64,000 bases of DNA from a virus: positions 53,830-117,829 of IMG/VR virus record IMGVR_UViG_3300021379_000006; one strand, written 5' to 3'. Position numbers and translations under genes: made by a program. A model generated the notes under the pieces. It was not told the DNA's origin. It saw nothing but the letters and a program-made list of their open reading frames with translations, and did no database searches. Shown here piece after piece: positions 1 to 64,000 of the stretch (positions are counted from its first letter, which is position 1; each line of letters starts with the position of its first letter).

Positions 1-2985
1 AAAGAAAGCAGCGCCTCTTTCTACAATTGATTCATAGTTACCAGGATTAGCCATAAACTCAACAGCTTTATCATAAGCTCTTGTTCTATATTGTAGCTCA
101 CCATAGTCAACCATTTTCTTTAAGACCTCTTTTACTTTAGCTTTGTTTGCATAAGCTCCATTTTCTTCTGCTAAGAATTCAATGTAAGCAACAAATGCTT
201 TTTCTAAAGTTGATGTTTCAGTTGACTTAAGAATCTTTTCTCCATTAACTTCTTCAAGCTCACTTGCAATGGTTGTAAGACTACCAATCTTTCTTTTATC
301 AAATCTAGTTGCACCGTCTTTGCCTTTAGTTGATATTTGATTCTTGGGATCTGTTAATACCTTACGATAATTATTAAGGAGCTTAAGTTTCTTTTCTTTT
401 TTAGCCAACAACTCTGCATCAGCTTCAGATTCTTTTAATGCTATAATCTCCGCTTGTAGTAAAGAAATCTCTCTTTGTATAGTATCTGGATCCAGAAGAG
501 TTGTTAGATCACTTGCGCCTAACTTAGATATATTAATACCACCCTCTGTTCCAGGAACATATACTAAATCACTTGATGATAGTTCATTAGCAATTGTTTG
601 CATCCTTTTTAAAGAATCTTCAAATGCTGTTCTAGTAAACATTGCTAGGTATCTTGCATGATTCCAAGCTATTTGTTTGTATAACTCATTATTATACTCT
701 CTAGATCCTTTCTTATAAGCATTTGCATCATATGGATTTGGGAACTTATCATTAAGATCATTGTAGTTATCTTCTATCTTATATGATTTATCTAAGAAAT
801 CTTGCAATCTCTTTCTAACCTTACCACTCTTTGCATCTTTAGCTGCATTAGGAAAAGCTTGAGCAAGTTCTTCATCTGATAGGTTCATTAAATCTTTTAG
901 TTGTTTTCTAAAAGGTTCAATCATATCATTCTGCAGCAAAGATTCTAATTGAGCAAACTCTAAGTAATCTTGGTTATCTTTAAAACCAAGAGGATCTTGC
1001 TCATATGCAGATCTTTGTTGTTCTGCAGCAGCTTGTCTTACCTTAACAAAGTTTAAGTTTGCTGTATCAAATAAAGAATTTAGTTCTGCTTGTTGATCCC
1101 ATTTTTCATTTGCAGTCTTTACAAGAGTGTTTAAAAGATTTTCTCTATCCTGCTTGTTCTTCTGGAACTCCTCCTTATTAAAGATTCTATTATACGTATC
1201 TGGTACTGTATTATAGATAAGTTTAGATCCACCACCTAGGATACCCCCGGTAGCAAACCCAGACATAAAGACCTCAAAACCTTGAGCTGAGTATTGACTA
1301 TCAACAGCATTATTTAATGCAGCATTAAGTGCAACACGAGTGTCTGTTGCTGGATCCTTAAGCAGTTCGCTATAGTAATCTACAACACCAACTTGTAAAC
1401 CTTCTTGGTAAAGTTCCTGAACACCTTCTGCAATATTAGCTGCAAAGAATCTTAAAGCACCGTGGGCACCTTTCATCACATAATCCCCAAAACTATATGC
1501 ATTTCTTCTTTGTTGTCTACCAGCTTTGGTCCAAATGCTTTTCTTTACTTCAAAAGGACTTCTTGCTATCTTACCATCAACACCAACTGTTTTCTTAGTT
1601 TGGAGTATTTTTTTACCGAGTTTGCCAGTACTATTGTCAAGTGCTCTAGCCAATCCTCTACTAAAAGGACTAACAACAGCGCCTAAACTAATTCTATTAG
1701 TCAAATAAATTACAGGAGCGTTTGCCCAAGTTGTAGTTGAACTGGCTTTAACCGCTTGTTCTTGAATTGATGCAAGCTGAGCATCTGTTAGATTTTTTTG
1801 ACCTGTTCTATCTCTTTCAATTTGAATACCATTAGACATCATGGTATTATAAACAAACCCAGACTCAAGACGGCTTTCATCAAGAGCTAGATCAATCATT
1901 CTGATATCTCTGTAAAAACCACCAAAAGCAGCATACCCTTTACCAAGTTTATGTATTGCAGTACCTACATCTTTTGTTTTATCAAAGCTTCTTAGGGCTT
2001 GCATTGTTTCAGGTAAGAATATTCTTCCTGCTAGATTTTCTCCTGATTTAATTCCTGTCCAAAAATCACGGGCTTTATCAGTATTTCTTAAAGCACCAAC
2101 AATAGATCTCCCACCTTTAAAAGCTCTACCAATAGCAAATGCATCGCCCATTCTGTTAAACATCCTTGTAAGTCTGGCCATATTATAAGCAGTTCTTGCA
2201 GTTGAAGCTGCTGCTGCTCCTGCAGCTGCTACACCAGATGCGCCACCTGTTACAGGTGTTGCAGCAGCTAGTGCTGCCGTTCCTGCCCACATTGCAATTT
2301 CTTCTGCTGCAATGCTTGACATAATACTAATACTATATGCGGAGTTCAATGCAAATCTGTTAAATGCTGCACCAAATCCTTCACGAGTATCATTACCAAT
2401 TCTCAGGGCTTCTTCCATTTTTACAGCAGATTCTGTGTCTGGATCTCCATCAAATAAATCAAATACACCTTGATTATTATTATCAAACAGTGCATCTGAT
2501 AAACCAAAGAAACTAAAACCGGGTGAAAAGTTTTCACCAAATTGGCTCATTGCTCTACTAAAGTTATCATACCATGTAGAGTTCTCATTGTAATAAGTCT
2601 CATTGTCTCTATATGGATTAAAGCCTAAGTCTGCAAATTTTGGATGAGCATAAAAATGATCAAAGTTTGTTTCTCTAATACTAAAAGATGTTCTTGGCTT
2701 AATATCTCTTTGACTAGTTGGTTCAGAAAATGTTTGTTTAACATCAAACCACGTGTTCGCAAAATCTACAGGCTTTTGTTGAGGAACTCCTTGAGCAGAT
2801 CCAGGAACACCATTGATATAAGGACTTATGGTAGTAACCATATTAAGATACTCATCATCTACAGTTTGTAGATAATCAGGATCATATCCTAAATCTAAAA
2901 TATCAACTGGTTCATATTCTCTATTTGCTTGTGATGAATTTGAAAACCCCTGTTGATCTAGTGGTTTGTTTAAATTATTATCCAT
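1..2985 (-). CDS. Giant virion/ejection-type protein, C-terminus beyond window edge
   Basis: Reading frame open from an ATG at 2985 to the left edge, so at least 995 codons are visible and the end is missing. The N-terminus is Asn/Gln-rich. A strongly Ala/Gly-rich hydrophobic stretch lies at about residues 215-260 (AAEEIAIWAGTAALAAATPV and on). The rest is long charged, helical-looking sequence with coiled-coil character near residues 850-930. It is the last visible gene of the giant-protein run and starts 18 nt after the stop of the 1035-aa gene. In crAss-like phages this position holds internal cargo proteins delivered with the DNA, often followed by a giant RNA polymerase. No polymerase motif is visible in this part. 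Internal ejection protein is an inference from position, size and the hydrophobic segment. Confidence 0.8.
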   Translation of the reverse strand, partial: MDNNLNKPLDQQGFSNSSQANREYEPVDILDLGYDPDYLQTVDDEYLNMVTTISPYINGVPGSAQGVPQQKPVDFANTWFDVKQTFSEPTSQRDIKPRTSFSIRETNFDHFYAHPKFADLGFNPYRDNETYYNENSTWYDNFSRAMSQFGENFSPGFSFFGLSDALFDNNNQGVFDLFDGDPDTESAVKMEEALRIGNDTREGFGAAFNRFALNSAYSISIMSSIAAEEIAMWAGTAALAAATPVTGGASGVAAAGAAAASTARTAYNMARLTRMFNRMGDAFAIGRAFKGGRSIVGALRNTDKARDFWTGIKSGENLAGRIFLPETMQALRSFDKTKDVGTAIHKLGKGYAAFGGFYRDIRMIDLALDESRLESGFVYNTMMSNGIQIERDRTGQKNLTDAQLASIQEQAVKASSTTTWANAPVIYLTNRISLGAVVSPFSRGLARALDNSTGKLGKKILQTKKTVGVDGKIARSPFEVKKSIWTKAGRQQRRNAYSFGDYVMKGAHGALRFFAANIAEGVQELYQEGLQVGVVDYYSELLKDPATDTRVALNAALNNAVDSQYSAQGFEVFMSGFATGGILGGGSKLIYNTVPDTYNRIFNKEEFQKNKQDRENLLNTLVKTANEKWDQQAELNSLFDTANLNFVKVRQAAAEQQRSAYEQDPLGFKDNQDYLEFAQLESLLQNDMIEPFRKQLKDLMNLSDEELAQAFPNAAKDAKSGKVRKRLQDFLDKSYKIEDNYNDLNDKFPNPYDANAYKKGSREYNNELYKQIAWNHARYLAMFTRTAFEDSLKRMQTIANELSSSDLVYVPGTEGGINISKLGASDLTTLLDPDTIQREISLLQAEIIALKESEADAELLAKKEKKLKLLNNYRKVLTDPKNQISTKGKDGATRFDKRKIGSLTTIASELEEVNGEKILKSTETSTLEKAFVAYIEFLAEENGAYANKAKVKEVLKKMVDYGELQYRTRAYDKAVEFMANPGNYESIVERGAAFF

Positions 2986-3003
2986 GCCTAGATATTATAT
3001 TCT

Positions 3004-6000
3004 TTATTTTTGTGTCTTGTTATATAAAGCTTCTGCAGCTTGATTTTTTTCTAAAATCTCCTGCATCTTTATAAACTCAATATAGTCAGCAATTTGTTGT
3101 ATTCCATTTGCTTTAACAGGTTGACCAGCTAATTCTCCGTATACAGATGGATCCATTGGATATCTTATCATTTCCATTGGGCGTGTTATTTCAACGTAAT
3201 GATTTTCTGTACCTGCAGTTGGATCAAATGATCTCTCTGTTAAAGTTGTATAATATACACCATTATTTCTCCAAATTTTAAATTCTCCTGCGCCAGGAAT
3301 TTCTCTGTGGTATTTACCATCAAATTGAATTTCAGTATCTACCATAGAATAATTATAATTGCTTTGTGAGTAACCACTTATATCTTGATCTGGATTTACC
3401 ATAAGTGTAATTGTAGAAAATTTATCTTTTTCTATTTTTTCAAGAATACCATAACCAGGATCATCTGTATCACCCGTTGCTAATTTCTTTAAATAATCTT
3501 GATCAAATGTAATTACATATGCCCCATCTTTTGAAGGGGAGTCTATTGCTCCATATGCATCTATATAGCTGACACTAAATAAAGCTTTATCTTTTATACT
3601 AGAACCTTGACTACCAGCATCAAGATCCATTAACGCTTGCCCAACAACACGTCTTGCTTTATCACCATCTTTTTCAACTTTTTTGGTAACGTCTGAACTT
3701 TCAAACTCTCTAACATCACCGGGGATATATTGAACACCACCTGTGCTAACTTGATTAATTAAATCAACAAGAACATTTTCTTGTTCTGTAGTTAAACCAT
3801 TAATGTTACTAGGAACAATAACCCCTGAGTTATATGAGTTAGACATAAATGCAGAACCATCTGACATATTTTTTACAGAACCACCTCTTAGAACTTGATA
3901 TACATCAAACACTTCATATGGTCTTTCTGCTCCAGCATCTGTATCTGCTTCAGTTGTAGCATAATAGTTATAGTATCCATTTAAGGTTCTATTTAGCACG
4001 TTATATTGTTTTTCATAAGCTTTAGTAGCTTCTTCTGTAACCCAGTCTTCATCAAGGGTTTCCTCCATATTGCCGCTCCATCCATAGGTACCCATAGGTG
4101 TAACCACACGCTCCGTACCTTTTGTATAGAAATCTTCATCAAGCCGTACCCAATCTGTATATTCTCTTCTTCTTGCTTTTTCTATGGCTACATCAATAAA
4201 TTCTTCTTTAGACAAAATCTTACCATCTTGAACAATGGATGGAGCACCATAACTCATATCATAAAGAACTTCTTCTACTCCAACCGCGTCTTTAAAGTTA
4301 AGTATCTGTCCCCAGTTAGCTACTGCTTTTGTTTCTAGTAACTCTCTACCACGCTCAGTTCGCATTGCTAAACCTTGCATATCGCTCATCCTATTTTTAA
4401 ACAAAGTAGCTTGAGCGTTTGTAATATTTGGTGCTTTCTCTGTCCTAGAGTCTTGAGTTGCAAGAGCTTCATCAATTTTCTCATATTCTTTTGCAACCCA
4501 CTCTTTATATTGAGGTTTTTGTAATTCTACTCTAGCTTCATCTAAAGTAAATACTTTATCACCACCTTGAGTTGGAAGAGTTATAGTTTCAGGAGTACCA
4601 GCTTGACCTCTACTTGCCTGGTCAATTTGATAGTAATCTAATACTACACCAACTGTTTCATTATAGATTTTGTCATCTGCATCTTTGAATTCTGTTTCTG
4701 CTAATTTTAGAGCATCAAAATCAGCTTGTGGTTCGCCATCTGCATTTGCAACATACGATACATCTTGTTGACCTGTACTAAGCTTACCCAAAGCATTACC
4801 TAATCTACTTTCAGGTGATAATAAACCTGCTTTTATTCTTGCAGCTTCTAGCTCATTTGCTCTGTTTAATGCATTTTGTTCAGCTCTAAATTTTCTATCT
4901 GCTGCATCACGGATCATATCAAGCTTGTGCTTTTCTATGTCTCTTTGAAAATCATTAATTTCAATATCTCTACTAGCACTTTGCATAGAATAACTTCTAG
5001 CTGCTGCTCTTAGATCATCATTAATATTCCAGTTCATTAACATAGCATAAGCTTTGTTAATCAATGCTTCTTCATCTGGGGTAGGTTGACTAACAGATCC
5101 CAATAAAGCTCTATTAGATTCTGTTTCTAACTCCATTTCTTCAAGAGCTAATACAACTTGCTCATAAGCAGATCTTTGAGCTGGTGATAATCTATCTTCT
5201 CCAACATCAGTAATTTTTGCTTCATGCTTCTCTCTTAGTTCTTTTAACTCTTTTAATTTTCCTTGTTGAGTTAATTCTAATTCTGCTGCTTTAAAGTTAA
5301 TATCTGCTATTAAACTTTGTGCCCATTGTACTCTACCTTCATTTATTGATTGATATTTACCAGCAGCTACACCATCTTCAGCATGTCTTCTTGCTTTTAC
5401 ATATGCATCAGCAGAATAGGCTCTTTGAACATTTGCATTATTAGCCAATGCTCTTCTGACTCTTTCAAATGATGCATCATATACAAGCTCACCATTCTTT
5501 TGTTTTATAATAAACTTGTTATCTTTTGTAAAATAAAAATCCTCAACTTCTAAACCCGATTCTTCCAAATAGTTTAATGCCATATCATATAGATTGACAT
5601 TAGGTATATAAGTAGGTAGAGGTTTATTTGCAGCGTCTTCGGGAGATGCTTCTATAAAATCTTGCATTTGATAGTTTAGGTAATCAATACCTGTCTGCCA
5701 ATACTTATTACTAGCATCTGAGTTTGGAGCATTTAATAAGCTTTGAGCTCGTTGTAATTCTCCTTTATATCTTGCTGTTCTATAGATATCCTGTTGAACT
5801 AGTTTATTTTCTATAAATGGATTAAAGACACCACGTGCTTGATCTACGTTTGCACCAATAGATAAATCTAATTCAGCTATTTGATTAATACGTGGAACCA
5901 ATTGCTGAGCAAATTGATCTCTAATTTGTTGAGTATCTTGTCTTGATAAATCTGCATAGACAACACTACCATACAAATCATTTATTGCTTTATAGTTTGT

Positions 6001-6111
6001 ATCGTATCTATCCTGACGTGTAGAAAGTACCGCTTGAGCAAATTTAAAATCTGGTTCAAACGGTTCATACGTGGGGATGTAACTATCTATTCCTGGTATA
6101 TAAGTTGCCAT
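3004..6111 (-). CDS. Conserved crAss-like internal virion (cargo-type) protein, 1035 aa
   Basis: Starts MATYIPGIDSYIPTYEPFEP, followed by repeated R/Q/D-rich helical sequence (LYGSVVYADLSRQDTQQIRD at about residues 47-66). I remember this N-terminal signature from large uncharacterised virion proteins of crAss-like phages. The first ~450 residues are helical and charged; the C-terminal half has more beta-type sequence with many Asp, Gly and Tyr. No enzyme motif was found. It lies between the 931-aa and the >995-aa giant genes on the same strand with a short AT-rich spacer, which fits co-transcription. A structural or injected role is inferred from context only. Confidence 0.8.
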   Translation of the reverse strand: MATYIPGIDSYIPTYEPFEPDFKFAQAVLSTRQDRYDTNYKAINDLYGSVVYADLSRQDTQQIRDQFAQQLVPRINQIAELDLSIGANVDQARGVFNPFIENKLVQQDIYRTARYKGELQRAQSLLNAPNSDASNKYWQTGIDYLNYQMQDFIEASPEDAANKPLPTYIPNVNLYDMALNYLEESGLEVEDFYFTKDNKFIIKQKNGELVYDASFERVRRALANNANVQRAYSADAYVKARRHAEDGVAAGKYQSINEGRVQWAQSLIADINFKAAELELTQQGKLKELKELREKHEAKITDVGEDRLSPAQRSAYEQVVLALEEMELETESNRALLGSVSQPTPDEEALINKAYAMLMNWNINDDLRAAARSYSMQSASRDIEINDFQRDIEKHKLDMIRDAADRKFRAEQNALNRANELEAARIKAGLLSPESRLGNALGKLSTGQQDVSYVANADGEPQADFDALKLAETEFKDADDKIYNETVGVVLDYYQIDQASRGQAGTPETITLPTQGGDKVFTLDEARVELQKPQYKEWVAKEYEKIDEALATQDSRTEKAPNITNAQATLFKNRMSDMQGLAMRTERGRELLETKAVANWGQILNFKDAVGVEEVLYDMSYGAPSIVQDGKILSKEEFIDVAIEKARRREYTDWVRLDEDFYTKGTERVVTPMGTYGWSGNMEETLDEDWVTEEATKAYEKQYNVLNRTLNGYYNYYATTEADTDAGAERPYEVFDVYQVLRGGSVKNMSDGSAFMSNSYNSGVIVPSNINGLTTEQENVLVDLINQVSTGGVQYIPGDVREFESSDVTKKVEKDGDKARRVVGQALMDLDAGSQGSSIKDKALFSVSYIDAYGAIDSPSKDGAYVITFDQDYLKKLATGDTDDPGYGILEKIEKDKFSTITLMVNPDQDISGYSQSNYNYSMVDTEIQFDGKYHREIPGAGEFKIWRNNGVYYTTLTERSFDPTAGTENHYVEITRPMEMIRYPMDPSVYGELAGQPVKANGIQQIADYIEFIKMQEILEKNQAAEALYNKTQK

Positions 6112-6170
6112 AAATCTAAATTACTAAAATTTTCTAAGTTTTAAAAGCTTTATGCTTACACTCTTTAAGT

Positions 6171-8966
6171 TTATGAACCCATCTTTCCTGTGTAAAAAGG
6201 CACTGCAAACTTCTTAATTTCTTTTCCTTTTTTTCCTTGACCATTTGCTAAACTCATTGTCGCAAGTACTTCTGGTGTAAGACCATACATTTCTGCATAA
6301 TTCCCACTAAGCATTGGATTCTCTGCTTGAGTTGTTCCTGAAGTATAGTAATCTATCATAGCTTTGTTGACACCATCTTCACCAAACATGTTATACAAAT
6401 CTTGTAGATCTTGCATACGTTGTTGTTTAGCAACTCTAGGATCTCCTTGCTTACTTGGAATAGGTCTTCTACCATTTACAAAATCAATGGTACCACCTGT
6501 TACAGGATTAATATTAAATTGATCATAAAGACTACTTAAATTGTAAGCGCCCACTGCATTTGTAAGAGCATCTGCCTGCCAGTTCATGAAATCATTCATG
6601 TCAGCATTCTTTTCATTATCATACATTTGCAATGTAGCTTGTGTTGCATCATACAATTGATCAGTTCTTTCAGCATTTAATCTGTTAACCGCAAAGTCTA
6701 ATTGAGCCTGACGTGTTAAACCAGAATTAACTGTATTAATATTTCTACCATGAACTCTTGCAAATGCGTTAGCGGCTTGCGTCATTGCATCACCAGACAT
6801 TTTACTTAACCTAGCACTTGTGCTTTGAGGACCCGCAAAAGCACCTACTGCCTGCGCAGCTATATTATATTTCTCATTTACATCTGCAAGCTGTCTTGTA
6901 GGTTCTTCTAGTACATAATCTATTCTTGGTCTTTCAATAGGCTGTCTGAACGGCATGTACATATTTCTATCTCTAAGAGCAATTGCTGCTCCCTTATATA
7001 GATCTTGTGTGTAGAAGTCAAGATCAGGATCTCTATATGTTTGTATATCTCCTGGTTCATCACAGCATTCTAATGAATATGTACCATCGGGACAAAGACA
7101 TCCTTCTTCTTCTTTTTCTTTTTCTGGTTCTGGCTCTGCTACTTGTAAGAATTGATTCAAAGTATTATTACCGTAGAATCCATCTTTCTTAGAAATCTTC
7201 TTATTTACAGCCCAGTTAGTATTTTGATTTGGTCCAGTTGCTGTATATGATAAGTATGGCTCAGCATTATCCTTATCTGCTATAGTAACAGCTTGGAAGA
7301 ATAATTGATTTAATTGTGTTGTTTTGTCATCAATGTTATAACCACCATAAAGATCTGGATAAAGTTCTGCTGCTCTATCAAATAAAGCTTGAGTGTTTTT
7401 ATTTTTTCTATCTCCTCTACCTCTATCTAACTCTTTTGCATATCTCATGTCTTCAGGCATAAGATCTGCAATCATATAGTTATTCTTTTGGTAGTCTAGG
7501 AATGTTTGAACCATCTCAGCCTTAGATGGGATATCAGATTCAGGAATACCTTGCGCCTTTGCGTTAGCAACAAAAGCAACATAAGCTCTATCAATTGTAG
7601 TTTCCCACATAGGATCACCAGAAGTAAATAGTCTTTCTAGTTCTTGATATTGTGAATAGTTATCACCTAACCCTCTACCACCTTCAATCTCTGAAACATC
7701 TAAGGTTGTTCTACCACCTCTTCTTGAAGCAGCAGGTGCCGCAGCAGGTGCCGCAGCAGGAGAAGGTGTAGGAGAAGGTGGTGCAGAAGCTCCAGCAGCT
7801 GAACCAGAAATAGTTGTAGCAGGAATAGTTGTAGCAGGAGGAGTAGGATCAAGAGGACCGGATGCTTTAACATATGCTTGTGCATCACCACTCCAAACCC
7901 AGCCTGCATTTTCCATTGTTGTATTATACTGAGTACCAGCATGTGGATTTCCTGTTGGAATAAGACTTCCTACAGGATTACCCTCTGTATCTACCGCATG
8001 TTTTCCTATTTCTACATACTTGCCGTTTGTAAATTGATATGCTGTACCGTTTGCTGGATTAAAATAATAAACACCTTCTTGAGCATCTGCTGTAAATGGT
8101 ATACCATATCTACCATTAGACATTTTTTGATATTCAATACCATTTTGGGCTCTTGGTAATTCCATACCATAAGCAGCCATAGGTTGTGACATTTGACCAG
8201 CTTGTTCCATTATCTGTCTTAATGCCATTACCTGAGCTTGTTGCTCTGGAGATAATCCTTCAAACATTCTTTGTGCAGCTTGCTCTCTTGTGATATTCTC
8301 TACTTTCTGAGTAAACTCAATAGGATTAATACCTTGAGAAATCAAATAAGGATGAGCAGTTGCTGGAACACCATCTGAAAATTGTTTCTTTGCTTCTTGT
8401 CCAAATGCTAATTTTGATAAACTCATTTGATTTTTATCTATCATTAATTCAGCACTTTTGGTTGTAATGTTATCTGCAAAAGGATCTGCCATTGCTCCTA
8501 TGTATTCATTGAGCTGGTATTTTTTAGAAACCTTAGCTGGAGTCATTTTCTTTCTTGATTCAATACCAAACTCTGCAAGCTCTTGTCTATTAAACTTCAT
8601 TTTAGCTGTATCAGAAAATACAAATGATTGCTCTGGCAAATACATTGGTACGCCACCACTACTGTGTCTAGGACCTTTAATGTCATACAAACCAAATCTA
8701 CCATCATTATTAAGATCTGTCAATACAGTCTCACCACCTTCTGCTTCTATATTAGCAACTTCTCTAGGTACGGATGATAAAGAGTATCTAACATCTACGT
8801 CATTGGTATTGTTAAATTGGTCATTACCAAAATTATAAGGAGATGTAACAAGACCATAACCAGATTGATCTCCGGTCATCATACCGCCATGTTTCATCTT
8901 TTTTGTAACCTTACCGTTTTTAATTTCAAAACCATCAGGTAATTTTTTTAATCTAATCTTTGCCAT
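6171..8966 (-). CDS. Modular giant virion protein with LPxAQ-type motif, 931 aa
   Basis: The N-terminus has a basic start and a Gly-rich HGGMMTGDQSG segment, then a block around residues 70-125 (AEGGETVLTDLNNDGRFGLY, RHSSGGVPMYLPEQSFVFSD) that I recognise from crAss-like cargo proteins. A motif YGMELPRAQNG lies near residue 269. After it come a beta-like module and a low-complexity Pro/Ala/Thr linker at about residues 370-425, encoded by short GCAGCAGGTGCC-type repeats. The C-terminal part is helical and Asn/Gln-rich. A Cys cluster (CLCPDG, ECC) sits near residue 625. The start is 2 nt from the stop of the 1204-aa gene, so the two are one operon. The function is unknown; packaged virion protein is the likely role. 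Confidence 0.78.
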   Translation of the reverse strand: MAKIRLKKLPDGFEIKNGKVTKKMKHGGMMTGDQSGYGLVTSPYNFGNDQFNNTNDVDVRYSLSSVPREVANIEAEGGETVLTDLNNDGRFGLYDIKGPRHSSGGVPMYLPEQSFVFSDTAKMKFNRQELAEFGIESRKKMTPAKVSKKYQLNEYIGAMADPFADNITTKSAELMIDKNQMSLSKLAFGQEAKKQFSDGVPATAHPYLISQGINPIEFTQKVENITREQAAQRMFEGLSPEQQAQVMALRQIMEQAGQMSQPMAAYGMELPRAQNGIEYQKMSNGRYGIPFTADAQEGVYYFNPANGTAYQFTNGKYVEIGKHAVDTEGNPVGSLIPTGNPHAGTQYNTTMENAGWVWSGDAQAYVKASGPLDPTPPATTIPATTISGSAAGASAPPSPTPSPAAAPAAAPAASRRGGRTTLDVSEIEGGRGLGDNYSQYQELERLFTSGDPMWETTIDRAYVAFVANAKAQGIPESDIPSKAEMVQTFLDYQKNNYMIADLMPEDMRYAKELDRGRGDRKNKNTQALFDRAAELYPDLYGGYNIDDKTTQLNQLFFQAVTIADKDNAEPYLSYTATGPNQNTNWAVNKKISKKDGFYGNNTLNQFLQVAEPEPEKEKEEEGCLCPDGTYSLECCDEPGDIQTYRDPDLDFYTQDLYKGAAIALRDRNMYMPFRQPIERPRIDYVLEEPTRQLADVNEKYNIAAQAVGAFAGPQSTSARLSKMSGDAMTQAANAFARVHGRNINTVNSGLTRQAQLDFAVNRLNAERTDQLYDATQATLQMYDNEKNADMNDFMNWQADALTNAVGAYNLSSLYDQFNINPVTGGTIDFVNGRRPIPSKQGDPRVAKQQRMQDLQDLYNMFGEDGVNKAMIDYYTSGTTQAENPMLSGNYAEMYGLTPEVLATMSLANGQGKKGKEIKKFAVPFYTGKMGS

Positions 8967-8968
8967 AA

Positions 8969-11900
8969 TTATAACATTTCTATGTCTGCTCCAGCAGCTA
9001 TTAATGCAGCAAGAGTATCATTATCTACTTCTAGTTCTCCACCATATTCACGTTCTATCTTTCCTGCAGATGTATAACCTTGTCTAACAGCCTCAGTAAC
9101 TAAGGCCGCAGCTTCTTCTGGAGTATTTGTAGTTGCACCAATTATAGAACCCAAAAAGTTATTATACATATCCATTCCAGATTCCTTAGCCTTTGTCATA
9201 AAAGGTCTTTCATCCTTACCAAATGCGGAAGCTTCGTGACCGGCGCCCAAAATATTTGCACCAATAGCACCTATTATTTCATCATGAGGAAGATAATCTG
9301 AAAAAGGAATATAAGCTCCTGCTTTATCTGCTATTGTTTGAGCAGTAACAGCTGATGAATAACCATGTCTTAATGGATCTGAGTTTATATCTCTAAACTC
9401 CATCAAAGCTTCAAGACTCTTATAAGCATCAGAATTCTTTTTAGTTTCCCAAATTTCTGTTAAACGATTCAACTCTGCTATTTCTTCATCAGTAAATTTG
9501 CTTTTATCATAGTCATGTATACGCATTAACCTGTCTTCATATCTATATAACTCGTCTTGAGCGCCATCAATGTCATCTATTATCATTTGTTGTTCCTTCG
9601 TATATGGGAAGTCATAACGCATAGAACCAAGAGAATTATCTACTTGATCTTCTAAATATCCTAAAAGATTACCTTTATTGTATGCATATTTAAGATCAGA
9701 ATAATTTTCTTCTGGAGGATCTCCACCATTTTGCATTTCCTCTTTATGCAAATATCCCATCTTAGCCATTCTTTCATGATCAGCTGGTACTTTAGCTTTA
9801 TAACCTTTACCGCTTTCAGGATCATACATCATGTGTGGTTCAAACTCACCGCCTTTTTTATACATTTCTTTACCGTACATAGCAGGTGCATAATAATCAA
9901 CAAGATTGTCTGGTTCAGCTAATCCAGTGTTCACGTCAAATGTTCCTCTCTTATTTGCAGGATTTTCTACAGCTCTATAAATTCTATCAGCCATAGTAGA
10001 GTTTCTCAATTCATTTTTGTAGTTAAAGTAATCTTGCTCTGCAAAAAACTCATTAGCAAAGTTTGCTCCCATTACAGCAAAGTTTGAAACATCTCCATAT
10101 GCTTGCATGTATGGGTTATCTTGTATAAATGTAGATATCTGTTTTGGTATGTTTTTTAACTGTCTTCTTCTTGTTACAGTAGGTTGTTCTGTTGTTTGAT
10201 TTCCAGAGTATGCAGATAAATCTATATTTCTTAATTCTGGCATTGCTGCTTCAGAAGTTAATGATGAAAGATCAACTTCTTTAGGATTTAAACCAACAAC
10301 AGGCATTGCAAGTGGTCTATCAAATTCTTCTGCTACATCATCTAATGCTGTCTGATCAAAGTAAGCACCACCCATACCAGATCCACCTGACCAATTGTAT
10401 GGAGGACCAAATTGAGCTTTAGGTAATTCAGAGCCGTATTTTAATTCTGGAAAACTACCACCTTTATATACGTAGTCACTTAATTTTGGTTGAATTACTT
10501 CATGAGCTTCACCTTCAAAAGCATTAGTATCATCATATGGATCATATTCTTGCGCTGGATCCCGCCATTCCCTAAAGGCTCCTTTTCCAAAACGCAGAAG
10601 AGAGTTTAATGTGCCATCTCTTCTTATTTGCAAATTATGAGCTAGCTCATCAATTATCTTTTCTCTTATTTGCTCGTCAGTCATTCCTGCACGTCCTAAA
10701 TAAACTATATTGTCTCTATTTATTGGATTAACGTGAGCTCTGCGTCTATTAGATCCGGTTGCTGCATCTAACCATCCTGCATCACCATAAAAAGGCACAG
10801 AAAACCTTTCATTATCTAAACCAAGCGTCAAAGGTGGTTGACCTGCCCTTTGCCAAACCTCTCTATATCTTTTTGCTTCTTCATCTGAAAGACCTTTTGT
10901 TGCACGCTTTAAAAGTTCTTCAGTCTCATTATCTGGTGCTTCATCTTTATAGTTTGTTGTGTATCTTGTATCACCATAAAGAAAAGATTCACCTCTACCC
11001 AAATCATTTCTAGCTGCAGCAAATGCTTCATCTTTATCAGCGTATTGATTATAGTTGGGAAGAGATTCATATCCATCATCATCTGTCCATACCCAATTCT
11101 TAGGTGATGTTAATAGTGCACCTGCAGTTTCTAATTGTCTTTTTGTAGGTTTATTAAAAGTCAATTCATCAGGAATCAAACCTTCTTTGCCATCAAGCCA
11201 ACCATCATTCCAATAAGTGTCCGAGCCTCCTAAAGCTGAATTACCCCAATTTAATAAATCAACAAGACCATATTGAGCTTTGGGTAATGTAGAGCCTCCA
11301 TATTTAAATTGAGATTCCTGTTCGTATATCTGTCTTAGCTGAGCTTCATTTAAACCCATTAGTCTAGGGCTTGTAGCATTGGCAACATACCAATCTTTAA
11401 ATCCATCATTAGATCCCTCTTGCGTATCATCTACTGGTGGAATCTGAACAACACTTCTTTCAGGAGTATTAGAAGAAATCATTGCAGGGAGTGGTTGATC
11501 ATTCTCAGTTTCACCTAGCATTGTGCGTCTATACATATCGCTCAATGCTTTGTCTCCTGCTATATTATAGCTGCTGTATTGATTCCCTGTGTTAATTAAG
11601 CCTGTACCGCTTGGGTAGTCTTTTGCGCCAAGCAACATTTGTTTTTCTTCTAGATCCATGTTATCAATATTCTCCATGAATCTTGCCAATGATATACCAG
11701 AAACTCTATTGTTTTTTCCAATCATCTTTCTTTCAAGATCATTGGATGCAATTGCAGATTTATAATCATTTGCTTCTGGATCAAAATCAACCCTGCTGTT
11801 TAGTAAAAGATCATTTGTGTACTGGTCTCTTGTTCTAATATTTCCTTCAGCAAAATCATTGAAATTAACAACATAATTGCTTGGATCAAGATTACCATAA

Positions 11901-12583
11901 TCAACATCAAATGTTTTATTTAAATTTTGCTTACCCTTATATCTAGCCTTCTTAGCAGACCAGTCTCTAAAGGTTCCATCCATTAGACCATCTTCATTAG
12001 CATCTTGTTTACTAAAAAGCTTACCATATGCATCATCAAGTAAATATGCAGCGCCAAGTAAATTACCTCTTCTCGGTGTAGGTGGTAAATACAAAGCATG
12101 CGGTATATTATTTTCTTGACCAAAAAGAGGACCCGTTCCTTTGTTTACCCCACCATAAGCCATAGACGGCATTGCTTCAGATTGCATCAATTGTTGACCA
12201 GCTTGTTCTGCCATCATATCCAGTTCCTCTGGTGACATTTGTTGTTGACCCATTGGAGCTTGTGGCATCATAGCTTGTTGTGGTTGCTGAGCTTGCGCTT
12301 GTTGCTGAGCAACCATATCCTTTTCTAAAAGCTCAACTTTTTGAAATAATTCTACAACAGCATCTGGTGTAAATCCTAGATGCTCAAGAGCACTACTCAT
12401 ATCATTAGGTTGAACACCACCTTGGGACATGATTCTGTAGATAACCTCCTCTATGGCAGCACCTTCTGAGGCCATTGCTTCAATCTGGTTAAAGATTTCT
12501 CTAACCTCTGGGCTCATGGCTCTATCTCCTGACACTGAAGTTTGAGTATTTAAACTTTTTTTATTTGAATTTGTTGCTTGCAT
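8969..12583 (-). CDS. Modular giant virion protein with degenerate zincin-like site, 1204 aa
   Basis: The N-terminal ~60 residues are helical, followed by a Gln/Met/Pro-rich linker at about residues 85-130. Two modules end in LPKAQ motifs (KYGGSTLPKAQYG near residue 432 and KYGSELPKAQFG near 719). Near residue 540 is AFAAARNDLGRG..FLYGDTRYTT, a module also present in the 2057-aa neighbour. Near residue 646 is DELAHNLQ followed about 60 residues later by EGEAHE. This resembles a zincin HExxH...E/H site in which the first His has become Asp, so it is probably inactive. The C-terminus ends REYGGELEVDN and an Ala-rich tail. Likely an ejected or packaged protein; the enzymatic assignment is only motif-level. 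Confidence 0.78.
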   Translation of the reverse strand: MQATNSNKKSLNTQTSVSGDRAMSPEVREIFNQIEAMASEGAAIEEVIYRIMSQGGVQPNDMSSALEHLGFTPDAVVELFQKVELLEKDMVAQQQAQAQQPQQAMMPQAPMGQQQMSPEELDMMAEQAGQQLMQSEAMPSMAYGGVNKGTGPLFGQENNIPHALYLPPTPRRGNLLGAAYLLDDAYGKLFSKQDANEDGLMDGTFRDWSAKKARYKGKQNLNKTFDVDYGNLDPSNYVVNFNDFAEGNIRTRDQYTNDLLLNSRVDFDPEANDYKSAIASNDLERKMIGKNNRVSGISLARFMENIDNMDLEEKQMLLGAKDYPSGTGLINTGNQYSSYNIAGDKALSDMYRRTMLGETENDQPLPAMISSNTPERSVVQIPPVDDTQEGSNDGFKDWYVANATSPRLMGLNEAQLRQIYEQESQFKYGGSTLPKAQYGLVDLLNWGNSALGGSDTYWNDGWLDGKEGLIPDELTFNKPTKRQLETAGALLTSPKNWVWTDDDGYESLPNYNQYADKDEAFAAARNDLGRGESFLYGDTRYTTNYKDEAPDNETEELLKRATKGLSDEEAKRYREVWQRAGQPPLTLGLDNERFSVPFYGDAGWLDAATGSNRRRAHVNPINRDNIVYLGRAGMTDEQIREKIIDELAHNLQIRRDGTLNSLLRFGKGAFREWRDPAQEYDPYDDTNAFEGEAHEVIQPKLSDYVYKGGSFPELKYGSELPKAQFGPPYNWSGGSGMGGAYFDQTALDDVAEEFDRPLAMPVVGLNPKEVDLSSLTSEAAMPELRNIDLSAYSGNQTTEQPTVTRRRQLKNIPKQISTFIQDNPYMQAYGDVSNFAVMGANFANEFFAEQDYFNYKNELRNSTMADRIYRAVENPANKRGTFDVNTGLAEPDNLVDYYAPAMYGKEMYKKGGEFEPHMMYDPESGKGYKAKVPADHERMAKMGYLHKEEMQNGGDPPEENYSDLKYAYNKGNLLGYLEDQVDNSLGSMRYDFPYTKEQQMIIDDIDGAQDELYRYEDRLMRIHDYDKSKFTDEEIAELNRLTEIWETKKNSDAYKSLEALMEFRDINSDPLRHGYSSAVTAQTIADKAGAYIPFSDYLPHDEIIGAIGANILGAGHEASAFGKDERPFMTKAKESGMDMYNNFLGSIIGATTNTPEEAAALVTEAVRQGYTSAGKIEREYGGELEVDNDTLAALIAAGADIEML

Positions 12584-12620
12584 AATATATTATTAATATA
12601 CAAATAATTCAGCAGAATGC

Positions 12621-15600
12621 CTAATTATCAGCGTCTTTCATCTTACTTAATACGTTGGTCATTATGTAATTAGGAATGCTCATTTTTGCATTCTTTGCTT
12701 CTCTATAATACTTTCTATTAATCTTATCATATAGCTTGCTTGCAGGTTTTTGCATGATAGTTCCATCATAAACCCCATCAATATAATCTTTATAAATCTG
12801 CAAATTATTAGCCATCTCACCACCTTGTTCCATTCTATCAAATTGATCAAAGGTTAAGAAACGCGCATTACTCTTTACTCTTGAAGCATAATTATCTCTC
12901 TTATTCCATTTTGTTGGAAGATAAGCCCACATGTCTTTCTTCTGAGAAGTTGTTAATTGTTCATTGTATCTAATACCAAGAACAGTTGCAGTTGCTATTG
13001 CAGCTTTTTCAGGATCTAAAAAATCCATATTAGATGTTATACCAAGCTCTGCTAATGCTTCTTTTTCTTTATCGTTTAGATAACTCCAACGCATTTGAGT
13101 ATAACCAACACTTCTAAAATCTTCACTAGCTCCATATGTGGTTGCTTTACTTACAACATCCGGAGAAGATGCATTTTTAGAGTCCATCGCTTTACCGGCT
13201 GCTCTCATAATATTACCTCCTGTAGAATGTGTATCACCAAAGTTGGATTCTGTTCCATATATACCGAATGCCATCCTTGCAATTTGATTATAAGTATCAC
13301 TTGATATTTGGGCAACCTTCATTATTCGTTGTTTATTATCTACAAGAGCATTAATAAAAGGTTTGGTTGTATTTGTAAGTTCTTCTTCATCTGTTGTATC
13401 TGAGGTAAGCAAATCACCTATTCCTGTTTCATTAAACACGTTCTCTCTAAATAATGACTCATCAAAATTTGCTTTGATTGGTTTATATGTTAATGTGTTA
13501 GTGCTGTAGTTAGCTCCTTGCCCTTTTTGTTCTCTACCTTTTTCATCTGTGTATTGTAAATAACTTTGTCTGTTATCTGCACTCACTCTTAAAACAGCTT
13601 TTCCATCTACAAGCTCAAAGTAATTCCCTTCATCTTCTGGTAAAATATATACAGGAGTTCCTATGGGAAGATCCATATTATATAATGCTTGTATATCTGT
13701 ACATTTACCATTAATACATCCGTTAGAACTTCTATTATCATCTAAAGTTTCATTATCAAAAAAAGGAATTCTGTAGTCAGGTGCTCCATGTAGTGCTGTA
13801 CCAACAACTTCACCGCGCTCATTCATTAATGTAAATGATGGCGCACTATTATAATATGCATCACTTGTTGGACTTGATGATGCTATTTTATATCTACCTG
13901 CACCTGTAGAAAGATTACCTTTGCTCCAATCTGTTTGCCAAGAACCGTTTACTTTGTCTGCATCTGTGATAATACCATCATTGTTTTTATCAACGGCTTT
14001 TGTTGTAGTTTGTGCATCTCCAGGATTAACTCCCATTTGTACTTCAAAATCCATAACAGGAGTATCTCCTTGATATAATTTTAGCCGTTGTGTTTTCTTA
14101 TCAATTACGACATACTGCTCATTAGGATTTTGCAATGCTTGAGCTTTGATGATTATATTCTCATCTGTTGTGCTGTTAATATCAGCTCTATTTGCTTCAA
14201 GCTTATCTATATCAATCCAAGATTCTTCTTTTAATGATTTTTCTTCAATGTAATTACTAGGCAATTGTAATTTTTGATTTACAATAATTAAGTTGGGATT
14301 ACTAATGTTATTTAACTTAGTAAGAACATCTACACTAGTACCATATTTTTTAGCAATCTTACCTAAAGTATCACCAGACTTAACTCTATAAAAATCATTA
14401 GAAGATTCTTTTTGTGTTTCTTGAGCTGCAGCTTGTTGTTCTACAATCTTTGGAACCTGAAGCTTTTGATTAATCTTAATAAAATTAGGATTAGATATGC
14501 TATTCAAAGCAGCAATGTCATTTACAGTAGATCCATATCTTTTAGCTATCTTACCAAGTGTGTCTCCGGATTTTACGGTGTAAGTATCATATTGTTCACC
14601 ACCATCTTGAAGAGTTCTGTAGCCGTTAAAGATTCCTTCGCGTTTTAATTTATTAGTGCTTTCACGGAAACTTTCTCTATCACCAGCCTTCTCAACATTC
14701 TTATGACCTTGTAACCAAAGATCTTCTAAAGACATTTTACCATCAGCAAAATCTTTAAGAACTGCTTTTGATTGAATTAAATTTACTAAGAACGCTGTGT
14801 ATTGTTGCTCTGGTGTTAATTGATCTGCAGAAGTTGCATTTAAAATACCAGGATCCACTTCAAGCCCCATAGAATCAGCTACAGTTTTATATCTATTTTT
14901 AAATGTCTTAAAAGCAGGACCTTCAAACTGGAACATTCCTCTAGCAGGACCATCTTGGGCCTGTTTCATTTTAGGATTCATTGTATGCCAAGATTCATGA
15001 TAAGCAACAGTATCAGCAGCCTCACCCCACATGTCTCTTGTGCCACCACGAGTTTGTACTAGATAATCTAATGTATTATTTAGATCTAATATATTACTCT
15101 TAGGTTTTTCTTTTTTAACTGGAGTAGGTGCAACTTCTGTAGTATATCTGTCTCCGTACCACATGAACTGATCTTTACCATCTTTTCTTGCTGCTGCAAA
15201 AGCTTGATCAAATGTTCCGGCATCATCATATGTATATACACCCCAGTTCATTGGGTTTGCATAATCAAGCCAAGATGTCTCACCTCTATTTTGATATGAA
15301 GGTAATTTACCACCTTTTTGTTCTTGTAATGCAGAAGCTCCTAATCCAGCAGCACTTATAGCAGGACCTATCATATTTTTAACTCCTTTAGTTAAACCTC
15401 TCAGAGCATTAAGACCACTAATTTTGTCAACACCTGCAAATTCAAAATTTGTATTAATAGGATCTATTTCACCAGGAAAAGCTCTACGCATTTGAGGACC
15501 TTCATACCTAGGAGCAGTAACTGTAGTTTCAGCTAGCATACCATCATAGTATATAGGATCTTCTTTTGGATACATATCTCTTACAGCAAGTGGTAAATAT

Positions 15601-18600
15601 TTACCACCTTGAGCTTTGGGTAGTGACCCGCCATATTTTTTATTTGCTCTTGCTTTTCTATAATTATCAATAGCGAGCCTGTTCTCTTTAACAAAAGCCG
15701 CATCTTCAGGTCCTATTTTTTTTCTAAAGTTTCCTTCTGAAGTCTCATATATGTATTCTCCAGTTTGTTGATTTAATATTCTACTATAAATATCCATAGT
15801 AGGTACTGGAGTAGCTTTTACAGTTTTAGTTACCTCTTCTTTTACTGGAGTATTTTCTACTACAGGTTTGGGTTGAGATGTAGGTTTAGTTGGTAAAGGA
15901 GCTACTGTTTTAGTTGCAGAAGGTTTAGTACCTGTAAATACAGGTTTTACAGTAGGACGTTCATATTGATATACTGTTATAGGATTTCCAGCCTCCCAAT
16001 TTGCTTCGGGATAATAGTCATAAGCATATACATTACCGTTCCCTCCTATATAATTACCTCTAGTACCTTGAGCTACTCCTTCACCTACATAATAATCATA
16101 ATTAGAAAGTACACTCGGTGGAGGAAAAAATGTTACTGAAGATATAGGAGTATTATCTTTGTTAATCAAAAGATAATCATTAAGACTTAAGGGAATTCTA
16201 TTTTTCTCTACTATATCAATATCAGAAACTTTATGAATAAATGAAGGAGTCTCCATAACATCTGATGCAAATGTACCCGTCATAGGAACAATGTCCCCCC
16301 TTTTATAAGATTTCCCGAAGTTAGCATCTGGATTATTAAATACGCTATCGTGCCCTTTACCCCAATCAAGTACAGTATTACCTTGACTCGGTAGACCATC
16401 AGAATATTCTGTTATATCTTTAGTATAAAGACTTGGATCATCTAATGCTTGAATTACGTCATAAAGATTTTGAGCACCCACCTGATGTGCCGCCAAACTA
16501 TCATTAAACATAGCATTACGATATTGATATTCATCCCAATCATCAAAACCTTTTTCACCATGGCTGTACAACATATTATTACCGGTCCAGGTACGAGTCC
16601 AGGTTGGACCTTTACCGCCGCTCTGAGCTTTAGGTAATTGACCGCCTGTTTTAAATAACTGTATGGTTTCCCAAATATTTTGTACTGGTATAGCACCATC
16701 TCCAGCAACACCTCTTTCATCGTATCCTTTAAAGTGTTTTCTTAAATTGCTGACATAACCATTTTGAATTTGCTTCAAAATATTTTTAGTTTTATTATCC
16801 AAACCTCTAAGCTGAGATATTTGCGCATCCGTAAATGTAGAAGCATTAGGTGGTGCTCCTAAAAGCGGAAGTTTATTTGCTAATTCATCATATTCAAAAT
16901 ATTCCTTATAAGTTAGATCAGGATATTTTTCTTTAAGTCTAAAGTAATTATCAAACCCAGCACTTACTTTCTCTGATTGTACTTCTGTAGGAGCTGCATA
17001 CCATGTTTGATCGTCAAATCTTCCTGGGTTTTTAGATTTTATTGGTTCTTTTAGATTTTTAAAAGTTAGATTTGCAGCTTTGTTTCTACGCAAGCCTTTC
17101 CAGTTATACGAATTTATTAAGCTTTGTATATCATCACTTTGAGAAAAATCAAAATTTTTATTTGCAAAATATGGAGAATAAAAAGGATGCGTATTATAAT
17201 TATAATCTAAATCAGGATCATATGTGATCATTCTATTCTTCCATCTTATTCCACCAGCAAGTCCTTTACCATCATTAGACATTATAGTCTTTTGTGGACC
17301 ACTATGACCAAATTCATGTGCAATAGTCTCTCCAATTGATTTAGGCTTTCTATAGTAAAAACCATAATTTCGCATAGTCATAGGACGCTCGCCATCTATA
17401 GCCACACCAGCATAAGTACCTCTATCAAAATTTAATGATTCTCGTTGTGCTGGTGTTAAATCAAAATTTCTTTTTCCAACTCTTGAGTCAGTTAATACAG
17501 GCTGTTCCCAAAATGCTTTTTTTGCATCTGGTGTTAATCTACGTTGTATTGGAAAATCAAACCACTTACTTGCATTATTTAAAAGACCTGGTCTTAAGTT
17601 AACACCATCAACGCTCATATAAGCTTTTGCAAAATCATCACCAATACGAGCCATTTCATCTTGTTTTGCTGCAATAGCTAATCTTTGACTTTTTGTAATA
17701 GGAAAAGTCTCAAAAAATGGACGTCCTGATCTAATATCTTTAATCCCTCTTTTTATTCCTGTTTTATAATCTAGAAGCCATGCATCTCCCAGAGCAGATT
17801 GCCTCTGCATCCATTCATCAAAACCCATTCTAGGTTGAGTTGGTCGTGGAACAAGTTGAGTGTTTATCCCAGATATAAATTGAGTTGGTGGTTTAATATA
17901 TTTAAGACCAAGAATATCTAATAAACCCGTACCTGCATTAAATGCAGCATCCGCGTATTCTCCTCTTTGAATCTGACCTGGTATCTCAGGAGCACGATTT
18001 AATGCAAAGTCTGTAGCAAAAGTGCCGCGCAATAAAGTATTTGCAGTTATACCAGGTACTGTTGTTGATCCTACAGTAAGTGGAGCGTTCAAAAGATTAC
18101 TTGCTGTAGTGCCCGCTCTTACCATAGTTGGAGTAGCTGCTCTATAGCCAGCAGCAAGACCTCCACCTATATTTCCAGCAACTCCTGCAACAGGTATAGT
18201 CATGACAGTAGCTAAAACAGGATCAACTATCCTGTGAACTTCATCAGCCATTGTAACTTTATCCTTACCTATCCTAGCTTTTCTACGTGCAGCTCTAGTC
18301 ATAATGGGAGCAGTCCAGCTATCCTTGCTAAAAAACTCACCGTAATTTGGTCCGGTTTGATTAAACCACTCTTTTTCTTGTTCAGTTAAATCGTTATAGT
18401 AAGGATATTTATTATAATCAACTCTACCATCAATTTCAACTGAGGGAAGAGTAATCCAAGGGTTGCCTGTTTGCGGATCAACATGAACTAAATTACCACT
18501 ATACTTAGCGGCGTTATACTCACGAGATCCTGGTTCTACAAGTTCTATCTCACCATTACCTTCTTGAGCCATTGGCACTTCAAATACAGCATTACCTGGG

Positions 18601-18794
18601 AATACATAATCATAACCCGGCATCATCAATTTGGTGTTGCCTAGGTTATCTGTCCCCATAACAGGAAAGTCTACGCCCTTCATTGTAATATTACCCGAAG
18701 GAATAATATTATATGGGTTGTTTACATCTGGAGAGTTTCTTTTGTAACCCTCTGTAGAAAACTTCTTACCTGTTTTTGTAATGTTCTTTTTCAT
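12621..18794 (-). CDS. Multi-domain peptidoglycan-processing virion protein: zincin-like, two lysozyme-like, two LysM, L,D-transpeptidase-like, 2057 aa
   Basis: Domains in order, by residue. About 50-75: motif [19 protein letters not shown] seen in crAss-like cargo proteins. About 491-495: HEFGH (zincin signature), with a possible third ligand in AAPTEVQSE further on. LPKAQ motifs near 718 and 1058, and KGGKLPSYQ near 1163. About 1180-1215: [20 protein letters not shown] module. About 1262-1290: YHESWH plus [10 protein letters not shown], a lysozyme/SLT-like Glu and ARGMFQ pair. About 1401-1448 and 1465-1509: two LysM repeats ([18 protein letters not shown] and [18 protein letters not shown]). 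About 1556-1720: YkuD-like domain with ALHG and, 20 residues on, SNGCIN. About 1849-1900: GTESNFG and SVGYTQM, a second lysozyme-like site. Known families: LysM binds peptidoglycan, YkuD domains act on its cross-links and SLT domains cut glycan. Inferred role: cell-wall penetration at infection. Confidence 0.85.
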
Positions 18795-21700
18795 TATCTA
18801 ACTGACATATTTAATTTGGTTCCAATAAGCTTTAACAGCATCTTTCTATCTCCAGACTTATTTTTTCTCAACAATACTTTATTATAAGCATGTCTAAATT
18901 TCTTATGTTGTATTTGTTGTTTATTGTAATTTAAGTTGGCAAGGTTTAAGTCTTTAATATAACCATTTATTTGTGTAATAAACTGACTTTGCTCTGCATT
19001 GCTAAACTCACCTCTATCTTTAGTAATGTCCCAGAATTGATTAAATCTATACTTCTGTTCTTCTTTAGAGTATAGTATTCTAATATCATTTGGCCCTACA
19101 ATAGGATATTGGATCATTGCATACGGATCTTCTTTTGGATTTAGCTCTAACTTAAGTAGACCAGATATTTGTTCTGAATTATATACGATAGCTTCATCAA
19201 AGTTAAAATCAAGATCATGCCATCTGTCATCAGCACAACCATTAATTAAATCTCCTTTGTATACATACGCCTCTAATTGATATTCTAAGTTTCTAAGAGT
19301 TGTTACACTTGCCCCTGTGTTTTCTATAATCTCAACTTCCCATGGATAATCTTTTCCATAGAAGTTGCTATACAAATCACATCTATAATTGTGTCTCCAA
19401 ATACCTCCTTTATCTGCAGCATCTGCACTTGTCTTAGTAGTAAAGAAATGATTGATGCTACCCATAACTAATTCTGGGTGCCAGTCATGGAATGAAATCC
19501 ATCCTCCAATCTTAGGATCATACGAAACTGTCCAAGAGGCATTTTCAAAATACCGTGGATCACCAATGTCAATTTGTACACCTCTGGCTTCTGGATTAGC
19601 TCTATACACAAATCCATCATTTTCAAATGATACTGTACCTCTTATTAAATCTTTAAGTTTAAAATCTTTCTTACTAAAGTATACTATATCAAAATTAGGA
19701 TCATAAATTGCCTGACAACCAATGCCAATAACTGGATTATCTGAAAGTTTACTTCCTTCTAATTCTGGATACTGACGTACTAAAACAGATGGTAAGTATT
19801 TATTAAACCATTGCTTCATTCCTTTATTTGCAATGTTTTCTAGCTTCCCTGTGTAGTGGAATATCTTACCCTGTGCTTGAGAAATATAGAATATACCAGA
19901 TGGTGTATTTACTACAGCACGTGCACTTTCGGATGAACCATATTCATTAGATGAATCTGAGTTAACAATATTTTGGAAAGGTTGACTAAATAGACCACCA
20001 TCACCTATTGTAAGTTTAGTACCAAGATCAGTTTGAAGTTGATCCACCCCTTGGAACATTTGAGGTGATTGATAAGGGAAGAAAACCAAAGCTCCATTCT
20101 TGCTAATTGGTTTAATCACATTAACCTTATTCTTGAAGTCTCTATAGTTATTCGGTAGGAATACTCTCCAAAAATCTTTCTTACCTTCTTCCTGAGCCTG
20201 TAAAGAGTATATCAAGCGTTTTGGATATTCTTGGTAACAGTTTTCTGCTATTGTAGGATCATAGTCTCTTGGTTGTACGCTACCAAATGAAGAAACCTGT
20301 GTCACAAATTTAGATATGCTTAGTGACAGATCATACTTGTAGAAGTTTCCTGCATTAATGATATCTGCATGGAACATATCATCCACATTTGTGTATTCGT
20401 ATTTATCATAGTGACGCTTATCATTACTATCATCCCAATCTCTTTGAGCCAAGTTGTATTCTGATTCTACAAAGAAATCTTGAATACCATTGACATGAGT
20501 ATACATATAGGCATACCTCATTGAAAATAAAGGATTTTTATCATCAATATTCATTGACTGAATACCAATTGCTGTAGGATAACAAGAACTATTACCTCTA
20601 TCTAAATAGAATAAATCATTTGGTAATATAGAATTCTGAGGATTATTAAATAATATATTGCTAGCCCCAAGCGTAGTTATTTGAGTGGCTAACTCTGTCA
20701 TATCAAATCTTCTAGTATCCATCCAATATCTAGGATATGGTATGTTTATATTTTGCAAATAATCAAAAACATATTCATCTGGTTGACCATTTAAGAAACG
20801 GGTGAATATTGGCATCACAGTTTTCTCTGTATACCTATTAATATAAGTATCACCAGCAAATATTGAACTAGAAGTAAATGTTGTATTTGGTGTGGTTGGA
20901 GAAACAAACTCAACACAACCTCTCATCTGAACTTGCTTTATACCATCAAGTTGGCCATATTGATTTTCAAACTCAAACTTAAGTGCACCATACAATGCAG
21001 AAATAGGTTTTACTTGCTGTTGTTCTGGTCTTAATAAATATTTATTACCAAAACTACCACCAGCATCACCACCAATTGTATATCTAGATTTATCTATGAC
21101 AGATGGATTGTCTAATTCTTCTTCTGTTCTTAATGCAACAGTCATTGGCCTAAACAAGTTATTAATCTTGTAGTCTTCAAACTGTTGAAAAGCGCTGCCT
21201 ATATAGTTAGAATTTAAATTCTTTGTTCTGAATAATTGAGAAGATAATCTCTTTTTATAGTTCTGATAAAAACCATGCGAGTTATGCTTAAATGCAAAGT
21301 TCTCCTCATCTACAAGATTATATATAAGGTCAACAATTTCATTACCACCTTGTATAATGTTGTATCTGGCTATCATAAGACCAAAGATACCTTGTATAAA
21401 CTTTGGTAAAGCTCCAGTAGGATCTTCAATACTATATCTTGTCATTAATTTACCAGAATCAATACCAGGAGAACTTTTTGCTATAATTCTATTTGCTCTT
21501 TGACCCGCCTCCATGTTTGCCCTAGTGCTAGCATTTCCAACAAGAAGATCACCTAAAGCAGCTGCATCATCAAGCAAAAAGTTTTGTATAAGATTCCAGA
21601 TACTACCACCAGCAAATGCAGCACCTATGGTACCACCAAAACCAGCGATACCTGCCAGCGAACTATACAGCGTTGCCCATGTACCACCGGTAAGATGTGG

Positions 21701-23890
21701 AACGCTTGAACCAACACCTGTACCCAATGCACCACCTTCAGCATAATTTTCAGCAACAAGATTCATATTAACACTTGTTCCTGTAAGTTCATTAGATTCA
21801 TTACCTCTAATTCTAGATATAGCATATCCAACACCAATAATGCTAGAAATAAAAGCAGTAAAGTTTCTTAGTAGTTTATGCTTAGGATGATTTTCTGATT
21901 CAATAAAATGCCCTAAAGATTGACCATCAAGTTCACCATATATTCTAGTTTCATATGCATTTAAGAATGGTCTTCTAAACATTAATTCAGGAGAATGGAA
22001 TGTAAAATAATCTTTTGTGTATCCTCTCAGTGGTTCAAAATCATTAAGTGATTGTGTAAAAGTATCACAACCATCTGTTCTATGTGTATCTGGATCTGCT
22101 TCTCCGTCATGGAAGTATACATCCGCTCTAAGATCATTGTAAGGATAGTTTGGATATAAACCTTTATCATTACCTAAAGTCTGACCACCATCTGGTATAT
22201 CATAAACACGCATGTTTCTAAATATACCTTTAGCAAGAATAGACTTATGACCTTCCCTTGATCCTCTCAATATTTCGTATCCTACAATATTTTCAATAAG
22301 ATTTCCATCATTGTCTACAGGTGGTTTAATATCATAAAATTCAACACCTAGTATTCTAATTTTAGAACCATTATCTGCAGAAATTTCTAATTGAGATCCA
22401 ACTTCTTCTGTTGGCATCTTATGATGTCTAATATATTTACCACAAAGATTACCCCATATTTCAGGTTCTGTTGCTGGATATTTTTCTGTTGATTGCCAAT
22501 AAGCCATCTCACCTTTTGCAATAATTGTCCCTCCATCTCCAGTTGGTATATTTAAACCAAGCTGTGTAATAGATGCTGTATTATATACTTGGAAATTTTG
22601 CTCATCTGAGCTTAATGCATTATCACTAAGATTTGTTGCTGTTTCGTTTATGACATTACCCCATGGAGTTATACCATTTGTTTTAGGTGGTCTACCCGGA
22701 ATATGATATGAACTAGATCTTTCACCTGTATTATATATCCATCTAATAAAAAATGCATACTGTTCATCACGCATGAATCCTGTTTTATTACCACCTTTAT
22801 AGTAGTATTCAGAATCGTACTCTGCAACAACCCATCTAGATCTTATTTGATTGGCTAGAGGTTGATAGTTAAAATCAAATTGTTCAACCGGTCCTTGTCT
22901 AATTAAGTAATCATTCACAACATACATTGCTTCAGACTTCTCATAAGCAGGAGATCTTAATGGTAAAACATTTAGTGGCACACTGGTCAAAGATTGATCT
23001 ATGTAATCAATTTCAATATCAGATTGCTCTGTACTGTATAAACCTATTTTTTTGGCTACTTGTTGTTCTTGATTGTTACTTAAGATTACTAGCTCGTAGT
23101 ATTCAAACTCTTTATCAAGATTACTAAGAGTTATTCTTAAAGAACCAGAAGTACCATTATGATCAAATAATGACTGAACATTAGAAATACCAATATAGTC
23201 TGTGACTTTTTGCTCATTGACTGTATATGCAATAAAGGCTTGGTAAGAACCATTTCTCAATTGACCACCACTTTCAGATTTTGCTAGCGTAACACAAGGT
23301 GTATCTAATAACGGAGCAAGTCTTAATTTCTCACAATCTAATTCGTTAGTGTCTTCATATATAATACAGTCATCACCACGGTCAGATACAATAATTTGCT
23401 TCCACGGAACATTATCAATATTCATTGTTCTTGATGGGTTGTGACCATCATCCCAATATATTTGCCAAGTACAATCAAAATTTTCTTTTGCTGCACCTGT
23501 AATAAGGTGTTTTCTGTTAAAGCCTAGACAAGGATCATTTACTAAAGTTGTATACTCACACTTACTATCATCAAATAAACCAATCTCAGAATTAGTGTCA
23601 TCTGTACTATAAATAACCCACTGGTCTCCATATCTATGTATTGCTCCTATAATTGTGTATGGAGCAGATGCACACAATAGATTTCCTGGTTCATTTCCTA
23701 TGGTTGCTAAATCACCATCAACTGAATTATTAATGGCATTGCGGGCGTGAAACCAATTTTCTTTTGTATGAAGAGAGGCATTAGTATCCTTTACCATCCC
23801 TTTAATAAACATTCTTACATCAGTTGATGAAGTGTTTTGAAAGCGTGGTTGTTTTGATTTTCGTGACGTAGCTCTTCTTTTCTTTGCCAT
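18794..23890 (-). CDS. crAss-like tail stabilisation/muzzle-type protein, 1698 aa
   Basis: The N-terminus is basic ([15 protein letters not shown]), then [20 protein letters not shown] and [23 protein letters not shown]. This opening is typical of the large beta-propeller-rich tail protein, called stabilisation or muzzle protein, of crAss-like phages. The body is Tyr/Asn/Gly-rich beta-type sequence throughout, with a hydrophobic Gly/Ala segment at about residues 710-770 ([29 protein letters not shown]). Its ATG overlaps nothing upstream but lies 4 nt from the connector gene at 23895, and its stop overlaps the start of the 2057-aa gene by 1 nt. The assignment as distal tail tube/muzzle rests on position next to the small ring-type genes and on the N-terminal signature. 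Confidence 0.8.
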
Positions 23891-23894
23891 GGTC

Positions 23895-24776
23895 TTATCC
23901 TAATGTAGGTCTGCTTTTAAACATATTGTAATACTTGTGGTATTGCGCTTTTCTATTAACTTCCCACATTTTTCTCAATTCTTCAAAGTCTGGTGTATTG
24001 ATAAAACTTAATGCATTGTTTCTCGCAGCTCTGAGTCTCTGTTCTATTAATCCCATTTGATTACCAACGGGCTCTCCAGCAAATAACATATTTTCTAGTA
24101 TGCGTTGCTTAAGAGCATATTCATAATATTCATTGCAATATGGGTGATCCAATACTAAAAGATTACCTTCAGTATCTTCCATAGCGCCTTGGTAATTAAT
24201 ATATACTTTACCAGTCTTAAAATTGGTTTTTAGAAATCCATCTTTGATTTCAGCAATCATATCAGACCTAACATTCAAGTTAGGACAATCACAAGTTTGA
24301 TCATTAACGGTTGTAATACGTAATGGAGCAAACGCAGTGTAAGTTCTGTATTCAGAAGATCCTGTTTTTTGTACAAGCTTATACTCCACATTATCATCAC
24401 AGTTAGTAAGAACACAAACATTATCACAATTTGGATCTGATTGCAAACCTTTCATACCAGGGTCTGGTACATAGTCTACAGATACATCTTCAATGTGAGT
24501 GCCAGATGGCATCTTTTGTTCAATAGTATATTCACTGCAGATAAAAGCATAGTTTAAAGAAGCAAAGTCGTGCGGCAATCTTGCCTTGTTATGTTCTATA
24601 TCAAGAACAACTTGTTTAGTTCTGTTAATTCTAAGACCTAAATCATAATTAACTCTTGTTGCTACTTTAATTAGTTGTGCAGGATCTATCATACCCTCTA
24701 GAGCATAACTAGCAAAGTCAATGGAAACATCTTCCATCAAACTGTCAAACGTTCTATATTTATGTGATACTGCCAT
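23895..24776 (-). CDS. Connector/ring-type tail protein, 293 aa
   Basis: Begins MAVSHKYRTFDSLMEDVSID, followed by an amphipathic helical region (FASYALEGMIDPAQLIKVAT) and then beta-rich sequence containing a Cys-rich insertion (DPNCDNVCVLTNCDD, residues about 120-134). The C-terminal ~80 residues are helical. It sits directly between another short connector-type gene, overlapping it by 1 nt, and the 1698-aa tail protein. In crAss-like phages this position holds the ring (gp4-like, tail tubular) proteins below the portal. I recognise the opening from that group, but the exact ring number cannot be assigned from sequence alone. Confidence 0.72.
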   Translation of the reverse strand: MAVSHKYRTFDSLMEDVSIDFASYALEGMIDPAQLIKVATRVNYDLGLRINRTKQVVLDIEHNKARLPHDFASLNYAFICSEYTIEQKMPSGTHIEDVSVDYVPDPGMKGLQSDPNCDNVCVLTNCDDNVEYKLVQKTGSSEYRTYTAFAPLRITTVNDQTCDCPNLNVRSDMIAEIKDGFLKTNFKTGKVYINYQGAMEDTEGNLLVLDHPYCNEYYEYALKQRILENMLFAGEPVGNQMGLIEQRLRAARNNALSFINTPDFEELRKMWEVNRKAQYHKYYNMFKSRPTLG

Positions 24777-25447
24777 TATCTATGTATATTAATTTTATTA
24801 TCAGAATCTTCAGGTGGTATTCTTAAAGCGGTGCCCATAGTAATAAGAACTTGCTGTTCTATTTCAGCAAACAATGCTTCTGGAATATTTATCTCTTGTT
24901 CATGTCTTACAACACATTGATCTTTGGTTTCACACAACCAATCAGATATATCATCATCAAATACACCTTCTAGTTTTACAGCGTCCCATTCTAAATCAGG
25001 AAAGTATAAGTAACCATTCAAGTACCAGAAGTACTTTTGATTATTGTACCTAAATGACGTTGTTTTAGTAAGTGATGTGTAAGTACCCGGATGAGTTGCT
25101 TTAAGCTCTCTAGAGCCATCTATGGAGCTCACCGTTCTAATTAGAGGCCCCCAATAACCTTGCATCATATTTGGGAGCTTATGTTTTGTTCTTTTGATTG
25201 TACAGCCTGATTTAATTCCTGTACATTCTGCCTCTACTTTGTCTACTTCAATAAGCTCTATGAAAGGTAGAGTCTTCCATATAGCATTAAACTTCATTAG
25301 CTTGTTAGCATTATCTTGTCTTCTGATTAATAGCTGAGCAAACTTTTGAATTAAACTGTAAATATATCTATCAGTAACAAAGGCATCTTGTACCTCTGCC
25401 TTTACCTGACCCCTGATTCTTGATATTACTGATCCTATGGTTGTCAT
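24776..25447 (-). CDS. Connector/ring-type tail protein, 223 aa
   Basis: The N-terminal ~75 residues are helical (SRIRGQVKAEVQDAFVTDRY, IYSLIQKFAQLLIRRQDNAN), followed by a beta-rich middle and a C-terminal helix (EALFAEIEQQVLITMGTALR). A helical start that enters a beta domain is common among phage head-tail adaptor and tail-tube proteins. The stop codon overlaps the start of the 293-aa gene and the gene begins 5 nt after the 188-aa gene, so the three are probably translated from one message. Ring or adaptor role is inferred from position in the crAss-like gene order. Confidence 0.7.
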   Translation of the reverse strand: MTTIGSVISRIRGQVKAEVQDAFVTDRYIYSLIQKFAQLLIRRQDNANKLMKFNAIWKTLPFIELIEVDKVEAECTGIKSGCTIKRTKHKLPNMMQGYWGPLIRTVSSIDGSRELKATHPGTYTSLTKTTSFRYNNQKYFWYLNGYLYFPDLEWDAVKLEGVFDDDISDWLCETKDQCVVRHEQEINIPEALFAEIEQQVLITMGTALRIPPEDSDNKINIHR

Positions 25448-25452
25448 GATGT

Positions 25453-26019
25453 TTATGTTTCAAATTCATCATAGTCCTTTAGTGTTTTGTTAGTATTATC
25501 AGCGTTGGGATCATATAGATGAGAGACTTTCATTTTGTTCTGCATCTTTATGTACTTTGTCCAGTTCTGAGGATATTCTTTAGCAACCGTTCTCTTAAAA
25601 TCTCTACATGCTACAAATGACCAAAGCTCTCTGTTTTTGAATCTATACTTTGTAGACCAGTTTGTATAAAATATCTTACCTATGTTGCCGTCCGTATCCC
25701 AGTTTTTATTTCTTAACACTTTCCCATATTCATTAGACTTTGAGTAATCAATGTTTACATTCTTTGCCGGAGGGCAGGTTCCTATAAACAAATAACCTAA
25801 TGAGTCTGGTAACTCTACACCGTCTCTATGTTTTATGACTCCTTCCCACAGTGCCCTATTATATAGTTTTATAATCTCTCTTAGCTTATTATTGTCTATA
25901 TGAGAGTATAGTGGTCTCTTGTCTTTAAATTCCTTAAATGTTTCTTTATTCAGTAAGCCTAACGTTTTTCTCCTATATCTAGGAGCTTTTAGATCAGGCT
26001 TTTTGAAATTACTAATCAT
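25453..26019 (-). CDS. Conserved crAss-like small tail-module protein, 188 aa
   Basis: The N-terminus is basic and Pro-rich (KKPDLKAPRYRRKTLGLLNK), then a helix and a conserved-looking core GYLFIGTCPPAKNVNIDYSK, followed by a positively charged, aromatic-rich C-terminal half (TKYRFKNRELWSFVACRDFK). I recognise this small protein as one found beside the ring-protein genes in many crAss-like genomes; its role is unknown to me. It follows the phosphoesterase gene after 59 nt of AT-rich spacer. A weaker copy of the late promoter-like element (9 of 12 positions) lies at 26030-26041 just upstream of the start. Confidence 0.7.
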   Translation of the reverse strand: MISNFKKPDLKAPRYRRKTLGLLNKETFKEFKDKRPLYSHIDNNKLREIIKLYNRALWEGVIKHRDGVELPDSLGYLFIGTCPPAKNVNIDYSKSNEYGKVLRNKNWDTDGNIGKIFYTNWSTKYRFKNRELWSFVACRDFKRTVAKEYPQNWTKYIKMQNKMKVSHLYDPNADNTNKTLKDYDEFET

Positions 26020-26078
26020 AGTTTACATTATTAATTTACAAAAAAAACAGCACTTATAAAAGTTTAAATTGCTGTTCT

Positions 26079-27305
26079 TTAGATTGCCTGATACGTTAGT
26101 TCACATACATTACCCATTTCAGAATCTTGTAATTCTATTTTACCTGATCTTCTATTACCAACATATTTATTGTGATAGTGGTAATAATCAGTTTTACAAA
26201 GACTCGGTAAGGTCTTATGAATAAACCCAGTATTCTCAGATGTAGTTATATATTCTACTTTTTTATTGCCATGAAAATGGCCAGTAAATAGAGTTCTATT
26301 TTTAGTTGTACCCCATAACAAAGGATACTCAGTTGCGTAAACTAAAGGTGTATTTTTTGCAGGTACATCTCCATGTTCAAAAGCGTTAAAGTTTTTACCC
26401 CAAACATGTACTTTTCTTTCTGCATATTCAATATCCCACGTGATGTTTTCATCTTCAATGGACTTAGATAATGCATGTGCTAAATGAAATGATGATAATC
26501 TATCATGATTACCTGGAATATAAACCACAACAAGTTTGTTACAGAATTGCTTGATATAGTTTATACCCCAATGCATAGCATCAAATGCTTGCATATAGGC
26601 TTCAGTAGCTGTACTACAATTATCTAATACTGTACCGCTAGTTGTTGTTCCATTAAATGTGTCCATGTTAATTAAATCACCACCAACAACAAAGTATAAT
26701 GTTTCTATATAGTGAGCAGAACTTGCTCTAGGTAAAAGATTCTTTAGAGTATCTTCAAAGTCTTTATCTATTGTTTCATTCCCTTCTTTACCAAAGTGAA
26801 TATCTTGTAGTGACATTATACCACAAACTTCTTGCTTATCTTTCTTAAGAAGCTTTATATCAGTCTTTTGTACTTTAAACTTCTTAGGCGTCCAGTTATC
26901 TATAAGATCTTTAAGATACTGTTCTTCAGAATTTTTAAGTCTGCTTACAAGTGCAGATACTCTCCAGTGGTCTCCCATCTGTTTATTCCAATACTGAGAA
27001 AGTTTCCAAACGGATGTGTCTATTTTTAATAGATCAATTATTTCTTCAGCTGATTTGGGCTCATGATCAAATGTCCCTGAAATCTTTCCTTCTCCTTTGT
27101 CAAGGTCAATAGCTTCTGCTATTTCTGCATTCTTAGATGCAATGCCAAAAAATTTGCGTTTGTTTCTATCTACCCTTCTTTCAGATAGTATTTGATTTTT
27201 TACTTTGATATATTCCTTTTCAGTAATACCAAGTTTTGCAGAACAATATGACGGGTTCTTTTTCCATTTTAAAGATTCCGCTACTCTTTGTTTAAGATTA
27301 GCCAT
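26079..27305 (-). CDS. Calcineurin-like metallophosphoesterase with N-terminal helical extension, 408 aa
   Basis: The binuclear metal motifs of the calcineurin-like phosphoesterase superfamily appear in the right order: DIHFG near residue 168, GGDLINMDT near 210, PGNHDR near 264, EHGD near 310 and TGHFHGN near 342. Together these supply the D-x-H, GD, GNHD, H and GHxH ligands, so the enzyme is probably active. The first ~150 residues are Lys-rich and helical and include a possible HTH (NPSYCSAKLGITEKEYIKVK). The substrate is not predictable from the motifs: nucleic acid, nucleotide or phosphoprotein are all possible. It is the first gene after the strong terminator at 27345-27378, yet sits inside the virion gene block. 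No promoter was identified. Confidence 0.88.
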   Translation of the reverse strand: MANLKQRVAESLKWKKNPSYCSAKLGITEKEYIKVKNQILSERRVDRNKRKFFGIASKNAEIAEAIDLDKGEGKISGTFDHEPKSAEEIIDLLKIDTSVWKLSQYWNKQMGDHWRVSALVSRLKNSEEQYLKDLIDNWTPKKFKVQKTDIKLLKKDKQEVCGIMSLQDIHFGKEGNETIDKDFEDTLKNLLPRASSAHYIETLYFVVGGDLINMDTFNGTTTSGTVLDNCSTATEAYMQAFDAMHWGINYIKQFCNKLVVVYIPGNHDRLSSFHLAHALSKSIEDENITWDIEYAERKVHVWGKNFNAFEHGDVPAKNTPLVYATEYPLLWGTTKNRTLFTGHFHGNKKVEYITTSENTGFIHKTLPSLCKTDYYHYHNKYVGNRRSGKIELQDSEMGNVCELTYQAI

Positions 27306-27344
27306 AATAAAAAATTAAAGGTTTACCAAATCTAATAAAAAAAA

Positions 27345-27378
27345 ATTAAATAAAAAAAGAAGGTCCCCGTAGGGACCC
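27345..27378 (-). terminator. Intrinsic terminator with UACG tetraloop
   Basis: Read on the minus strand: a perfect 6-bp stem GGTCCC/GGGACC closes a TACG loop (UNCG-type, unusually stable in RNA) and is followed by a long T-rich run. It lies 48 nt after the stop of the 187-aa gene and before the phosphoesterase gene, so it ends the surface-protein unit. Confidence 0.88.
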
Positions 27379-27425
27379 TCTCCAACGTCTGTGACAGAAA
27401 ACCAACAAACTACCACTTCTTGTTG

Positions 27426-27989
27426 TTATGCTGATAAAGTAGTTACCAAAATCTCAACTGAATCACATGTAGCAGATCCAAAAGTTGATACTACTTTTAT
27501 TTTATATTCTGTTGCTGGGCTAAGTTCACTAACGGTATAATTAGTAATTGCTGTAGCCAAAGCGTTTGTGTTTGCTTGAGTCCAACCAGATGGTGTATCT
27601 ACAGTATCATAGAATACAGCAAAGCTTTCACTTAATGATGAAATGCCATCCCAAACAATATCAATAGTTGTACTTGTAATTTTATCTGCGTATAGATTAT
27701 AAGGCGCATGGTGTACATTATCTGCAGTACATACGTCAATTCCATTAGCAATCATCAAAGCAAATTTTTGTAAAATTTGATCCAACCTTTCTCCTGATTC
27801 AACCTTCAATATACCAGAAGGAGTTTCAATTCTAAATGTAGATCCACAATAAGAAACACACTCTGTACATTGAACATCATTACAACGCTCATTACCAACA
27901 CCACACTCAGTATAAGCACATGGTGTTGTTAAACTAGTGTCCTTACATCCACAAGGATCTGAATTACATTTACTACAATTACAAGCCAT
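27426..27989 (-). CDS. Cys-rich protein with fibronectin-III-like C-terminus, 187 aa
   Basis: The N-terminal ~50 residues carry about 14 Cys (MACNCSKCNSDPCGCKDTS, then CAYTECGVGNERC). A short module follows (GSTFRIETPSGILKVESGER). The C-terminal ~90 residues read as a fibronectin type III-like beta-sandwich (YNLYADKITSTTIDIVWDGI, ELSPATEYKIKVVSTFG). It is encoded 13 nt after the 619-aa Cys-rich protein and just before a strong terminator, so the two are co-expressed. Small decorating or fibre-associated virion protein is likely. The Cys cluster could bind zinc or form disulfides; the sequence does not decide between these. Confidence 0.7.
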   Translation of the reverse strand: MACNCSKCNSDPCGCKDTSLTTPCAYTECGVGNERCNDVQCTECVSYCGSTFRIETPSGILKVESGERLDQILQKFALMIANGIDVCTADNVHHAPYNLYADKITSTTIDIVWDGISSLSESFAVFYDTVDTPSGWTQANTNALATAITNYTVSELSPATEYKIKVVSTFGSATCDSVEILVTTLSA

Positions 27990-28002
27990 CTTATTTTATT
28001 TA

Positions 28003-29862
28003 TTAATTACATATACCAAGTTGAGTGATTGTTGCACTTCCCGAAACTGCAGTAAAGTATGGTTGAGTAGTTGAACAAATTGTAAATGTTGTTACGCCAA
28101 CAACAGCTGTTGAAGCAGACAAACCAGTTGAACAATCTGTATATTCTACATCTCCATCATTATTCACATCATTACTTGTTATTCTATATGATAGACACTG
28201 AGTACTACAATCTATACAGTCTGTATAAACAGTATTTATAGTTGTAGTAGATGGCGCAGTACTTGTTCCAATTACTTCCCAACAGTCTGCACCACTATCA
28301 TGAGATATCCTAACAGATTGAGCTGTAGTTAATGTACCACTTGAATAAGATCCAATAAGGACATCTCCTGGATTATTACATGATTGCAATCGATAATTAG
28401 TTGCAGCTGCTTCACCTGTTGTTATAGATGAAGAAAAGTCACATGTTCTTGTTCTACCACCAATACCTACTTCAATAGAAACAAGATATGTTGTTCCTGC
28501 AGTTAAACCTGTTAATGTAGTTGATACAGAAACTCCAGGATTAGTAATAGTATTAGATGCAGTAAGAGATCCAGTAGATACATTAGTTGCTCTTACTACA
28601 TATATAGCGGTAGATCCAATCCAGTTATTGAAAGAAACATCTATTGTGGTTGTTGTAGCTGTTTGAGTCATGCTTCCAGGACATGGTATTTCTGAAGCAA
28701 CTGTGGTTGACAATGTTTCACTACAAGTGTTTACGCCATCTGTTGTACAAAAATCTACGCTTACTGTAAAGTCATCATATAGATACAATCCTGTTAAAGC
28801 AAGGAACAATCCACTAGATGAGCTTTGTAAAGAAGCTATACTAAATACACTGCTAATAGATGCACCATTACCGTCTGTAATAGTTACAGTACTTGACCCA
28901 GAACAATCATTATATGACGCAGGAACAGAAGAACCTGTAAATAAAGCGGTAATTCCAGTTGGAATATTATCTCCAGTTGTATTTAAACTAGCAGTAAATG
29001 CATATACAATAGAATCACAAGCACCAGGACAACAATCTGTTTGTATGGTTTGAATAGCAGCATACATATCACAAAGAACAACCCATGCGTTTTGTACGGC
29101 ATGGGATAATGTTGAAGGATTGTTTACCCAGTTTGTAAGTGAACCATATGTACCCGTTCCTGATAATACCGTTGTAGACCCTGTAATACAGCTTGAAGCA
29201 TTAATAGCATTAGTAATCAATGCTGGTACACCTACTGCTGATTCTAAATCACAGAATCTAGTTTCTAAAGCAAGTGTTAATACAGAATGAGCTACCGTTT
29301 GATCTTGAAAAATACAAGAAGATAAAACATTTACTTCTTGAGCTGAGCTACTACATGGTAGTACACAGTTTTCTAGTATCACAATTCTTGATTCATGATC
29401 TAAGATTTGAGAATTAATTAATTCAATACTTGAAAGAATATCACAAATCTTATTTGCTAACATAGTAGCAAATTGATCTAAAGGAAGTGTAGTAATAGGA
29501 TTGCCTAAAGAATCTTCAAGATCAAAACAAGAAGGTACATTCATGTCAGGTAGTGTATAATCACCACCTACACTAAGATCACATACATAATCAATAATAA
29601 GTTGGATAGTATCTGTAATTGTATCTGGAGCAGTTTGTCCACTTGGGAGAACACACAATAAATCCAAACCTGATAAATCTGGTTCAGCTGTTGTTGTTTG
29701 GCTTACTATGTCACAAAGCTGTTCTGCAAGCTTTGCAACAACTTCACTAACTGTGTCTCCGCTACATAAGCTTATACATGGAATGTCTGGTCCTTGCCAA
29801 ACAACACAGTTTGAAGATATATTAGAGCAGGGTGATGTTTCCCCATTATTGATTGGTAACAT
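28003..29862 (-). CDS. Cys- and Ser/Thr-rich virion surface protein with FN3-like repeats, 619 aa
   Basis: The N-terminal region has regularly spaced Cys (NCVVWQGPDIPCISLCSGDT, QLCDI, LLCVLPSGQ). The middle is repetitive Ser/Thr/Ile-rich sequence. An FN3-like domain lies at about residues 390-475 (MTQTATTTTIDVSFNNWIGS ... TTLTGLTAGTTYLVSIEVG). The last ~130 residues are again Cys-containing beta modules. It resembles phage head or tail fibre-type surface proteins that carry Ig-like domains. The upstream 130 nt contain a match to the late promoter-like element at 29906-29917, so this gene probably begins its own unit, ending at the 27345 terminator. Confidence 0.68.
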   Translation of the reverse strand: MLPINNGETSPCSNISSNCVVWQGPDIPCISLCSGDTVSEVVAKLAEQLCDIVSQTTTAEPDLSGLDLLCVLPSGQTAPDTITDTIQLIIDYVCDLSVGGDYTLPDMNVPSCFDLEDSLGNPITTLPLDQFATMLANKICDILSSIELINSQILDHESRIVILENCVLPCSSSAQEVNVLSSCIFQDQTVAHSVLTLALETRFCDLESAVGVPALITNAINASSCITGSTTVLSGTGTYGSLTNWVNNPSTLSHAVQNAWVVLCDMYAAIQTIQTDCCPGACDSIVYAFTASLNTTGDNIPTGITALFTGSSVPASYNDCSGSSTVTITDGNGASISSVFSIASLQSSSSGLFLALTGLYLYDDFTVSVDFCTTDGVNTCSETLSTTVASEIPCPGSMTQTATTTTIDVSFNNWIGSTAIYVVRATNVSTGSLTASNTITNPGVSVSTTLTGLTAGTTYLVSIEVGIGGRTRTCDFSSSITTGEAAATNYRLQSCNNPGDVLIGSYSSGTLTTAQSVRISHDSGADCWEVIGTSTAPSTTTINTVYTDCIDCSTQCLSYRITSNDVNNDGDVEYTDCSTGLSASTAVVGVTTFTICSTTQPYFTAVSGSATITQLGICN

Positions 29863-29905
29863 AAAAAATCCTATTTTACAACTAATAAAACTTACTAGTA
29901 TACAC

Positions 29906-29917
29906 TATAATATACAA
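29906..29917 (-). promoter_or_regulatory. Late promoter-like element upstream of 619-aa gene
   Basis: Minus-strand sequence TTGTATATTATA preceded by TT, so it begins as TTTTG. It is identical over 12 bases to the element at 39883-39894. About 20 nt after the TTTTG stands TAAGTTTT, close to the Bacteroidota -7 consensus TAnnTTTG. The element lies 44-55 nt upstream of the ATG. Promoter function is inferred. Confidence 0.55.
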
Positions 29918-29993
29918 AAGTTTTTGTAATCAAACAAGAAGTTTAATTACTATTAAGTTGCAAAATAGGATTATAAGAAACCTAAGTTGAAAT

Positions 29994-30287
29994 TTAATCA
30001 ACTACAGCTTCTAGCTTGGGCTCTTCAGTTTTTTCAACTTCTGAAATTGTGCCGTCTGCAAGTGAAATATTAACTTCTCCATACTTTTCTTGGAGACTTA
30101 ATGAAAACTCTTGCATTCTAGCTCTCATTGCTGCATGATCATTTAATAGTTCATACTTTGCAATCTCAATGTTTGCAAGATTATTGACCGCATTGCCAAT
30201 AGCTTGCTGCAAACCTTGTAATTGTTCTAGCTCTTCAGCAGTGATCTTTTTTTCAGCTGCTGCTTTCTTTGTTGATTTTTTTGCCAT
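29994..30287 (-). CDS. Small helical protein, 97 aa
   Basis: Lys/Ala-rich start (MAKKSTKKAAAEKKITAEE), then an almost fully helical, Gln/Leu-rich stretch suited to a coiled coil (LEQLQGLQQAIGNAVNNLAN through LSLQEKYGE) and a short acidic tail. No family is certain. It lies between the 76-aa and 619-aa genes and is separated from both by about 100-130 nt of AT-rich sequence. A scaffold, chaperone or head-internal role would fit, but nothing in the sequence decides. Confidence 0.65.
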   Translation of the reverse strand: MAKKSTKKAAAEKKITAEELEQLQGLQQAIGNAVNNLANIEIAKYELLNDHAAMRARMQEFSLSLQEKYGEVNISLADGTISEVEKTEEPKLEAVVD

Positions 30288-30385
30288 GACGTTTAATTAA
30301 TTAATTAATACAAATATATATGTTTTGTCTTTGATATCAAATATATAAAAAAATATTATTTGCCGCAAGGTGCAGTTCAAAGTTA

Positions 30386-30616
30386 TCAGATTAAAAAAAG
30401 TTCTTCATCTGTCAACTCCCAATCACGAATATTTTCCTCTGAATACTTCCAATTCTTGACTTCTGCCTTGGTAGTAAATTCTATTTCGTAAGACTCAATA
30501 TTAATGTTGTTATCGTTATGAGCAATACATTTGCTGCCATCTAAAGACCACGCTGGTAAATGACTCAATAAGTCAGATATTAAACTATGCTGTTCTTTTG
30601 TAAGTAAGTAATACAT
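30386..30616 (-). CDS. Hypothetical small protein, 76 aa
   Basis: Its ATG overlaps the stop codon of the LamG-like gene by one base, which supports translation. The sequence is Leu/Ser/Glu-rich with a YEIEFTTKAEVKNWKYSEEN stretch and a Trp-containing acidic end. Phage fibre operons often carry a small chaperone or attachment protein in this place. I do not recognise the family, so any such role is only contextual. Confidence 0.6.
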   Translation of the reverse strand: MYYLLTKEQHSLISDLLSHLPAWSLDGSKCIAHNDNNINIESYEIEFTTKAEVKNWKYSEENIRDWELTDEELFLI

Positions 30617-31584
30617 TATGGACTAGTTATAAAGGTTGCACCGTTGTTAGTCATGCTACTAATGCTGTTTTCATCAGTAACATCATTCTCCATGCGCCAT
30701 GCAGTCTCAAAATTGGTAGTAAATACATTTTCACTATCTCTACCATAGCCATAGATCGTACTTACATTGCTTGAGGAAAGCATAGCATCGTAGAGGTACA
30801 CCTCATCTATAACCCCATCCCAGATGGTATTAGGCGCAGTATTCCCATAGTTACCACCTATCTCTAGGTAATTGTGAGTTACCTCCGCAGTAGTAAAGTG
30901 TGAGTTATTACCCACACTATAAGTAAGCTCAGTGCCGTTCCAGTATGTTTTAATGCCATCGGTACTAAGGCTCTTGGTTTGATCAATACACACCATCAAA
31001 TGCGTAAAGCCATCACTATCAGTGTTACCTCTTTGTGAGCTTACCCATCCAGTACCTGAGTTTGACACGCCACTTGTTGTACTATTGGTACTATCATGCA
31101 GGGGGTATGCTCTTTGGTATGTTCTATTTACGCCATTAATGCGTTTCAAAAACTGCACTATCAAACGGTTAAAACTAGCATTGTAAAACCACAAAAACCT
31201 ACCATTAATAGCATTGTTTTCTGTATGCACCGTACAGTACAAGGCCATATTTCGTTTTGAGCTTTCATCATTCCTTACCCACATACTAATGCTAAACTTT
31301 TGAGATGGGTGAGAGCTTAGCGAGCCTCTAACGTAGTCATTAACACCATCGTAGTCTAAGGCATAGTCATTATTCCATGAGCTTAATGTATGATTATAAC
31401 TGTAAAATTCACTTATAGCATGAGGCGCACTTCCGTCTGGTCTATCAGCAGCTGCATTCGCTGTATTAATAGCCGCTATAGTTCCATCAGAAGCACTTTT
31501 AAGAGTAATTTCTCTTCCAGGCTGTAGTCCAAATTCTGTATTTAATTCGGACATTTTAATCTGTCCACTACTTTGTAATGCCAT
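30616..31584 (-). CDS. LamG/concanavalin-like jelly-roll virion protein, 322 aa
   Basis: The N-terminal ~65 residues are a phage virion-attachment type opening (ALQSSGQIKMSELNTEFGLQ). From about residue 75 a LamG-like (Laminin_G_3) jelly roll is visible: YALDYDGVNDYVRG, FSISMWVRND, FTHLMVCIDQT, YLEIGGNYGN, and the hallmark WDGVIDEVYLYDAMLSSSNV. Such domains bind carbohydrate or protein ligands. It is encoded directly after the tail-fibre gene, whose restored frame stops 2 nt before this ATG. A receptor-binding or head-decoration role is likely. Confidence is high for the fold and moderate for the role. Confidence 0.8.
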   Translation of the reverse strand: MALQSSGQIKMSELNTEFGLQPGREITLKSASDGTIAAINTANAAADRPDGSAPHAISEFYSYNHTLSSWNNDYALDYDGVNDYVRGSLSSHPSQKFSISMWVRNDESSKRNMALYCTVHTENNAINGRFLWFYNASFNRLIVQFLKRINGVNRTYQRAYPLHDSTNSTTSGVSNSGTGWVSSQRGNTDSDGFTHLMVCIDQTKSLSTDGIKTYWNGTELTYSVGNNSHFTTAEVTHNYLEIGGNYGNTAPNTIWDGVIDEVYLYDAMLSSSNVSTIYGYGRDSENVFTTNFETAWRMENDVTDENSISSMTNNGATFITSP

Positions 31585-31586
31585 AA

Positions 31587-31972
31587 TTAAGGATTAAATA
31601 TGTTTGAGAATGCAATTACATCACCCTTCATATGTAAATCTCCATCTGCCTCAATTCGAGCAACCCATACACCACTAATATAGAAGTCAATGCTGTTGTT
31701 GTTGTCAGCGTCAATAGCAATGTAGTTACTTGTATCTTTACCTATTTTAGTAATACCATCTCTTAAGTCTGATTCAATACTAAATGTCGTTCCACTTAAG
31801 TCTAATCCGCTACCCGCTGAATACGTAGTATTGGTGTTTACTACAGTTTCAGTAGCAGTAGCAATACCCGTAACGTGTCCATTGGAATCAACAGTAATGT
31901 CTTGAATGTATGTACGACCAGAGTTATTAGAACTACTTGCAGCGGTAATGTTAGGGTGAGCTGTTAAGTACC
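31587..31972 (-). pseudogene. Frame-shifted 3' end of the 1089-codon tail fibre gene
   Basis: No ATG ORF is found here, but a minus-strand frame open up to the fibre gene continues the fibre repeat exactly: LTAHPNITAASSSNNSGRTY then IQDITVDSNGHVTG, near-copies of YLTAHPSITAASSVNNSGRT and IQDITLDSNGHVTA inside the upstream ORF. It ends with a beta-rich tail (DLRDGITKIGKDTSNYIAID, DGDLHMKGDVIAFSNIFNP) and a TAA at 31587-31589, 2 nt before the LamG gene. Adding one T after GCTGG at about 31970 would join the frames (GGT ACT TAA becomes GGT TAC TTA). The intact fibre would then be about 1214 aa. No slippery heptamer is present, so a deletion or assembly error is more likely than programmed shifting. 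Confidence 0.8.
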
Positions 31973-34900
31973 AGCATCATTATTAAAACCACCTACTGGT
32001 ATTTCAGATTGATCACCGCTAAGGTCAGCCCAACCCAATCCAGTGATATATCCAGCACCGTTAGTTAACTGATTATTGTTTGTAGGTATTGTAGTGCTAT
32101 TAAACGCATTAGATCCAAATGTGTAAGTCTGATTAGTAGCACCGCTTACGGCAAACGTAAGGGTATTACCAGACCTTGTAATACCATTAAGGTAATAGTT
32201 TGTGTCTGAGTTAGTAACCGTTTCTGTAGCGGAGGTTATTGCTGTTACATGGCCGTTAGAGTCAAGCGTAATGTCTTGAATATAAGTACGTCCAGAATTG
32301 TTTACAGAACTAGCGGCTGTAATGCTTGGGTGAGCTGTAAGGTATCCAGCACTTGAATGGTCACCCCAACCATATGCAGTTTTAAAGTTTTGAATGTTAG
32401 TCTTGGTAAGTGTTTCACCATCTAATGTAAGTTGATCACCTCTTAAATATGCAGTTTTTCTTGCTGCCCATCCACCAGACCAGTTACCTGTTTCAGAATT
32501 AATTTCAAGACCTTGTTCTGCATTTAAGTAAATATATTCTGCAGTCTGACCTGTAGCATAAGAATGACTTTCACCAGCACTAAGAATTAATTGTTGACCA
32601 TTACCTTTAATGTATCCATTAATTGTAAGAGCGCCTGTAAAAGTATCATTAGCATTACTTCTTAAAAATGCAGTACTATCAAGACCATCAAGTAAATTTG
32701 AATCCGCAGCCTTGCCAGAAGTTGTAAGATATCCACTAAACGTAGGTAATACTTCATTGTCTATTCTGTCATCTGTATGACTTATTGCATCAGCCAAAGC
32801 ACTAGCTGCACTACCAGCTGGATCAAATGCAGAAGTATCCTGATATGCAGCTGAACCAAATATTTCAGCAAATCTTTTTCTGCGTTCTGCACCATTGTCA
32901 AGAAGAATTAATTCATCCACTCCTGTATCAACTGCTGCAGTCATATCTGTAAACTCAGATAAATCAAGTGTAATGTTTGGTGTTGTAGTTCCGTTTGAAA
33001 TATCAAGACCCGTACCCACTGTCACGGAAGTTACTGTACCACTTGTTGTTGTGTATCCAGCATCATTAGTCCACTGGGATATATTACCGGACTTATTAGT
33101 TAGTGTATCTGTAGAAGACGCAGTTATAAAACCATAAGTATTATTCCAACCAGTATTACCATCTGTAATATAACCAGCACTTGCATGATCTCCCCAAGAA
33201 TATGCTGTGTTCCAGTTTGTAGAGTTGCCACCTGTAGTTACAATTTCACCCGTTATTGTTATACCGGTAGACGTTGTTGTAAGCTTCTGCCCGGCATTGT
33301 GGTATAATCTGACACCTGCATTTTCAGTCCATTGAATCAGCCAATCAGCATTTTGATCGTCATAAATACCTCCTGTTGTTCCATCGCCCATTAATGAGAA
33401 TATGAACTCATTAGATGTATTGCCTATTTGAAGACCACCCCAACTAGAGGTGTTGCTATTGATATATAGCAAATCAGCCCTATCTGAAGATTCAGTTAGT
33501 GTAACTTTAGAACCAATGTTAATTGTATTTGTGCTAAATGAAGAAGGAACTCCAGTAATATACCCAGCACCATTGGTTAGCTGGTTGTTATTTGTAGGAA
33601 TAGCTGGCAACACTTCATTGTCAATACGTTGATCAACTGCATCAGCAGATCCCGCTGCATCAAATCTACTATCTAAATCTCTAGTACCTACTGCAGTAAC
33701 GTGACCATATCCATCTACAGTAATATCTTCTATAACAATTCCGTTATTACTACCTCCATAAGCACCAGATAAAGTAGATGTATCATCATGGCTAATACTA
33801 ATAGTTACGTTACTAGAAGCATTAGCTGTAAATGTACCAGATCCTCCAAGAGCACCCGTACCTTGTACAGTAAGAGTTGCATTATTAACTGTAGGAATAT
33901 TAGATGTAAGAGCTACAGTACCAGAAGCATTTGGTAAAGTATAAGTTCTATCAGCTGTTAAAGTGCTGGCTAATAATAATCCTTCATATGCATCTGCTGC
34001 ACTACCTTCAAACAAAATACCGTTTGATGTAGAAACAACTTCAACTTGATCAGTAACCGTTGTACCTGTAACAGTAAGATTACCATTAATGGTCATACCT
34101 GCAAATGATGGAGAGTCAGATGTTCTTAAATGTTGATTAAGTGCATCAGCATATCCGTTATCTGTAAATCTTCCATCTAGATCAACGGTAAGATCTCCAA
34201 GACCTTGCCTTGTTAATGTAAGTACACCGTTGCTTGTACTAAAACTAGCACCTGTTATATAGTTGTTCGTATTGGTATCTGAAGATGAAATTTCTAGTGT
34301 ATTTGTTCCAGCATCATAACTAACACCAGTAGCACCAGCACCTGTTACAATTAATGTATCACCAGATGCAATAACCTCAGTCGCAGAACCATCACTAATT
34401 CTCCAACCACCATAATTATCAGCAGTTGCAGATCCTGTATATCCTAAGTTTGCAAGAGTAAGTGTTCTAGTGCTATGTGATGTAATAACACCATCGGTCA
34501 TATAAATATTATCAACTACTGTTGCACCTGAAGTAATAATATCAGAATCAGTACCAATTACAGTATTACCGCTAGATGTTACATAACCTGCAGCAGCGTG
34601 ATCGCCCCAACCATATGCAGTATTCCAATTTGAAATGTTAGTTGCTGTAATACCAGCTGCAGCAGAAGCACTAAATATAGGATCTGTTTCTGTGTATGAT
34701 GTTAGATATCTGCCATCAAGATCTACAGATGCTCCAGCATTACCAACACCAGTTAATGATAAAATACCATTACCCGTATTAAATGAAGCACCATTAATAT
34801 AATCTATATCATTAGTGTCTGTATTTGTGTCTGTGGAGGTAATTGTTACTGTACCTCCAGCACTGTAGCTGAGGGAAACATTTGAACCTGCCACCAGGTT

Positions 34901-35233
34901 TAAGTCTCCCCCAGACTGTACAGTTGTTCTTTGAGTCCCATTAGTTTTGAGATTCCAAGAACCATAGTTATCGTAATTATGAACATGGCTAGATAAAGCA
35001 TATCTACCATCAAGATCAACAGTCTGATCTGTAGCACCGGACACAGTTAAGGTTAAAACACCATTTCCTGTGTTAAAAGAGGCACCACTCAAATAATAAT
35101 TAGAGGAAGCTGTAACACTTTGAAATGTTACATTTCCATTACCGTCAGTTGTCAATACTTGACCATTGGAGCCATCAACTGTTGGCAGCTGATATGCTCC
35201 GTGGTCTATAGCAGATAAAAATTTAATAGCCAT
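31964..35233 (-). CDS. Repetitive tail fibre protein, truncated by frameshift, 1089 aa
   Basis: Opens MAIKFLSAIDHGAYQLPTVD, a typical phage fibre start. It then consists of recurring beta modules: ASFNTGNGVLTLT or GILSLT, DLDGRY, AYGWGDHxxAGY, NNQLTNGAGYIT, DSNGHVTA. Such repeats are common in trimeric fibres of Bacteroidota phages. The ORF stops at GGFNNDAGT where a repeat should continue as GYLTAHP; the missing C-terminus is in the next frame (31587-31972). The C-terminus usually carries the receptor-binding tip or the trimerisation element, so as written the protein would lose it. Host recognition is the likely role. Confidence 0.8.
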   Translation of the reverse strand: MAIKFLSAIDHGAYQLPTVDGSNGQVLTTDGNGNVTFQSVTASSNYYLSGASFNTGNGVLTLTVSGATDQTVDLDGRYALSSHVHNYDNYGSWNLKTNGTQRTTVQSGGDLNLVAGSNVSLSYSAGGTVTITSTDTNTDTNDIDYINGASFNTGNGILSLTGVGNAGASVDLDGRYLTSYTETDPIFSASAAAGITATNISNWNTAYGWGDHAAAGYVTSSGNTVIGTDSDIITSGATVVDNIYMTDGVITSHSTRTLTLANLGYTGSATADNYGGWRISDGSATEVIASGDTLIVTGAGATGVSYDAGTNTLEISSSDTNTNNYITGASFSTSNGVLTLTRQGLGDLTVDLDGRFTDNGYADALNQHLRTSDSPSFAGMTINGNLTVTGTTVTDQVEVVSTSNGILFEGSAADAYEGLLLASTLTADRTYTLPNASGTVALTSNIPTVNNATLTVQGTGALGGSGTFTANASSNVTISISHDDTSTLSGAYGGSNNGIVIEDITVDGYGHVTAVGTRDLDSRFDAAGSADAVDQRIDNEVLPAIPTNNNQLTNGAGYITGVPSSFSTNTINIGSKVTLTESSDRADLLYINSNTSSWGGLQIGNTSNEFIFSLMGDGTTGGIYDDQNADWLIQWTENAGVRLYHNAGQKLTTTSTGITITGEIVTTGGNSTNWNTAYSWGDHASAGYITDGNTGWNNTYGFITASSTDTLTNKSGNISQWTNDAGYTTTSGTVTSVTVGTGLDISNGTTTPNITLDLSEFTDMTAAVDTGVDELILLDNGAERRKRFAEIFGSAAYQDTSAFDPAGSAASALADAISHTDDRIDNEVLPTFSGYLTTSGKAADSNLLDGLDSTAFLRSNANDTFTGALTINGYIKGNGQQLILSAGESHSYATGQTAEYIYLNAEQGLEINSETGNWSGGWAARKTAYLRGDQLTLDGETLTKTNIQNFKTAYGWGDHSSAGYLTAHPSITAASSVNNSGRTYIQDITLDSNGHVTAITSATETVTNSDTNYYLNGITRSGNTLTFAVSGATNQTYTFGSNAFNSTTIPTNNNQLTNGAGYITGLGWADLSGDQSEIPVGGFNNDAGT

Positions 35234-35277
35234 GTCTTAATATTCAGATTTATACAAATCTAATAATTATTCTAAAA

Positions 35278-37218
35278 TTATGCTCCCGCATACATTATAG
35301 AAACAAAAATGTCATTAGCATGTGGTCCAGCTAATCTTGCTTCTACATCATCAATTGATACTTGAACAGTGTCAATCATCAATTGCTCTCCAGTTACAGT
35401 ATCAAAGTAACTTACAATAATAGGAGCAGCAGCACCTTGGCTTACACCAAATGCAGTACCAAAGCCATGAGCAATGGCCTGTACCGGAGTACCAGCAGGA
35501 ATAACATCATTTACTCTTACTCTTGATTGTCTGTCAGCAACCATGTCGCTAGCAGCTTTAGGAGTAACAGCACGTGAAGTATCAGTACCAGTAATTGCTT
35601 CAGCAGAAGTTGCTAATTCAACAACACCTTTTGCACTAGTAGTAGCATTATCACCAGAAATAGTAATAGCTGCAGTTTCAGAACCCGAACCAGTTACAGA
35701 AATACCATTAGAACCAGATGCAGTAGCAACGTAGTTACCAGTAGTATCAGTACCAAGAGCAACAGAGTTAGCTTGTACACCATCAACACTTACAGTAAGA
35801 GTTACGTTAGCAGAACCATCAATAGATACAGAACCAGAAGCATCACCACCAAGAGTAATAGTTCTAGCTGTTGCCCAGGCTGAGGCTGTATCAGCATTTC
35901 CTTCTAAATCACCAATAAATGCATTAGCACGTACATCATAACTAGCACCAAAATCCCATCTATCAATAGCTTCATCCCAAACTAAACTTACATTAGCAGA
36001 TGTACCACGCTCAACTTCAAAACCTGCATTTTGAGAAGGAGCACCTGTCTCATCAGAATTTAAAGTAATAATTGCATCACCAATATTAACTTGATTTGAG
36101 TTAACAGTAGTTGTAGTACCATTTACAGTCAAGTTACCAGGAATAATAACGGTAGATGTACCACCAGCAAGAGTCAAGCTATTTGCACCAATAGAAGCAC
36201 CAATAGTTCTGTTACCGGCAGCAAAATCTAATTCAGTTAAACCAGCAATAGAAGTTGAAGTACCACCTAAAGCTACAGTTGTAGAACCAAATGTTACGTC
36301 ATTGTTTGCAAGTGCACTATTAGGTACGTTTGATAAACCAAGAGTGATTGTTCCACTTGTAGTAATAGGAGATCCTGAATCTACATCAATACCATCTGTA
36401 CCAGCAATAGCTACAGAAGTAACAGTACCAGTAGTAGCAGTAAATGGTAAATCACTAATTGCAAAACGTTCTGCATTTCCTGAGTCATTATTAGAAACAA
36501 GGAAAGACCAATCTGGTTGTATAGCAATACCTCTTGAGTCTGTGGCAGCAACAACAACGTTATCTGTACCTAGGTAATCAACATTTAATGTTACACTACT
36601 ACCCAATGCTACAGTACCGCCATCCTGCAAACCTTTACCAGCAATAATTTCAACTGAGTCATTAGCTAATGAACTGTTAGGAACGTTAGAAAGACCAATT
36701 GCAATAGTACCTGAAGTAGTAATAGGGCTACCAGAAATAGTAACACCGCCAGAACCAGAAGCAGCAACGCTTGTTACAGTACCAGAGTTGTTAGAGAATG
36801 GTAAGTCAGCAACAAGACCTTTCTTAACATTATTGTCTGTTGCATCGTGGTATACAATAGTATCTTCATAACTAATATCTGTACCTTCAAGGTCTGTAGC
36901 AGAATCAATAAAGTTGTTTGTGCCAGCATAATCAAGAGAGATAGTACCAGATACTGCACCTGAAGTACCAGAAGCACTACCAGTAAGACCAGTACCACTT
37001 GATACAGATACAGAAGTAATATCACCTGACGCAGAAACCCATCCCGATCCATCAAATACTTCTAACGAACCCGTTGATGAGTTGTAAATAATCTGACCCG
37101 CTGTAGGACTTGCAGGTCTTGTTGCAGTGGTAAGAGTATGTATTACAGCATTCTGTAACTCGTACCCTTGCATGTCAATGTTTAATGTCTCTAAATGAGA
37201 CAAATACTTAAGAGCCAT
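35278..37218 (-). CDS. Tail fibre-type protein, 646 aa
   Basis: Starts MALKYLSHLETLNIDMQGYE and soon has a phage-fibre signature RPASPTAGQIIYNSSTGSLE. The body is Ser/Thr/Gly-rich beta repeats (SVSSGTGLTGSASGTSGAVS, GSPITTSGTIAIGLSNVPNS twice) with a module LGGDASGSVSIDGSANVTLT as found in other fibre proteins. The C-terminal ~90 residues are a distinct domain (AKGVVELATSAEAITGTDTS, then RVNDVIPAGTPVQAIAHGFG). Codon choice is more G/C-ended than in the neighbours, suggesting high expression. An inverted repeat AGATTT/AAATCT with a 4-nt loop lies in the 44-nt spacer before the next fibre gene. Confidence 0.78.
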   Translation of the reverse strand: MALKYLSHLETLNIDMQGYELQNAVIHTLTTATRPASPTAGQIIYNSSTGSLEVFDGSGWVSASGDITSVSVSSGTGLTGSASGTSGAVSGTISLDYAGTNNFIDSATDLEGTDISYEDTIVYHDATDNNVKKGLVADLPFSNNSGTVTSVAASGSGGVTISGSPITTSGTIAIGLSNVPNSSLANDSVEIIAGKGLQDGGTVALGSSVTLNVDYLGTDNVVVAATDSRGIAIQPDWSFLVSNNDSGNAERFAISDLPFTATTGTVTSVAIAGTDGIDVDSGSPITTSGTITLGLSNVPNSALANNDVTFGSTTVALGGTSTSIAGLTELDFAAGNRTIGASIGANSLTLAGGTSTVIIPGNLTVNGTTTTVNSNQVNIGDAIITLNSDETGAPSQNAGFEVERGTSANVSLVWDEAIDRWDFGASYDVRANAFIGDLEGNADTASAWATARTITLGGDASGSVSIDGSANVTLTVSVDGVQANSVALGTDTTGNYVATASGSNGISVTGSGSETAAITISGDNATTSAKGVVELATSAEAITGTDTSRAVTPKAASDMVADRQSRVRVNDVIPAGTPVQAIAHGFGTAFGVSQGAAAPIIVSYFDTVTGEQLMIDTVQVSIDDVEARLAGPHANDIFVSIMYAGA

Positions 37219-37257
37219 AATTGTTTTTTTTATTTATTACTTAATTTTTTGTTGCTA

Positions 37258-37779
37258 TTAATTCAAGTAAGCTGTCCCAGCAACAGGAATAGCAAACTGT
37301 ATTCTTACCGTATTGTTATTTGTGTAATCAATCTCACCCATAATATCTGCCCCTGTAAGATCTTCTAGTCTTACTGAAGGTTTTTTATTTAGATTATGAT
37401 TGATAATCCATGTTGTACTTGCTGTTGGTTGATCATGTACGTAACTAAGATCTTTTTCATCTTCTAATGCAGTAGTTTCAAGAATCTCAATTCTTTTAAT
37501 TAATGCATCAATGTCAGCGCTTGTCCAAGAAGTTACACCATTCTCTGTAGGAGTTTGGCAAACAATTATACTTTCTGTTGTTGTTTTCAATTCTTCACTA
37601 GCTGTTTTAACTACAAGTTTTAGATCATCCCAATCACACAATTCTTTATCTATAGTAGCAGACTCCATGTCAAGTAGACAACATGGGTCCATACCATATC
37701 TAAGAGATACAAAGTTTTTGTATACAGCATTAGCAAACTTTTTTTCTATCTCTATCTTTTTAATTAAAGCTGTGTCCAT
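37258..37779 (-). CDS. Fibre-associated protein with C-terminal phage beta domain, 173 aa
   Basis: The N-terminal half is helical with two Cys pairs (GMDPCCLLDMESATIDKELC). From about residue 113 a beta domain begins: DLSYVHDQPTASTTWIINHN, LNKKPSVRLEDLTGADIMGE, and NNNTVRIQFAIPVAGTAYLN. I know this C-terminal pattern from many phage head or tail fibre proteins, where it ends the chain. The gene starts 1 nt after the stop of the 43-aa Cys-rich gene and lies 39 nt before the 646-aa fibre gene. A head-fibre or tail-fibre connector role is probable. Confidence 0.7.
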   Translation of the reverse strand: MDTALIKKIEIEKKFANAVYKNFVSLRYGMDPCCLLDMESATIDKELCDWDDLKLVVKTASEELKTTTESIIVCQTPTENGVTSWTSADIDALIKRIEILETTALEDEKDLSYVHDQPTASTTWIINHNLNKKPSVRLEDLTGADIMGEIDYTNNNTVRIQFAIPVAGTAYLN

Positions 37780-37780
37780 T

Positions 37781-37912
37781 TTACTTTTTTGTTGCAGTCT
37801 GCAGAGTAGCTTCGTATTGACTCAAACATGTTTTATGAACAGTTGAACCATCTGATGCTTTAGTCTTTTGACATCCGCAGCTAAACGCTTTGTTACATTT
37901 CTTACAAGTCAT
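37781..37912 (-). CDS. Tiny Cys-rich (zinc-ribbon-like) protein, 43 aa
   Basis: Minus-strand frame from ATG at 37912 to TAA at 37781. The protein begins MTCKKCNKAFSCGCQKTKAS and has a later Cys in KTCLSQYE, giving Cys at residues 3, 6, 12, 14 and 29. It fits exactly between two genes, with its stop 1 nt before the next ATG, which supports it being real. The CxxC...CxC pattern suggests metal binding. It parallels the Cys-rich start of the 187-aa protein at 27426. Function unknown. Confidence 0.68.
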   Translation of the reverse strand: MTCKKCNKAFSCGCQKTKASDGSTVHKTCLSQYEATLQTATKK

Positions 37913-37932
37913 AATGTTGGTTTATTTATAGT

Positions 37933-38484
37933 TTAACATCCTACAGTCTTACATGAAATCTTTTGAAGTCTTTTCTTTGCATAACTATACAAAGCCATAC
38001 CTTCATCTGGACTATTACAGTATTCTGTTTTTGCAACAGCTGCATCTATAACAGTTCTGATATATTTCATTTCATCAATAAGATCTTTTCTTTCACTATG
38101 AGGTTCGCACGCTTTAACATCAATGTCACATAATGTGTTGTAGTATAATGTTAGTAAGTTAGTGATTCTCAAATGGTTATATTCCACATATACTTTATCT
38201 CCAGGAGATACGCTATATTTTATGATATAAATACCATCTGCTAATGCTGTTCTCATTGTACCACAATTTTCTGTTTGTGTACCCAAAAGACAACCATTTA
38301 AATTTAGATCAAACTGAGGATCAACTTTAATAAGAACAGGAGCATTGTACCCCGGTGATGTAACCAATAGCTCACCACAATCTACATCTAACTTAGATGT
38401 GTATTGGCTAGTATCTTTAATGCTTAGAATCTCACAATTAGCTACTGTGGGAACTTCTAAACTTAATATATGCTTATCGGCCAT
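37933..38484 (-). CDS. Conserved virion-module protein, 183 aa
   Basis: The N-terminal ~110 residues are beta-type (HILSLEVPTVANCEILSIKD, LIKVDPQFDLNLNGCLLGTQ). The C-terminal part is helical (LIDEMKYIRTVIDAAVAKTE) and ends in a short Cys-containing tail. It is the first gene of a new unit: a terminator lies just upstream at 38545-38583 and a promoter-like element at 38519-38530. Genes of this shape next to fibre genes in crAss-like phages are thought to be head- or tail-fibre attachment proteins. That role is inferred from context only. Confidence 0.66.
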   Translation of the reverse strand: MADKHILSLEVPTVANCEILSIKDTSQYTSKLDVDCGELLVTSPGYNAPVLIKVDPQFDLNLNGCLLGTQTENCGTMRTALADGIYIIKYSVSPGDKVYVEYNHLRITNLLTLYYNTLCDIDVKACEPHSERKDLIDEMKYIRTVIDAAVAKTEYCNSPDEGMALYSYAKKRLQKISCKTVGC

Positions 38485-38518
38485 AATATTTCTAATTAAA
38501 TAAATAATGTACTACATA

Positions 38519-38530
38519 GATAATATACTA
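38519..38530 (-). promoter_or_regulatory. Late promoter-like element upstream of 183-aa gene
   Basis: Minus-strand TAGTATATTATC, 10 of 12 matches to TTGTATATTATA. It lies directly downstream of the terminator at 38545-38583 and 35-46 nt before the ATG at 38484, the expected place for a new promoter. Inferred. Confidence 0.45.
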
Positions 38531-38544
38531 AAAAAAGCTGACAT

Positions 38545-38583
38545 TATAAAATAAAAAGGGTGAGAGATTTCTCCCCCACCCTT
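38545..38583 (-). terminator. Intrinsic terminator after 408-aa structural gene
   Basis: On the minus strand AAGGGTG pairs with CACCCTT (38577-38583 with 38556-38562). A GAG/CTC inner pair and an ATTT loop lie between them, and TTTTTATTTTAT follows the stem. It lies 23 nt after the stop of the 408-aa gene. Confidence 0.85.
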
Positions 38584-38605
38584 CTATATCTATGGTCAGT
38601 GTTTC

Positions 38606-39832
38606 TTACTGATCAATTGAAGTTTCTCTAGCAATTGGATTACCAGAAGAATTTGCCGCGGTCACCAATGCATCTAACAAGGCTTCAACTTGACCTTGTG
38701 TTTCTGCATCATCACATCTAACAAAAATCTCGTATACATACTGATCATTGTCAAATACGCTTGTTGCATTATTCAAACGTGGAATGCTGTGTTGTACGTA
38801 GTAAGTTTTGTACAAAGCGCTACGGTCTACAGCAGAAATGATTTCCTCAGACCCTTCAATCTCACGCATACGGAAAGCATCCATGTTTCCTTGGTGGAAA
38901 GGAGCTTGACCGTAAGACTCAGTCAATAAAAGTTGTCTCAATACACTTTCACCTTGAGTTTGTTTCATTGTACCAGGAGTAGCTTCAGCAACACCACAGT
39001 CATTACAAGGATCACCAGTTTCATCAAGCAAAGAAGCTACCAATTGGATAGGCTCTTTACCGTAGTAATCACGAGTATCAAAAGTACAATCACCAAACTT
39101 AGTGTCAACGTAAGCACCTTCAAACATAATCTTAGCAGAAACATCGTCACCTACTGGATCAGTTGAAGCAACGTAAGTACCGTCTAATACGTCAGCAATG
39201 CTGTAAACAGTTACAACACCAGCAACAGATACAGAGATACCACCGCCAGTTTTTTCTTTAACAAAAGGAGCAATGATTGGGTCAGCCAAAAGCATTTTAC
39301 CCATCTTAGCAAGTGCTACTGCAGGATCAAGGTATTCTTGACCATCTACACAACACAATCCAGGTACATCACCGTCAGCAGCGTCACCAGCAGAATCACC
39401 AATAGCGTAAGCATTGTGGTTCAAGAAACGCAAAGCAGGAGCACCTTTAACGTCCAAACGGAGCATTAAAACACTACCACATGGGTGACACTTAGGACCA
39501 ACTTCAATAGAAGCAGTTGCAGCTGTAGCATCAACACAGCTAGACTCCCATACTCTTGTCAAGTATTTTGGGTTGATTCCTTTTGATTTTACAGATTCTC
39601 CATAACCACCATGGTGTTTGTTACCACCAATAGTGTCACTTGAATGAAGAGAACCTTGTACTAAATAAGCCATTCCAGGTACAGGGAAAGCACCAGCTGC
39701 ATGAGCAGTCCAGTCATCACCATCTACCAAGGCCAATTGACCTGCAGCTAAATCTGCAGTCTTAGTTCCATCAGCAGCATCAGCTGATACCGCTAAAAAG
39801 CTTTTATAAAAAGCATGATTAAAATAAGCCAT
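38606..39832 (-). CDS. Probable major structural protein (head/collar decoration type), 408 aa
   Basis: The sequence is Ala/Gly/Asp-rich and well balanced (MAYFNHAFYKSFLAVSADAA, VPGMAYLVQGSLHSSDTIGG), with Cys pairs (KCHPCGSV, GLCCVDG, DPCNDCG). It has its own promoter-like element (39883-39894), its own strong terminator (38545-38583) and a codon choice visibly richer in C/G-ended codons, like the major capsid gene. This points to high expression. I do not recognise a fold; in crAss-like gene order, a head auxiliary, collar or fibre-base protein is expected between connector and fibre genes. The assignment as an abundant virion protein is an inference. Confidence 0.68.
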   Translation of the reverse strand: MAYFNHAFYKSFLAVSADAADGTKTADLAAGQLALVDGDDWTAHAAGAFPVPGMAYLVQGSLHSSDTIGGNKHHGGYGESVKSKGINPKYLTRVWESSCVDATAATASIEVGPKCHPCGSVLMLRLDVKGAPALRFLNHNAYAIGDSAGDAADGDVPGLCCVDGQEYLDPAVALAKMGKMLLADPIIAPFVKEKTGGGISVSVAGVVTVYSIADVLDGTYVASTDPVGDDVSAKIMFEGAYVDTKFGDCTFDTRDYYGKEPIQLVASLLDETGDPCNDCGVAEATPGTMKQTQGESVLRQLLLTESYGQAPFHQGNMDAFRMREIEGSEEIISAVDRSALYKTYYVQHSIPRLNNATSVFDNDQYVYEIFVRCDDAETQGQVEALLDALVTAANSSGNPIARETSIDQ

Positions 39833-39882
39833 TTTTAAAAAAATTTAGGTTTAACAAATAAATACTGTGCTTAGTGCACACA

Positions 39883-39894
39883 TATAATATACAA
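39883..39894 (-). promoter_or_regulatory. Late promoter-like element upstream of 408-aa gene
   Basis: Minus-strand TTGTATATTATA, identical to the element at 29906-29917, 51-62 nt before the ATG at 39832. It sits in an 82-nt AT-rich gap that also holds a GTGCACTAAGCAC inverted repeat. Inferred promoter of a highly expressed gene. Confidence 0.58.
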
Positions 39895-39914
39895 TATTTC
39901 TTTTATTATTCCAA

Positions 39915-40391
39915 TTAACTGAGAAATAATAGTTTATACTTAGCTGTATTTATCTGATCTTTTATTAGATCTAGATTATTTACAACTTCTGTATGAGGCA
40001 TTACCTTCTGCAAATCTGCAATCTGCATTGACAATGTTCTCATATATTCTACTGCTCCATCTACACTCAATAGTCTTACAGGAGCTTTATCTGGATAATT
40101 AAGCAGAACCTCACAAGCACCTTGATATCCTTCTGCAATTGTGTCTGCTAAACCAGGTAATGCATCATAGATTTCATTCAGTGCAATATGCTGAGCGTAA
40201 GATCCATCTCCTGTAACTTGTAAATGTAGTTTATGAAAGCTGGTAGCAGCATTCATAATTTCAACAACTAAATCAGCTGTCATTCCATCTACCTCTTTCA
40301 TTTCAGCTGATCTTTCTTTCATAGCCATTTTAGTAGCCGGTCTAGATAAACCTTTAGAAGCTTCTTTTCTTAATGTTCTTTTATTTTCCAT
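39915..40391 (-). CDS. Ferritin/Dps-like fold protein (DUF5856-like), 158 aa
   Basis: After a basic start (MENKRTLRKEASKGLSRPAT) the core reads ATSFHKLHLQVTGDGSYAQH, IALNEIYDALPGLADTIAEG, then YQGACEVLL. The His-x2-His, QH-x3-NEIYD and D-x3-E spacing resembles a four-helix ferritin-like site, as in phage proteins of the DUF5856 type. Not every ferroxidase ligand can be confirmed by eye. It sits in the connector module, its start overlapping the stop of the 233-aa gene. It may be a virion protein or an iron- or DNA-protecting protein expressed late. Confidence 0.6.
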   Translation of the reverse strand: MENKRTLRKEASKGLSRPATKMAMKERSAEMKEVDGMTADLVVEIMNAATSFHKLHLQVTGDGSYAQHIALNEIYDALPGLADTIAEGYQGACEVLLNYPDKAPVRLLSVDGAVEYMRTLSMQIADLQKVMPHTEVVNNLDLIKDQINTAKYKLLFLS

Positions 40392-41092
40392 TAGTTATTT
40401 CTTTCAGCAGATTGTTGATTAATTGAATACTGATTAAAGTTTTCAATATCACCAGCAATTAAGGAAGCAGTTTCATCTAATAATAATTCTACAATGTCAT
40501 CTTTAAACTCACATTCTACATCCACAAGTGTTTGAGCACCGGTGTAGGGGTTTTGACAACCCGCTATTTCTATATTAACGGGTTGTCTATAGTAAGTTAA
40601 AATAACATCTGTAATATCAAACTCTCTTCTATATACTCTTACATTATTACCCAACCATGTACAGAATGTCTCACCCCAATCATAATCAGGTCTTTTAAGA
40701 GGATCTCTCATTATTAAATCAACATTAGCTTCTTCAGACAAATAAACAGTCATTGATCTTGGATCAGGACAACACTCACTTGTAGCATAGGCAGAAATTC
40801 TTTTGTATTCCATATAATTATCTGGAATACTGCTAGATTCAAAATACCTATCTTCTTGAGAACCAGGTAAGTTAGATTCTTCTAAAAGAATTTGTAAATC
40901 ATCAATTCTTCTTTTAGACATCTCATCACCTTCACGGTATAAATTATTTCCGTGTAATTGACGCCTTACCCATTCAATCTGAGCTTTGTTAAATGCCTCT
41001 ACAATTTGCCAGCATTCTATATTATCATAGTCATTACTAGCAAGCTTGTTAAGCCTTTGTTTTAATTTAATTTGTAGAGTTTGATTATTCAT
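40391..41092 (-). CDS. Ring/head-tail adaptor-type protein, 233 aa
   Basis: Begins MNNQTLQIKLKQRLNKLASN, then DYDNIECWQIVEAFNKAQIE and WVRRQLHGNN. This N-terminal helical signature is familiar from a crAss-like connector (ring) protein. The central region is beta-rich with Cys (SECCPDPRSMTVYLSEEANV). The C-terminus returns to a helix (DDIVELLLDETASLIAGDIE). It lies immediately after the 338-aa gene (11 nt) and overlaps the ferritin-like gene by one base. It probably sits under the portal; the exact ring position is not decided here. Confidence 0.72.
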   Translation of the reverse strand: MNNQTLQIKLKQRLNKLASNDYDNIECWQIVEAFNKAQIEWVRRQLHGNNLYREGDEMSKRRIDDLQILLEESNLPGSQEDRYFESSSIPDNYMEYKRISAYATSECCPDPRSMTVYLSEEANVDLIMRDPLKRPDYDWGETFCTWLGNNVRVYRREFDITDVILTYYRQPVNIEIAGCQNPYTGAQTLVDVECEFKDDIVELLLDETASLIAGDIENFNQYSINQQSAERNN

Positions 41093-41103
41093 TATCTAAT
41101 GTG

Positions 41104-42120
41104 TTATGTATTCCAGTATGGTTCTACTTTGGACATTAAGCTCATTAGAGTATCTTCATTTGCAGGATCTTTTAGATATTCAATTGCTTCATTAGGTCTC
41201 TTACCTAACTTTTCTGAACTATCTACGGTTTCAATCCAACCTGAAGACTTTGGTACTAAGAATCTATAGAACAGTGCATCTTTAACCAATGCTCTAATTT
41301 TTAGATTCTCCATTGAGTCTTTAGAAGCATCTAAGAAATTCTGAGCTGCTCTTTTTTTGTTAGACTCTGTACCTTCACCATTAATGAACGCATCCATATT
41401 TTCATACATGATATCATTTGGAGTTGACTTTGTGTATTGAATGCTATCTACATCAACACTCTTAGCCACATACATCAACTTCGTTGTATCAGTATCATAT
41501 AACTTTTGCAACTCAACCAAAGCTTTGTTCTTTAGTTTTGTGTACTGTGTTCTTTCACTGATGGTTTCTTCAATTTGATCTAAGTAAAACTTAGGTGGAT
41601 TAACCGCTTTCTTTGCATCCTTTAATGACTTTGCTACTATAGAAAAGCCGCCTGCATTGATGGCATAAATCTTAATCAAATCATATGGATCCTTTGAAGG
41701 ATCAAGATAAACTGGATCATTGCCACATCTTAAACTGATGCGTGACCAAAATTTATCATTATCTGGTTTTAATAAACTTACTTTGTTCCAGAAGTCTTTG
41801 TCTTCAGGATCAATTACATTAGCTGCTAGTTCAGCTTCAAGCTGTGCTACCACCTGTCTAATTTCTTTTACTTTCACCTCACGTTCTCCAGGTGATAGTC
41901 TTTTTACATCAGGTGCAAATTCATTAAGACCTGTAACATATCTTTTAACACCGTTTATTTCTAAACAGGCTAAAGATTCTTCATGCCACACTCCTTCGTG
42001 AAGTGCCATTCCATATTGCTCTAATCCCATGTTTTGTTTGCTAGGATCAAAGAAAGGACGTATAGCAATTGCTTGATTTTTGCTTTGCTGATACTTTTCT
42101 ACAATAGTGTAATCACTCAT
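41104..42120 (-). CDS. Conserved crAss-like structural-module protein, 338 aa
   Basis: The N-terminus (MSDYTIVEKYQQSKNQAIAI, RPFFDPSKQNMGLEQYGMAL) leads into a charged helical region with predicted coiled coil (VKVKEIRQVVAQLEAELAAN). The second half is also helical and Lys/Asp-rich. I remember proteins of this kind as conserved directly downstream of the major capsid gene in crAss-like genomes, with no established function. The upstream gap (42121-42250) contains three successive perfect stem-loops. No enzyme motif was found. A head-completion, head-vertex or internal head role is possible. Confidence 0.68.
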   Translation of the reverse strand: MSDYTIVEKYQQSKNQAIAIRPFFDPSKQNMGLEQYGMALHEGVWHEESLACLEINGVKRYVTGLNEFAPDVKRLSPGEREVKVKEIRQVVAQLEAELAANVIDPEDKDFWNKVSLLKPDNDKFWSRISLRCGNDPVYLDPSKDPYDLIKIYAINAGGFSIVAKSLKDAKKAVNPPKFYLDQIEETISERTQYTKLKNKALVELQKLYDTDTTKLMYVAKSVDVDSIQYTKSTPNDIMYENMDAFINGEGTESNKKRAAQNFLDASKDSMENLKIRALVKDALFYRFLVPKSSGWIETVDSSEKLGKRPNEAIEYLKDPANEDTLMSLMSKVEPYWNT

Positions 42121-42167
42121 TCTAATTGGTTTTTAAAAATTAATAATATTTAGTTGTTTACTCAAAA

Positions 42168-42240
42168 ATAGACACATGTCTATATTTATTATTAATATTT
42201 CTAATGCTGGTTTCCCAGCAAAAGTTATTTGAGAAATAAC
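42168..42240 (-). repeat. Three tandem perfect inverted repeats in a gene gap
   Basis: The plus strand shows ATAGACA/TGTCTAT (42168-42183, 2-nt centre), TGCTGG/CCAGCA (42205-42220, loop TTTC, which is GAAA on the minus strand) and GTTATTT/AAATAAC (42224-42240, 3-nt centre). On the late mRNA these would be three neighbouring hairpins between the 52-aa gene and the 338-aa gene. None is followed by a T-run, so they look more like processing or stability elements than terminators. Confidence 0.65.
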
Positions 42241-42250
42241 AACTTAATCA

Positions 42251-42409
42251 TCAAGGATTTTGTTCAAGAACTTGTATTCTTTGTTCTAAAGAGTTAATAT
42301 ATTCAACTACTTCATTTAAGTGAGCAAATCTGGCCATGCCATGCTCTGATCTTGACGCTTTGTCAAGAACCTCATCACGGTTTTTTTGTTTGAATTTATC
42401 AAGTGCCAT
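42251..42409 (-). CDS. Small helical protein after capsid terminator, 52 aa
   Basis: Minus-strand frame from ATG at 42409 to TGA at 42251: begins MALDKFKQKNRDEVLDKASR, and ends with a Leu-heptad helix VVEYINSLEQRIQVLEQNP. The sequence is charged and helical and looks like real protein. It fills the space between the capsid-gene terminator and the hairpin-rich gap. Its length and coiled-coil end would suit a small scaffold or adaptor. The function is unknown. Confidence 0.62.
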   Translation of the reverse strand: MALDKFKQKNRDEVLDKASRSEHGMARFAHLNEVVEYINSLEQRIQVLEQNP

Positions 42410-42423
42410 GGTATATTTTTTTT

Positions 42424-42457
42424 AAAAAAAAGGGAGGAGGTTTTACCCACCTCCCCT
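42424..42457 (-). terminator. Intrinsic terminator after major capsid gene
   Basis: On the minus strand GGGAGG-type arms (42450-42455 with 42432-42437) form a G/C-rich hairpin with a TAAAA-containing loop, followed by a run of eight T. It begins 23 nt after the capsid stop codon. Confidence 0.87.
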
Positions 42458-42479
42458 TTCTGGTTATAAAATTATGTTA

Positions 42480-44096
42480 TTAGAATGAACCTCCAGTTAC
42501 AGGGTTTCTCATAACAATTTTCAATACTTTGGTTGGATCTTTCACCCATACAGCTGGCATGGTTTGAGTCATGTAAACTCTGTAACCATTAAAGTTACCA
42601 GAAGAAGCAAAGCCTTGAGTACGTCCCATGTAGTCCATAGTACCATTTTGGTAGAACCACTTCAATTGGTTATCCCAAGACAACTTCAACAAGTGAATGT
42701 TATCGTTACCATTTTCAGTCACATCAAAGATGATGAAGCTGTAAGAGCTCAATGGACGTCCATCAATCAATGGATTCTCAACATCATTAGTGTGAAGGTT
42801 ATCAAATGCTGGGTTCAATACAAACTTAACATTTGCCAAGAAAGGAATAGTAAAGCTTGTGTAAGCAAAACCAAAGTCTAGATCCATACCTTGTCCAGTT
42901 ACAGCACCAATTTCAGATGCATTCTGTACAAGACCTGAACCGTAAACTTCATCAGCAATAGCTTTGTTAATTAGCTGCATACCACCGATACCAGTTTGTA
43001 CAACTAATTGACGCTGTGGGTCTGGTCCTTTGAACTCAACTTTACCTTGGTAGAAGTTGTAGAGTTCAGACTTAAACATATCTAGAGAGAAAGCAGACTT
43101 GTTGTAAACTCTCTTGAAAGAGTTATCCAACTGAGACCAAAGACCTACAGACAATCTGATATCATCCGGTCCGTCTTGCTTAATTCTACCACCCTTACCC
43201 CACATTAGGTAAGTTTCAATGTCATTAGCAATTTTGCTAAGGTGAGCTGCTTCCATATTAGTAACGAAAGTTCTGCTCAATCTACCTTCTTCAAATGCTT
43301 GACGTGCACCAGATTTACCCATGCTAGCTACTAATTCTTCAATAGAAGAAACAGAAGGGTTACCGCTGTCATCAAAGTTTCTCCAGATTTCCGTTACAGG
43401 CACAGTACCATCAGCATTCAAACCACCTTTGATCATAAGATCAGCGCGGCTAGATACAGAGTAGTGTACGTGTGCTTCAGCTCCACCAACAAAGTTGTAG
43501 AACTCACGGAATCCAGAACCAGTTTCAATGTCAGAGAATCTTTCTCCGTACTCACCACGTGCAGAACCTTTTCTGAAGTACTTAGTTCCAGCAGCCAAGT
43601 AAGAGTTATCCAAAGAAACAGCACTGTTGTTGTTTACCAACTGAACAGTGTAGATGAATCCGTCACCAGCAGGGATAATGTCATCAGCAGTGATGTACAT
43701 TTCCAAGCCATTGTACTTGTCATAAGTAATGATATCACCGTGACCGAAAGCTCTCTTAGAAAGCTTGATCTTAAAGGTAGTACCATCAACACCTTTTGCA
43801 TCATTTGCTGGCTCAATGTCAGCTATAACAAAAGGTAAATCTTGAGCGATTGGAGTTTGCCATTTATACTCACCACGTGCGTTGTCTACTAAGATTGTAT
43901 TCTTTCCACCAAAAGAAGCCATTTGATAAAGAGGCATTTCAACTTTTTGAGTCATTGCCCACAAATCAACTGGTCCCATATCCATAGGCTCGGCAGAACC
44001 AAGCATCTGGGTAAGGTGATAAGAATCAACATGAGAACTTGCTTTGTAGGCAGTATCTCTTAGGAAAATTCCATTGTTTAAAACAGGAGTTGCCAT
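42480..44096 (-). CDS. Major capsid protein, crAss-like HK97-type, 538 aa
   Basis: Position (TerL, portal, scaffold-like gene, then this), length near 500 aa and composition support the call. The start MATPVLNNGIFLRDTAYKAS, the hydrophilic, evenly folded sequence and several aromatic-rich stretches (GDIITYDKYNGLEMYITADD, DNQLKWFYQNGTMDYMG) fit a crAss-like major capsid protein of HK97 fold. Codons are more C/G-ended than in the neighbours, as expected for the most abundant virion protein. A strong terminator follows. The leader has an exact 13-bp tandem duplication at 44098-44123. The fold itself cannot be proven from sequence by eye. Confidence 0.85.
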   Translation of the reverse strand: MATPVLNNGIFLRDTAYKASSHVDSYHLTQMLGSAEPMDMGPVDLWAMTQKVEMPLYQMASFGGKNTILVDNARGEYKWQTPIAQDLPFVIADIEPANDAKGVDGTTFKIKLSKRAFGHGDIITYDKYNGLEMYITADDIIPAGDGFIYTVQLVNNNSAVSLDNSYLAAGTKYFRKGSARGEYGERFSDIETGSGFREFYNFVGGAEAHVHYSVSSRADLMIKGGLNADGTVPVTEIWRNFDDSGNPSVSSIEELVASMGKSGARQAFEEGRLSRTFVTNMEAAHLSKIANDIETYLMWGKGGRIKQDGPDDIRLSVGLWSQLDNSFKRVYNKSAFSLDMFKSELYNFYQGKVEFKGPDPQRQLVVQTGIGGMQLINKAIADEVYGSGLVQNASEIGAVTGQGMDLDFGFAYTSFTIPFLANVKFVLNPAFDNLHTNDVENPLIDGRPLSSYSFIIFDVTENGNDNIHLLKLSWDNQLKWFYQNGTMDYMGRTQGFASSGNFNGYRVYMTQTMPAVWVKDPTKVLKIVMRNPVTGGSF

Positions 44097-44097
44097 A

Positions 44098-44123
44098 ATT
44101 GATTGTTATTATTGATTGTTATT
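44098..44123. repeat. 13-bp tandem duplication in capsid-gene leader
   Basis: Two exact copies of ATTGATTGTTATT stand side by side in the 40-nt gap upstream of the capsid ATG (44096). They could be a leader element that affects translation, or simply AT-rich slippage. Confidence 0.7.
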
Positions 44124-44136
44124 ATTTGTTTTATTA

Positions 44137-45417
44137 TTAAAACCTTTTAAATATGTTATTGCTTCTTTGAATCTTTCTCTTAGAAGAACGTTGTTTTGTA
44201 TCTTCTTCACGCTCTTGTACTCCAAGAGATGATCCACCAGCATTAGCTTGTTCAGTCTTAAGCTTTCTTACCGTTTTCTCAACACTTTTCTGCGCACCTT
44301 TCTCCATGATCTTGGATTTGTATCCATCAGGATCAGATAACAACCACAGTGCCTCTGAAATCAGTGTATAGTTTGGTTCAACAAACTGATACTTTTCAAG
44401 CAAGTGACCTAACAAGTTTGTATTTCTACCACTTACTGAAGGGTAATTAGGTTGTACTAAACCATTGTATAGCATAGACTGTGTCTTTCTATCAACTTTA
44501 ATATCACCTAAACTTCCTTCCTTAAGAGTATTATACACGTTTTGCATGTATTGCTGTGATGCTTGTTCTTGTTGTCTTTTGCGCATTTCTTGCTCTTGCA
44601 ATTTTTGCGCAACAATCTTTTCTTGCATCTTATCTAATTTTGGTTTGAACTTAGCAGCTTGTTGTTCAAGCTTTCCTAAGTCTTTCCAAATTTCAATTTC
44701 TTCAGCAATCTCTTCAGCTGTTCCGTAACCAGTTGCCTGGAGGTAATCTCTAATAATAGCCTCTTGATCTCTTTCATTTTTAACATCCAAACTTCTGGTT
44801 TCTTCAGTTTGAGCTAATGTTGAAAATAGACCTTTAAGGTCTGTACCTCCATCTGCTACATAACGGGCAGCTATTTGGAGTTCTTGCGGTAAACTTTCAA
44901 AGAACTGTTTGGGTGTCTCTCTTCTAACTTGTTGAGCTCTCTCTTCCAAATTAGCTTCAATGAGTTCTTCCCAGTCTTTTGCCGTATATTCTTCTAACGG
45001 CTTATCATCATCAAAAGGAACAATTTTATCATCTTTTATAAGCTTGTTAAATACATCACTTATTCCAGAAATCTTTTTTCTTCCTCTTTTTTCTTTTTTC
45101 TCTTCTACCTCATCCTCTTCATCACCTTCATCAAGTGCAGCAAATACATCTTCTGCACTTTCTTTAGGTTCTGCTGGAGTCTCTTCTTCAGCTGTTGCTT
45201 CTGTTTCAACTTCTTCTTTAGCTTGTTCTTCTTCAGAATCTGGTTCTGTAAAAGAGAAATCAGCTTCTACTGTTGGTTTACTAAATACTGATTTAGGTGT
45301 ATTTTCTTCTTGTGGAACTGTTACACTATCTGCGCCTGCAGCACCATCAAATAAAGAATCTAAATCAATGTTTTCTTGAGTAACTTTACTCTCAACTGTT
45401 TTAGTTTCTGTTGCCAT
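44137..45417 (-). CDS. Acidic scaffold-like/capsid assembly protein, 426 aa
   Basis: The likely start is the ATG at 45417 (MATETKTVESKVTQENIDLD). An ATG 16 codons upstream lies within the promoter-like AT-rich leader and is less plausible. The first ~150 residues are extremely acidic (Glu/Asp blocks such as EEEQAKEEVETEATAEEETP), followed by a basic patch KKEKRGRKKISG. The middle is helical, with a Gln-rich coiled coil (EKIVAQKLQEQEMRKRQQEQ). The C-terminus is basic (KQRSSKRKIQRSNN). An acidic, coiled-coil protein between portal and capsid genes is the usual place and type of a scaffold. No protease motif is seen. Confidence 0.72.
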   Translation of the reverse strand: MATETKTVESKVTQENIDLDSLFDGAAGADSVTVPQEENTPKSVFSKPTVEADFSFTEPDSEEEQAKEEVETEATAEEETPAEPKESAEDVFAALDEGDEEDEVEEKKEKRGRKKISGISDVFNKLIKDDKIVPFDDDKPLEEYTAKDWEELIEANLEERAQQVRRETPKQFFESLPQELQIAARYVADGGTDLKGLFSTLAQTEETRSLDVKNERDQEAIIRDYLQATGYGTAEEIAEEIEIWKDLGKLEQQAAKFKPKLDKMQEKIVAQKLQEQEMRKRQQEQASQQYMQNVYNTLKEGSLGDIKVDRKTQSMLYNGLVQPNYPSVSGRNTNLLGHLLEKYQFVEPNYTLISEALWLLSDPDGYKSKIMEKGAQKSVEKTVRKLKTEQANAGGSSLGVQEREEDTKQRSSKRKIQRSNNIFKRF

Positions 45418-45453
45418 AATATGTTGGTTTTTGTAATTACTAATTCTTACATA

Positions 45454-45465
45454 TACAATATACAA
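45454..45465 (-). promoter_or_regulatory. Late promoter-like element upstream of scaffold/capsid genes
   Basis: Minus-strand TTGTATATTGTA inside TTTTGTATATTGTATATG, 11 of 12 matches to the core, 37-48 nt before the chosen ATG at 45417. It lies in a 150-nt AT-rich gap after the portal gene and would drive scaffold and capsid together, ending at the 42424-42457 terminator. Inferred. Confidence 0.52.
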
Positions 45466-45567
45466 AACATTTTTAGGAATAAACTTACAAAATGCAACTT
45501 ATGGTTTTGATTTTGTGCAGTATATAGCTATCTATGTTTTTGCTTATATTAATTATATTAATAAAGT

Positions 45568-48333
45568 TTAGTCCTTGCTATCTTTTTTGGATTCAGAACT
45601 CTTCACATCATATCTGTTTTTGTTTTCTCTAGCAATCTGAAGTTGTTTATCAGCAACCTCTCTTTGAGCTGCTAATTTTTCTCTTTCAATCTGCATTTTA
45701 GAGTTTTCCATAGAGTTCTTTATAGATGCTTGTTCTCTTTTGAAACTGAAGTCTTCTCTTCTTTCGTTAGATCTTCTCATTTCTTTCATAGCATCTTGAT
45801 AGTCTGATATTTTATTTTCATTAATATCAACAGTAGCACCGTAACCAGCCGCTCTAATCTCAGCAACTTGAACATCTTTTTGTCTTTCTTTATCAGCTTC
45901 AGCTGCTTCAAACTGCATCTTCATCTGTTGCTCTTGAGCTTTAGCTTGAAGTTGTTGTTCTTGCATTTCTCTTTGCTGCTGCATTTCTTGTTCTCTCATT
46001 TGCATTTGTTTAGATTCTGCATCTTTCAAGATATCAGAAACCTCTGCAATAGAGTCTGCTTTGATTATATTACCGAGATCATAAATACTTGCACCAGATG
46101 TATTATTCTGAATTGCTAACTGTTTTAATTGATCTAAAATATTTCTATGATTTGTTTTGGTTGTAGCAAATACATTAAAGTCTCTCAATAATAAATCTGT
46201 TCCGTTTATTACAAAGTTTACTTTTTCTGCTTCAGATGAAATATAAGATAGTCTAACGCTTGGATTAGTGCTGTAGTAATACTGAGCAAGATCAGTACGC
46301 ATCTGATGCACCCTAGGCATTAAATGATCTGAGTGCTGCGTAAAATAAATTTCAGTCTGAGCATAAGATTGATTCAATGCTTGAGTAACTCCAGTTGCTG
46401 TCTCATTACCCATTGGTGCACCCAAACGTTGTGGATTCACACCAATAGCATCAAATGCTTGTTGCTTAAAGTAATTTGCTAATTGAATACGCGACATCAA
46501 TCTATTAGTCTGCTCCATATTTAGAGTTTGATAATGATTGAAGTTAGTTGCATTCTCCGTATTTGTAATAGAAGTATCAAGTGGTAGCATTTGGAAATCT
46601 TTCATTGCCACAAATGCTTTGGCATAATTTCCTTTACCCCAATCTTCTCCCATTGAATGTCTAGGAAGTGCATTCTGATCAAACATAATTACAGTACCTA
46701 GCTCATCTACTAGAATATCTGCAATCTGATTGTTTACCATGTTGTATCCAACTTGATACGCTTTCATAAGATCAACAAGTGATGTAGATCTAGTGTTGCG
46801 GTCAGAGAATACTCTTCCTTCTACAGGTAGTTTACATCCATATAAAGAATTATCTCCTTTAAACTGGAATGGTATTTTACCTGGTTTTTGTCTATTAATA
46901 CCTAAATAAATAGGATTAATATTATTGCTTGCATCTGATTTCCAAAATGCAGGTAAGTTTGGTCCAATCTTAACACCACCCCATACTTCATTAATCCAAA
47001 TCCAATCAATATGTTCTCCTTGAACCAGATTGTCTTTAGATTTATTTTTAAATATGGTGGTATCATACATTGGTTTTTCTGTAACCTTAAAGGTTTCATC
47101 AATGATCTCCTGAATTACCTCCCCTTCTTCTGTGATCTTAGTAAGGTGTCCAACTTTACGCTGAGTTTTCCAATAGACTGTGGTTACTCTCATTAAGGAC
47201 CCTTCCCCCCAATTAGGTAAATCATCCCCCTCATTAAGAATAGAACTGACGATATCACCCCCATATTCAGGAGAACTGTTCCAATTACTTACAAATTGTC
47301 TATAAGCTAAACTTGGTGAATTAGTATTCCACTCATGAGATTTAGTAGGATCATAGTATGCACCATCATTCTGATAGCCGGATATTTGATACCTTCCTGA
47401 TTTAGCAGGATAAATCTCTTGCAAAGACTCTAATTGTTTTTGATTCATTAGATACCCATACTTATCAATCACATCAGCTACGGTCATAAGATCCATCTTA
47501 CCTGCATAGTTAGATTGAGATATATATCTAGCATCAGGTGATTTCTGATAGAATGTAAGCACAGGATTCCAAAGTTCTAGCTCATAATCATCTTCAAGCA
47601 TTCTAAAATGCCAGAACTCTCTATCTGTGATAAGCATGTCTCTAAAAGCACGCTCCTCTAGCTCTTGCATTTTAAAACGTTCCTCATCAACATTTAATTG
47701 ATGAGAAGCCCATTCTTCTACTAGTGATCTATAATCTTTACTAAAGAAGTCTTGAATTTCAGGGAGGGTTTTAATATTCTCTGGTGCTAGTTGTTGTTGA
47801 AACTGCTCATCATTAGGATCAGCACCCATTTCAATCATCTTAAGCATTAACTTGTTTGAAGCATCCCTTAAAAGATTCTCTTCAATCATTAGTCTTTTTT
47901 GCTCTAGCATTTCATTGTAAGACAAATCATCTACAGCTCTAAATTGAACCTTTGAAAATCTTTTTGAAAATTCTCCAGATAATACATTTACAACATTGGG
48001 AATAATAGGATAGAATTTAAGTTCTAATGCTGATTCATCTTCTTTGGTAAGTACATCAACAAGATCTTTGTATTCGTTATCTTCTTCAACTATATAGTCA
48101 GTTTTGTCAATAATACCTTTTGCTAACTTATAATTCTTAAGAAGTTTTCTGGCATTTTGTCTAAGAAATTGCATACCCTGCAATTCTAACCAATCTAAAT
48201 TCCAAGCGGCCCAGTTTTCATCTTTCTTTTTAGCAGAAAGAAACTGAACTGGTTGAGTTAGACTAGACGTGGTTGGGTACCCGCTATCTGCTTTGGCACC
48301 ATTCTTTAATTGCATTGCATTAAATACCTTCAT
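45568..48333 (-). CDS. Portal protein, crAss-like, 921 aa
   Basis: Lies 2 nt after TerL and before the scaffold-like and capsid genes, the standard portal place; length suits crAss-like portals. The N-terminal half is mixed alpha/beta with many Trp/Tyr (ENWAAWNLDWLELQGMQFLR, WHFRMLEDDYELELWNPVLT). A conserved-looking block LVDLMKAYQVGYNMVNNQIA precedes a helical region. The last ~140 residues are a Gln/Glu/Met-rich coiled coil (QMREQEMQQQREMQEQQLQA) and a basic, Arg/Lys-rich tail. Such long barrel or crown extensions reach into the capsid. Assigned by context and general character. Confidence 0.85.
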   Translation of the reverse strand: MKVFNAMQLKNGAKADSGYPTTSSLTQPVQFLSAKKKDENWAAWNLDWLELQGMQFLRQNARKLLKNYKLAKGIIDKTDYIVEEDNEYKDLVDVLTKEDESALELKFYPIIPNVVNVLSGEFSKRFSKVQFRAVDDLSYNEMLEQKRLMIEENLLRDASNKLMLKMIEMGADPNDEQFQQQLAPENIKTLPEIQDFFSKDYRSLVEEWASHQLNVDEERFKMQELEERAFRDMLITDREFWHFRMLEDDYELELWNPVLTFYQKSPDARYISQSNYAGKMDLMTVADVIDKYGYLMNQKQLESLQEIYPAKSGRYQISGYQNDGAYYDPTKSHEWNTNSPSLAYRQFVSNWNSSPEYGGDIVSSILNEGDDLPNWGEGSLMRVTTVYWKTQRKVGHLTKITEEGEVIQEIIDETFKVTEKPMYDTTIFKNKSKDNLVQGEHIDWIWINEVWGGVKIGPNLPAFWKSDASNNINPIYLGINRQKPGKIPFQFKGDNSLYGCKLPVEGRVFSDRNTRSTSLVDLMKAYQVGYNMVNNQIADILVDELGTVIMFDQNALPRHSMGEDWGKGNYAKAFVAMKDFQMLPLDTSITNTENATNFNHYQTLNMEQTNRLMSRIQLANYFKQQAFDAIGVNPQRLGAPMGNETATGVTQALNQSYAQTEIYFTQHSDHLMPRVHQMRTDLAQYYYSTNPSVRLSYISSEAEKVNFVINGTDLLLRDFNVFATTKTNHRNILDQLKQLAIQNNTSGASIYDLGNIIKADSIAEVSDILKDAESKQMQMREQEMQQQREMQEQQLQAKAQEQQMKMQFEAAEADKERQKDVQVAEIRAAGYGATVDINENKISDYQDAMKEMRRSNERREDFSFKREQASIKNSMENSKMQIEREKLAAQREVADKQLQIARENKNRYDVKSSESKKDSKD

Positions 48334-48335
48334 AT

Positions 48336-50525
48336 CTATCTATAATTTTTAAAAGGGGATCTTTTTATTTTATGACCTCCAATGCTAGTTTTACCACGTC
48401 CTAAATTTTTAAACGGACTATACTTTAATTTACGTAAATCTTTTGAATTATCCAAAGAAACATCAGCATCTGCTTCTCTCCTTTTTAAATATCCTCTATT
48501 TGACTCTTGGATCTTTGCAAATGCCACTAATGCTGAGAAAGCCACTAGTCTATCCACGTTAAGACCAGGGTAGTATGCTAACATTTCTTTCAATAGCATT
48601 GGATCTGGTATTCTTTCAATACCTAGTGTTGTTGATAATACATTTCCATCTTGATCTGTTTCTACGTCTATCTCTTCCCTTAAGAACTCAATTGCGTAAG
48701 AAATCAAATGACTCTTGAAAAGAGTACCTGTGTTTTTCCAACCATACTCTTGATATACAGTTCTGTTACTACCTAGATCTTTTAAGAACAAAATTTGTTG
48801 TTTAGGTACAAGATATTTTTGTTTCTTCTTAGCAATCATATGCTGTATAAAAAGAGATATGTTATTCTCAACAAGAGTCCAAGCATTATACCATTCTATA
48901 ATTAATTCTAATTGCTCATGTGTTTTGTTGATATCATCATATCTACCACACCATGCAGCTACAATCTTAGCTGGTTCTATGAAGTGCTCAAGACCATTTG
49001 CTGTTTCTCTTGTTATCTCTACAGAATTTTTATAGACAAAAATACTACACAAAGAGTCTGATGTAGTTGTCTTACCCTCTGATACGGGGTCAATAGAAGC
49101 ATAATAAGCACCAAACTCTGGATTGGCTATAGGTCTTTCCCAAACAACCAAACAACCGGTCTTATCTTGAGCCTTTTTGTTTACAGGAAATTCTGAAATA
49201 GGTAGCTTATTAGATCTTTTAGCCATAATTCCATCTTGAACTCTTTCAAGTTCTATATGTTCATATGCATATTCTTTTTCTTCTATCTTCTTCATTTGCT
49301 TAGATAGAATACCTTGAGGGAATACAGATTCTTTTCTATATGCAAATGCTTCTGCAATATTTGTTGGTTTTTGAGAAATACGTAATTGATATTGCTCTGG
49401 ATTAAGATCTGCTTTCCATTTTTCTCTTTCTAATCTAATAGCTTCTAAAGCTTCTTCTATAAGTGAATTACCATATTCATCAATATGGGGTGGCATAGAC
49501 CATTGCTCAGGTATAAATAACCCAGCTAAGCCTATTGTACCATCCTTGTCCATTAGATTGGTTTCTACAGCATATATATCATTTGATGTAGGATTTAGGA
49601 TCATTTCTTTCAATGGTTCACACTGATCCAAATCACCCACAGAACCTGCTGCTATGAACATACCCGTAGTAACCATACCAGAAGACATTGCAGGACGCAA
49701 GTACTCATATGTTTGCATCATCTTAGGTGCAATACCTGCCTCCTCATGGAAGAAATAAGTTGTTGGACCCCCTACACCCGTTGTAGCATTTTTCTCAAAA
49801 GAGGCACCTTGTATTTTAGATTTAAGACCTCTAGATGTTTTCCTATTACCAACCTTAACTTCAATCTGCTGTTGCCATAGCAATACCTTCTCTGGATTGC
49901 TGGGTCTGTACCAAGCGGTATGTTCATTAAGGAATGTTTTGTACTCATCTAAAAACTTCCATGAACCTTTATCATTAATGTAGTCTTTTAGTGACGCACC
50001 AATCTTACATGTGCTACCTTCTTCAAACCAATAAGTATTGATAATCTTACCCATGTGAAAGTAAGAAGATGCAATCTGACGTTTTTTTAGAATGGCAGAA
50101 TGCTTGTAATTTAGTTCTGCTAATAGTTCATAAAGAGCCATATGATACTGAGCATCTCTAACTTTAGCAAAGCCATACTTCTTTTCTTCTTTATCATAGA
50201 TAGGTAAGAAGTTTAACCACATGTAATAATCTCTGGTAAGATACCATGTATTATCACGGTCTTTGTATATAGCACCTACGCGACATTTATCTTTTTGATC
50301 ATTCCAGTAATTTATAAAATCTCTAGATCTAAAGGGAGCAGCACAATAAAAACCGTCTTTATTAAACTTTCTAGCCTCAGCATTAAATTGAAATGATGTT
50401 TCATTAAAGTTATAAAAACCGGGTTCCTTAAATACAGATAAGATAAAGTCTAAAAAATCTTCTCTTGTTTCAAACTCTGTCTTGGACCATAGGCCATTCT
50501 GATATGTAGGTACGGATATAAACAC
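48336..50525 (-). CDS. terL: Large terminase subunit, 729 aa
   Basis: ATPase part: ILKKRQIASSYFHMGKI near residue 140-155 takes the place of Walker A but lacks a classical GKT/S. TYFFHEEAG near residue 258-266 is the Walker B with catalytic Glu, and TGMFIAAGSVGD near 280 is the coupling motif. Nuclease part (RNase H fold): GAYYASIDPVSEG near residue 475 supplies the first Asp, LVENN near 555 the middle acidic residue, and GLNVDRLVAFSALVAFA near 668-684 the last Asp. It motorises DNA packaging at the portal. The start overlaps the stop of the GroES-like gene by one base. A basic C-terminus (KSPFKNLGRG-type repeats) follows. Confidence 0.9.
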   Translation of the reverse strand: MFISVPTYQNGLWSKTEFETREDFLDFILSVFKEPGFYNFNETSFQFNAEARKFNKDGFYCAAPFRSRDFINYWNDQKDKCRVGAIYKDRDNTWYLTRDYYMWLNFLPIYDKEEKKYGFAKVRDAQYHMALYELLAELNYKHSAILKKRQIASSYFHMGKIINTYWFEEGSTCKIGASLKDYINDKGSWKFLDEYKTFLNEHTAWYRPSNPEKVLLWQQQIEVKVGNRKTSRGLKSKIQGASFEKNATTGVGGPTTYFFHEEAGIAPKMMQTYEYLRPAMSSGMVTTGMFIAAGSVGDLDQCEPLKEMILNPTSNDIYAVETNLMDKDGTIGLAGLFIPEQWSMPPHIDEYGNSLIEEALEAIRLEREKWKADLNPEQYQLRISQKPTNIAEAFAYRKESVFPQGILSKQMKKIEEKEYAYEHIELERVQDGIMAKRSNKLPISEFPVNKKAQDKTGCLVVWERPIANPEFGAYYASIDPVSEGKTTTSDSLCSIFVYKNSVEITRETANGLEHFIEPAKIVAAWCGRYDDINKTHEQLELIIEWYNAWTLVENNISLFIQHMIAKKKQKYLVPKQQILFLKDLGSNRTVYQEYGWKNTGTLFKSHLISYAIEFLREEIDVETDQDGNVLSTTLGIERIPDPMLLKEMLAYYPGLNVDRLVAFSALVAFAKIQESNRGYLKRREADADVSLDNSKDLRKLKYSPFKNLGRGKTSIGGHKIKRSPFKNYR

Positions 50526-50806
50526 TATTCAATTGTCTGAATTACAGCAAAAACATCTCCAGCATTAATTAGCAAATGTGTCTCACCTTCATGTTTCATT
50601 TCAGTTGGAACACAGTAATCAGCGTATTGAATTAAATCACCAGAATTTATTTCTTCTACTTCAGCGCCAACTGCAACAACAAATCCTTGATAGATCTTTT
50701 CCAACGCTGTATCTGGAATAATGATATTTGTACCAGGTATTGTTCTTTGTGCTTCTTTAGGTTTTATTAGAACCTTTTTTCCTACGGGAATTATTTTTGT
50801 TTTCAT
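50525..50806 (-). CDS. GroES-like co-chaperonin, 93 aa
   Basis: The GroES (Cpn10) pattern is clear: KIIPVGKKVLIKPKEAQRTI at the start, a mobile-loop-like TIPGTNIIIPDTALEKIYQG, then GFVVAVGAEVEEINSGDLIQ and a terminal INAGDVFAVIQ. The length of 93 aa is typical. Phage GroES homologues such as T4 gp31 pair with host GroEL to fold capsid proteins; that known case suggests the same here. It lies immediately before TerL in a packaging/capsid operon, so expression would match capsid assembly. The 41-codon ORF upstream overlaps its first ~50 nt. Confidence 0.88.
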   Translation of the reverse strand: MKTKIIPVGKKVLIKPKEAQRTIPGTNIIIPDTALEKIYQGFVVAVGAEVEEINSGDLIQYADYCVPTEMKHEGETHLLINAGDVFAVIQTIE

Positions 50807-50882
50807 TCTCTTTTTTATTTGGTTTTAAATTTAAGGGTTCATCCCAGTAACAGAAGACCCAGTTTTCTTTTTTGTTTGTCAT
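50757..50882 (-). CDS. Possible small ORF overlapping GroES-like gene, 41 aa
   Basis: The ATG at 50882 shares its A with the stop TAA of the 172-aa gene (TAATG), a sign of coupled translation. The product begins MTNKKENWVFCYWDEPLNLK and turns into a Lys/Asn-rich tail. It overlaps the first 50 nt of the GroES-like gene in another frame. It may be a real small protein or only a translational link to GroES; the evidence is the overlap alone. Confidence 0.42.
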   Translation of the reverse strand: MTNKKENWVFCYWDEPLNLKPNKKENENKNNSRRKKGSNKT

Positions 50883-51400
50883 TACATTTGATCATAAGCT
50901 AAACCTGCACCACCTCGCACTTGACTTTCTTGTTCTTCCTTCATATCACTAAAGGCTCCTTTGTAAGAATTTCTAATTTGCTCAAACTTGGCTGCAGCAT
51001 TTACAAGAGAGTTAATATTACCATCACGTCCATGCTCAATTTGAGTAGTCTCCATGTACCTAGCTAATCTATCAAGCATTGATTTAATACCTACGTATGC
51101 TCTATAAGTTGGTGTCTCATAAAGCTTTCTACACATATCCAAAGAGTATCTTATTTTAGAATCCTCTGTTGATTCTTCTAGTCCAACCTGTTCTACTATA
51201 ATATCTTCTTTTTCATGTTCTGGTAAATTAAAAAATGGATTTAGATCAGGGTTAGGACAAGACATGTAAAATAAATATTGATACACACTCATATATGTGT
51301 CAGGATATTCTTCCATCAAGTCTTTTAAAAATTCTAAAGTGTAGCAGTGTTCAGTTGGAATCACCTTACCATTTTGCACGTCAAATAATCTAACTATCAT
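50882..51400 (-). CDS. Conserved hypothetical upstream of terminase, 172 aa
   Basis: Mixed helical protein (MIVRLFDVQNGKVIPTEHCY, LKDLMEEYPDTYMSVYQYLF) with a charged C-terminal helix and a short Gly-rich end. It is two genes upstream of TerL and overlaps the nuclease gene by 4 nt. A small terminase subunit would be expected near here, but I see no DNA-binding HTH that would show it. I remember this protein type as conserved in crAss-like genomes without known function. TerS is therefore only a possibility. Confidence 0.65.
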   Translation of the reverse strand: MIVRLFDVQNGKVIPTEHCYTLEFLKDLMEEYPDTYMSVYQYLFYMSCPNPDLNPFFNLPEHEKEDIIVEQVGLEESTEDSKIRYSLDMCRKLYETPTYRAYVGIKSMLDRLARYMETTQIEHGRDGNINSLVNAAAKFEQIRNSYKGAFSDMKEEQESQVRGGAGLAYDQM

Positions 51401-52212
51401 TTCTTATTGTCTTTAAACCACATTATTAGACTATTAACTTCATCCTTCAAATACGGTAAATTATACATCTTAACCTCTTCTATCACTGGTTCTCCATTGA
51501 TGTGTTCATTAATTGGATAACCATTCTTATCTGTGCCGATCTGCTTGAATTTAACATGTTGAATAGTTAAATCACCTATCTTCAGTTTAGGGTTGTGCTT
51601 TTTAATAATATACGCATAAATACTGAGTTGTAGGTTATAATGATTCAAATTACAGTCATCTAAATGACTAACTGGGTTGTACATTTTAGATGTTATCCCT
51701 TCCCAATTAGTAAATCCTTTCTCTTTAATTTCTTTATTGGTTTTATAATCTGTAATGTTAATGTATCCATTTACAACCTCAACCAAATCAGCTTGACCAC
51801 ATAGTCCAACAGACTTTAAGTAAACTAAATGTTCTGGATATACACCATCTTTTAGTTTTTGGTTGGAAGCAATCTTGACACCGTTTTCATTTACAAGTGG
51901 TTTTACAATAGGTAGCTCTACACCATGTCTTTCAATGGTCTTAAAGTCAAGCATATCTGCTTCTCTTTGGTTATGATACCAATTACCTAATCCAATTGCT
52001 CTTTCTGTTTCCGCATCCCAAGCAGCAAGTATTTCTTTTTGGGTCATACCATACCACTTAGAACGTTTATTCTTAGCTGATTTCTTTGCTTGTGCTTTAG
52101 CATCAAACTTAGGTTTAAACATTCCAATGAAGGAAGTTACACTAGTCCAGTTTATTTTATCCTGGTCTACACTTTCATAAACATGCCCATCTTCTTTAAA
52201 AATAATTGCCAT
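51397..52212 (-). CDS. PD-(D/E)XK nuclease (RecB/Cas4-like), 271 aa
   Basis: The central region reads GLCGQADLVEVVNGYINITD then YKTNKE, the D...(D/E)xK core of the PD-(D/E)XK superfamily (Asp in GQAD, then ITDYK). Upstream are NWTSVTSFIGMFKPKFDAKA and GNWYHNQREADML, which give the helical His/Glu part typical of exonuclease-like members. A C-terminal helix follows (NLQLSIYAYIIKKHNPKLKI, with a Q-x3-Y pattern typical of RecB-type nucleases). It likely trims or cuts DNA during recombination or packaging. It is transcribed with the terminase group, so a role in packaging-related DNA processing is plausible. Confidence 0.8.
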   Translation of the reverse strand: MAIIFKEDGHVYESVDQDKINWTSVTSFIGMFKPKFDAKAQAKKSAKNKRSKWYGMTQKEILAAWDAETERAIGLGNWYHNQREADMLDFKTIERHGVELPIVKPLVNENGVKIASNQKLKDGVYPEHLVYLKSVGLCGQADLVEVVNGYINITDYKTNKEIKEKGFTNWEGITSKMYNPVSHLDDCNLNHYNLQLSIYAYIIKKHNPKLKIGDLTIQHVKFKQIGTDKNGYPINEHINGEPVIEEVKMYNLPYLKDEVNSLIMWFKDNKK

Positions 52213-52213
52213 A

Positions 52214-52402
52214 TTATCTTAGTTTAATATCTGCTGTAGTATTCGTAACCCACATACCTAAATCATCTTGAGTATATGTTGAGTTAGTACTATTCATCCT
52301 GTATGCAATTGCATCAGCTTCAGCTCTTAGTAAAACTACAGCTGCTTCTTCTGTGATCATTTTGTATTTCAAAAGATCTTTAACTATTTCTTTAACAGTC
52401 AT
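52214..52402 (-). CDS. Hypothetical small protein, 62 aa
   Basis: The ATG at 52402 (MTVKEIVKDLLKYKMITEEA) is chosen because it starts 3 nt after the stop of the Cys-rich gene upstream; a longer frame would overlap that gene by 49 nt. The product is a helical N-terminus, AAVVLLRAEADAIAYRMNST, and a short tail. No family is recognised. It lies 2 nt before the nuclease gene and is probably translated with it. Confidence 0.6.
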   Translation of the reverse strand: MTVKEIVKDLLKYKMITEEAAVVLLRAEADAIAYRMNSTNSTYTQDDLGMWVTNTTADIKLR

Positions 52403-52404
52403 AA

Positions 52405-52707
52405 TTATAAATTTAATTGTTCTTCTTGCTCTTCTGTCATTAGTGCGCCCCACTTACCTTGTGGACATTCTGATGATAATGAGCGTGTTTTAAAATGTAA
52501 ACTGCAACCACAATCACCACAACATGGTTGAGTACCAGGAGCAAAACATTTATCTCCTTGAGTATCAAGTAGTTGGCAATCATTGCAAATTTTCATTCTT
52601 TCTTGTGCAACTATTTCCACTTCTTTTTTAGTAAAAATAGATCTATAGACACCCTCTCCTATCTTATCTATATTTTTAAATGCTTCTATTAGTTGCTTAA
52701 AATTCAT
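52405..52707 (-). CDS. Phage zinc-ribbon-type protein, 100 aa
   Basis: From about residue 33 the chain has CNDCQLLDTQGDKCFAPGTQ, PCCGDCGCSLHFKTRSLSSE and CPQGKWG, a dense Cys pattern typical of a family of small phage zinc-ribbon proteins. The N-terminal ~30 residues are a helix (MNFKQLIEAFKNIDKIGEG). Its start overlaps the end of the IHF-like gene by 4 nt. A DNA- or protein-binding accessory role in packaging or transcription is possible; the sequence does not show which. Confidence 0.7.
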   Translation of the reverse strand: MNFKQLIEAFKNIDKIGEGVYRSIFTKKEVEIVAQERMKICNDCQLLDTQGDKCFAPGTQPCCGDCGCSLHFKTRSLSSECPQGKWGALMTEEQEEQLNL

Positions 52708-53063
52708 TTCTTTTTGCTTTTGAATTCCTTTTTCTCTCTTTCAATCTCTTCTACCATTTCCTTGGCCTTCTCTAACCTTTCTAATTTTTCACTAACACCT
52801 ACATGTTTTTCATATCCATCGTATGTGTTTTTCAAAAGATTACCTAAAATGCTTTTATTCTTCTTAATGCTTTTATTTAATACACCTTTTCTAATATGAA
52901 AAGTACCTAAACCAGTTACATTTATACTTGGATAAGTTAAATTAGATAAATTCTTTCTAAGCTTAGAATAATAAAAGGTTATAAACTCATCCACTAATTC
53001 TGGATGTACGCCCACCTTTTCTGCTATACCTTCTTTAAAATCTTTATGACTCTTCGGATTCAA
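52704..53063 (-). CDS. IHF/HU-like DNA-binding protein with basic C-terminal coiled coil, 119 aa
   Basis: The N-terminal ~75 residues match the HU/IHF layout: helical KEGIAEKVGVHPELVDEFIT, FYYSKLRKNLSN, then a beta part SINVTGLGTFHIRKG. The C-terminal ~40 residues are a Lys/Glu helix (EKLERLEKAKEMVEEIEREK) instead of the usual long DNA-binding arms. Its start lies inside the end of the 123-aa gene, a 20-nt overlap. IHF-like subunits are characteristic of the structural region of crAss-like phages. Expected to bend or condense DNA for packaging. Confidence 0.75.
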   Translation of the reverse strand: MNPKSHKDFKEGIAEKVGVHPELVDEFITFYYSKLRKNLSNLTYPSINVTGLGTFHIRKGVLNKSIKKNKSILGNLLKNTYDGYEKHVGVSEKLERLEKAKEMVEEIEREKKEFKSKKK

Positions 53064-53415
53064 TGCCTAAAATTTTATAGTCTAACAGAACAGTTCCAGA
53101 TGTCTGTACATTCATCTCTTTGTTTAAGAATATCTTCTTTCTATTCTTGCCATCTTTAACAACAAGATCTTTTTTACTTGCCTTTGTAATTGCATTACGT
53201 GCTGACTGAGGACTTTTAAAAATCCCCAGATCAGTCACGTGAAGGCAGAAAAAAGTAAGTTCAACCTCTCCTATCTTTGCAAGCTCAGCTAAACATTTTA
53301 AATCTGAATTGCTTATCTGCAAATTATTGAAGAAGCAGTATGTAACAATTTGATACTGGATTGTTGTATCCAGATCTACTTTTGCTTTTTGATCTACTTT
53401 ATTTACTATTGCCAT
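53044..53415 (-). CDS. Conserved crAss-like small protein, HTH-like, 123 aa
   Basis: The segment FKSPQSARNAITKASKKDLV followed by VKDGKNRKKIFLNKEM reads as a helix-turn-helix plus beta wing, the usual layout of a winged helix. The preceding region (LDTTIQYQIVTYCFFNNLQI, LKCLAELAKIGE) is helical. I know this protein as conserved beside the IHF-like gene in crAss-like phages. It overlaps the IHF-like gene at its end and lies 1 nt after the amidase stop. A DNA-binding role is inferred from the fold pattern; the target is unknown. Confidence 0.65.
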   Translation of the reverse strand: MAIVNKVDQKAKVDLDTTIQYQIVTYCFFNNLQISNSDLKCLAELAKIGEVELTFFCLHVTDLGIFKSPQSARNAITKASKKDLVVKDGKNRKKIFLNKEMNVQTSGTVLLDYKILGIESEES

Positions 53416-53416
53416 A

Positions 53417-54334
53417 TTATAAACTTAACAGCATATCTATCAAGTCAGGATGCGGATAACAATCAAACTTATCTCTTCTAACATTAGTGTGTGTTAAAAG
53501 ACCTTTGACCTTACCATAGTAAGCATCCTCTTGGAATTCAAATGCTTTTGTTGGTCCATATTTTTTAATCCATTGTACTAAACCAATTCGGATATCAATG
53601 TTATCACGTTCAGCAATAAACTTCAACCACTTCTCCAGTTCTTGGATTTGTTTTTCTGAATAGTTATGCCAATGAACATAACCCTTAAATGGTTCTTTTA
53701 ATGTACATACTTGAGATTCATGTGCTGTTTGACCAGCATATGTTTTTAAATCTTTAGTTAAATAGCCAAAGTTATTAATCTCAATACCTAAAGAATGACG
53801 GTTCATAAAACCGCTTCCTGTCTTACCAAGGTGCCATCCATAACCTCCTTCAGGAAATGCTTGTACCATAACACCATCATAGTCTGCATTACCATCTGTA
53901 ATTTTTTGACCCCCTAATACAAATTCAGTGGCTACACGCCCTCTGCTATCTCTACCCCAGTGATCAATTGTTTTATATGGATTGTGCCATCCTGCTGTAT
54001 GATGTAAAAAGACATAATCATTCTTGATTGGTCCTTCAATGTACTCACCCTTTGGTAAGAAGTGTCTGTGAATAGTTTGATTGTAAGGAGTGACAAAGTA
54101 TTGAGCCATTATATCCGTATCTTCATCAATAGCTTCAGTCTCTGGTCCTCTGGTAAGTAGTAGAGTCCATGTGTCATTTCCAACAATACCATCTGCTGCT
54201 AATCCAGCACCTAATTGAAATCTAATCACAGCTTTTTTAGTGCCGGGACCAAAGATACCGTCTGCTTGAATCTTTAAAGCTTTTTGTAGATCGCGTACAG
54301 CTTGACCCCTTGAGCCTTCTTTTAACATTTCCAT
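53417..54334 (-). CDS. N-acetylmuramoyl-L-alanine amidase with N-terminal peptidoglycan-binding domain, 305 aa
   Basis: Residues about 5-62 form a PG_binding_1 domain (GSRGQAVRDLQKALKIQADG, FGPGTKKAVIRFQ, ADGIVGNDTW). From about residue 103 an Amidase_2 domain follows: DYVFLHHTAGW, HWGRDSRGRVATEFVLGG, YGWHLGKTGSGFMNRHSLG, IEINNFG, VHWHNYSEKQIQ and near the end DKFDCYPHPDLI. The His-His at LHHT, the Glu of IEINNFG and the final His/Asp fit the zinc-dependent amidase site. It cleaves the peptide from muramic acid: the endolysin. The start overlaps the 100-aa gene by 1 nt. No signal peptide is visible, so a holin or similar would release it. Confidence 0.88.
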   Translation of the reverse strand: MEMLKEGSRGQAVRDLQKALKIQADGIFGPGTKKAVIRFQLGAGLAADGIVGNDTWTLLLTRGPETEAIDEDTDIMAQYFVTPYNQTIHRHFLPKGEYIEGPIKNDYVFLHHTAGWHNPYKTIDHWGRDSRGRVATEFVLGGQKITDGNADYDGVMVQAFPEGGYGWHLGKTGSGFMNRHSLGIEINNFGYLTKDLKTYAGQTAHESQVCTLKEPFKGYVHWHNYSEKQIQELEKWLKFIAERDNIDIRIGLVQWIKKYGPTKAFEFQEDAYYGKVKGLLTHTNVRRDKFDCYPHPDLIDMLLSL

Positions 54335-54636
54335 TAGCTACGTTTTAGAGTTCTACGAGGTTCTTCTTCACCAGCCATAGCTGCTTCAAAATCTTCACGA
54401 GCTTCGTCCATGCCTTCTGACATTTCCTCTTCTTGACCAGCCCCATAAGCTTGTGCCAAGAACATTTGAGATTGTACACGTTCAGCACGTGCCTTCTCAA
54501 TATCTCTTAAAAGTTCTTCATACTCTTTCTGAACTTTGAGATGTTTGATGTTTTCCTTGTAGAAAGCAGTGATCTCTTCTCTGCGTTTCTTCAACTCTTC
54601 TTTAGAGAGTTCTTGAGGTGTTTCTTGTTCTGACAT
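54334..54636 (-). CDS. Charged coiled-coil protein, 100 aa
   Basis: Almost entirely Glu/Lys/Arg and helical: LSKEELKKRREEITAFYKEN, KVQKEYEELLRDIEKARAER, then an acidic GQEEEMSEGMDEAREDFEAA and a basic end. It overlaps the amidase start by one base. It has no membrane segment, so it is not a classical holin. I recall small proteins of this sort beside the lysis gene in crAss-like genomes, without known function. Confidence 0.62.
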   Translation of the reverse strand: MSEQETPQELSKEELKKRREEITAFYKENIKHLKVQKEYEELLRDIEKARAERVQSQMFLAQAYGAGQEEEMSEGMDEAREDFEAAMAGEEEPRRTLKRS

Positions 54637-54710
54637 AATTGTTGATTTTATATGTTCTCCAACAAATATAACAAATCAAGTTTAAATACAAAAAGTTTAA
54701 AGGATTATTT

Positions 54711-55160
54711 TTATAGTACGGCTTTTACCCCGACATGGATATAATTTAGATTACGATTTACTTGCAATACACTAAACGTACTATACAGATTCTTATACAA
54801 CCTATAATCTGCGCCTATTCTACCTATTAATAATCTAGGATCATGATTTAATCTATATATAGGCCCACCATAAATTCTCAATTCGCGAATCAAGAACTCA
54901 TACTGCAAAAAAGAGTATGACGCACCGTGGTGTCCCTCACCCATAGCTAGTATACCCACAAACATTCTATCATATCCCACTTCTGCTACAACACCTCTTG
55001 CGTGAAAGCATGCTACATAACCTACAGCTGCAGATTTATTCTTATCTAGTTGCCAGTTCTTGGGTGTTTGGTAAGGATTGCACTCTTGAGCATAGGTAAT
55101 ATTGCATATCGCAATAAGCAATATGACCACTAATTTATATAGTCTGGTATATAAAAACAT
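54711..55160 (-). CDS. Secreted, probably outer-membrane or periplasmic protein, 149 aa
   Basis: The start at 55160 (MFLYTRLYKLVVILLIAICN) is favoured because its A is shared with the TGA stop of the upstream gene and because it places a signal peptide at the N-terminus: charged start, hydrophobic LVVILLIAICNI, then TYAQE as a plausible cleavage site. An ATG 11 codons upstream is less likely. The mature part has alternating aromatic/hydrophobic beta-strand character (SAAVGYVACFHARGVVAEVG, SFLQYEFLIRELRIYGGPIY, YSTFSVLQVNRNLNYIHVGV) like a small outer-membrane barrel or surface protein. It is encoded beside the amidase; lysis or superinfection exclusion are possible roles. Confidence 0.62.
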   Translation of the reverse strand: MFLYTRLYKLVVILLIAICNITYAQECNPYQTPKNWQLDKNKSAAVGYVACFHARGVVAEVGYDRMFVGILAMGEGHHGASYSFLQYEFLIRELRIYGGPIYRLNHDPRLLIGRIGADYRLYKNLYSTFSVLQVNRNLNYIHVGVKAVL

Positions 55161-55474
55161 CAAGGATAAAGCATCTTGTGCAGCACAGCACATTTCTCAT
55201 ATTCCTCTTTTTCCTGAAAGTATAAAATTATATTTTCGAGATCTTCCTTGCTAGGACCGTCTTCAACGTCATGCGCCACGGTTGTAACGCCATCAATACT
55301 ACCATTATTACGAATAAGCAACTCATCAAAGGTGATCTCCCTAGTAATAATACTATAAGAGTTATTAAAGGCTTGATCAAACAACTCATCTTCTTTCTCC
55401 ATCTGTTCTAACTCAGAAAGCCCATCAAAAAGGGATCCTTCCATATCGTCAAACTCATCATCATTGAAATCCAT
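55160..55474 (-). CDS. Small acidic protein, first gene of late block, 104 aa
   Basis: The start is taken at 55474 (MDFNDDEFDDMEGSLFDGLS); an ATG further upstream would read through the promoter-like element and give a hydrophobic, unlikely N-terminus. The product is very acidic at its start and ends in a helix with EKEEYEKCAVLHKMLYP. Proteins of this sort occur as small late-operon proteins in several phages. The stop overlaps the next gene start by one base. No function is known to me. Confidence 0.65.
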   Translation of the reverse strand: MDFNDDEFDDMEGSLFDGLSELEQMEKEDELFDQAFNNSYSIITREITFDELLIRNNGSIDGVTTVAHDVEDGPSKEDLENIILYFQEKEEYEKCAVLHKMLYP

Positions 55475-55500
55475 AATATACCATTTAAAGATCCTACATA

Positions 55501-55512
55501 TATAAGATACAA
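55501..55512 (-). promoter_or_regulatory. Late promoter-like element for the leftward unit
   Basis: Minus-strand TTGTATCTTATA, 11 of 12 matches to TTGTATATTATA, 27-38 nt before the ATG at 55474. It is the right-most of the set and would start the whole leftward late transcription. Inferred. Confidence 0.5.
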
Positions 55513-55640
55513 ATTTTTTTACCCCTAGAAAACCCATGTACTCTGTTTCTATACCAAGAGATATTATTTGTTCTGTCCCCGGACCTGCAAAAATTCTGTG
55601 TTTGGCATTGGCAGTACCCCATAATGTACGGCTCCCCTCC

Positions 55641-55692
55641 TAAAATTTGACAGGGGGGCACCCCCCATATGTATAACTTAAATTAATTTGTC
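55641..55692 (+). promoter_or_regulatory. Early promoter/operator region with G6/C6 inverted repeat
   Basis: TTTGACA at 55646-55652 is followed by GGGGGG CA CCCCCC (55653-55666) and then a TATGTATAA stretch (55668-55676), 17 nt before the ATG at 55693. The G6/C6 inverted repeat stands out sharply from the AT-rich surroundings. It lies between two promoter-like boxes, a typical operator position, at the only divergent gene boundary of the window. Promoter and operator function are inferred. Confidence 0.48.
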
Positions 55693-56037
55693 ATGACTGA
55701 AAATTCAGTTTTTTTCCGCAAGCTGCTTATCAATGAGAACACAAAGAATGTGACTCTCTATGTGACAAGCAAACCACTTTCAACGCAAGAAGTAGACTTC
55801 ATGGGTATGAAAGTGCAAGTTCGTGTCCAAGATACTATTGTATCTGGCCAACTCAACATGGTAGACCCTTCAACTGGGACCAGTATGAAGAGTGACCATG
55901 CAATTGTAAAGAAGCTCAAGACCCTCAAGCCGGGCACAGAGCTTAAAGGCTTTACAATCAACACAGATGCACCAGTGCGTGACCTGGAAACAGGCGAGCC
56001 ACTGCGCAATCTGTACTGGGTTGAGGCTGCACAATAG
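55693..56037 (+). CDS. First rightward (early) gene, hypothetical, 114 aa
   Basis: Begins MTENSVFFRKLLINENTKNV and continues as a beta-rich chain (LYVTSKPLSTQEVDFMGMKV, QVRVQDTIVSGQLNMVDPST) ending in VRDLETGEPLRNLYWVEAAQ. I do not recognise a family; the beta pattern could suit a small binding domain. Base composition is unusual: codons such as CTC AAG CCG GGC and GAG GCT GCA are much more G/C-ended than in neighbouring genes. As the first gene after the divergent region it is probably made early and strongly. The 3' flank holds a three-way-junction-like RNA element. Confidence 0.72.
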   Translation: MTENSVFFRKLLINENTKNVTLYVTSKPLSTQEVDFMGMKVQVRVQDTIVSGQLNMVDPSTGTSMKSDHAIVKKLKTLKPGTELKGFTINTDAPVRDLETGEPLRNLYWVEAAQ

Positions 56038-56050
56038 TGCAGTTCTCACC

Positions 56051-56115
56051 CAATTAGTGGATGAGCATTGTTACGTCCACTACAAGGATTCAAACTTGTT
56101 ACTGATTCCTAATTG
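56051..56115 (+). other. Three-way-junction-like RNA element after first early gene
   Basis: CAATTA (56051-56056) pairs with TAATTG (56110-56115). Inside, GTGGA/TCCAC (56057-56061 with 56076-56080) and ACAAG/CTTGT (56082-56086 with 56095-56099) form two hairpins. A T-rich tail (ATTGTAATTTTTTATTTATT) follows. It begins 14 nt after the stop codon and may be a terminator or a processed 3' end. The rest of the gap up to 56232 is leader sequence without a visible gene. Confidence 0.5.
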
Positions 56116-56232
56116 ATTGTAATTTTTTATTTATTTGTGTGTTGCATTGTGTGTGAGTGGTCTAAATCACCACATATACCCACTTTGTAACACTCAGATA
56201 CTTTCTACTCACCTAAATATATAAATATAGCT

Positions 56233-56433
56233 ATGAATAATAATAGCCCTAAGGTTTACACACCTATAGATGAACTCACTGATTATGTTAACTCTATACA
56301 TGAGTTATATAAGAATCTATCTCCTTATGCTCATAACCTACATAGAGCATGTGGTGGTAATCAGTCTTTGTTATTATATATTAATTCCTTTAAGCAGGTA
56401 GTATATAATAACCCGGATAAAGAGAAGTTGTAA
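56233..56433 (+). CDS. Small hypothetical protein, 66 aa
   Basis: MNNNSPKVYTPIDELTDYVN, then a helical segment SIHELYKNLSPYAHNLHRAC and a Lys-rich end. A leader with TCACCTAA lies 17 nt before the ATG, a motif also found before the genes at 56972 and 60975. No family is recognised. Its stop codon is followed directly by the large structured region, so message and RNA could be one transcript. Confidence 0.6.
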   Translation: MNNNSPKVYTPIDELTDYVNSIHELYKNLSPYAHNLHRACGGNQSLLLYINSFKQVVYNNPDKEKL

Positions 56434-56950
56434 TAGTATATCTGATGCGGAAATACGAAAGTATACCAGTCGTTGTACCAGTGAACTCCTAATTTGCAAT
56501 AAGGATAGTAGACGGGCGTGGTGAAGATATATTATTATGCACCTAAGCATGTGTCTAAACTGCTTTATCATAATGCTCTCATCCAATTGTAGGAATGGAA
56601 GGTGACTGCTTCCTAAGCAATGAGTTAATTCTGAGTGGAACAAGATACATATAGTGTATTCTTAGTAGTGTGTTTCAGGAATTGCTAATAAGTTCAAGGG
56701 TTACAACCTTGTGGGAGTATTTATTTATTAACCCGTTTCCTGGAATCAAACACTGTTATTATGATGTGAGCCTTAATCCAGGGCACAAGGTAGGTACCTA
56801 CTGTGTAAGGCAATTAATAATATGTGGAGTGAAAGAAGTCAAACACTTCCATAACAAAAAATACAGACCATGTGGCTGGGATAGAGAACACGTTAAATAA
56901 CTATCCAACATTAAAATATACCTGAGCATGTATTCAAACTGCTCTTTTTT
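56434..56950 (+). ncRNA. Large multi-helix structured RNA ending in an intrinsic terminator (candidate novel phage RNA)
   Basis: This gap of over 500 nt holds no convincing gene but many helices. ATAC/GTAT with GAAA loop, 56453-56464. ATTATG/CATAAT (56534-56539, 56569-56574) enclosing AAGCA/TGCTT. GGAAG/CTTCC, 56597-56613. GTGTTTCAGGAA (56670-56681) with TTCCTG and AAACAC (56737-56753), enclosing CAAGG/CCTTG. GCCTTA/TAAGGC (56770-56775, 56806-56811) with an inner GTAG/CTAC and CACA/TGTG. TGGAGTG/CACTTCCA, 56825-56851. GGATAG/CTATCC, 56879-56906. The last is a terminator: GAGCA/TGCTC (56924-56944) plus six T. The hairpin at 56543-56565 recurs at 56922-56944 with a compensatory A-T to G-C pair. 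The 5' end is unknown. Confidence 0.65.
56922..56950 (+). terminator. Intrinsic terminator ending the structured region
   Basis: GAGCA/TGCTC stem with an 11-nt loop (TGTATTCAAAC) and a run of six T at 56945-56950. The hairpin is a variant copy of the one at 56543-56565. Confidence 0.7.
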
Positions 56951-56971
56951 ATTCACCTAAACTTATAACAA

Positions 56972-57145
56972 ATGATTAATAGAATACTTATATGGGTGCT
57001 TACAATATTCGTATCCGTAAACATATTAAGAGCAGCTCATCATGCGTTAAACAATGATGATTGGCAAGTGGCTGTTCTATTCGTAATACTTGCCTACTTT
57101 ACTACATACATTCCTTTAATACTTAGAAAACATGAAGACAACTAA
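56972..57145 (+). CDS. Tiny membrane protein, 57 aa
   Basis: Reads MINRILIWVLTIFVSVNILR, then a short polar segment AAHHALNNDDWQ and a second hydrophobic stretch VAVLFVILAYFTTYIPLIL before a charged end. Two transmembrane helices are likely. The leader carries TCACCTAA 12 nt before the ATG. It overlaps the next small gene by 14 nt. No family is recognised; a small inner-membrane protein of early infection (for example exclusion or host modulation) is possible. Confidence 0.66.
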   Translation: MINRILIWVLTIFVSVNILRAAHHALNNDDWQVAVLFVILAYFTTYIPLILRKHEDN

Positions 57146-57335
57146 ACTCATGCTTATAGGGATTGCAACCTTTATTGCTACATGGTTAGCATTATCAACC
57201 TTGATATGGTTATGTGCAGAATTTGTTACTTTTAGATACATTGCAACAAATCCTATAGTTCTTATTATAATGACAGTGGTTGGCTGGTTACCAGCAGCTG
57301 TAGTTGTGAATGATTATAATGAGCTTTATGAGTAG
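57132..57335 (+). CDS. Tiny membrane protein, 67 aa
   Basis: The ATG lies inside the end of the preceding gene. MKTTKLMLIGIATFIATWLA, LSTLIWLCAEFV, then IVLIIMTVVGWLPAAVVVND give two hydrophobic helices, with the end polar (YNELYE). It overlaps the following small gene by 8 nt. Compact overlaps on both sides support real translation. Function unknown. Confidence 0.64.
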   Translation: MKTTKLMLIGIATFIATWLALSTLIWLCAEFVTFRYIATNPIVLIIMTVVGWLPAAVVVNDYNELYE

Positions 57336-57447
57336 TCTTATACCAACAACCAAGTGGGATAGATACATTATTCGTATTATTAAGTTATCTGCTCTGTTAT
57401 TAATCCTAAAACTGCTATATCATGCGTGTATTTTTATCACATCCTGA
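57328..57447 (+). CDS. Tiny membrane protein, 39 aa
   Basis: ATG at 57328 to TGA at 57447: MSSLIPTTKWDRYIIRIIKL then SALLLILKLLYHACIFITS, one hydrophobic helix with a basic N-terminal side. It overlaps the genes on both sides (8 nt and 26 nt), which is the pattern of this cluster. Small size makes certainty limited. Confidence 0.52.
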   Translation: MSSLIPTTKWDRYIIRIIKLSALLLILKLLYHACIFITS

Positions 57448-57721
57448 TCTATTTGCTAAGCATCTACATCAGATCGTTACATTAGTTCCTAATTCACCTG
57501 GTCACTTTGGTGATTATAGTGTGATTCGTAATCAAAATGGAGATTATAAGCGTATCAAAACTGATTCACTTAGCTTTGAGCTAACAGAAGCAGAAATCAT
57601 AGGGGAATTACTTAGCAATAGTTCATTGCGTGAAGTAGCCTTTGAAGATAACTTGATTGAAGTAGGAGACTACCATCAAGATGATGTGTCTTATTTAAAC
57701 TATACTCTTTTGTGGAGATAA
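57422..57721 (+). CDS. Hypothetical protein, 99 aa
   Basis: MRVFLSHPDLFAKHLHQIVT opens a soluble, mixed chain (FGDYSVIRNQNGDYKRIKTD, SFELTEAEIIGELLSNSSLR) with an acidic end ahead of YLNYTLLWR. No family is recognised. A 9-bp inverted repeat follows directly after its stop (57728-57756). Confidence 0.62.
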   Translation: MRVFLSHPDLFAKHLHQIVTLVPNSPGHFGDYSVIRNQNGDYKRIKTDSLSFELTEAEIIGELLSNSSLREVAFEDNLIEVGDYHQDDVSYLNYTLLWR

Positions 57722-57727
57722 TATTTG

Positions 57728-57756
57728 ACAGGTAGAGTTGTAATAATTCTACCTGT
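57728..57756 (+). repeat. 9-bp perfect inverted repeat after 99-aa gene
   Basis: ACAGGTAGA (57728-57736) and TCTACCTGT (57748-57756) flank an 11-nt loop. It begins 7 nt after the stop codon. The preceding TTTGACAGG also begins the divergent early region at 55646. No T-run follows, so it may be an operator or a message-end element. Confidence 0.55.
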
Positions 57757-57785
57757 TACTTATCTTTATCAAAAACATTTTAATT

Positions 57786-57935
57786 ATGGAAGATAAGGAA
57801 TGCGTTTACTTGTACTACAGAGATGGTTCACAATTCATCACACCATCCTTAGATCATGCAATTGAAAGAACAGATGAGAAAAAACTCATCATTAAATGTC
57901 AAGATGGTGAATCCAGAGAAATAGAATTGAAATGA
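57786..57935 (+). CDS. Small soluble hypothetical protein, 49 aa
   Basis: MEDKECVYLYYRDGSQFITP, then SLDHAIERTDEKKLIIKCQD and a charged end. Beta-alpha-beta-like alternation. Its stop overlaps the start of the next gene (ATGA). No family is recognised. Confidence 0.55.
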   Translation: MEDKECVYLYYRDGSQFITPSLDHAIERTDEKKLIIKCQDGESREIELK

Positions 57936-58045
57936 AAGAATTTGTAATCAACCTTTTAAGAGTAGCTCCAGTAGCTGCTCTTTTTGTTTTAGCACTATCC
58001 GCTTTAATCCTTACTTTTTATAACCTCGTAAATGAATTACTATGA
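57932..58045 (+). CDS. Tiny single-helix membrane protein, 37 aa
   Basis: MKEFVINLLRVAPVAALFVL followed by ALSALILTFYNLVNELL. One transmembrane helix of about 22 residues, with short ends. It starts within the ATGA of the previous stop and ends within the ATGA of the next start, so translation is likely coupled along the series. Confidence 0.52.
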   Translation: MKEFVINLLRVAPVAALFVLALSALILTFYNLVNELL

Positions 58046-58164
58046 GAAATCTAAATTTTGAACTTACATGGGCATCCTTTATAGGTGCTGGTGTAGCATG
58101 GCAACGGAATCGTTGTGCCATATGTATACCTTTTGTTATGCTTGAGATCTCATGGAAAAGCTAA
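58042..58164 (+). CDS. Small hypothetical protein, 40 aa
   Basis: MRNLNFELTWASFIGAGVAW then QRNRCAICIPFVMLEISWKS. Moderately hydrophobic with a Cys-x2-Cys. It shares ATGA with the upstream stop and overlaps the 197-aa gene by 13 nt. Real translation is suggested only by this tight packing. Confidence 0.5.
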   Translation: MRNLNFELTWASFIGAGVAWQRNRCAICIPFVMLEISWKS

Positions 58165-58745
58165 TTAACCAGTTATTCCAGGAGATTTTACCTGGTGATG
58201 AGGAAAAAAGACTACCTCATACTTTTCCAATGCAGAAAACCATATGCAAGTTTAATAAGAACCAGCTGTTTAAAGGTCATTCAGGTAGTATTGTCTATGG
58301 TATGTATGAAGATAAGACTTCTTATATTAGAATTTTCAACCAGTATCATGACACACATGTGTATTACAACTACAACTTTGATACTGATAAGAGTAGTATG
58401 AACGTACGCATTATAGCAGAGGCGCCAAAGTATATGCAAGCATTCTTTGACAAGATATCTGAGAATGGTAAGTATACTATATGTACGCCAAATCCTAAAT
58501 CTATCTATGAGAATCACATTGATATCTTTCTAGATACAACAATAGACATAGAGTACAGTGTATTCTATGATGGTTTCAAAACATTTGGTCACTTTGAGAA
58601 CATACAACTGGCAAAAGAAGCCAGAAACAGAATTAAAATGTTTAAATCTCTTATCCGTGAACATGGTAAGAGTGATGAGTTCTGTAATAATGTTACAATG
58701 AAAGACGGAGATAAGATTTATCTAGCACAATCATTGTTTTCTTAA
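58152..58745 (+). CDS. Hypothetical protein, 197 aa
   Basis: A soluble protein with a beta-rich first half (TSYIRIFNQYHDTHVYYNYN) and a helical C-terminal part (ENIQLAKEARNRIKMFKSLI). The N-terminus is MEKLINQLFQEILPGDEEKR. No recognised motif. It ends the run of overlapping genes and precedes a gap that carries a direct repeat and a structured RNA. Confidence 0.66.
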   Translation: MEKLINQLFQEILPGDEEKRLPHTFPMQKTICKFNKNQLFKGHSGSIVYGMYEDKTSYIRIFNQYHDTHVYYNYNFDTDKSSMNVRIIAEAPKYMQAFFDKISENGKYTICTPNPKSIYENHIDIFLDTTIDIEYSVFYDGFKTFGHFENIQLAKEARNRIKMFKSLIREHGKSDEFCNNVTMKDGDKIYLAQSLFS

Positions 58746-58752
58746 TTAAATC

Positions 58753-58767
58753 CGCACTATAGTTCGT
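58753..58767 (+). repeat. 15-bp direct repeat, first copy
   Basis: CGCACTATAGTTCGT, exactly repeated at 58812-58826, 59 bp apart start to start. Each contains the palindrome ACTATAGT. No third copy was noticed in the window. Confidence 0.75.
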
Positions 58768-58811
58768 ACTAACAGTACCAGTATATTATTATTATATATA
58801 CTATGTTATAA

Positions 58812-58826
58812 CGCACTATAGTTCGT
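58812..58826 (+). repeat. 15-bp direct repeat, second copy
   Basis: Exact copy of 58753-58767, followed by a T-run (58826-58831), 22 nt before the structured RNA at 58848. It could be a protein-binding or promoter element. Confidence 0.75.
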
Positions 58827-58847
58827 TTTTTAGTATGTTTAGGTGAT

Positions 58848-58946
58848 GAAGAAGAGTTTGCTCCTTACCCGGTTTTTTGGTTTGGTTAAGGGTGTTAACG
58901 TAAAGGATGAAAACTGTTTCTTGCAGGTAAGCTCTTCTTCTTTTTA
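58848..58946 (+). ncRNA. Candidate structured small RNA/leader with terminator
   Basis: GAAGAAGAG (58848-58856) pairs perfectly with CTCTTCTTC (58932-58940), and after a 7-nt bulge CTTACC (58864-58869) pairs with GGTAAG (58926-58931). Inside are GTTAA/TTAAC (58885-58899) and GAAA/TTTC hairpins. TTTTT follows the closing stem. So a ~100-nt RNA ends in a T-run just before the gene at 58952. It may be a separate RNA or a terminator-type regulatory leader. Confidence 0.55.
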
Positions 58947-58951
58947 AATTA

Positions 58952-59512
58952 ATGCATATGTCTAATAGGGTAACAGATAAAACATTTTATTACATCCTTA
59001 AGAATGCTATGGATGATAAGACTAATCAGAACTATGGTCATGCACTACGTTTGATCAAAGCCAATCTAACTACAGAAGCATTAGAGCTGTTGTTAGATGT
59101 GTTAAGTTCTGAGTCTTTATATGAGCCATTACAAGCAGGTGATTATGTTATGGTTGAGATGGATAGTTATCATGCTAAGACTTATTTCAACTATGATACA
59201 CTAAAAGAAATGGGTTTAGTATGTCCTAAAACAGATATGGTCTATGCTAAAATTCTTAGTGATGGCTCTTGGAGTTCTGGTTTTAATCCTTATTATGGTA
59301 CAATGAAGGTTGAATATCTATATCATGATGATGAAGGTAAACTAAAATACCATGAACATCTTGTAAACACAGTAAGTGTAACTAAAATAGATAAACTTGA
59401 TATACCATATTTTAAAAATTTAAACCATGGCAAGAATATCCAAAGACTTATTAAGGACAGAGATAAAAAACTGGGGGACATTGAAGAGAATGTTTCACAG
59501 ACAAGTTCATAA
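58952..59512 (+). CDS. Hypothetical protein, 186 aa
   Basis: Two ATG codons compete (58952 MHMSNRV and 58958 MSNRV); the sequence does not decide. The chain is mixed, with AGDYVMVEMDSYHAKTYFNY, GLVCPKTDMVYAKILSDGSW and beta-type YHDDEGKLKYHEHLVNTVSV in the middle, and a basic Lys/Asp-rich end. No family is recognised. It follows the structured leader at 58848-58946, so it may be regulated by it. Confidence 0.65.
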   Translation: MHMSNRVTDKTFYYILKNAMDDKTNQNYGHALRLIKANLTTEALELLLDVLSSESLYEPLQAGDYVMVEMDSYHAKTYFNYDTLKEMGLVCPKTDMVYAKILSDGSWSSGFNPYYGTMKVEYLYHDDEGKLKYHEHLVNTVSVTKIDKLDIPYFKNLNHGKNIQRLIKDRDKKLGDIEENVSQTSS

Positions 59513-59624
59513 CTTTGGCAGTTATATGAACAAGCGGTATCACATGAGAGATACTGAGTTGGCTGAGGCTTTCAATAATGTAACAGCCATCAGAATACTT
59601 CTTGATAAACATGTCGTACAATAA
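59427..59624 (+). CDS. Small basic protein, overlapping frames, 65 aa
   Basis: The ATG is within the end of the 186-aa gene (86-nt overlap) and the stop lies after the start of the HTH gene. Sequence: MARISKDLLRTEIKNWGTLK, RMFHRQVHNFGSYMNKRYHM, RDTELAEAFNNVTAIRILLD. It is basic and helical, possibly nucleic-acid binding. Two-sided overlap is unusual in length but matches the dense packing of this region; moderate confidence only. Confidence 0.48.
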   Translation: MARISKDLLRTEIKNWGTLKRMFHRQVHNFGSYMNKRYHMRDTELAEAFNNVTAIRILLDKHVVQ

Positions 59625-59859
59625 AAAGTTTGGCATTGTAGGTCAAGATGTTTTACAAGACCCTGAATTAAGTATTCAAGCTAAAGGTCTTTACAGTTTA
59701 ATATGTACTTATGCTGATAAAAATAGAGAGTGTTTTCCTTCAATAAATACACTAGCAGATCACTGCAACATGTCAACAAGAACAATAGATAAACTGATAA
59801 AAGAACTAAAAGAAAAGAAATATTTAAGAAGAAGTGGCAGAAAAATAATTTTAAGATAA
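59611..59859 (+). CDS. HTH_36-type DNA-binding protein, 82 aa
   Basis: The start is taken at 59611 (MSYNKKFGIVGQDVLQDPEL). The core reads SIQAKGLYSLICTYADKNRE, CFPSINTLADHCNMSTRTID, KLIKELKEKKYLRRSGRK: the HTH_36 layout also found in the N-terminal domain of plasmid and phage replication initiators. It is short and has no second domain, so it could be a replication accessory or a transcription regulator. The gap that follows (59860-59970) is AT-rich and shows no gene. Confidence 0.72.
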   Translation: MSYNKKFGIVGQDVLQDPELSIQAKGLYSLICTYADKNRECFPSINTLADHCNMSTRTIDKLIKELKEKKYLRRSGRKIILR

Positions 59860-59970
59860 ATAGTTAGCTATATACTGCTAATTATTTGTTGATCTTACAC
59901 CTTTAACTCTTAATTATACTTCTATAATACTGTTTATATAATTAAATTTACAACTAGCGTTGTATTAAAA

Positions 59971-60255
59971 ATGATATATCAGTTACCAAATGGACGTATA
60001 ATTGAACTTTCTGTAGAGCAGTTCCTAGAACTGGATGATATAGAGGTTAGAGAGCTTAATGGTTTAAGTTCAGCATATAGTCTTGAGTGTAGCAATCCCT
60101 TTTATAATTTATATTCAACCGGATCAAGTTATGATAAGAAAATAGTAGAAGAACTCCTACATGATGATGAGTTTGAACCAGATCTATTTGATATGATTAA
60201 CCTAGATCCTGAAGAAAAGTTAGAAGATGATTACTTTCACCCAGATGACATCTAA
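59971..60255 (+). CDS. Acidic hypothetical protein, 94 aa
   Basis: MIYQLPNGRIIELSVEQFLE opens a short conserved-looking motif; LSSAYSLECSNPFYNLYSTG is in the middle; the C-terminal third is strongly acidic (ELLHDDEFEPDLFDMINLDP, EEKLEDDYFHPDD). I recall similar MIYxLPNGR proteins in Bacteroidota phages, without known function. It precedes the acidic-tailed 189-aa gene by 26 nt, so both are probably one transcript. Confidence 0.65.
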   Translation: MIYQLPNGRIIELSVEQFLELDDIEVRELNGLSSAYSLECSNPFYNLYSTGSSYDKKIVEELLHDDEFEPDLFDMINLDPEEKLEDDYFHPDDI

Positions 60256-60281
60256 GTTTAACCTTTTATAATTTAAAAAAA

Positions 60282-60851
60282 ATGCAAAACAAAGTTCAAA
60301 TTGTCCCTGATGAGTTAGGGAACGTAATCCGTGTGTCTCAAAACAACGATGAATATGGCCACGTAAGACTAGAACAAGAACGTGTAACCTTTGGCAATAC
60401 TGGCTGGGTTAACCGTAAGATGGTAAGTACACTACTACATGGTAAAGTACAAGACCTACGTGATATGGGTATCCATAACATGAAAGAACTAACTGGTAAG
60501 ATTGTAGTTCGTGAATCATTGGAACCATTCAATAGTAATGATCCAGATCGTGATCTTAAAATTGCCGGTAGTACTGGTATCATTTGTTGCCAAGACGGAC
60601 AACCTATTTATAGGAAAACAGTATTCTCTGCTGATCTTACAGCAGAAGATGTACTGGTAGCTCACACTAATGGTGATGCAATCCGTGAGGCAAATCAAAA
60701 TGAATCTTCTACAGCAACTACTGCTACAGCAGCAGAAGCTTTTGAAACAGAAGATAATCAAGTAGACTTAGAAGATTCTATTGCTGAAGTACAAGCTGAA
60801 GCAATTGAAGAAGAGTTAGAAGAAGTAGAAGACTCTACCTTTGAACTGTAA
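60282..60851 (+). CDS. Possible ssDNA-binding protein with acidic C-terminal tail, 189 aa
   Basis: The N-terminal ~120 residues are beta-rich (KVQIVPDELGNVIRVSQNND, YGHVRLEQERVTFGNTGWVN, MKELTGKIVVRESLEPF). After about residue 140 comes a low-complexity tail rich in Ala, Thr and above all Glu (AIEEELEEVEDSTFEL). A compact beta domain plus an acidic tail ending in a hydrophobic tip is the general plan of phage single-strand binding proteins, and the gene lies with replication functions. No OB-fold residues can be confirmed by eye. Codons are more G/C-ended, suggesting high expression. A structured 3' end and strong terminator follow. Confidence 0.55.
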   Translation: MQNKVQIVPDELGNVIRVSQNNDEYGHVRLEQERVTFGNTGWVNRKMVSTLLHGKVQDLRDMGIHNMKELTGKIVVRESLEPFNSNDPDRDLKIAGSTGIICCQDGQPIYRKTVFSADLTAEDVLVAHTNGDAIREANQNESSTATTATAAEAFETEDNQVDLEDSIAEVQAEAIEEELEEVEDSTFEL

Positions 60852-60853
60852 GA

Positions 60854-60912
60854 GTTTGTTCCGCTTCCCACCAACTGTTTAAATAACAGGGAACAGCGCG
60901 CTTAGAACAAAC
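60854..60912 (+). other. Nested stem structure before terminator (3' end or small RNA)
   Basis: GTTTGTTC (60854-60861) pairs with GAACAAAC (60905-60912). Inside lie CGC/GCG, TTCC/GGAA and a CTGTT/AACAG hairpin with TAAAT loop, all in the same order. It directly follows the 189-aa gene and ends 8 nt before the terminator. It could be a stable 3' end or a ~100-nt small RNA with the terminator. Confidence 0.58.
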
Positions 60913-60919
60913 ATTTTAT

Positions 60920-60953
60920 GAGGGCTAGTAGAAATACTGGCCCTCTTTTTTTT
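60920..60953 (+). terminator. Strong intrinsic terminator with GAAA tetraloop
   Basis: GAGGGCTAGTA/TACTGGCCCTC is an 11-bp stem with one G-U pair, closed by GAAA and followed by eight T (60946-60953). It ends the unit of the 189-aa protein. Confidence 0.93.
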
Positions 60954-60974
60954 CACCTAATAATATACTTAAAC

Positions 60975-61487
60975 ATGCTTTCTAATGAACAAAAACAAAT
61001 ACTTAAGCTTGAGAAGCAAATAGCTGAATTACAAGCACGTAAACAACGTTATGAATACTTAGGTATTCTAAGTGAGTATCAGACGCAACCAGAGGTTATC
61101 TCTCAGCGTTTGGACTACACTAAACTCAATCCAACACAACACTTTTTATTTAAGAGAGTGTTACATGGTCTAAATGTTTATACTCCAGAACAACGGAGTA
61201 AACTTCACTGGGATAAGAAAAGAAGAATCAAAAAAGTATGGCAGCGTGGTCAAAGAGAAGTAAATGCTTGGAAACAAGTGATTACTAATAAAAAAGCTAT
61301 GCAAATTTTTAGTATCTTTAAAGGCACCAGGTTAGCGGATGAAATAAATGCTTTACCTGTTGATGATATAGATCCAACTTACATCAACAAGCTGACATTC
61401 AAAGAACTAGGTATTACTTATGAAGATTTAATTCTTTTTTACATGAAGAAAGGCTTATTGCCTAAAAACTTTTTGACTATCAAATGA
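60975..61487 (+). CDS. Hypothetical protein, 170 aa
   Basis: The start is taken at 60975 (MLSNEQKQILKLEKQIAELQ). An in-frame ATG at 60918 would begin inside the terminator hairpin and add 19 implausible residues. The N-terminus is a coiled coil; the rest is basic and helical (HWDKKRRIKKVWQRGQREVN, then a C-terminal FKELGITYEDLILFYMKKGL). No family is recognised. It overlaps the HNH gene by 4 nt, so the two are probably translated together. A TCACCTAA leader stands 15 nt before the ATG. Confidence 0.7.
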   Translation: MLSNEQKQILKLEKQIAELQARKQRYEYLGILSEYQTQPEVISQRLDYTKLNPTQHFLFKRVLHGLNVYTPEQRSKLHWDKKRRIKKVWQRGQREVNAWKQVITNKKAMQIFSIFKGTRLADEINALPVDDIDPTYINKLTFKELGITYEDLILFYMKKGLLPKNFLTIK

Positions 61488-61885
61488 TTGAGAAGAAAAA
61501 GAAACTGTGCAACAATTGCAATACTGAACAATTTATCTGGAAAAATGATAAAGGAAGTCGGTATTGCAAGAGTTGCTGGTATAAGTATAAGCAAGATAAT
61601 AAACCACTTAAAAGAAAACCAATCAACAAGAAGTCTAAGACAATGCAGATCATTGATTTAGCCTACACTAAACTTAGAAAAAAGTTTATGGAGGAGAAAC
61701 CAATGTGTGAAGCTGCATTACCTGGATGTACAGGACAATCAACAGATGTTCATCATAAAAAAGGTAGGGGTCAGTATCATCTTATGGTTAGCACTTGGTT
61801 ATCCGTATGTAGACACTGTCACACCTATATAGAAGAACATCCAGCTGAAGCTATAGAATTAGGATTCTCAGAAAAGAGAACTTAA
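61484..61885 (+). CDS. HNH-type nuclease with N-terminal zinc ribbon, 133 aa
   Basis: Residues about 9-36: CNNCNTEQFIWKNDKGSRYC KSC, a four-Cys zinc ribbon. Residues about 73-118: MCEAALPGCTGQSTDVHHKK GRGQYH and then VCRHCHTYIEEHPAEAIELG, the Cys-x-Cys/His-His ... CRxCHxxIE arrangement of HNH-type phage nucleases (NinG-like or homing-type small HNH). The DVHH pair gives the catalytic His and CRHCH the zinc side. It cleaves or nicks DNA; recombination or packaging-independent functions are possible. It ends 17 nt before a tRNA cluster. Confidence 0.82.
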   Translation: MIEKKKKLCNNCNTEQFIWKNDKGSRYCKSCWYKYKQDNKPLKRKPINKKSKTMQIIDLAYTKLRKKFMEEKPMCEAALPGCTGQSTDVHHKKGRGQYHLMVSTWLSVCRHCHTYIEEHPAEAIELGFSEKRT

Positions 61886-61902
61886 TTCAGACCATTATTC
61901 AT

Positions 61903-61976
61903 GGCCTCATAGCTCAATTGGATAGAGCAACAGCCTTCTAAGCTGTAGGTTCAAGGTTCGAGTCCTTGTGGGGTCA
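61903..61976 (+). tRNA. tRNA-Arg (TCT)
   Basis: 74-nt cloverleaf: acceptor GGCCTCA/TGGGGTC with discriminator A, anticodon stem ACAGC/GCTGT with loop CTTCTAA giving TCT, T-loop GGTTCGAGTCC. CCA is not encoded. It reads AGA, a frequent codon in this AT-rich genome. Confidence 0.95.
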
Positions 61977-61982
61977 CTAGAT

Positions 61983-62068
61983 GGCCGGATGATGGAAGTG
62001 GTAGACATGACAGACTTAAAATCTGTTGGGTAGTAATACCCGTGTGGGTTCAAGTCCCACTCCGGCTA
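61983..62068 (+). tRNA. tRNA-Leu (TAA)
   Basis: 86-nt class II cloverleaf: acceptor GGCCGGA/TCCGGCT (one G-T pair), long variable arm (GGGTAGTAATACCC), anticodon stem ACAGA/TCTGT with loop CTTAAAA giving TAA. CCA is not encoded. It reads TTA. Confidence 0.95.
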
Positions 62069-62072
62069 CTTA

Positions 62073-62146
62073 GCTCTCTTAGCTCAGTTGGTCAGAGCAA
62101 CTGACTCATAATCAGTAGGTCACAGGTTCAAGCCCTGTAGGGAGCA
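62073..62146 (+). tRNA. tRNA-Met (CAT), elongator or possibly Ile2
   Basis: 74-nt cloverleaf: acceptor GCTCTCT/AGGGAGC, anticodon stem ACTGA/TCAGT with loop CTCATAA giving CAT. The first acceptor pair is G-C, not the C-A of initiators, so it is elongator Met or, if lysidine-modified, Ile. CCA is not encoded. A gene begins 20 nt later. Confidence 0.92.
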
Positions 62147-62165
62147 CCTATTAAATCAAAGATTT

Positions 62166-62360
62166 ATGAAAGATTATTTAAGAAAAAAAAGACATTTGAG
62201 ATTTATTAAAAGATATCTAAGTGATTTACACTGGGATACAATAAACACAGTTATAGCTGCTAGCAGTACAGAATGGACAGATAAGACTACAGAACATTTA
62301 ATGAATAATGGTAATCTTATCCGTAAGTATGAACGTAGAAGAAGATGGTTAAGTTTCTAG
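62166..62360 (+). CDS. Small basic hypothetical protein, 64 aa
   Basis: MKDYLRKKRHLRFIKRYLSD, then LHWDTINTVIAASSTEWTDK and a basic end RKYERRRRWLSF. It starts 20 nt after the tRNA-Met and ends 1 nt before the helicase ATG, consistent with one transcript. Strongly basic and probably nucleic-acid binding; no family is recognised. Confidence 0.6.
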   Translation: MKDYLRKKRHLRFIKRYLSDLHWDTINTVIAASSTEWTDKTTEHLMNNGNLIRKYERRRRWLSF

Positions 62361-62361
62361 T

Positions 62362-63459
62362 ATGACAAGAAGAGAGATTGTACAGTCTAAAGCATTAGAA
62401 GTTACAGAAAAGCATAACCGTTGTGGATTAGGTATCTCTATGGGTGTTGGTAAGACAAGAATTGCAATCCAACATTTTCAAAAGAATTATGATCCATTTA
62501 TAAAAGCTCTGGTTGTAATACCAAAACTATCTGTTAAAGAAGCCTGGCTTACAGAACTTGAAAAGATGGGTCTTGAACATTTACAACCACACTTTACCTT
62601 TACAACTTATTTATCTATCAACAAGCAAAATCCTATGGAGTATCAGCTTGTTTATTTAGATGAGTGTCACAGTTTACTAGAGAACCATGAAGCTTTCTTA
62701 TCTGCATATTCAGGTAAGATACTTGGTCTCACTGGTACACCACCAGTACGTAAGGGTACAGAAAAGTATAGGATGGTAGAAAAATACTGTCCTATTAAAT
62801 ATGAGTTCTCTGTAGATGATGCTACTGATAACAATATTTTAAATGATTATAAAATTATAGTTCACTACCTTCTTCTAGATAAGAGAATGACTTATAAGAA
62901 GAAGAATAAAAAAGGCGGTCATTGGTTTACATCAGAATACAAAGACTATCTTTATGTGGATAACAGAGTTAAAGAAGCTAATACAGCAAAGCAGAGACAA
63001 TTTGCTTCTATTATGCGGATGAGAGCTCTTATGGACTATACAAGCAAAGAGGCGTATGTCAAATCTATTCTATCCAACATTAGTTCTAAATGTATTGTAT
63101 TTGCAAACACCCAGGACCAAGCAGATAGAATCTGCAGACATTCCTATCATTCTAACAATCCTCAGTCTGAAGAAAACTTTCAGTTATTCAGTGATGGACG
63201 TATAGATCAGATGTCTTGTGTATTGCAGCTTAGTGAAGGTGTTACTATACCTAATCTAAAGCAGGGAATTATCATGCATGCGTATGGTAATGAGAGAAAG
63301 ACGGCACAACGTATTGGCCGTTTGTTAAGATTAAATCCAACAGAGACAGCTACTTGTCATGTACTATGTTATAAAGGTACACAAGATGAGTATTGGGTGC
63401 AAAAGGCTCTAAAGGGATTTGATCAGAGTAAGATTAAATATTATAACCCTTTAGAGTAA
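62362..63459 (+). CDS. SNF2-type superfamily 2 helicase, compact, 365 aa
   Basis: Walker A is SMGVGKTR near residue 26-33; Walker B is LDECHS near 99; motif III is GLTGTPP near 120; the C-terminal RecA-like domain has KCIVFANTQDQADRIC near 243 and a motif VI-like ERKTAQRIGRLLRLNP near 315-330. The chain is short for the family, so it is a minimal motor. Superfamily 2 helicases with SNF2-like features are standard in crAss-like replication modules, acting on DNA in replication or recombination. The DECH box is a DEAH-like variant. It overlaps the next gene by one base. Confidence 0.88.
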   Translation: MTRREIVQSKALEVTEKHNRCGLGISMGVGKTRIAIQHFQKNYDPFIKALVVIPKLSVKEAWLTELEKMGLEHLQPHFTFTTYLSINKQNPMEYQLVYLDECHSLLENHEAFLSAYSGKILGLTGTPPVRKGTEKYRMVEKYCPIKYEFSVDDATDNNILNDYKIIVHYLLLDKRMTYKKKNKKGGHWFTSEYKDYLYVDNRVKEANTAKQRQFASIMRMRALMDYTSKEAYVKSILSNISSKCIVFANTQDQADRICRHSYHSNNPQSEENFQLFSDGRIDQMSCVLQLSEGVTIPNLKQGIIMHAYGNERKTAQRIGRLLRLNPTETATCHVLCYKGTQDEYWVQKALKGFDQSKIKYYNPLE

Positions 63460-63674
63460 TGATGGGAAGAATGAAAGAGCTCTTTATAGAAGAGCAACAA
63501 AAAGAAAGTATGGATCTACAGAATATGTATGATGTATATCCTGTATACAAAACAAATGAACTGTGCCCTAATTGCACAGAGTCAACACTTATTCAAATGT
63601 CAAAGCATAACTATTCATGTGATAGATGTGCACAAGACTTTGTATTAGTAGAAGGAAGTTTAAGATTTAAATGA
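63459..63674 (+). CDS. Small zinc-ribbon protein, 71 aa
   Basis: The start ATG shares a base with the helicase stop (TAATG). After a helical N-terminus the chain reads YPVYKTNELCPNCTESTLIQ then MSKHNYSCDRCAQDFVLVEG, giving a CxxC-x15-CxxC zinc ribbon. Zinc ribbons next to a helicase commonly bind DNA or the polymerase. Function beyond that cannot be told. It overlaps the following small gene by 4 nt. Confidence 0.75.
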   Translation: MMGRMKELFIEEQQKESMDLQNMYDVYPVYKTNELCPNCTESTLIQMSKHNYSCDRCAQDFVLVEGSLRFK

Positions 63675-63814
63675 TGGATTGGATATTATTGTTAATGATT
63701 GCAGTAGCAGGAGGCTTGTCAACCTTTGGGATGATAAGCTTCCTACACTACATGCATGACAAGGAAGAAGTAAAAGATGAACAACCAAGTAATTGGGACA
63801 AAGATTTTTTATAA
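63671..63814 (+). CDS. Small single-helix membrane protein, 47 aa
   Basis: Translation reads MMDWILLLMIAVAGGLSTFG then MISFLHYMHDKEEVKDEQPS: a hydrophobic N-terminal helix and a charged, acidic cytoplasm-type tail. The start sits inside the preceding ATGA. Similar short proteins lie at 56972-58164. Function unknown. Confidence 0.6.
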   Translation: MMDWILLLMIAVAGGLSTFGMISFLHYMHDKEEVKDEQPSNWDKDFL

Positions 63815-63826
63815 AATGTAGTAAAA

Positions 63827-63847
63827 TAAGGGTAAAACCTGACGATA
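63827..63847 (+). repeat. Direct repeat (iteron-like), first copy
   Basis: Contains TAAGGGTAAAACCTGAC followed by GATA. The second copy at 63860-63880 matches in 19 of 21 positions, 33 bp apart start to start (about three helical turns). It lies in the gap between two genes. Confidence 0.68.
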
Positions 63848-63859
63848 TAGTACACAAAG

Positions 63860-63880
63860 TAAGGGTAAAGCCTGACAATA
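63860..63880 (+). repeat. Direct repeat (iteron-like), second copy
   Basis: TAAGGGTAAAGCCTGAC followed by AATA. It lies just before a new ATG at 63893, so the pair could be a binding site of a regulator or initiator, or part of an origin. More copies may exist beyond the window. Confidence 0.68.
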
Positions 63881-63892
63881 AAAATAATCAAG

Positions 63893-64000
63893 ATGACAAA
63901 TAGAGAGATACTACTTGAAATGTACGAGAAACTTTGGAACGCTGACAAGGACAAGTGGGCTTGGAATGTGATACTGAAGGATACGCTTGAGAAATTAGAA
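63893..64000 (+). CDS. Partial CDS at right edge, at least 36 aa
   Basis: ATG at 63893 open to the window end: MTNREILLEMYEKLWNADKD, then KWAWNVILKDTLEKLE. Helical and charged. The gene continues outside the window, so no function is assigned. A direct-repeat pair lies directly upstream. Confidence 0.5.
   Translation, partial: MTNREILLEMYEKLWNADKDKWAWNVILKDTLEKLE

Follow-up and report, generated by a model that had tools for sequence, protein, structure and literature searches.

A compact pseudoknot at gene borders of many bacterial viruses, adjoining a tRNA-elbow-like RNA in a probable crAss-like phage: a candidate 3'-end cap

Judged from sequence comparison, a compact pseudoknot (PK) of 28 nt occupies intergenic sites in hundreds of unrelated phages, and we see about an even chance that it acts as a 3'-end cap or roadblock, which would protect the upstream transcript once RNase P or an endonuclease has cut or transcription has terminated. 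Two copies lie within 56434-56950 of the window, i.e., the whole 64,000-nt stretch analyzed here, which covers positions 53830-117829 of the 117.8-kb virus record IMGVR_UViG_3300021379_000006. This region is located close to the start of the window's rightward small-gene cluster, while genes of the leftward cluster match portal, terminase and major head protein families; together with two very large genes (2,057 and 1,698 aa), these matches fit a crAss-like phage, which the source probably is. In agreement with the earlier note on this DNA, the region appears to encode conserved, structured, non-coding phage RNA, with no convincing gene between 56434 and 56950. Its organization reads as a mosaic of a first PK copy, an RNA termed here motif 2, a block at 56723-56813, a lineage-specific spacer and a second PK copy with a U-run (Table 1).

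Table 1 Features of the mosaic at 56434-56950 of the window
Feature	Position	Strand	Evidence
PK copy 1, H-type pseudoknot	56539-56566	+	R1 42.4 bits, E 9e-10; R2 35.5 bits; covariation in relatives
PK copy 1, helices	S1 56539-56542/56551-56554 (outermost pair G-U); S2 56545-56549/56561-56565	+	
PK copy 1, unpaired	C 56543; junction U 56550; loop AAAC 56557-56560	+	
Motif-2 RNA, tRNA-elbow-like frame with variable core	56574-56719	+	String matches, covariation, fold
Motif-2 closing stem	56575-56581/56712-56718, outer pair 56574-56719	+	
Motif-2 T-arm-like hairpin	56695-56699/56707-56711	+	
Motif-2 loop-loop helix	UUGUA 56587-56591/UACAA 56702-56706	+	
Conserved block (~95%), nearest relatives L002-L004 only	56723-56813	+	Alignment
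Lineage-specific spacer, absent from L002-L004	56814-56913	+	Alignment
PK copy 2, H-type pseudoknot	56918-56945	+	R1 44.5 bits, E 2.4e-10; R2 37 bits
PK copy 2, helices	S1 56918-56921/56930-56933; S2 56924-56928/56940-56944	+	
U-run immediately 3' of PK copy 2, possible terminator	56945-56950	+	Sequence

The earlier note had taken the whole of 56434-56950 for one large ornate RNA of about 515 nt, a reading that draws on the unbroken stretch without a good gene, its many possible helices and its terminator-like end, but that we now regard as extremely unlikely. The minimum free energy of 56434-56955 (-128.6 kcal/mol) is barely better than that of shuffled sequences (-119.6 ± 6.1 kcal/mol; z -1.47, with 10 of 100 shuffles as good), and the opposite strand folds nearly as well (z -1.14). 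In the close relatives L002-L004, which are 98% identical in a neighboring protein, only 56034-56416, 56723-56813 and about 56914-56961 can be aligned at length, the remainder being replaced. There, a 72-aa ORF separates the motif-2 RNA from the 56723 block; in L002, the motif-2 RNA begins at 5807, the 72-codon ORF occupies 5956-6174 and the block follows near 6349. Both the 12-bp bulged helix (56670-56681/56737-56753) and the arm at 56798-56811 singled out in the note are present in the letters, but the helix is not conserved in relatives, L002 missing the 5' partner strand for 56737-56753. As the alignment is partial, an ORF intervenes and the bulged helix is not conserved, a single 515-nt RNA is not supported, and the fold z-score, the partial alignment in L002-L004 and the intervening ORF together led us to reject it; homologues of the modules are moreover found apart from one another. 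Regarded as an RNA of its own, the 56723-56813 block is not unusually stable (z +0.56), and its candidacy as a widespread motif was dropped after its two extra string matches turned out to be unrelated GC-rich contigs. A search with the flanking 57-aa protein as a handle on relatives gave no matches.

Two further observations concern the surroundings of the mosaic. A TATTCACCTAAA / TACTCACCTAAA box recurs shortly 5' of start codons in this phage (56945-56971 and 56205-56232) and is perhaps a promoter or ribosome-binding motif. In more distant relatives, a conserved non-coding stretch of ~150 nt (L010:6173-6322 and L005:6738-6886), which ends in a hairpin and a T-run 5' of a small membrane-protein gene, is possibly another RNA.

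The key evidence in the earlier note, a duplicated hairpin with a compensatory A-T to G-C change in its stem, proved correct: the copies are present at 56542-56565 and 56921-56944, and the hairpin pattern, allowing up to three mismatches, matches exactly twice in the 64 kb (0.00 expected from shuffles). Each copy additionally contains a second helix that had been overlooked (S1 in Table 1) and that likewise differs between the two copies by compensation; since this helix is interleaved with the first, the repeat is an H-type pseudoknot. Its consensus, NNAC C URAGCA U/A GUNN nn AAAC UGCUYA, comprises S1 (NNAC/GUNN, 4 bp), S2 (URAGCA/UGCUYA, 5-6 bp), a 1-nt junction U/A and a third loop nnAAAC, the unpaired C of loop 1 and the AAA(C) of loop 3 being near-invariant.

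Both interleaved helices covary across phage copies. In an alignment of 92 copies, for which resemblance to the consensus, not pairing, was the selection criterion, double changes occur at 8 of the 10 pairs, with a covariation score of 0.469 compared with 0.167 for shuffled and at most 0.130 for slid alignments, although related sequences occur among the copies, whose covariation counts are hence not independent events. Pair -2/+11, located outside the query string, was formed in 133 of the 134 copies of a first set (59 expected), all 134 of which have A before the viral query string, a few of them stemming from the cellular scan, where this A was specified. A replicate, independent set gave 126 of 126 for both the preceding A and the pair (again 59 expected for the pair). 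Pair -1/+10, left free in a local scan of 353 copies, was A-U in 283, U-A in 64, C-G in six and mismatched in none, and the divergent S2 stems GGACA/TGTCC, GGGTA/TACCC and GAACA/TGTTC point to repeated exchange.

The exact string CCTRAGCATGTNNNNAAACTGCTY has at least 120 matches in IMG/VR, where about one is expected by chance according to our own estimate from base counting, and a second exact string with junction A likewise has at least 120. Lengthened by one base on each side, CCTRAGCATGTNNNNAAACTGCTY matches only 13 times in 85,000 cellular genomes (257 Gb), several of these being prophages with the PK 5' of scaffold-like genes. The phages concerned infect Bacteroidota, Proteobacteria, Firmicutes, Actinobacteria and Cyanobacteria. 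In the cobaviruses SIO1, P12053L, ICBM2 and ICBM3 and the roseophages CRP-6 and CRP-13, the PK lies between the class II ribonucleotide reductase and a glutaredoxin-like gene (in SIO1, the ORF beside it is present though unannotated). The Crassvirales phages cr7_1, cr124_1 and cr8_1 carry it as well, upstream of the DNA primase in the first two and directly 5' of tRNA-Val in cr124_1. It precedes the scaffold or an equivalent gene in Staphylococcus phages 80, B236 and many relatives, in Lactobacillus phig1e, KC5a and phiEF-1.1 and in Anoxybacillus A403. It is also found in Arthrobacter phage Amigo (between SSB and tRNA-Gly), in Acaryochloris phage A-HIS1, as a weaker match in Rhizobium phage RHph_TM40 and as a PK-like copy near a tRNA in E. 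coli phage phiEcoM-GJ1 (32.8 bits). Model R2 recovers the PK in all annotated phages named. Strong copies usually number one to a few per phage genome, which rules out a punctuation mark at every gene boundary. RNase J was also considered as setting the host range and discarded, because its family model matches 13 of 14 control genomes and thus does not separate the hosts, and because phiEcoM-GJ1 has a PK-like copy, too.

Some existing annotations overlap the PK. In Staphylococcus phage B236 (L235:1990-2028), the copy ahead of the scaffold gene is labeled a BPROM-predicted promoter, a label that recurs in phages B166, phiJB and B122 and is probably a misannotation, and in phiEcoM-GJ1 (L245:681-923) an annotated hypothetical protein, a doubtful gene call, overlaps the PK and an apparently decayed tRNA sequence. 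Moreover, a small conserved hairpin, AAAGGACGTGATATTCGTCGTAT with variants, occurs directly 5' of the PK and 3' of the motif-2 RNA in crAss-like contigs (L102, L111, L149, L167, L170, L206, L386, L430, L443, L445, L446 and L457).

The PK lies in sense orientation, often 5-9 nt after a stop codon as measured to S1 (peak at 5-6 nt, few below 5 nt, replicated in an independent set), and the next start codon mostly follows 15-25 nt 3' of it; to some extent, this spacing may result from two ribosome footprints being packed side by side. Recoding pseudoknots keep a distance comparable to these 5-9 nt, and extensions in frame tend to run a little longer, with a median of 12.5 codons compared with 6.5 and 4, both of which would suit a ribosome roadblock at the stop codon, be it for recoding or as a barrier to read-through or post-termination scanning. 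However, the spacing has no fixed frame, the stop codons vary, the PK itself holds an in-frame stop in a third of the frames and copies also follow non-coding stretches, and we consider such a role improbable; a stop-codon read-through element in particular was ruled out, as the frame is not fixed.

Further placements concern what follows the PK. In 26 of the 418 copies, against an expectation of 0.28, a tRNA begins no more than 12 nt 3' of the PK, most of these cases being tRNA-Asp from apparently one phage lineage; the gap to the tRNA is mostly 4-8 nt, with a stop codon generally 5-10 nt upstream of the PK, whereas a tRNA lies closely upstream at only three sites among the 418 copies, two of them within one tRNA array. 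Amigo (L246:1500-1532) is an independent actinobacteriophage instance of the tRNA placement, in which a stop codon is followed by 8 nt, a PK with a longer third loop, a few nucleotides and tRNA-Gly. In four loci including the window, the PK lies 2-9 nt 5' of a motif-2 RNA. A U-run stands directly 3' of the PK in 14% of copies against about 2.5%, TTTT being ~5 times as frequent as elsewhere (353 copies). This enrichment, to which the window contributes, would be expected if the PK were part of an unusual intrinsic transcription terminator, a role that is nonetheless very unlikely, since the majority of copies lack a U-run and are situated within operons, upstream of essential genes; a stem with a direct U-run is present in copy 2, where the stem is short, and in a minority of copies. 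As for the terminator with which the region had been said to end, the U-run after 56944 is real and the hairpin part of copy 2 alone folds well (z -3.3), while termination itself is only possible.

The genes with which the PK is associated differ between phage groups. In marine phages, the gene upstream stays constant (ribonucleotide reductase or proteins ending in KPKTIKIK) and the downstream gene varies, whereas in Gram-positive phages it is the downstream scaffold gene that accompanies the PK and the upstream gene that varies. The persistence before scaffold and capsid genes in Staphylococcus, Lactobacillus and Anoxybacillus phages, despite differing upstream genes, is what a 5' element would predict, i.e., one that stabilizes the processed downstream mRNA or insulates it, for instance from RNase J or the 5'-sensing RNase E, and boosts the expression of genes such as scaffold and capsid. 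The marine phages show the opposite association, U-runs often follow the PK, and RNase P would remove the PK from a tRNA that begins 3-8 nt downstream, which makes a 5' function rather unlikely overall.

The motif-2 RNA is present in more than 100 phage contigs; its 5' arm has 77 IMG/VR stretches, a few of which are chance matches, and its 3' arm at least 120 matches. Its consensus is [N]ACUCUCAUCCAAUUGYAGG, core, CAAGG(RU)URCAACCUUGUGAGAGU[N'], in which the core is hypervariable (roughly 20-130 nt); the modules measure about 80-190 nt. The outer pair, outside the query, is formed in 55 of 60 copies (28 expected), and the loop-loop helix covaries, UUGYA of the 5' loop with URCAA of the hairpin loop, the matching change being present in six of the seven UUGUA copies; the fold scores z -2.0 in the window and -3.6 in L002. 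Long contigs hold one to four copies and mostly one per genome, which rules out a large multi-copy array. As the 3' strand of the hairpin runs straight into the closing stem, the architecture is suggestive of a tRNA: it would share with tRNA and the tRNA-like domain of tmRNA a 7-bp acceptor-like stem contiguous with a T-arm-like hairpin of 5 bp and 7 nt and a loop-loop contact at the position of the D loop-T loop contact, with an insert replacing the anticodon arm. Unlike in tRNA, the T-loop is GUUGCAA instead of UUCRANY, the loops form a 5-bp helix and CCA is not conserved, and neither ARAGORN nor the RF00005 covariance model calls motif 2 a canonical tRNA. Some cores recur in differing genomic contexts (L163, L202, L209 and L214, among loci L148-L220), as if exchanged like cassettes.

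From the observed structure, orientation, distribution and placement of the PK we infer processing and protection. It follows stop codons and precedes RNase P sites, U-runs and possibly excised RNAs, and because all these sites are RNA 3' ends or would become such after processing, a 3' cap or roadblock is favored. The compact fold would form a mechanical roadblock, which an RNase P cut at a downstream tRNA, leader cleavage or U-run termination would place at the 3' end of the upstream RNA; with a tail of only a few nucleotides past the PK, 3'-5' exonucleases could hardly enter the coding sequence. In the window, copy 1 would cap the upstream RNA before excision of the motif-2 RNA. Copy 2, together with its U-run, would both generate the 3' end of the non-coding block ahead of the next gene and serve as its cap. 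3'-5' exonucleases occur in every host concerned, which fits the host range of the PK. A precedent exists in pegRNAs, where pseudoknots engineered at the 3' end restrict degradation by 3' exonucleases (PMC11946880). In E. coli, exonucleases already attack a stem-loop that carries a five-A tail (PMC3997798), which makes the PK tails of 4-8 nt borderline. Two observations speak against a cap, namely the association of the PK with the downstream scaffold gene in Gram-positive phages and the terminator-like hairpin that lies upstream of it in phiEF-1.1.

The strong sequence conservation of loops and S2 might alternatively indicate a protein or ligand site that regulates translation or transcription, similar to the T4 gene 32 pseudoknot or a riboswitch. 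We consider this unlikely, as the neighbors (reductase, glutaredoxin, scaffold, nuclease, tRNAs and non-coding RNAs) have no common pathway, the hosts extend across phyla, no expression platform is evident and the conserved loop bases may simply support a triplex fold.

Returning to the 3' cap, a broader proposal can be offered tentatively: in DNA phages of many phyla, the PK would natively cap mRNA 3' ends, chiefly those made by RNase P at downstream tRNAs, and together with tRNA-elbow RNAs with hypervariable cores, which in crAss-like phages would be cut out beside it, would form a shared RNA punctuation system. The presence of the PK in unrelated phages, including well-studied Staphylococcus phages, and its absence from Rfam point to a general, overlooked step of phage gene expression. 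If the cap function holds true, it would help to explain the differential stability of parts of long polycistronic phage transcripts, and the PK would represent a natural stabilizing tag of 28 nt.

The covariance models of Rfam 15 gave no family for the PK (window copy 1, E up to 10, and four other loci) or for motif 2, where the output was confined to tRNAs lying elsewhere and to matches below threshold at different positions, and no family scored in the region 56434-56950, in line with the earlier note, which claimed no family match; neither element was found described in open-licence literature, including by sequence-string search. A pseudoknot positioned at gene borders across phages appears new. 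The frameshift and read-through pseudoknots of viruses such as BWYV and MuLV are compact H-type folds with a very short loop 1 and an A-rich loop 3, located a few nucleotides downstream of the decoding site. The PK shares these features of fold and spacing but has no slippery site and no fixed frame, and it follows ordinary stop codons and precedes tRNAs. GOLLD and ROOL, with which size and setting of the region had been compared, are structured non-coding RNAs that phages and prophages carry, in many cases close to tRNA islands (PMC12286853). The region likewise holds structured, apparently non-coding phage RNA, but their Rfam models gave no match in the window at gathering score and none over 55900-57200 with the threshold relaxed to E = 1, and whereas GOLLD and ROOL are multimeric RNAs of hundreds of nucleotides, each conserved continuously as a unit, the window holds modules of 28 and about 80-190 nt that are separate in relatives. 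A phage mRNA pseudoknot is already known from gene 32 of T4 and T2, which a 2010 review called perhaps the only viral pseudoknot in translational autoregulation (PMC3014915). It is likewise of the H-type and lies in an untranslated part of a phage mRNA, but serves one gene and one protein (gp32), whereas the PK occurs at many genes, before tRNAs and across many phyla, and its varied neighboring genes speak against a role of this type. The pseudoknot as an engineered 3' protector is known as well: the pegRNA caps tevopreQ1 and mpknot are, like the PK, small 3'-end pseudoknots proposed to stop 3' exonucleases (PMC11946880), but they are a man-made use of unrelated sequence, whereas the PK is a natural element with a putative cap function.
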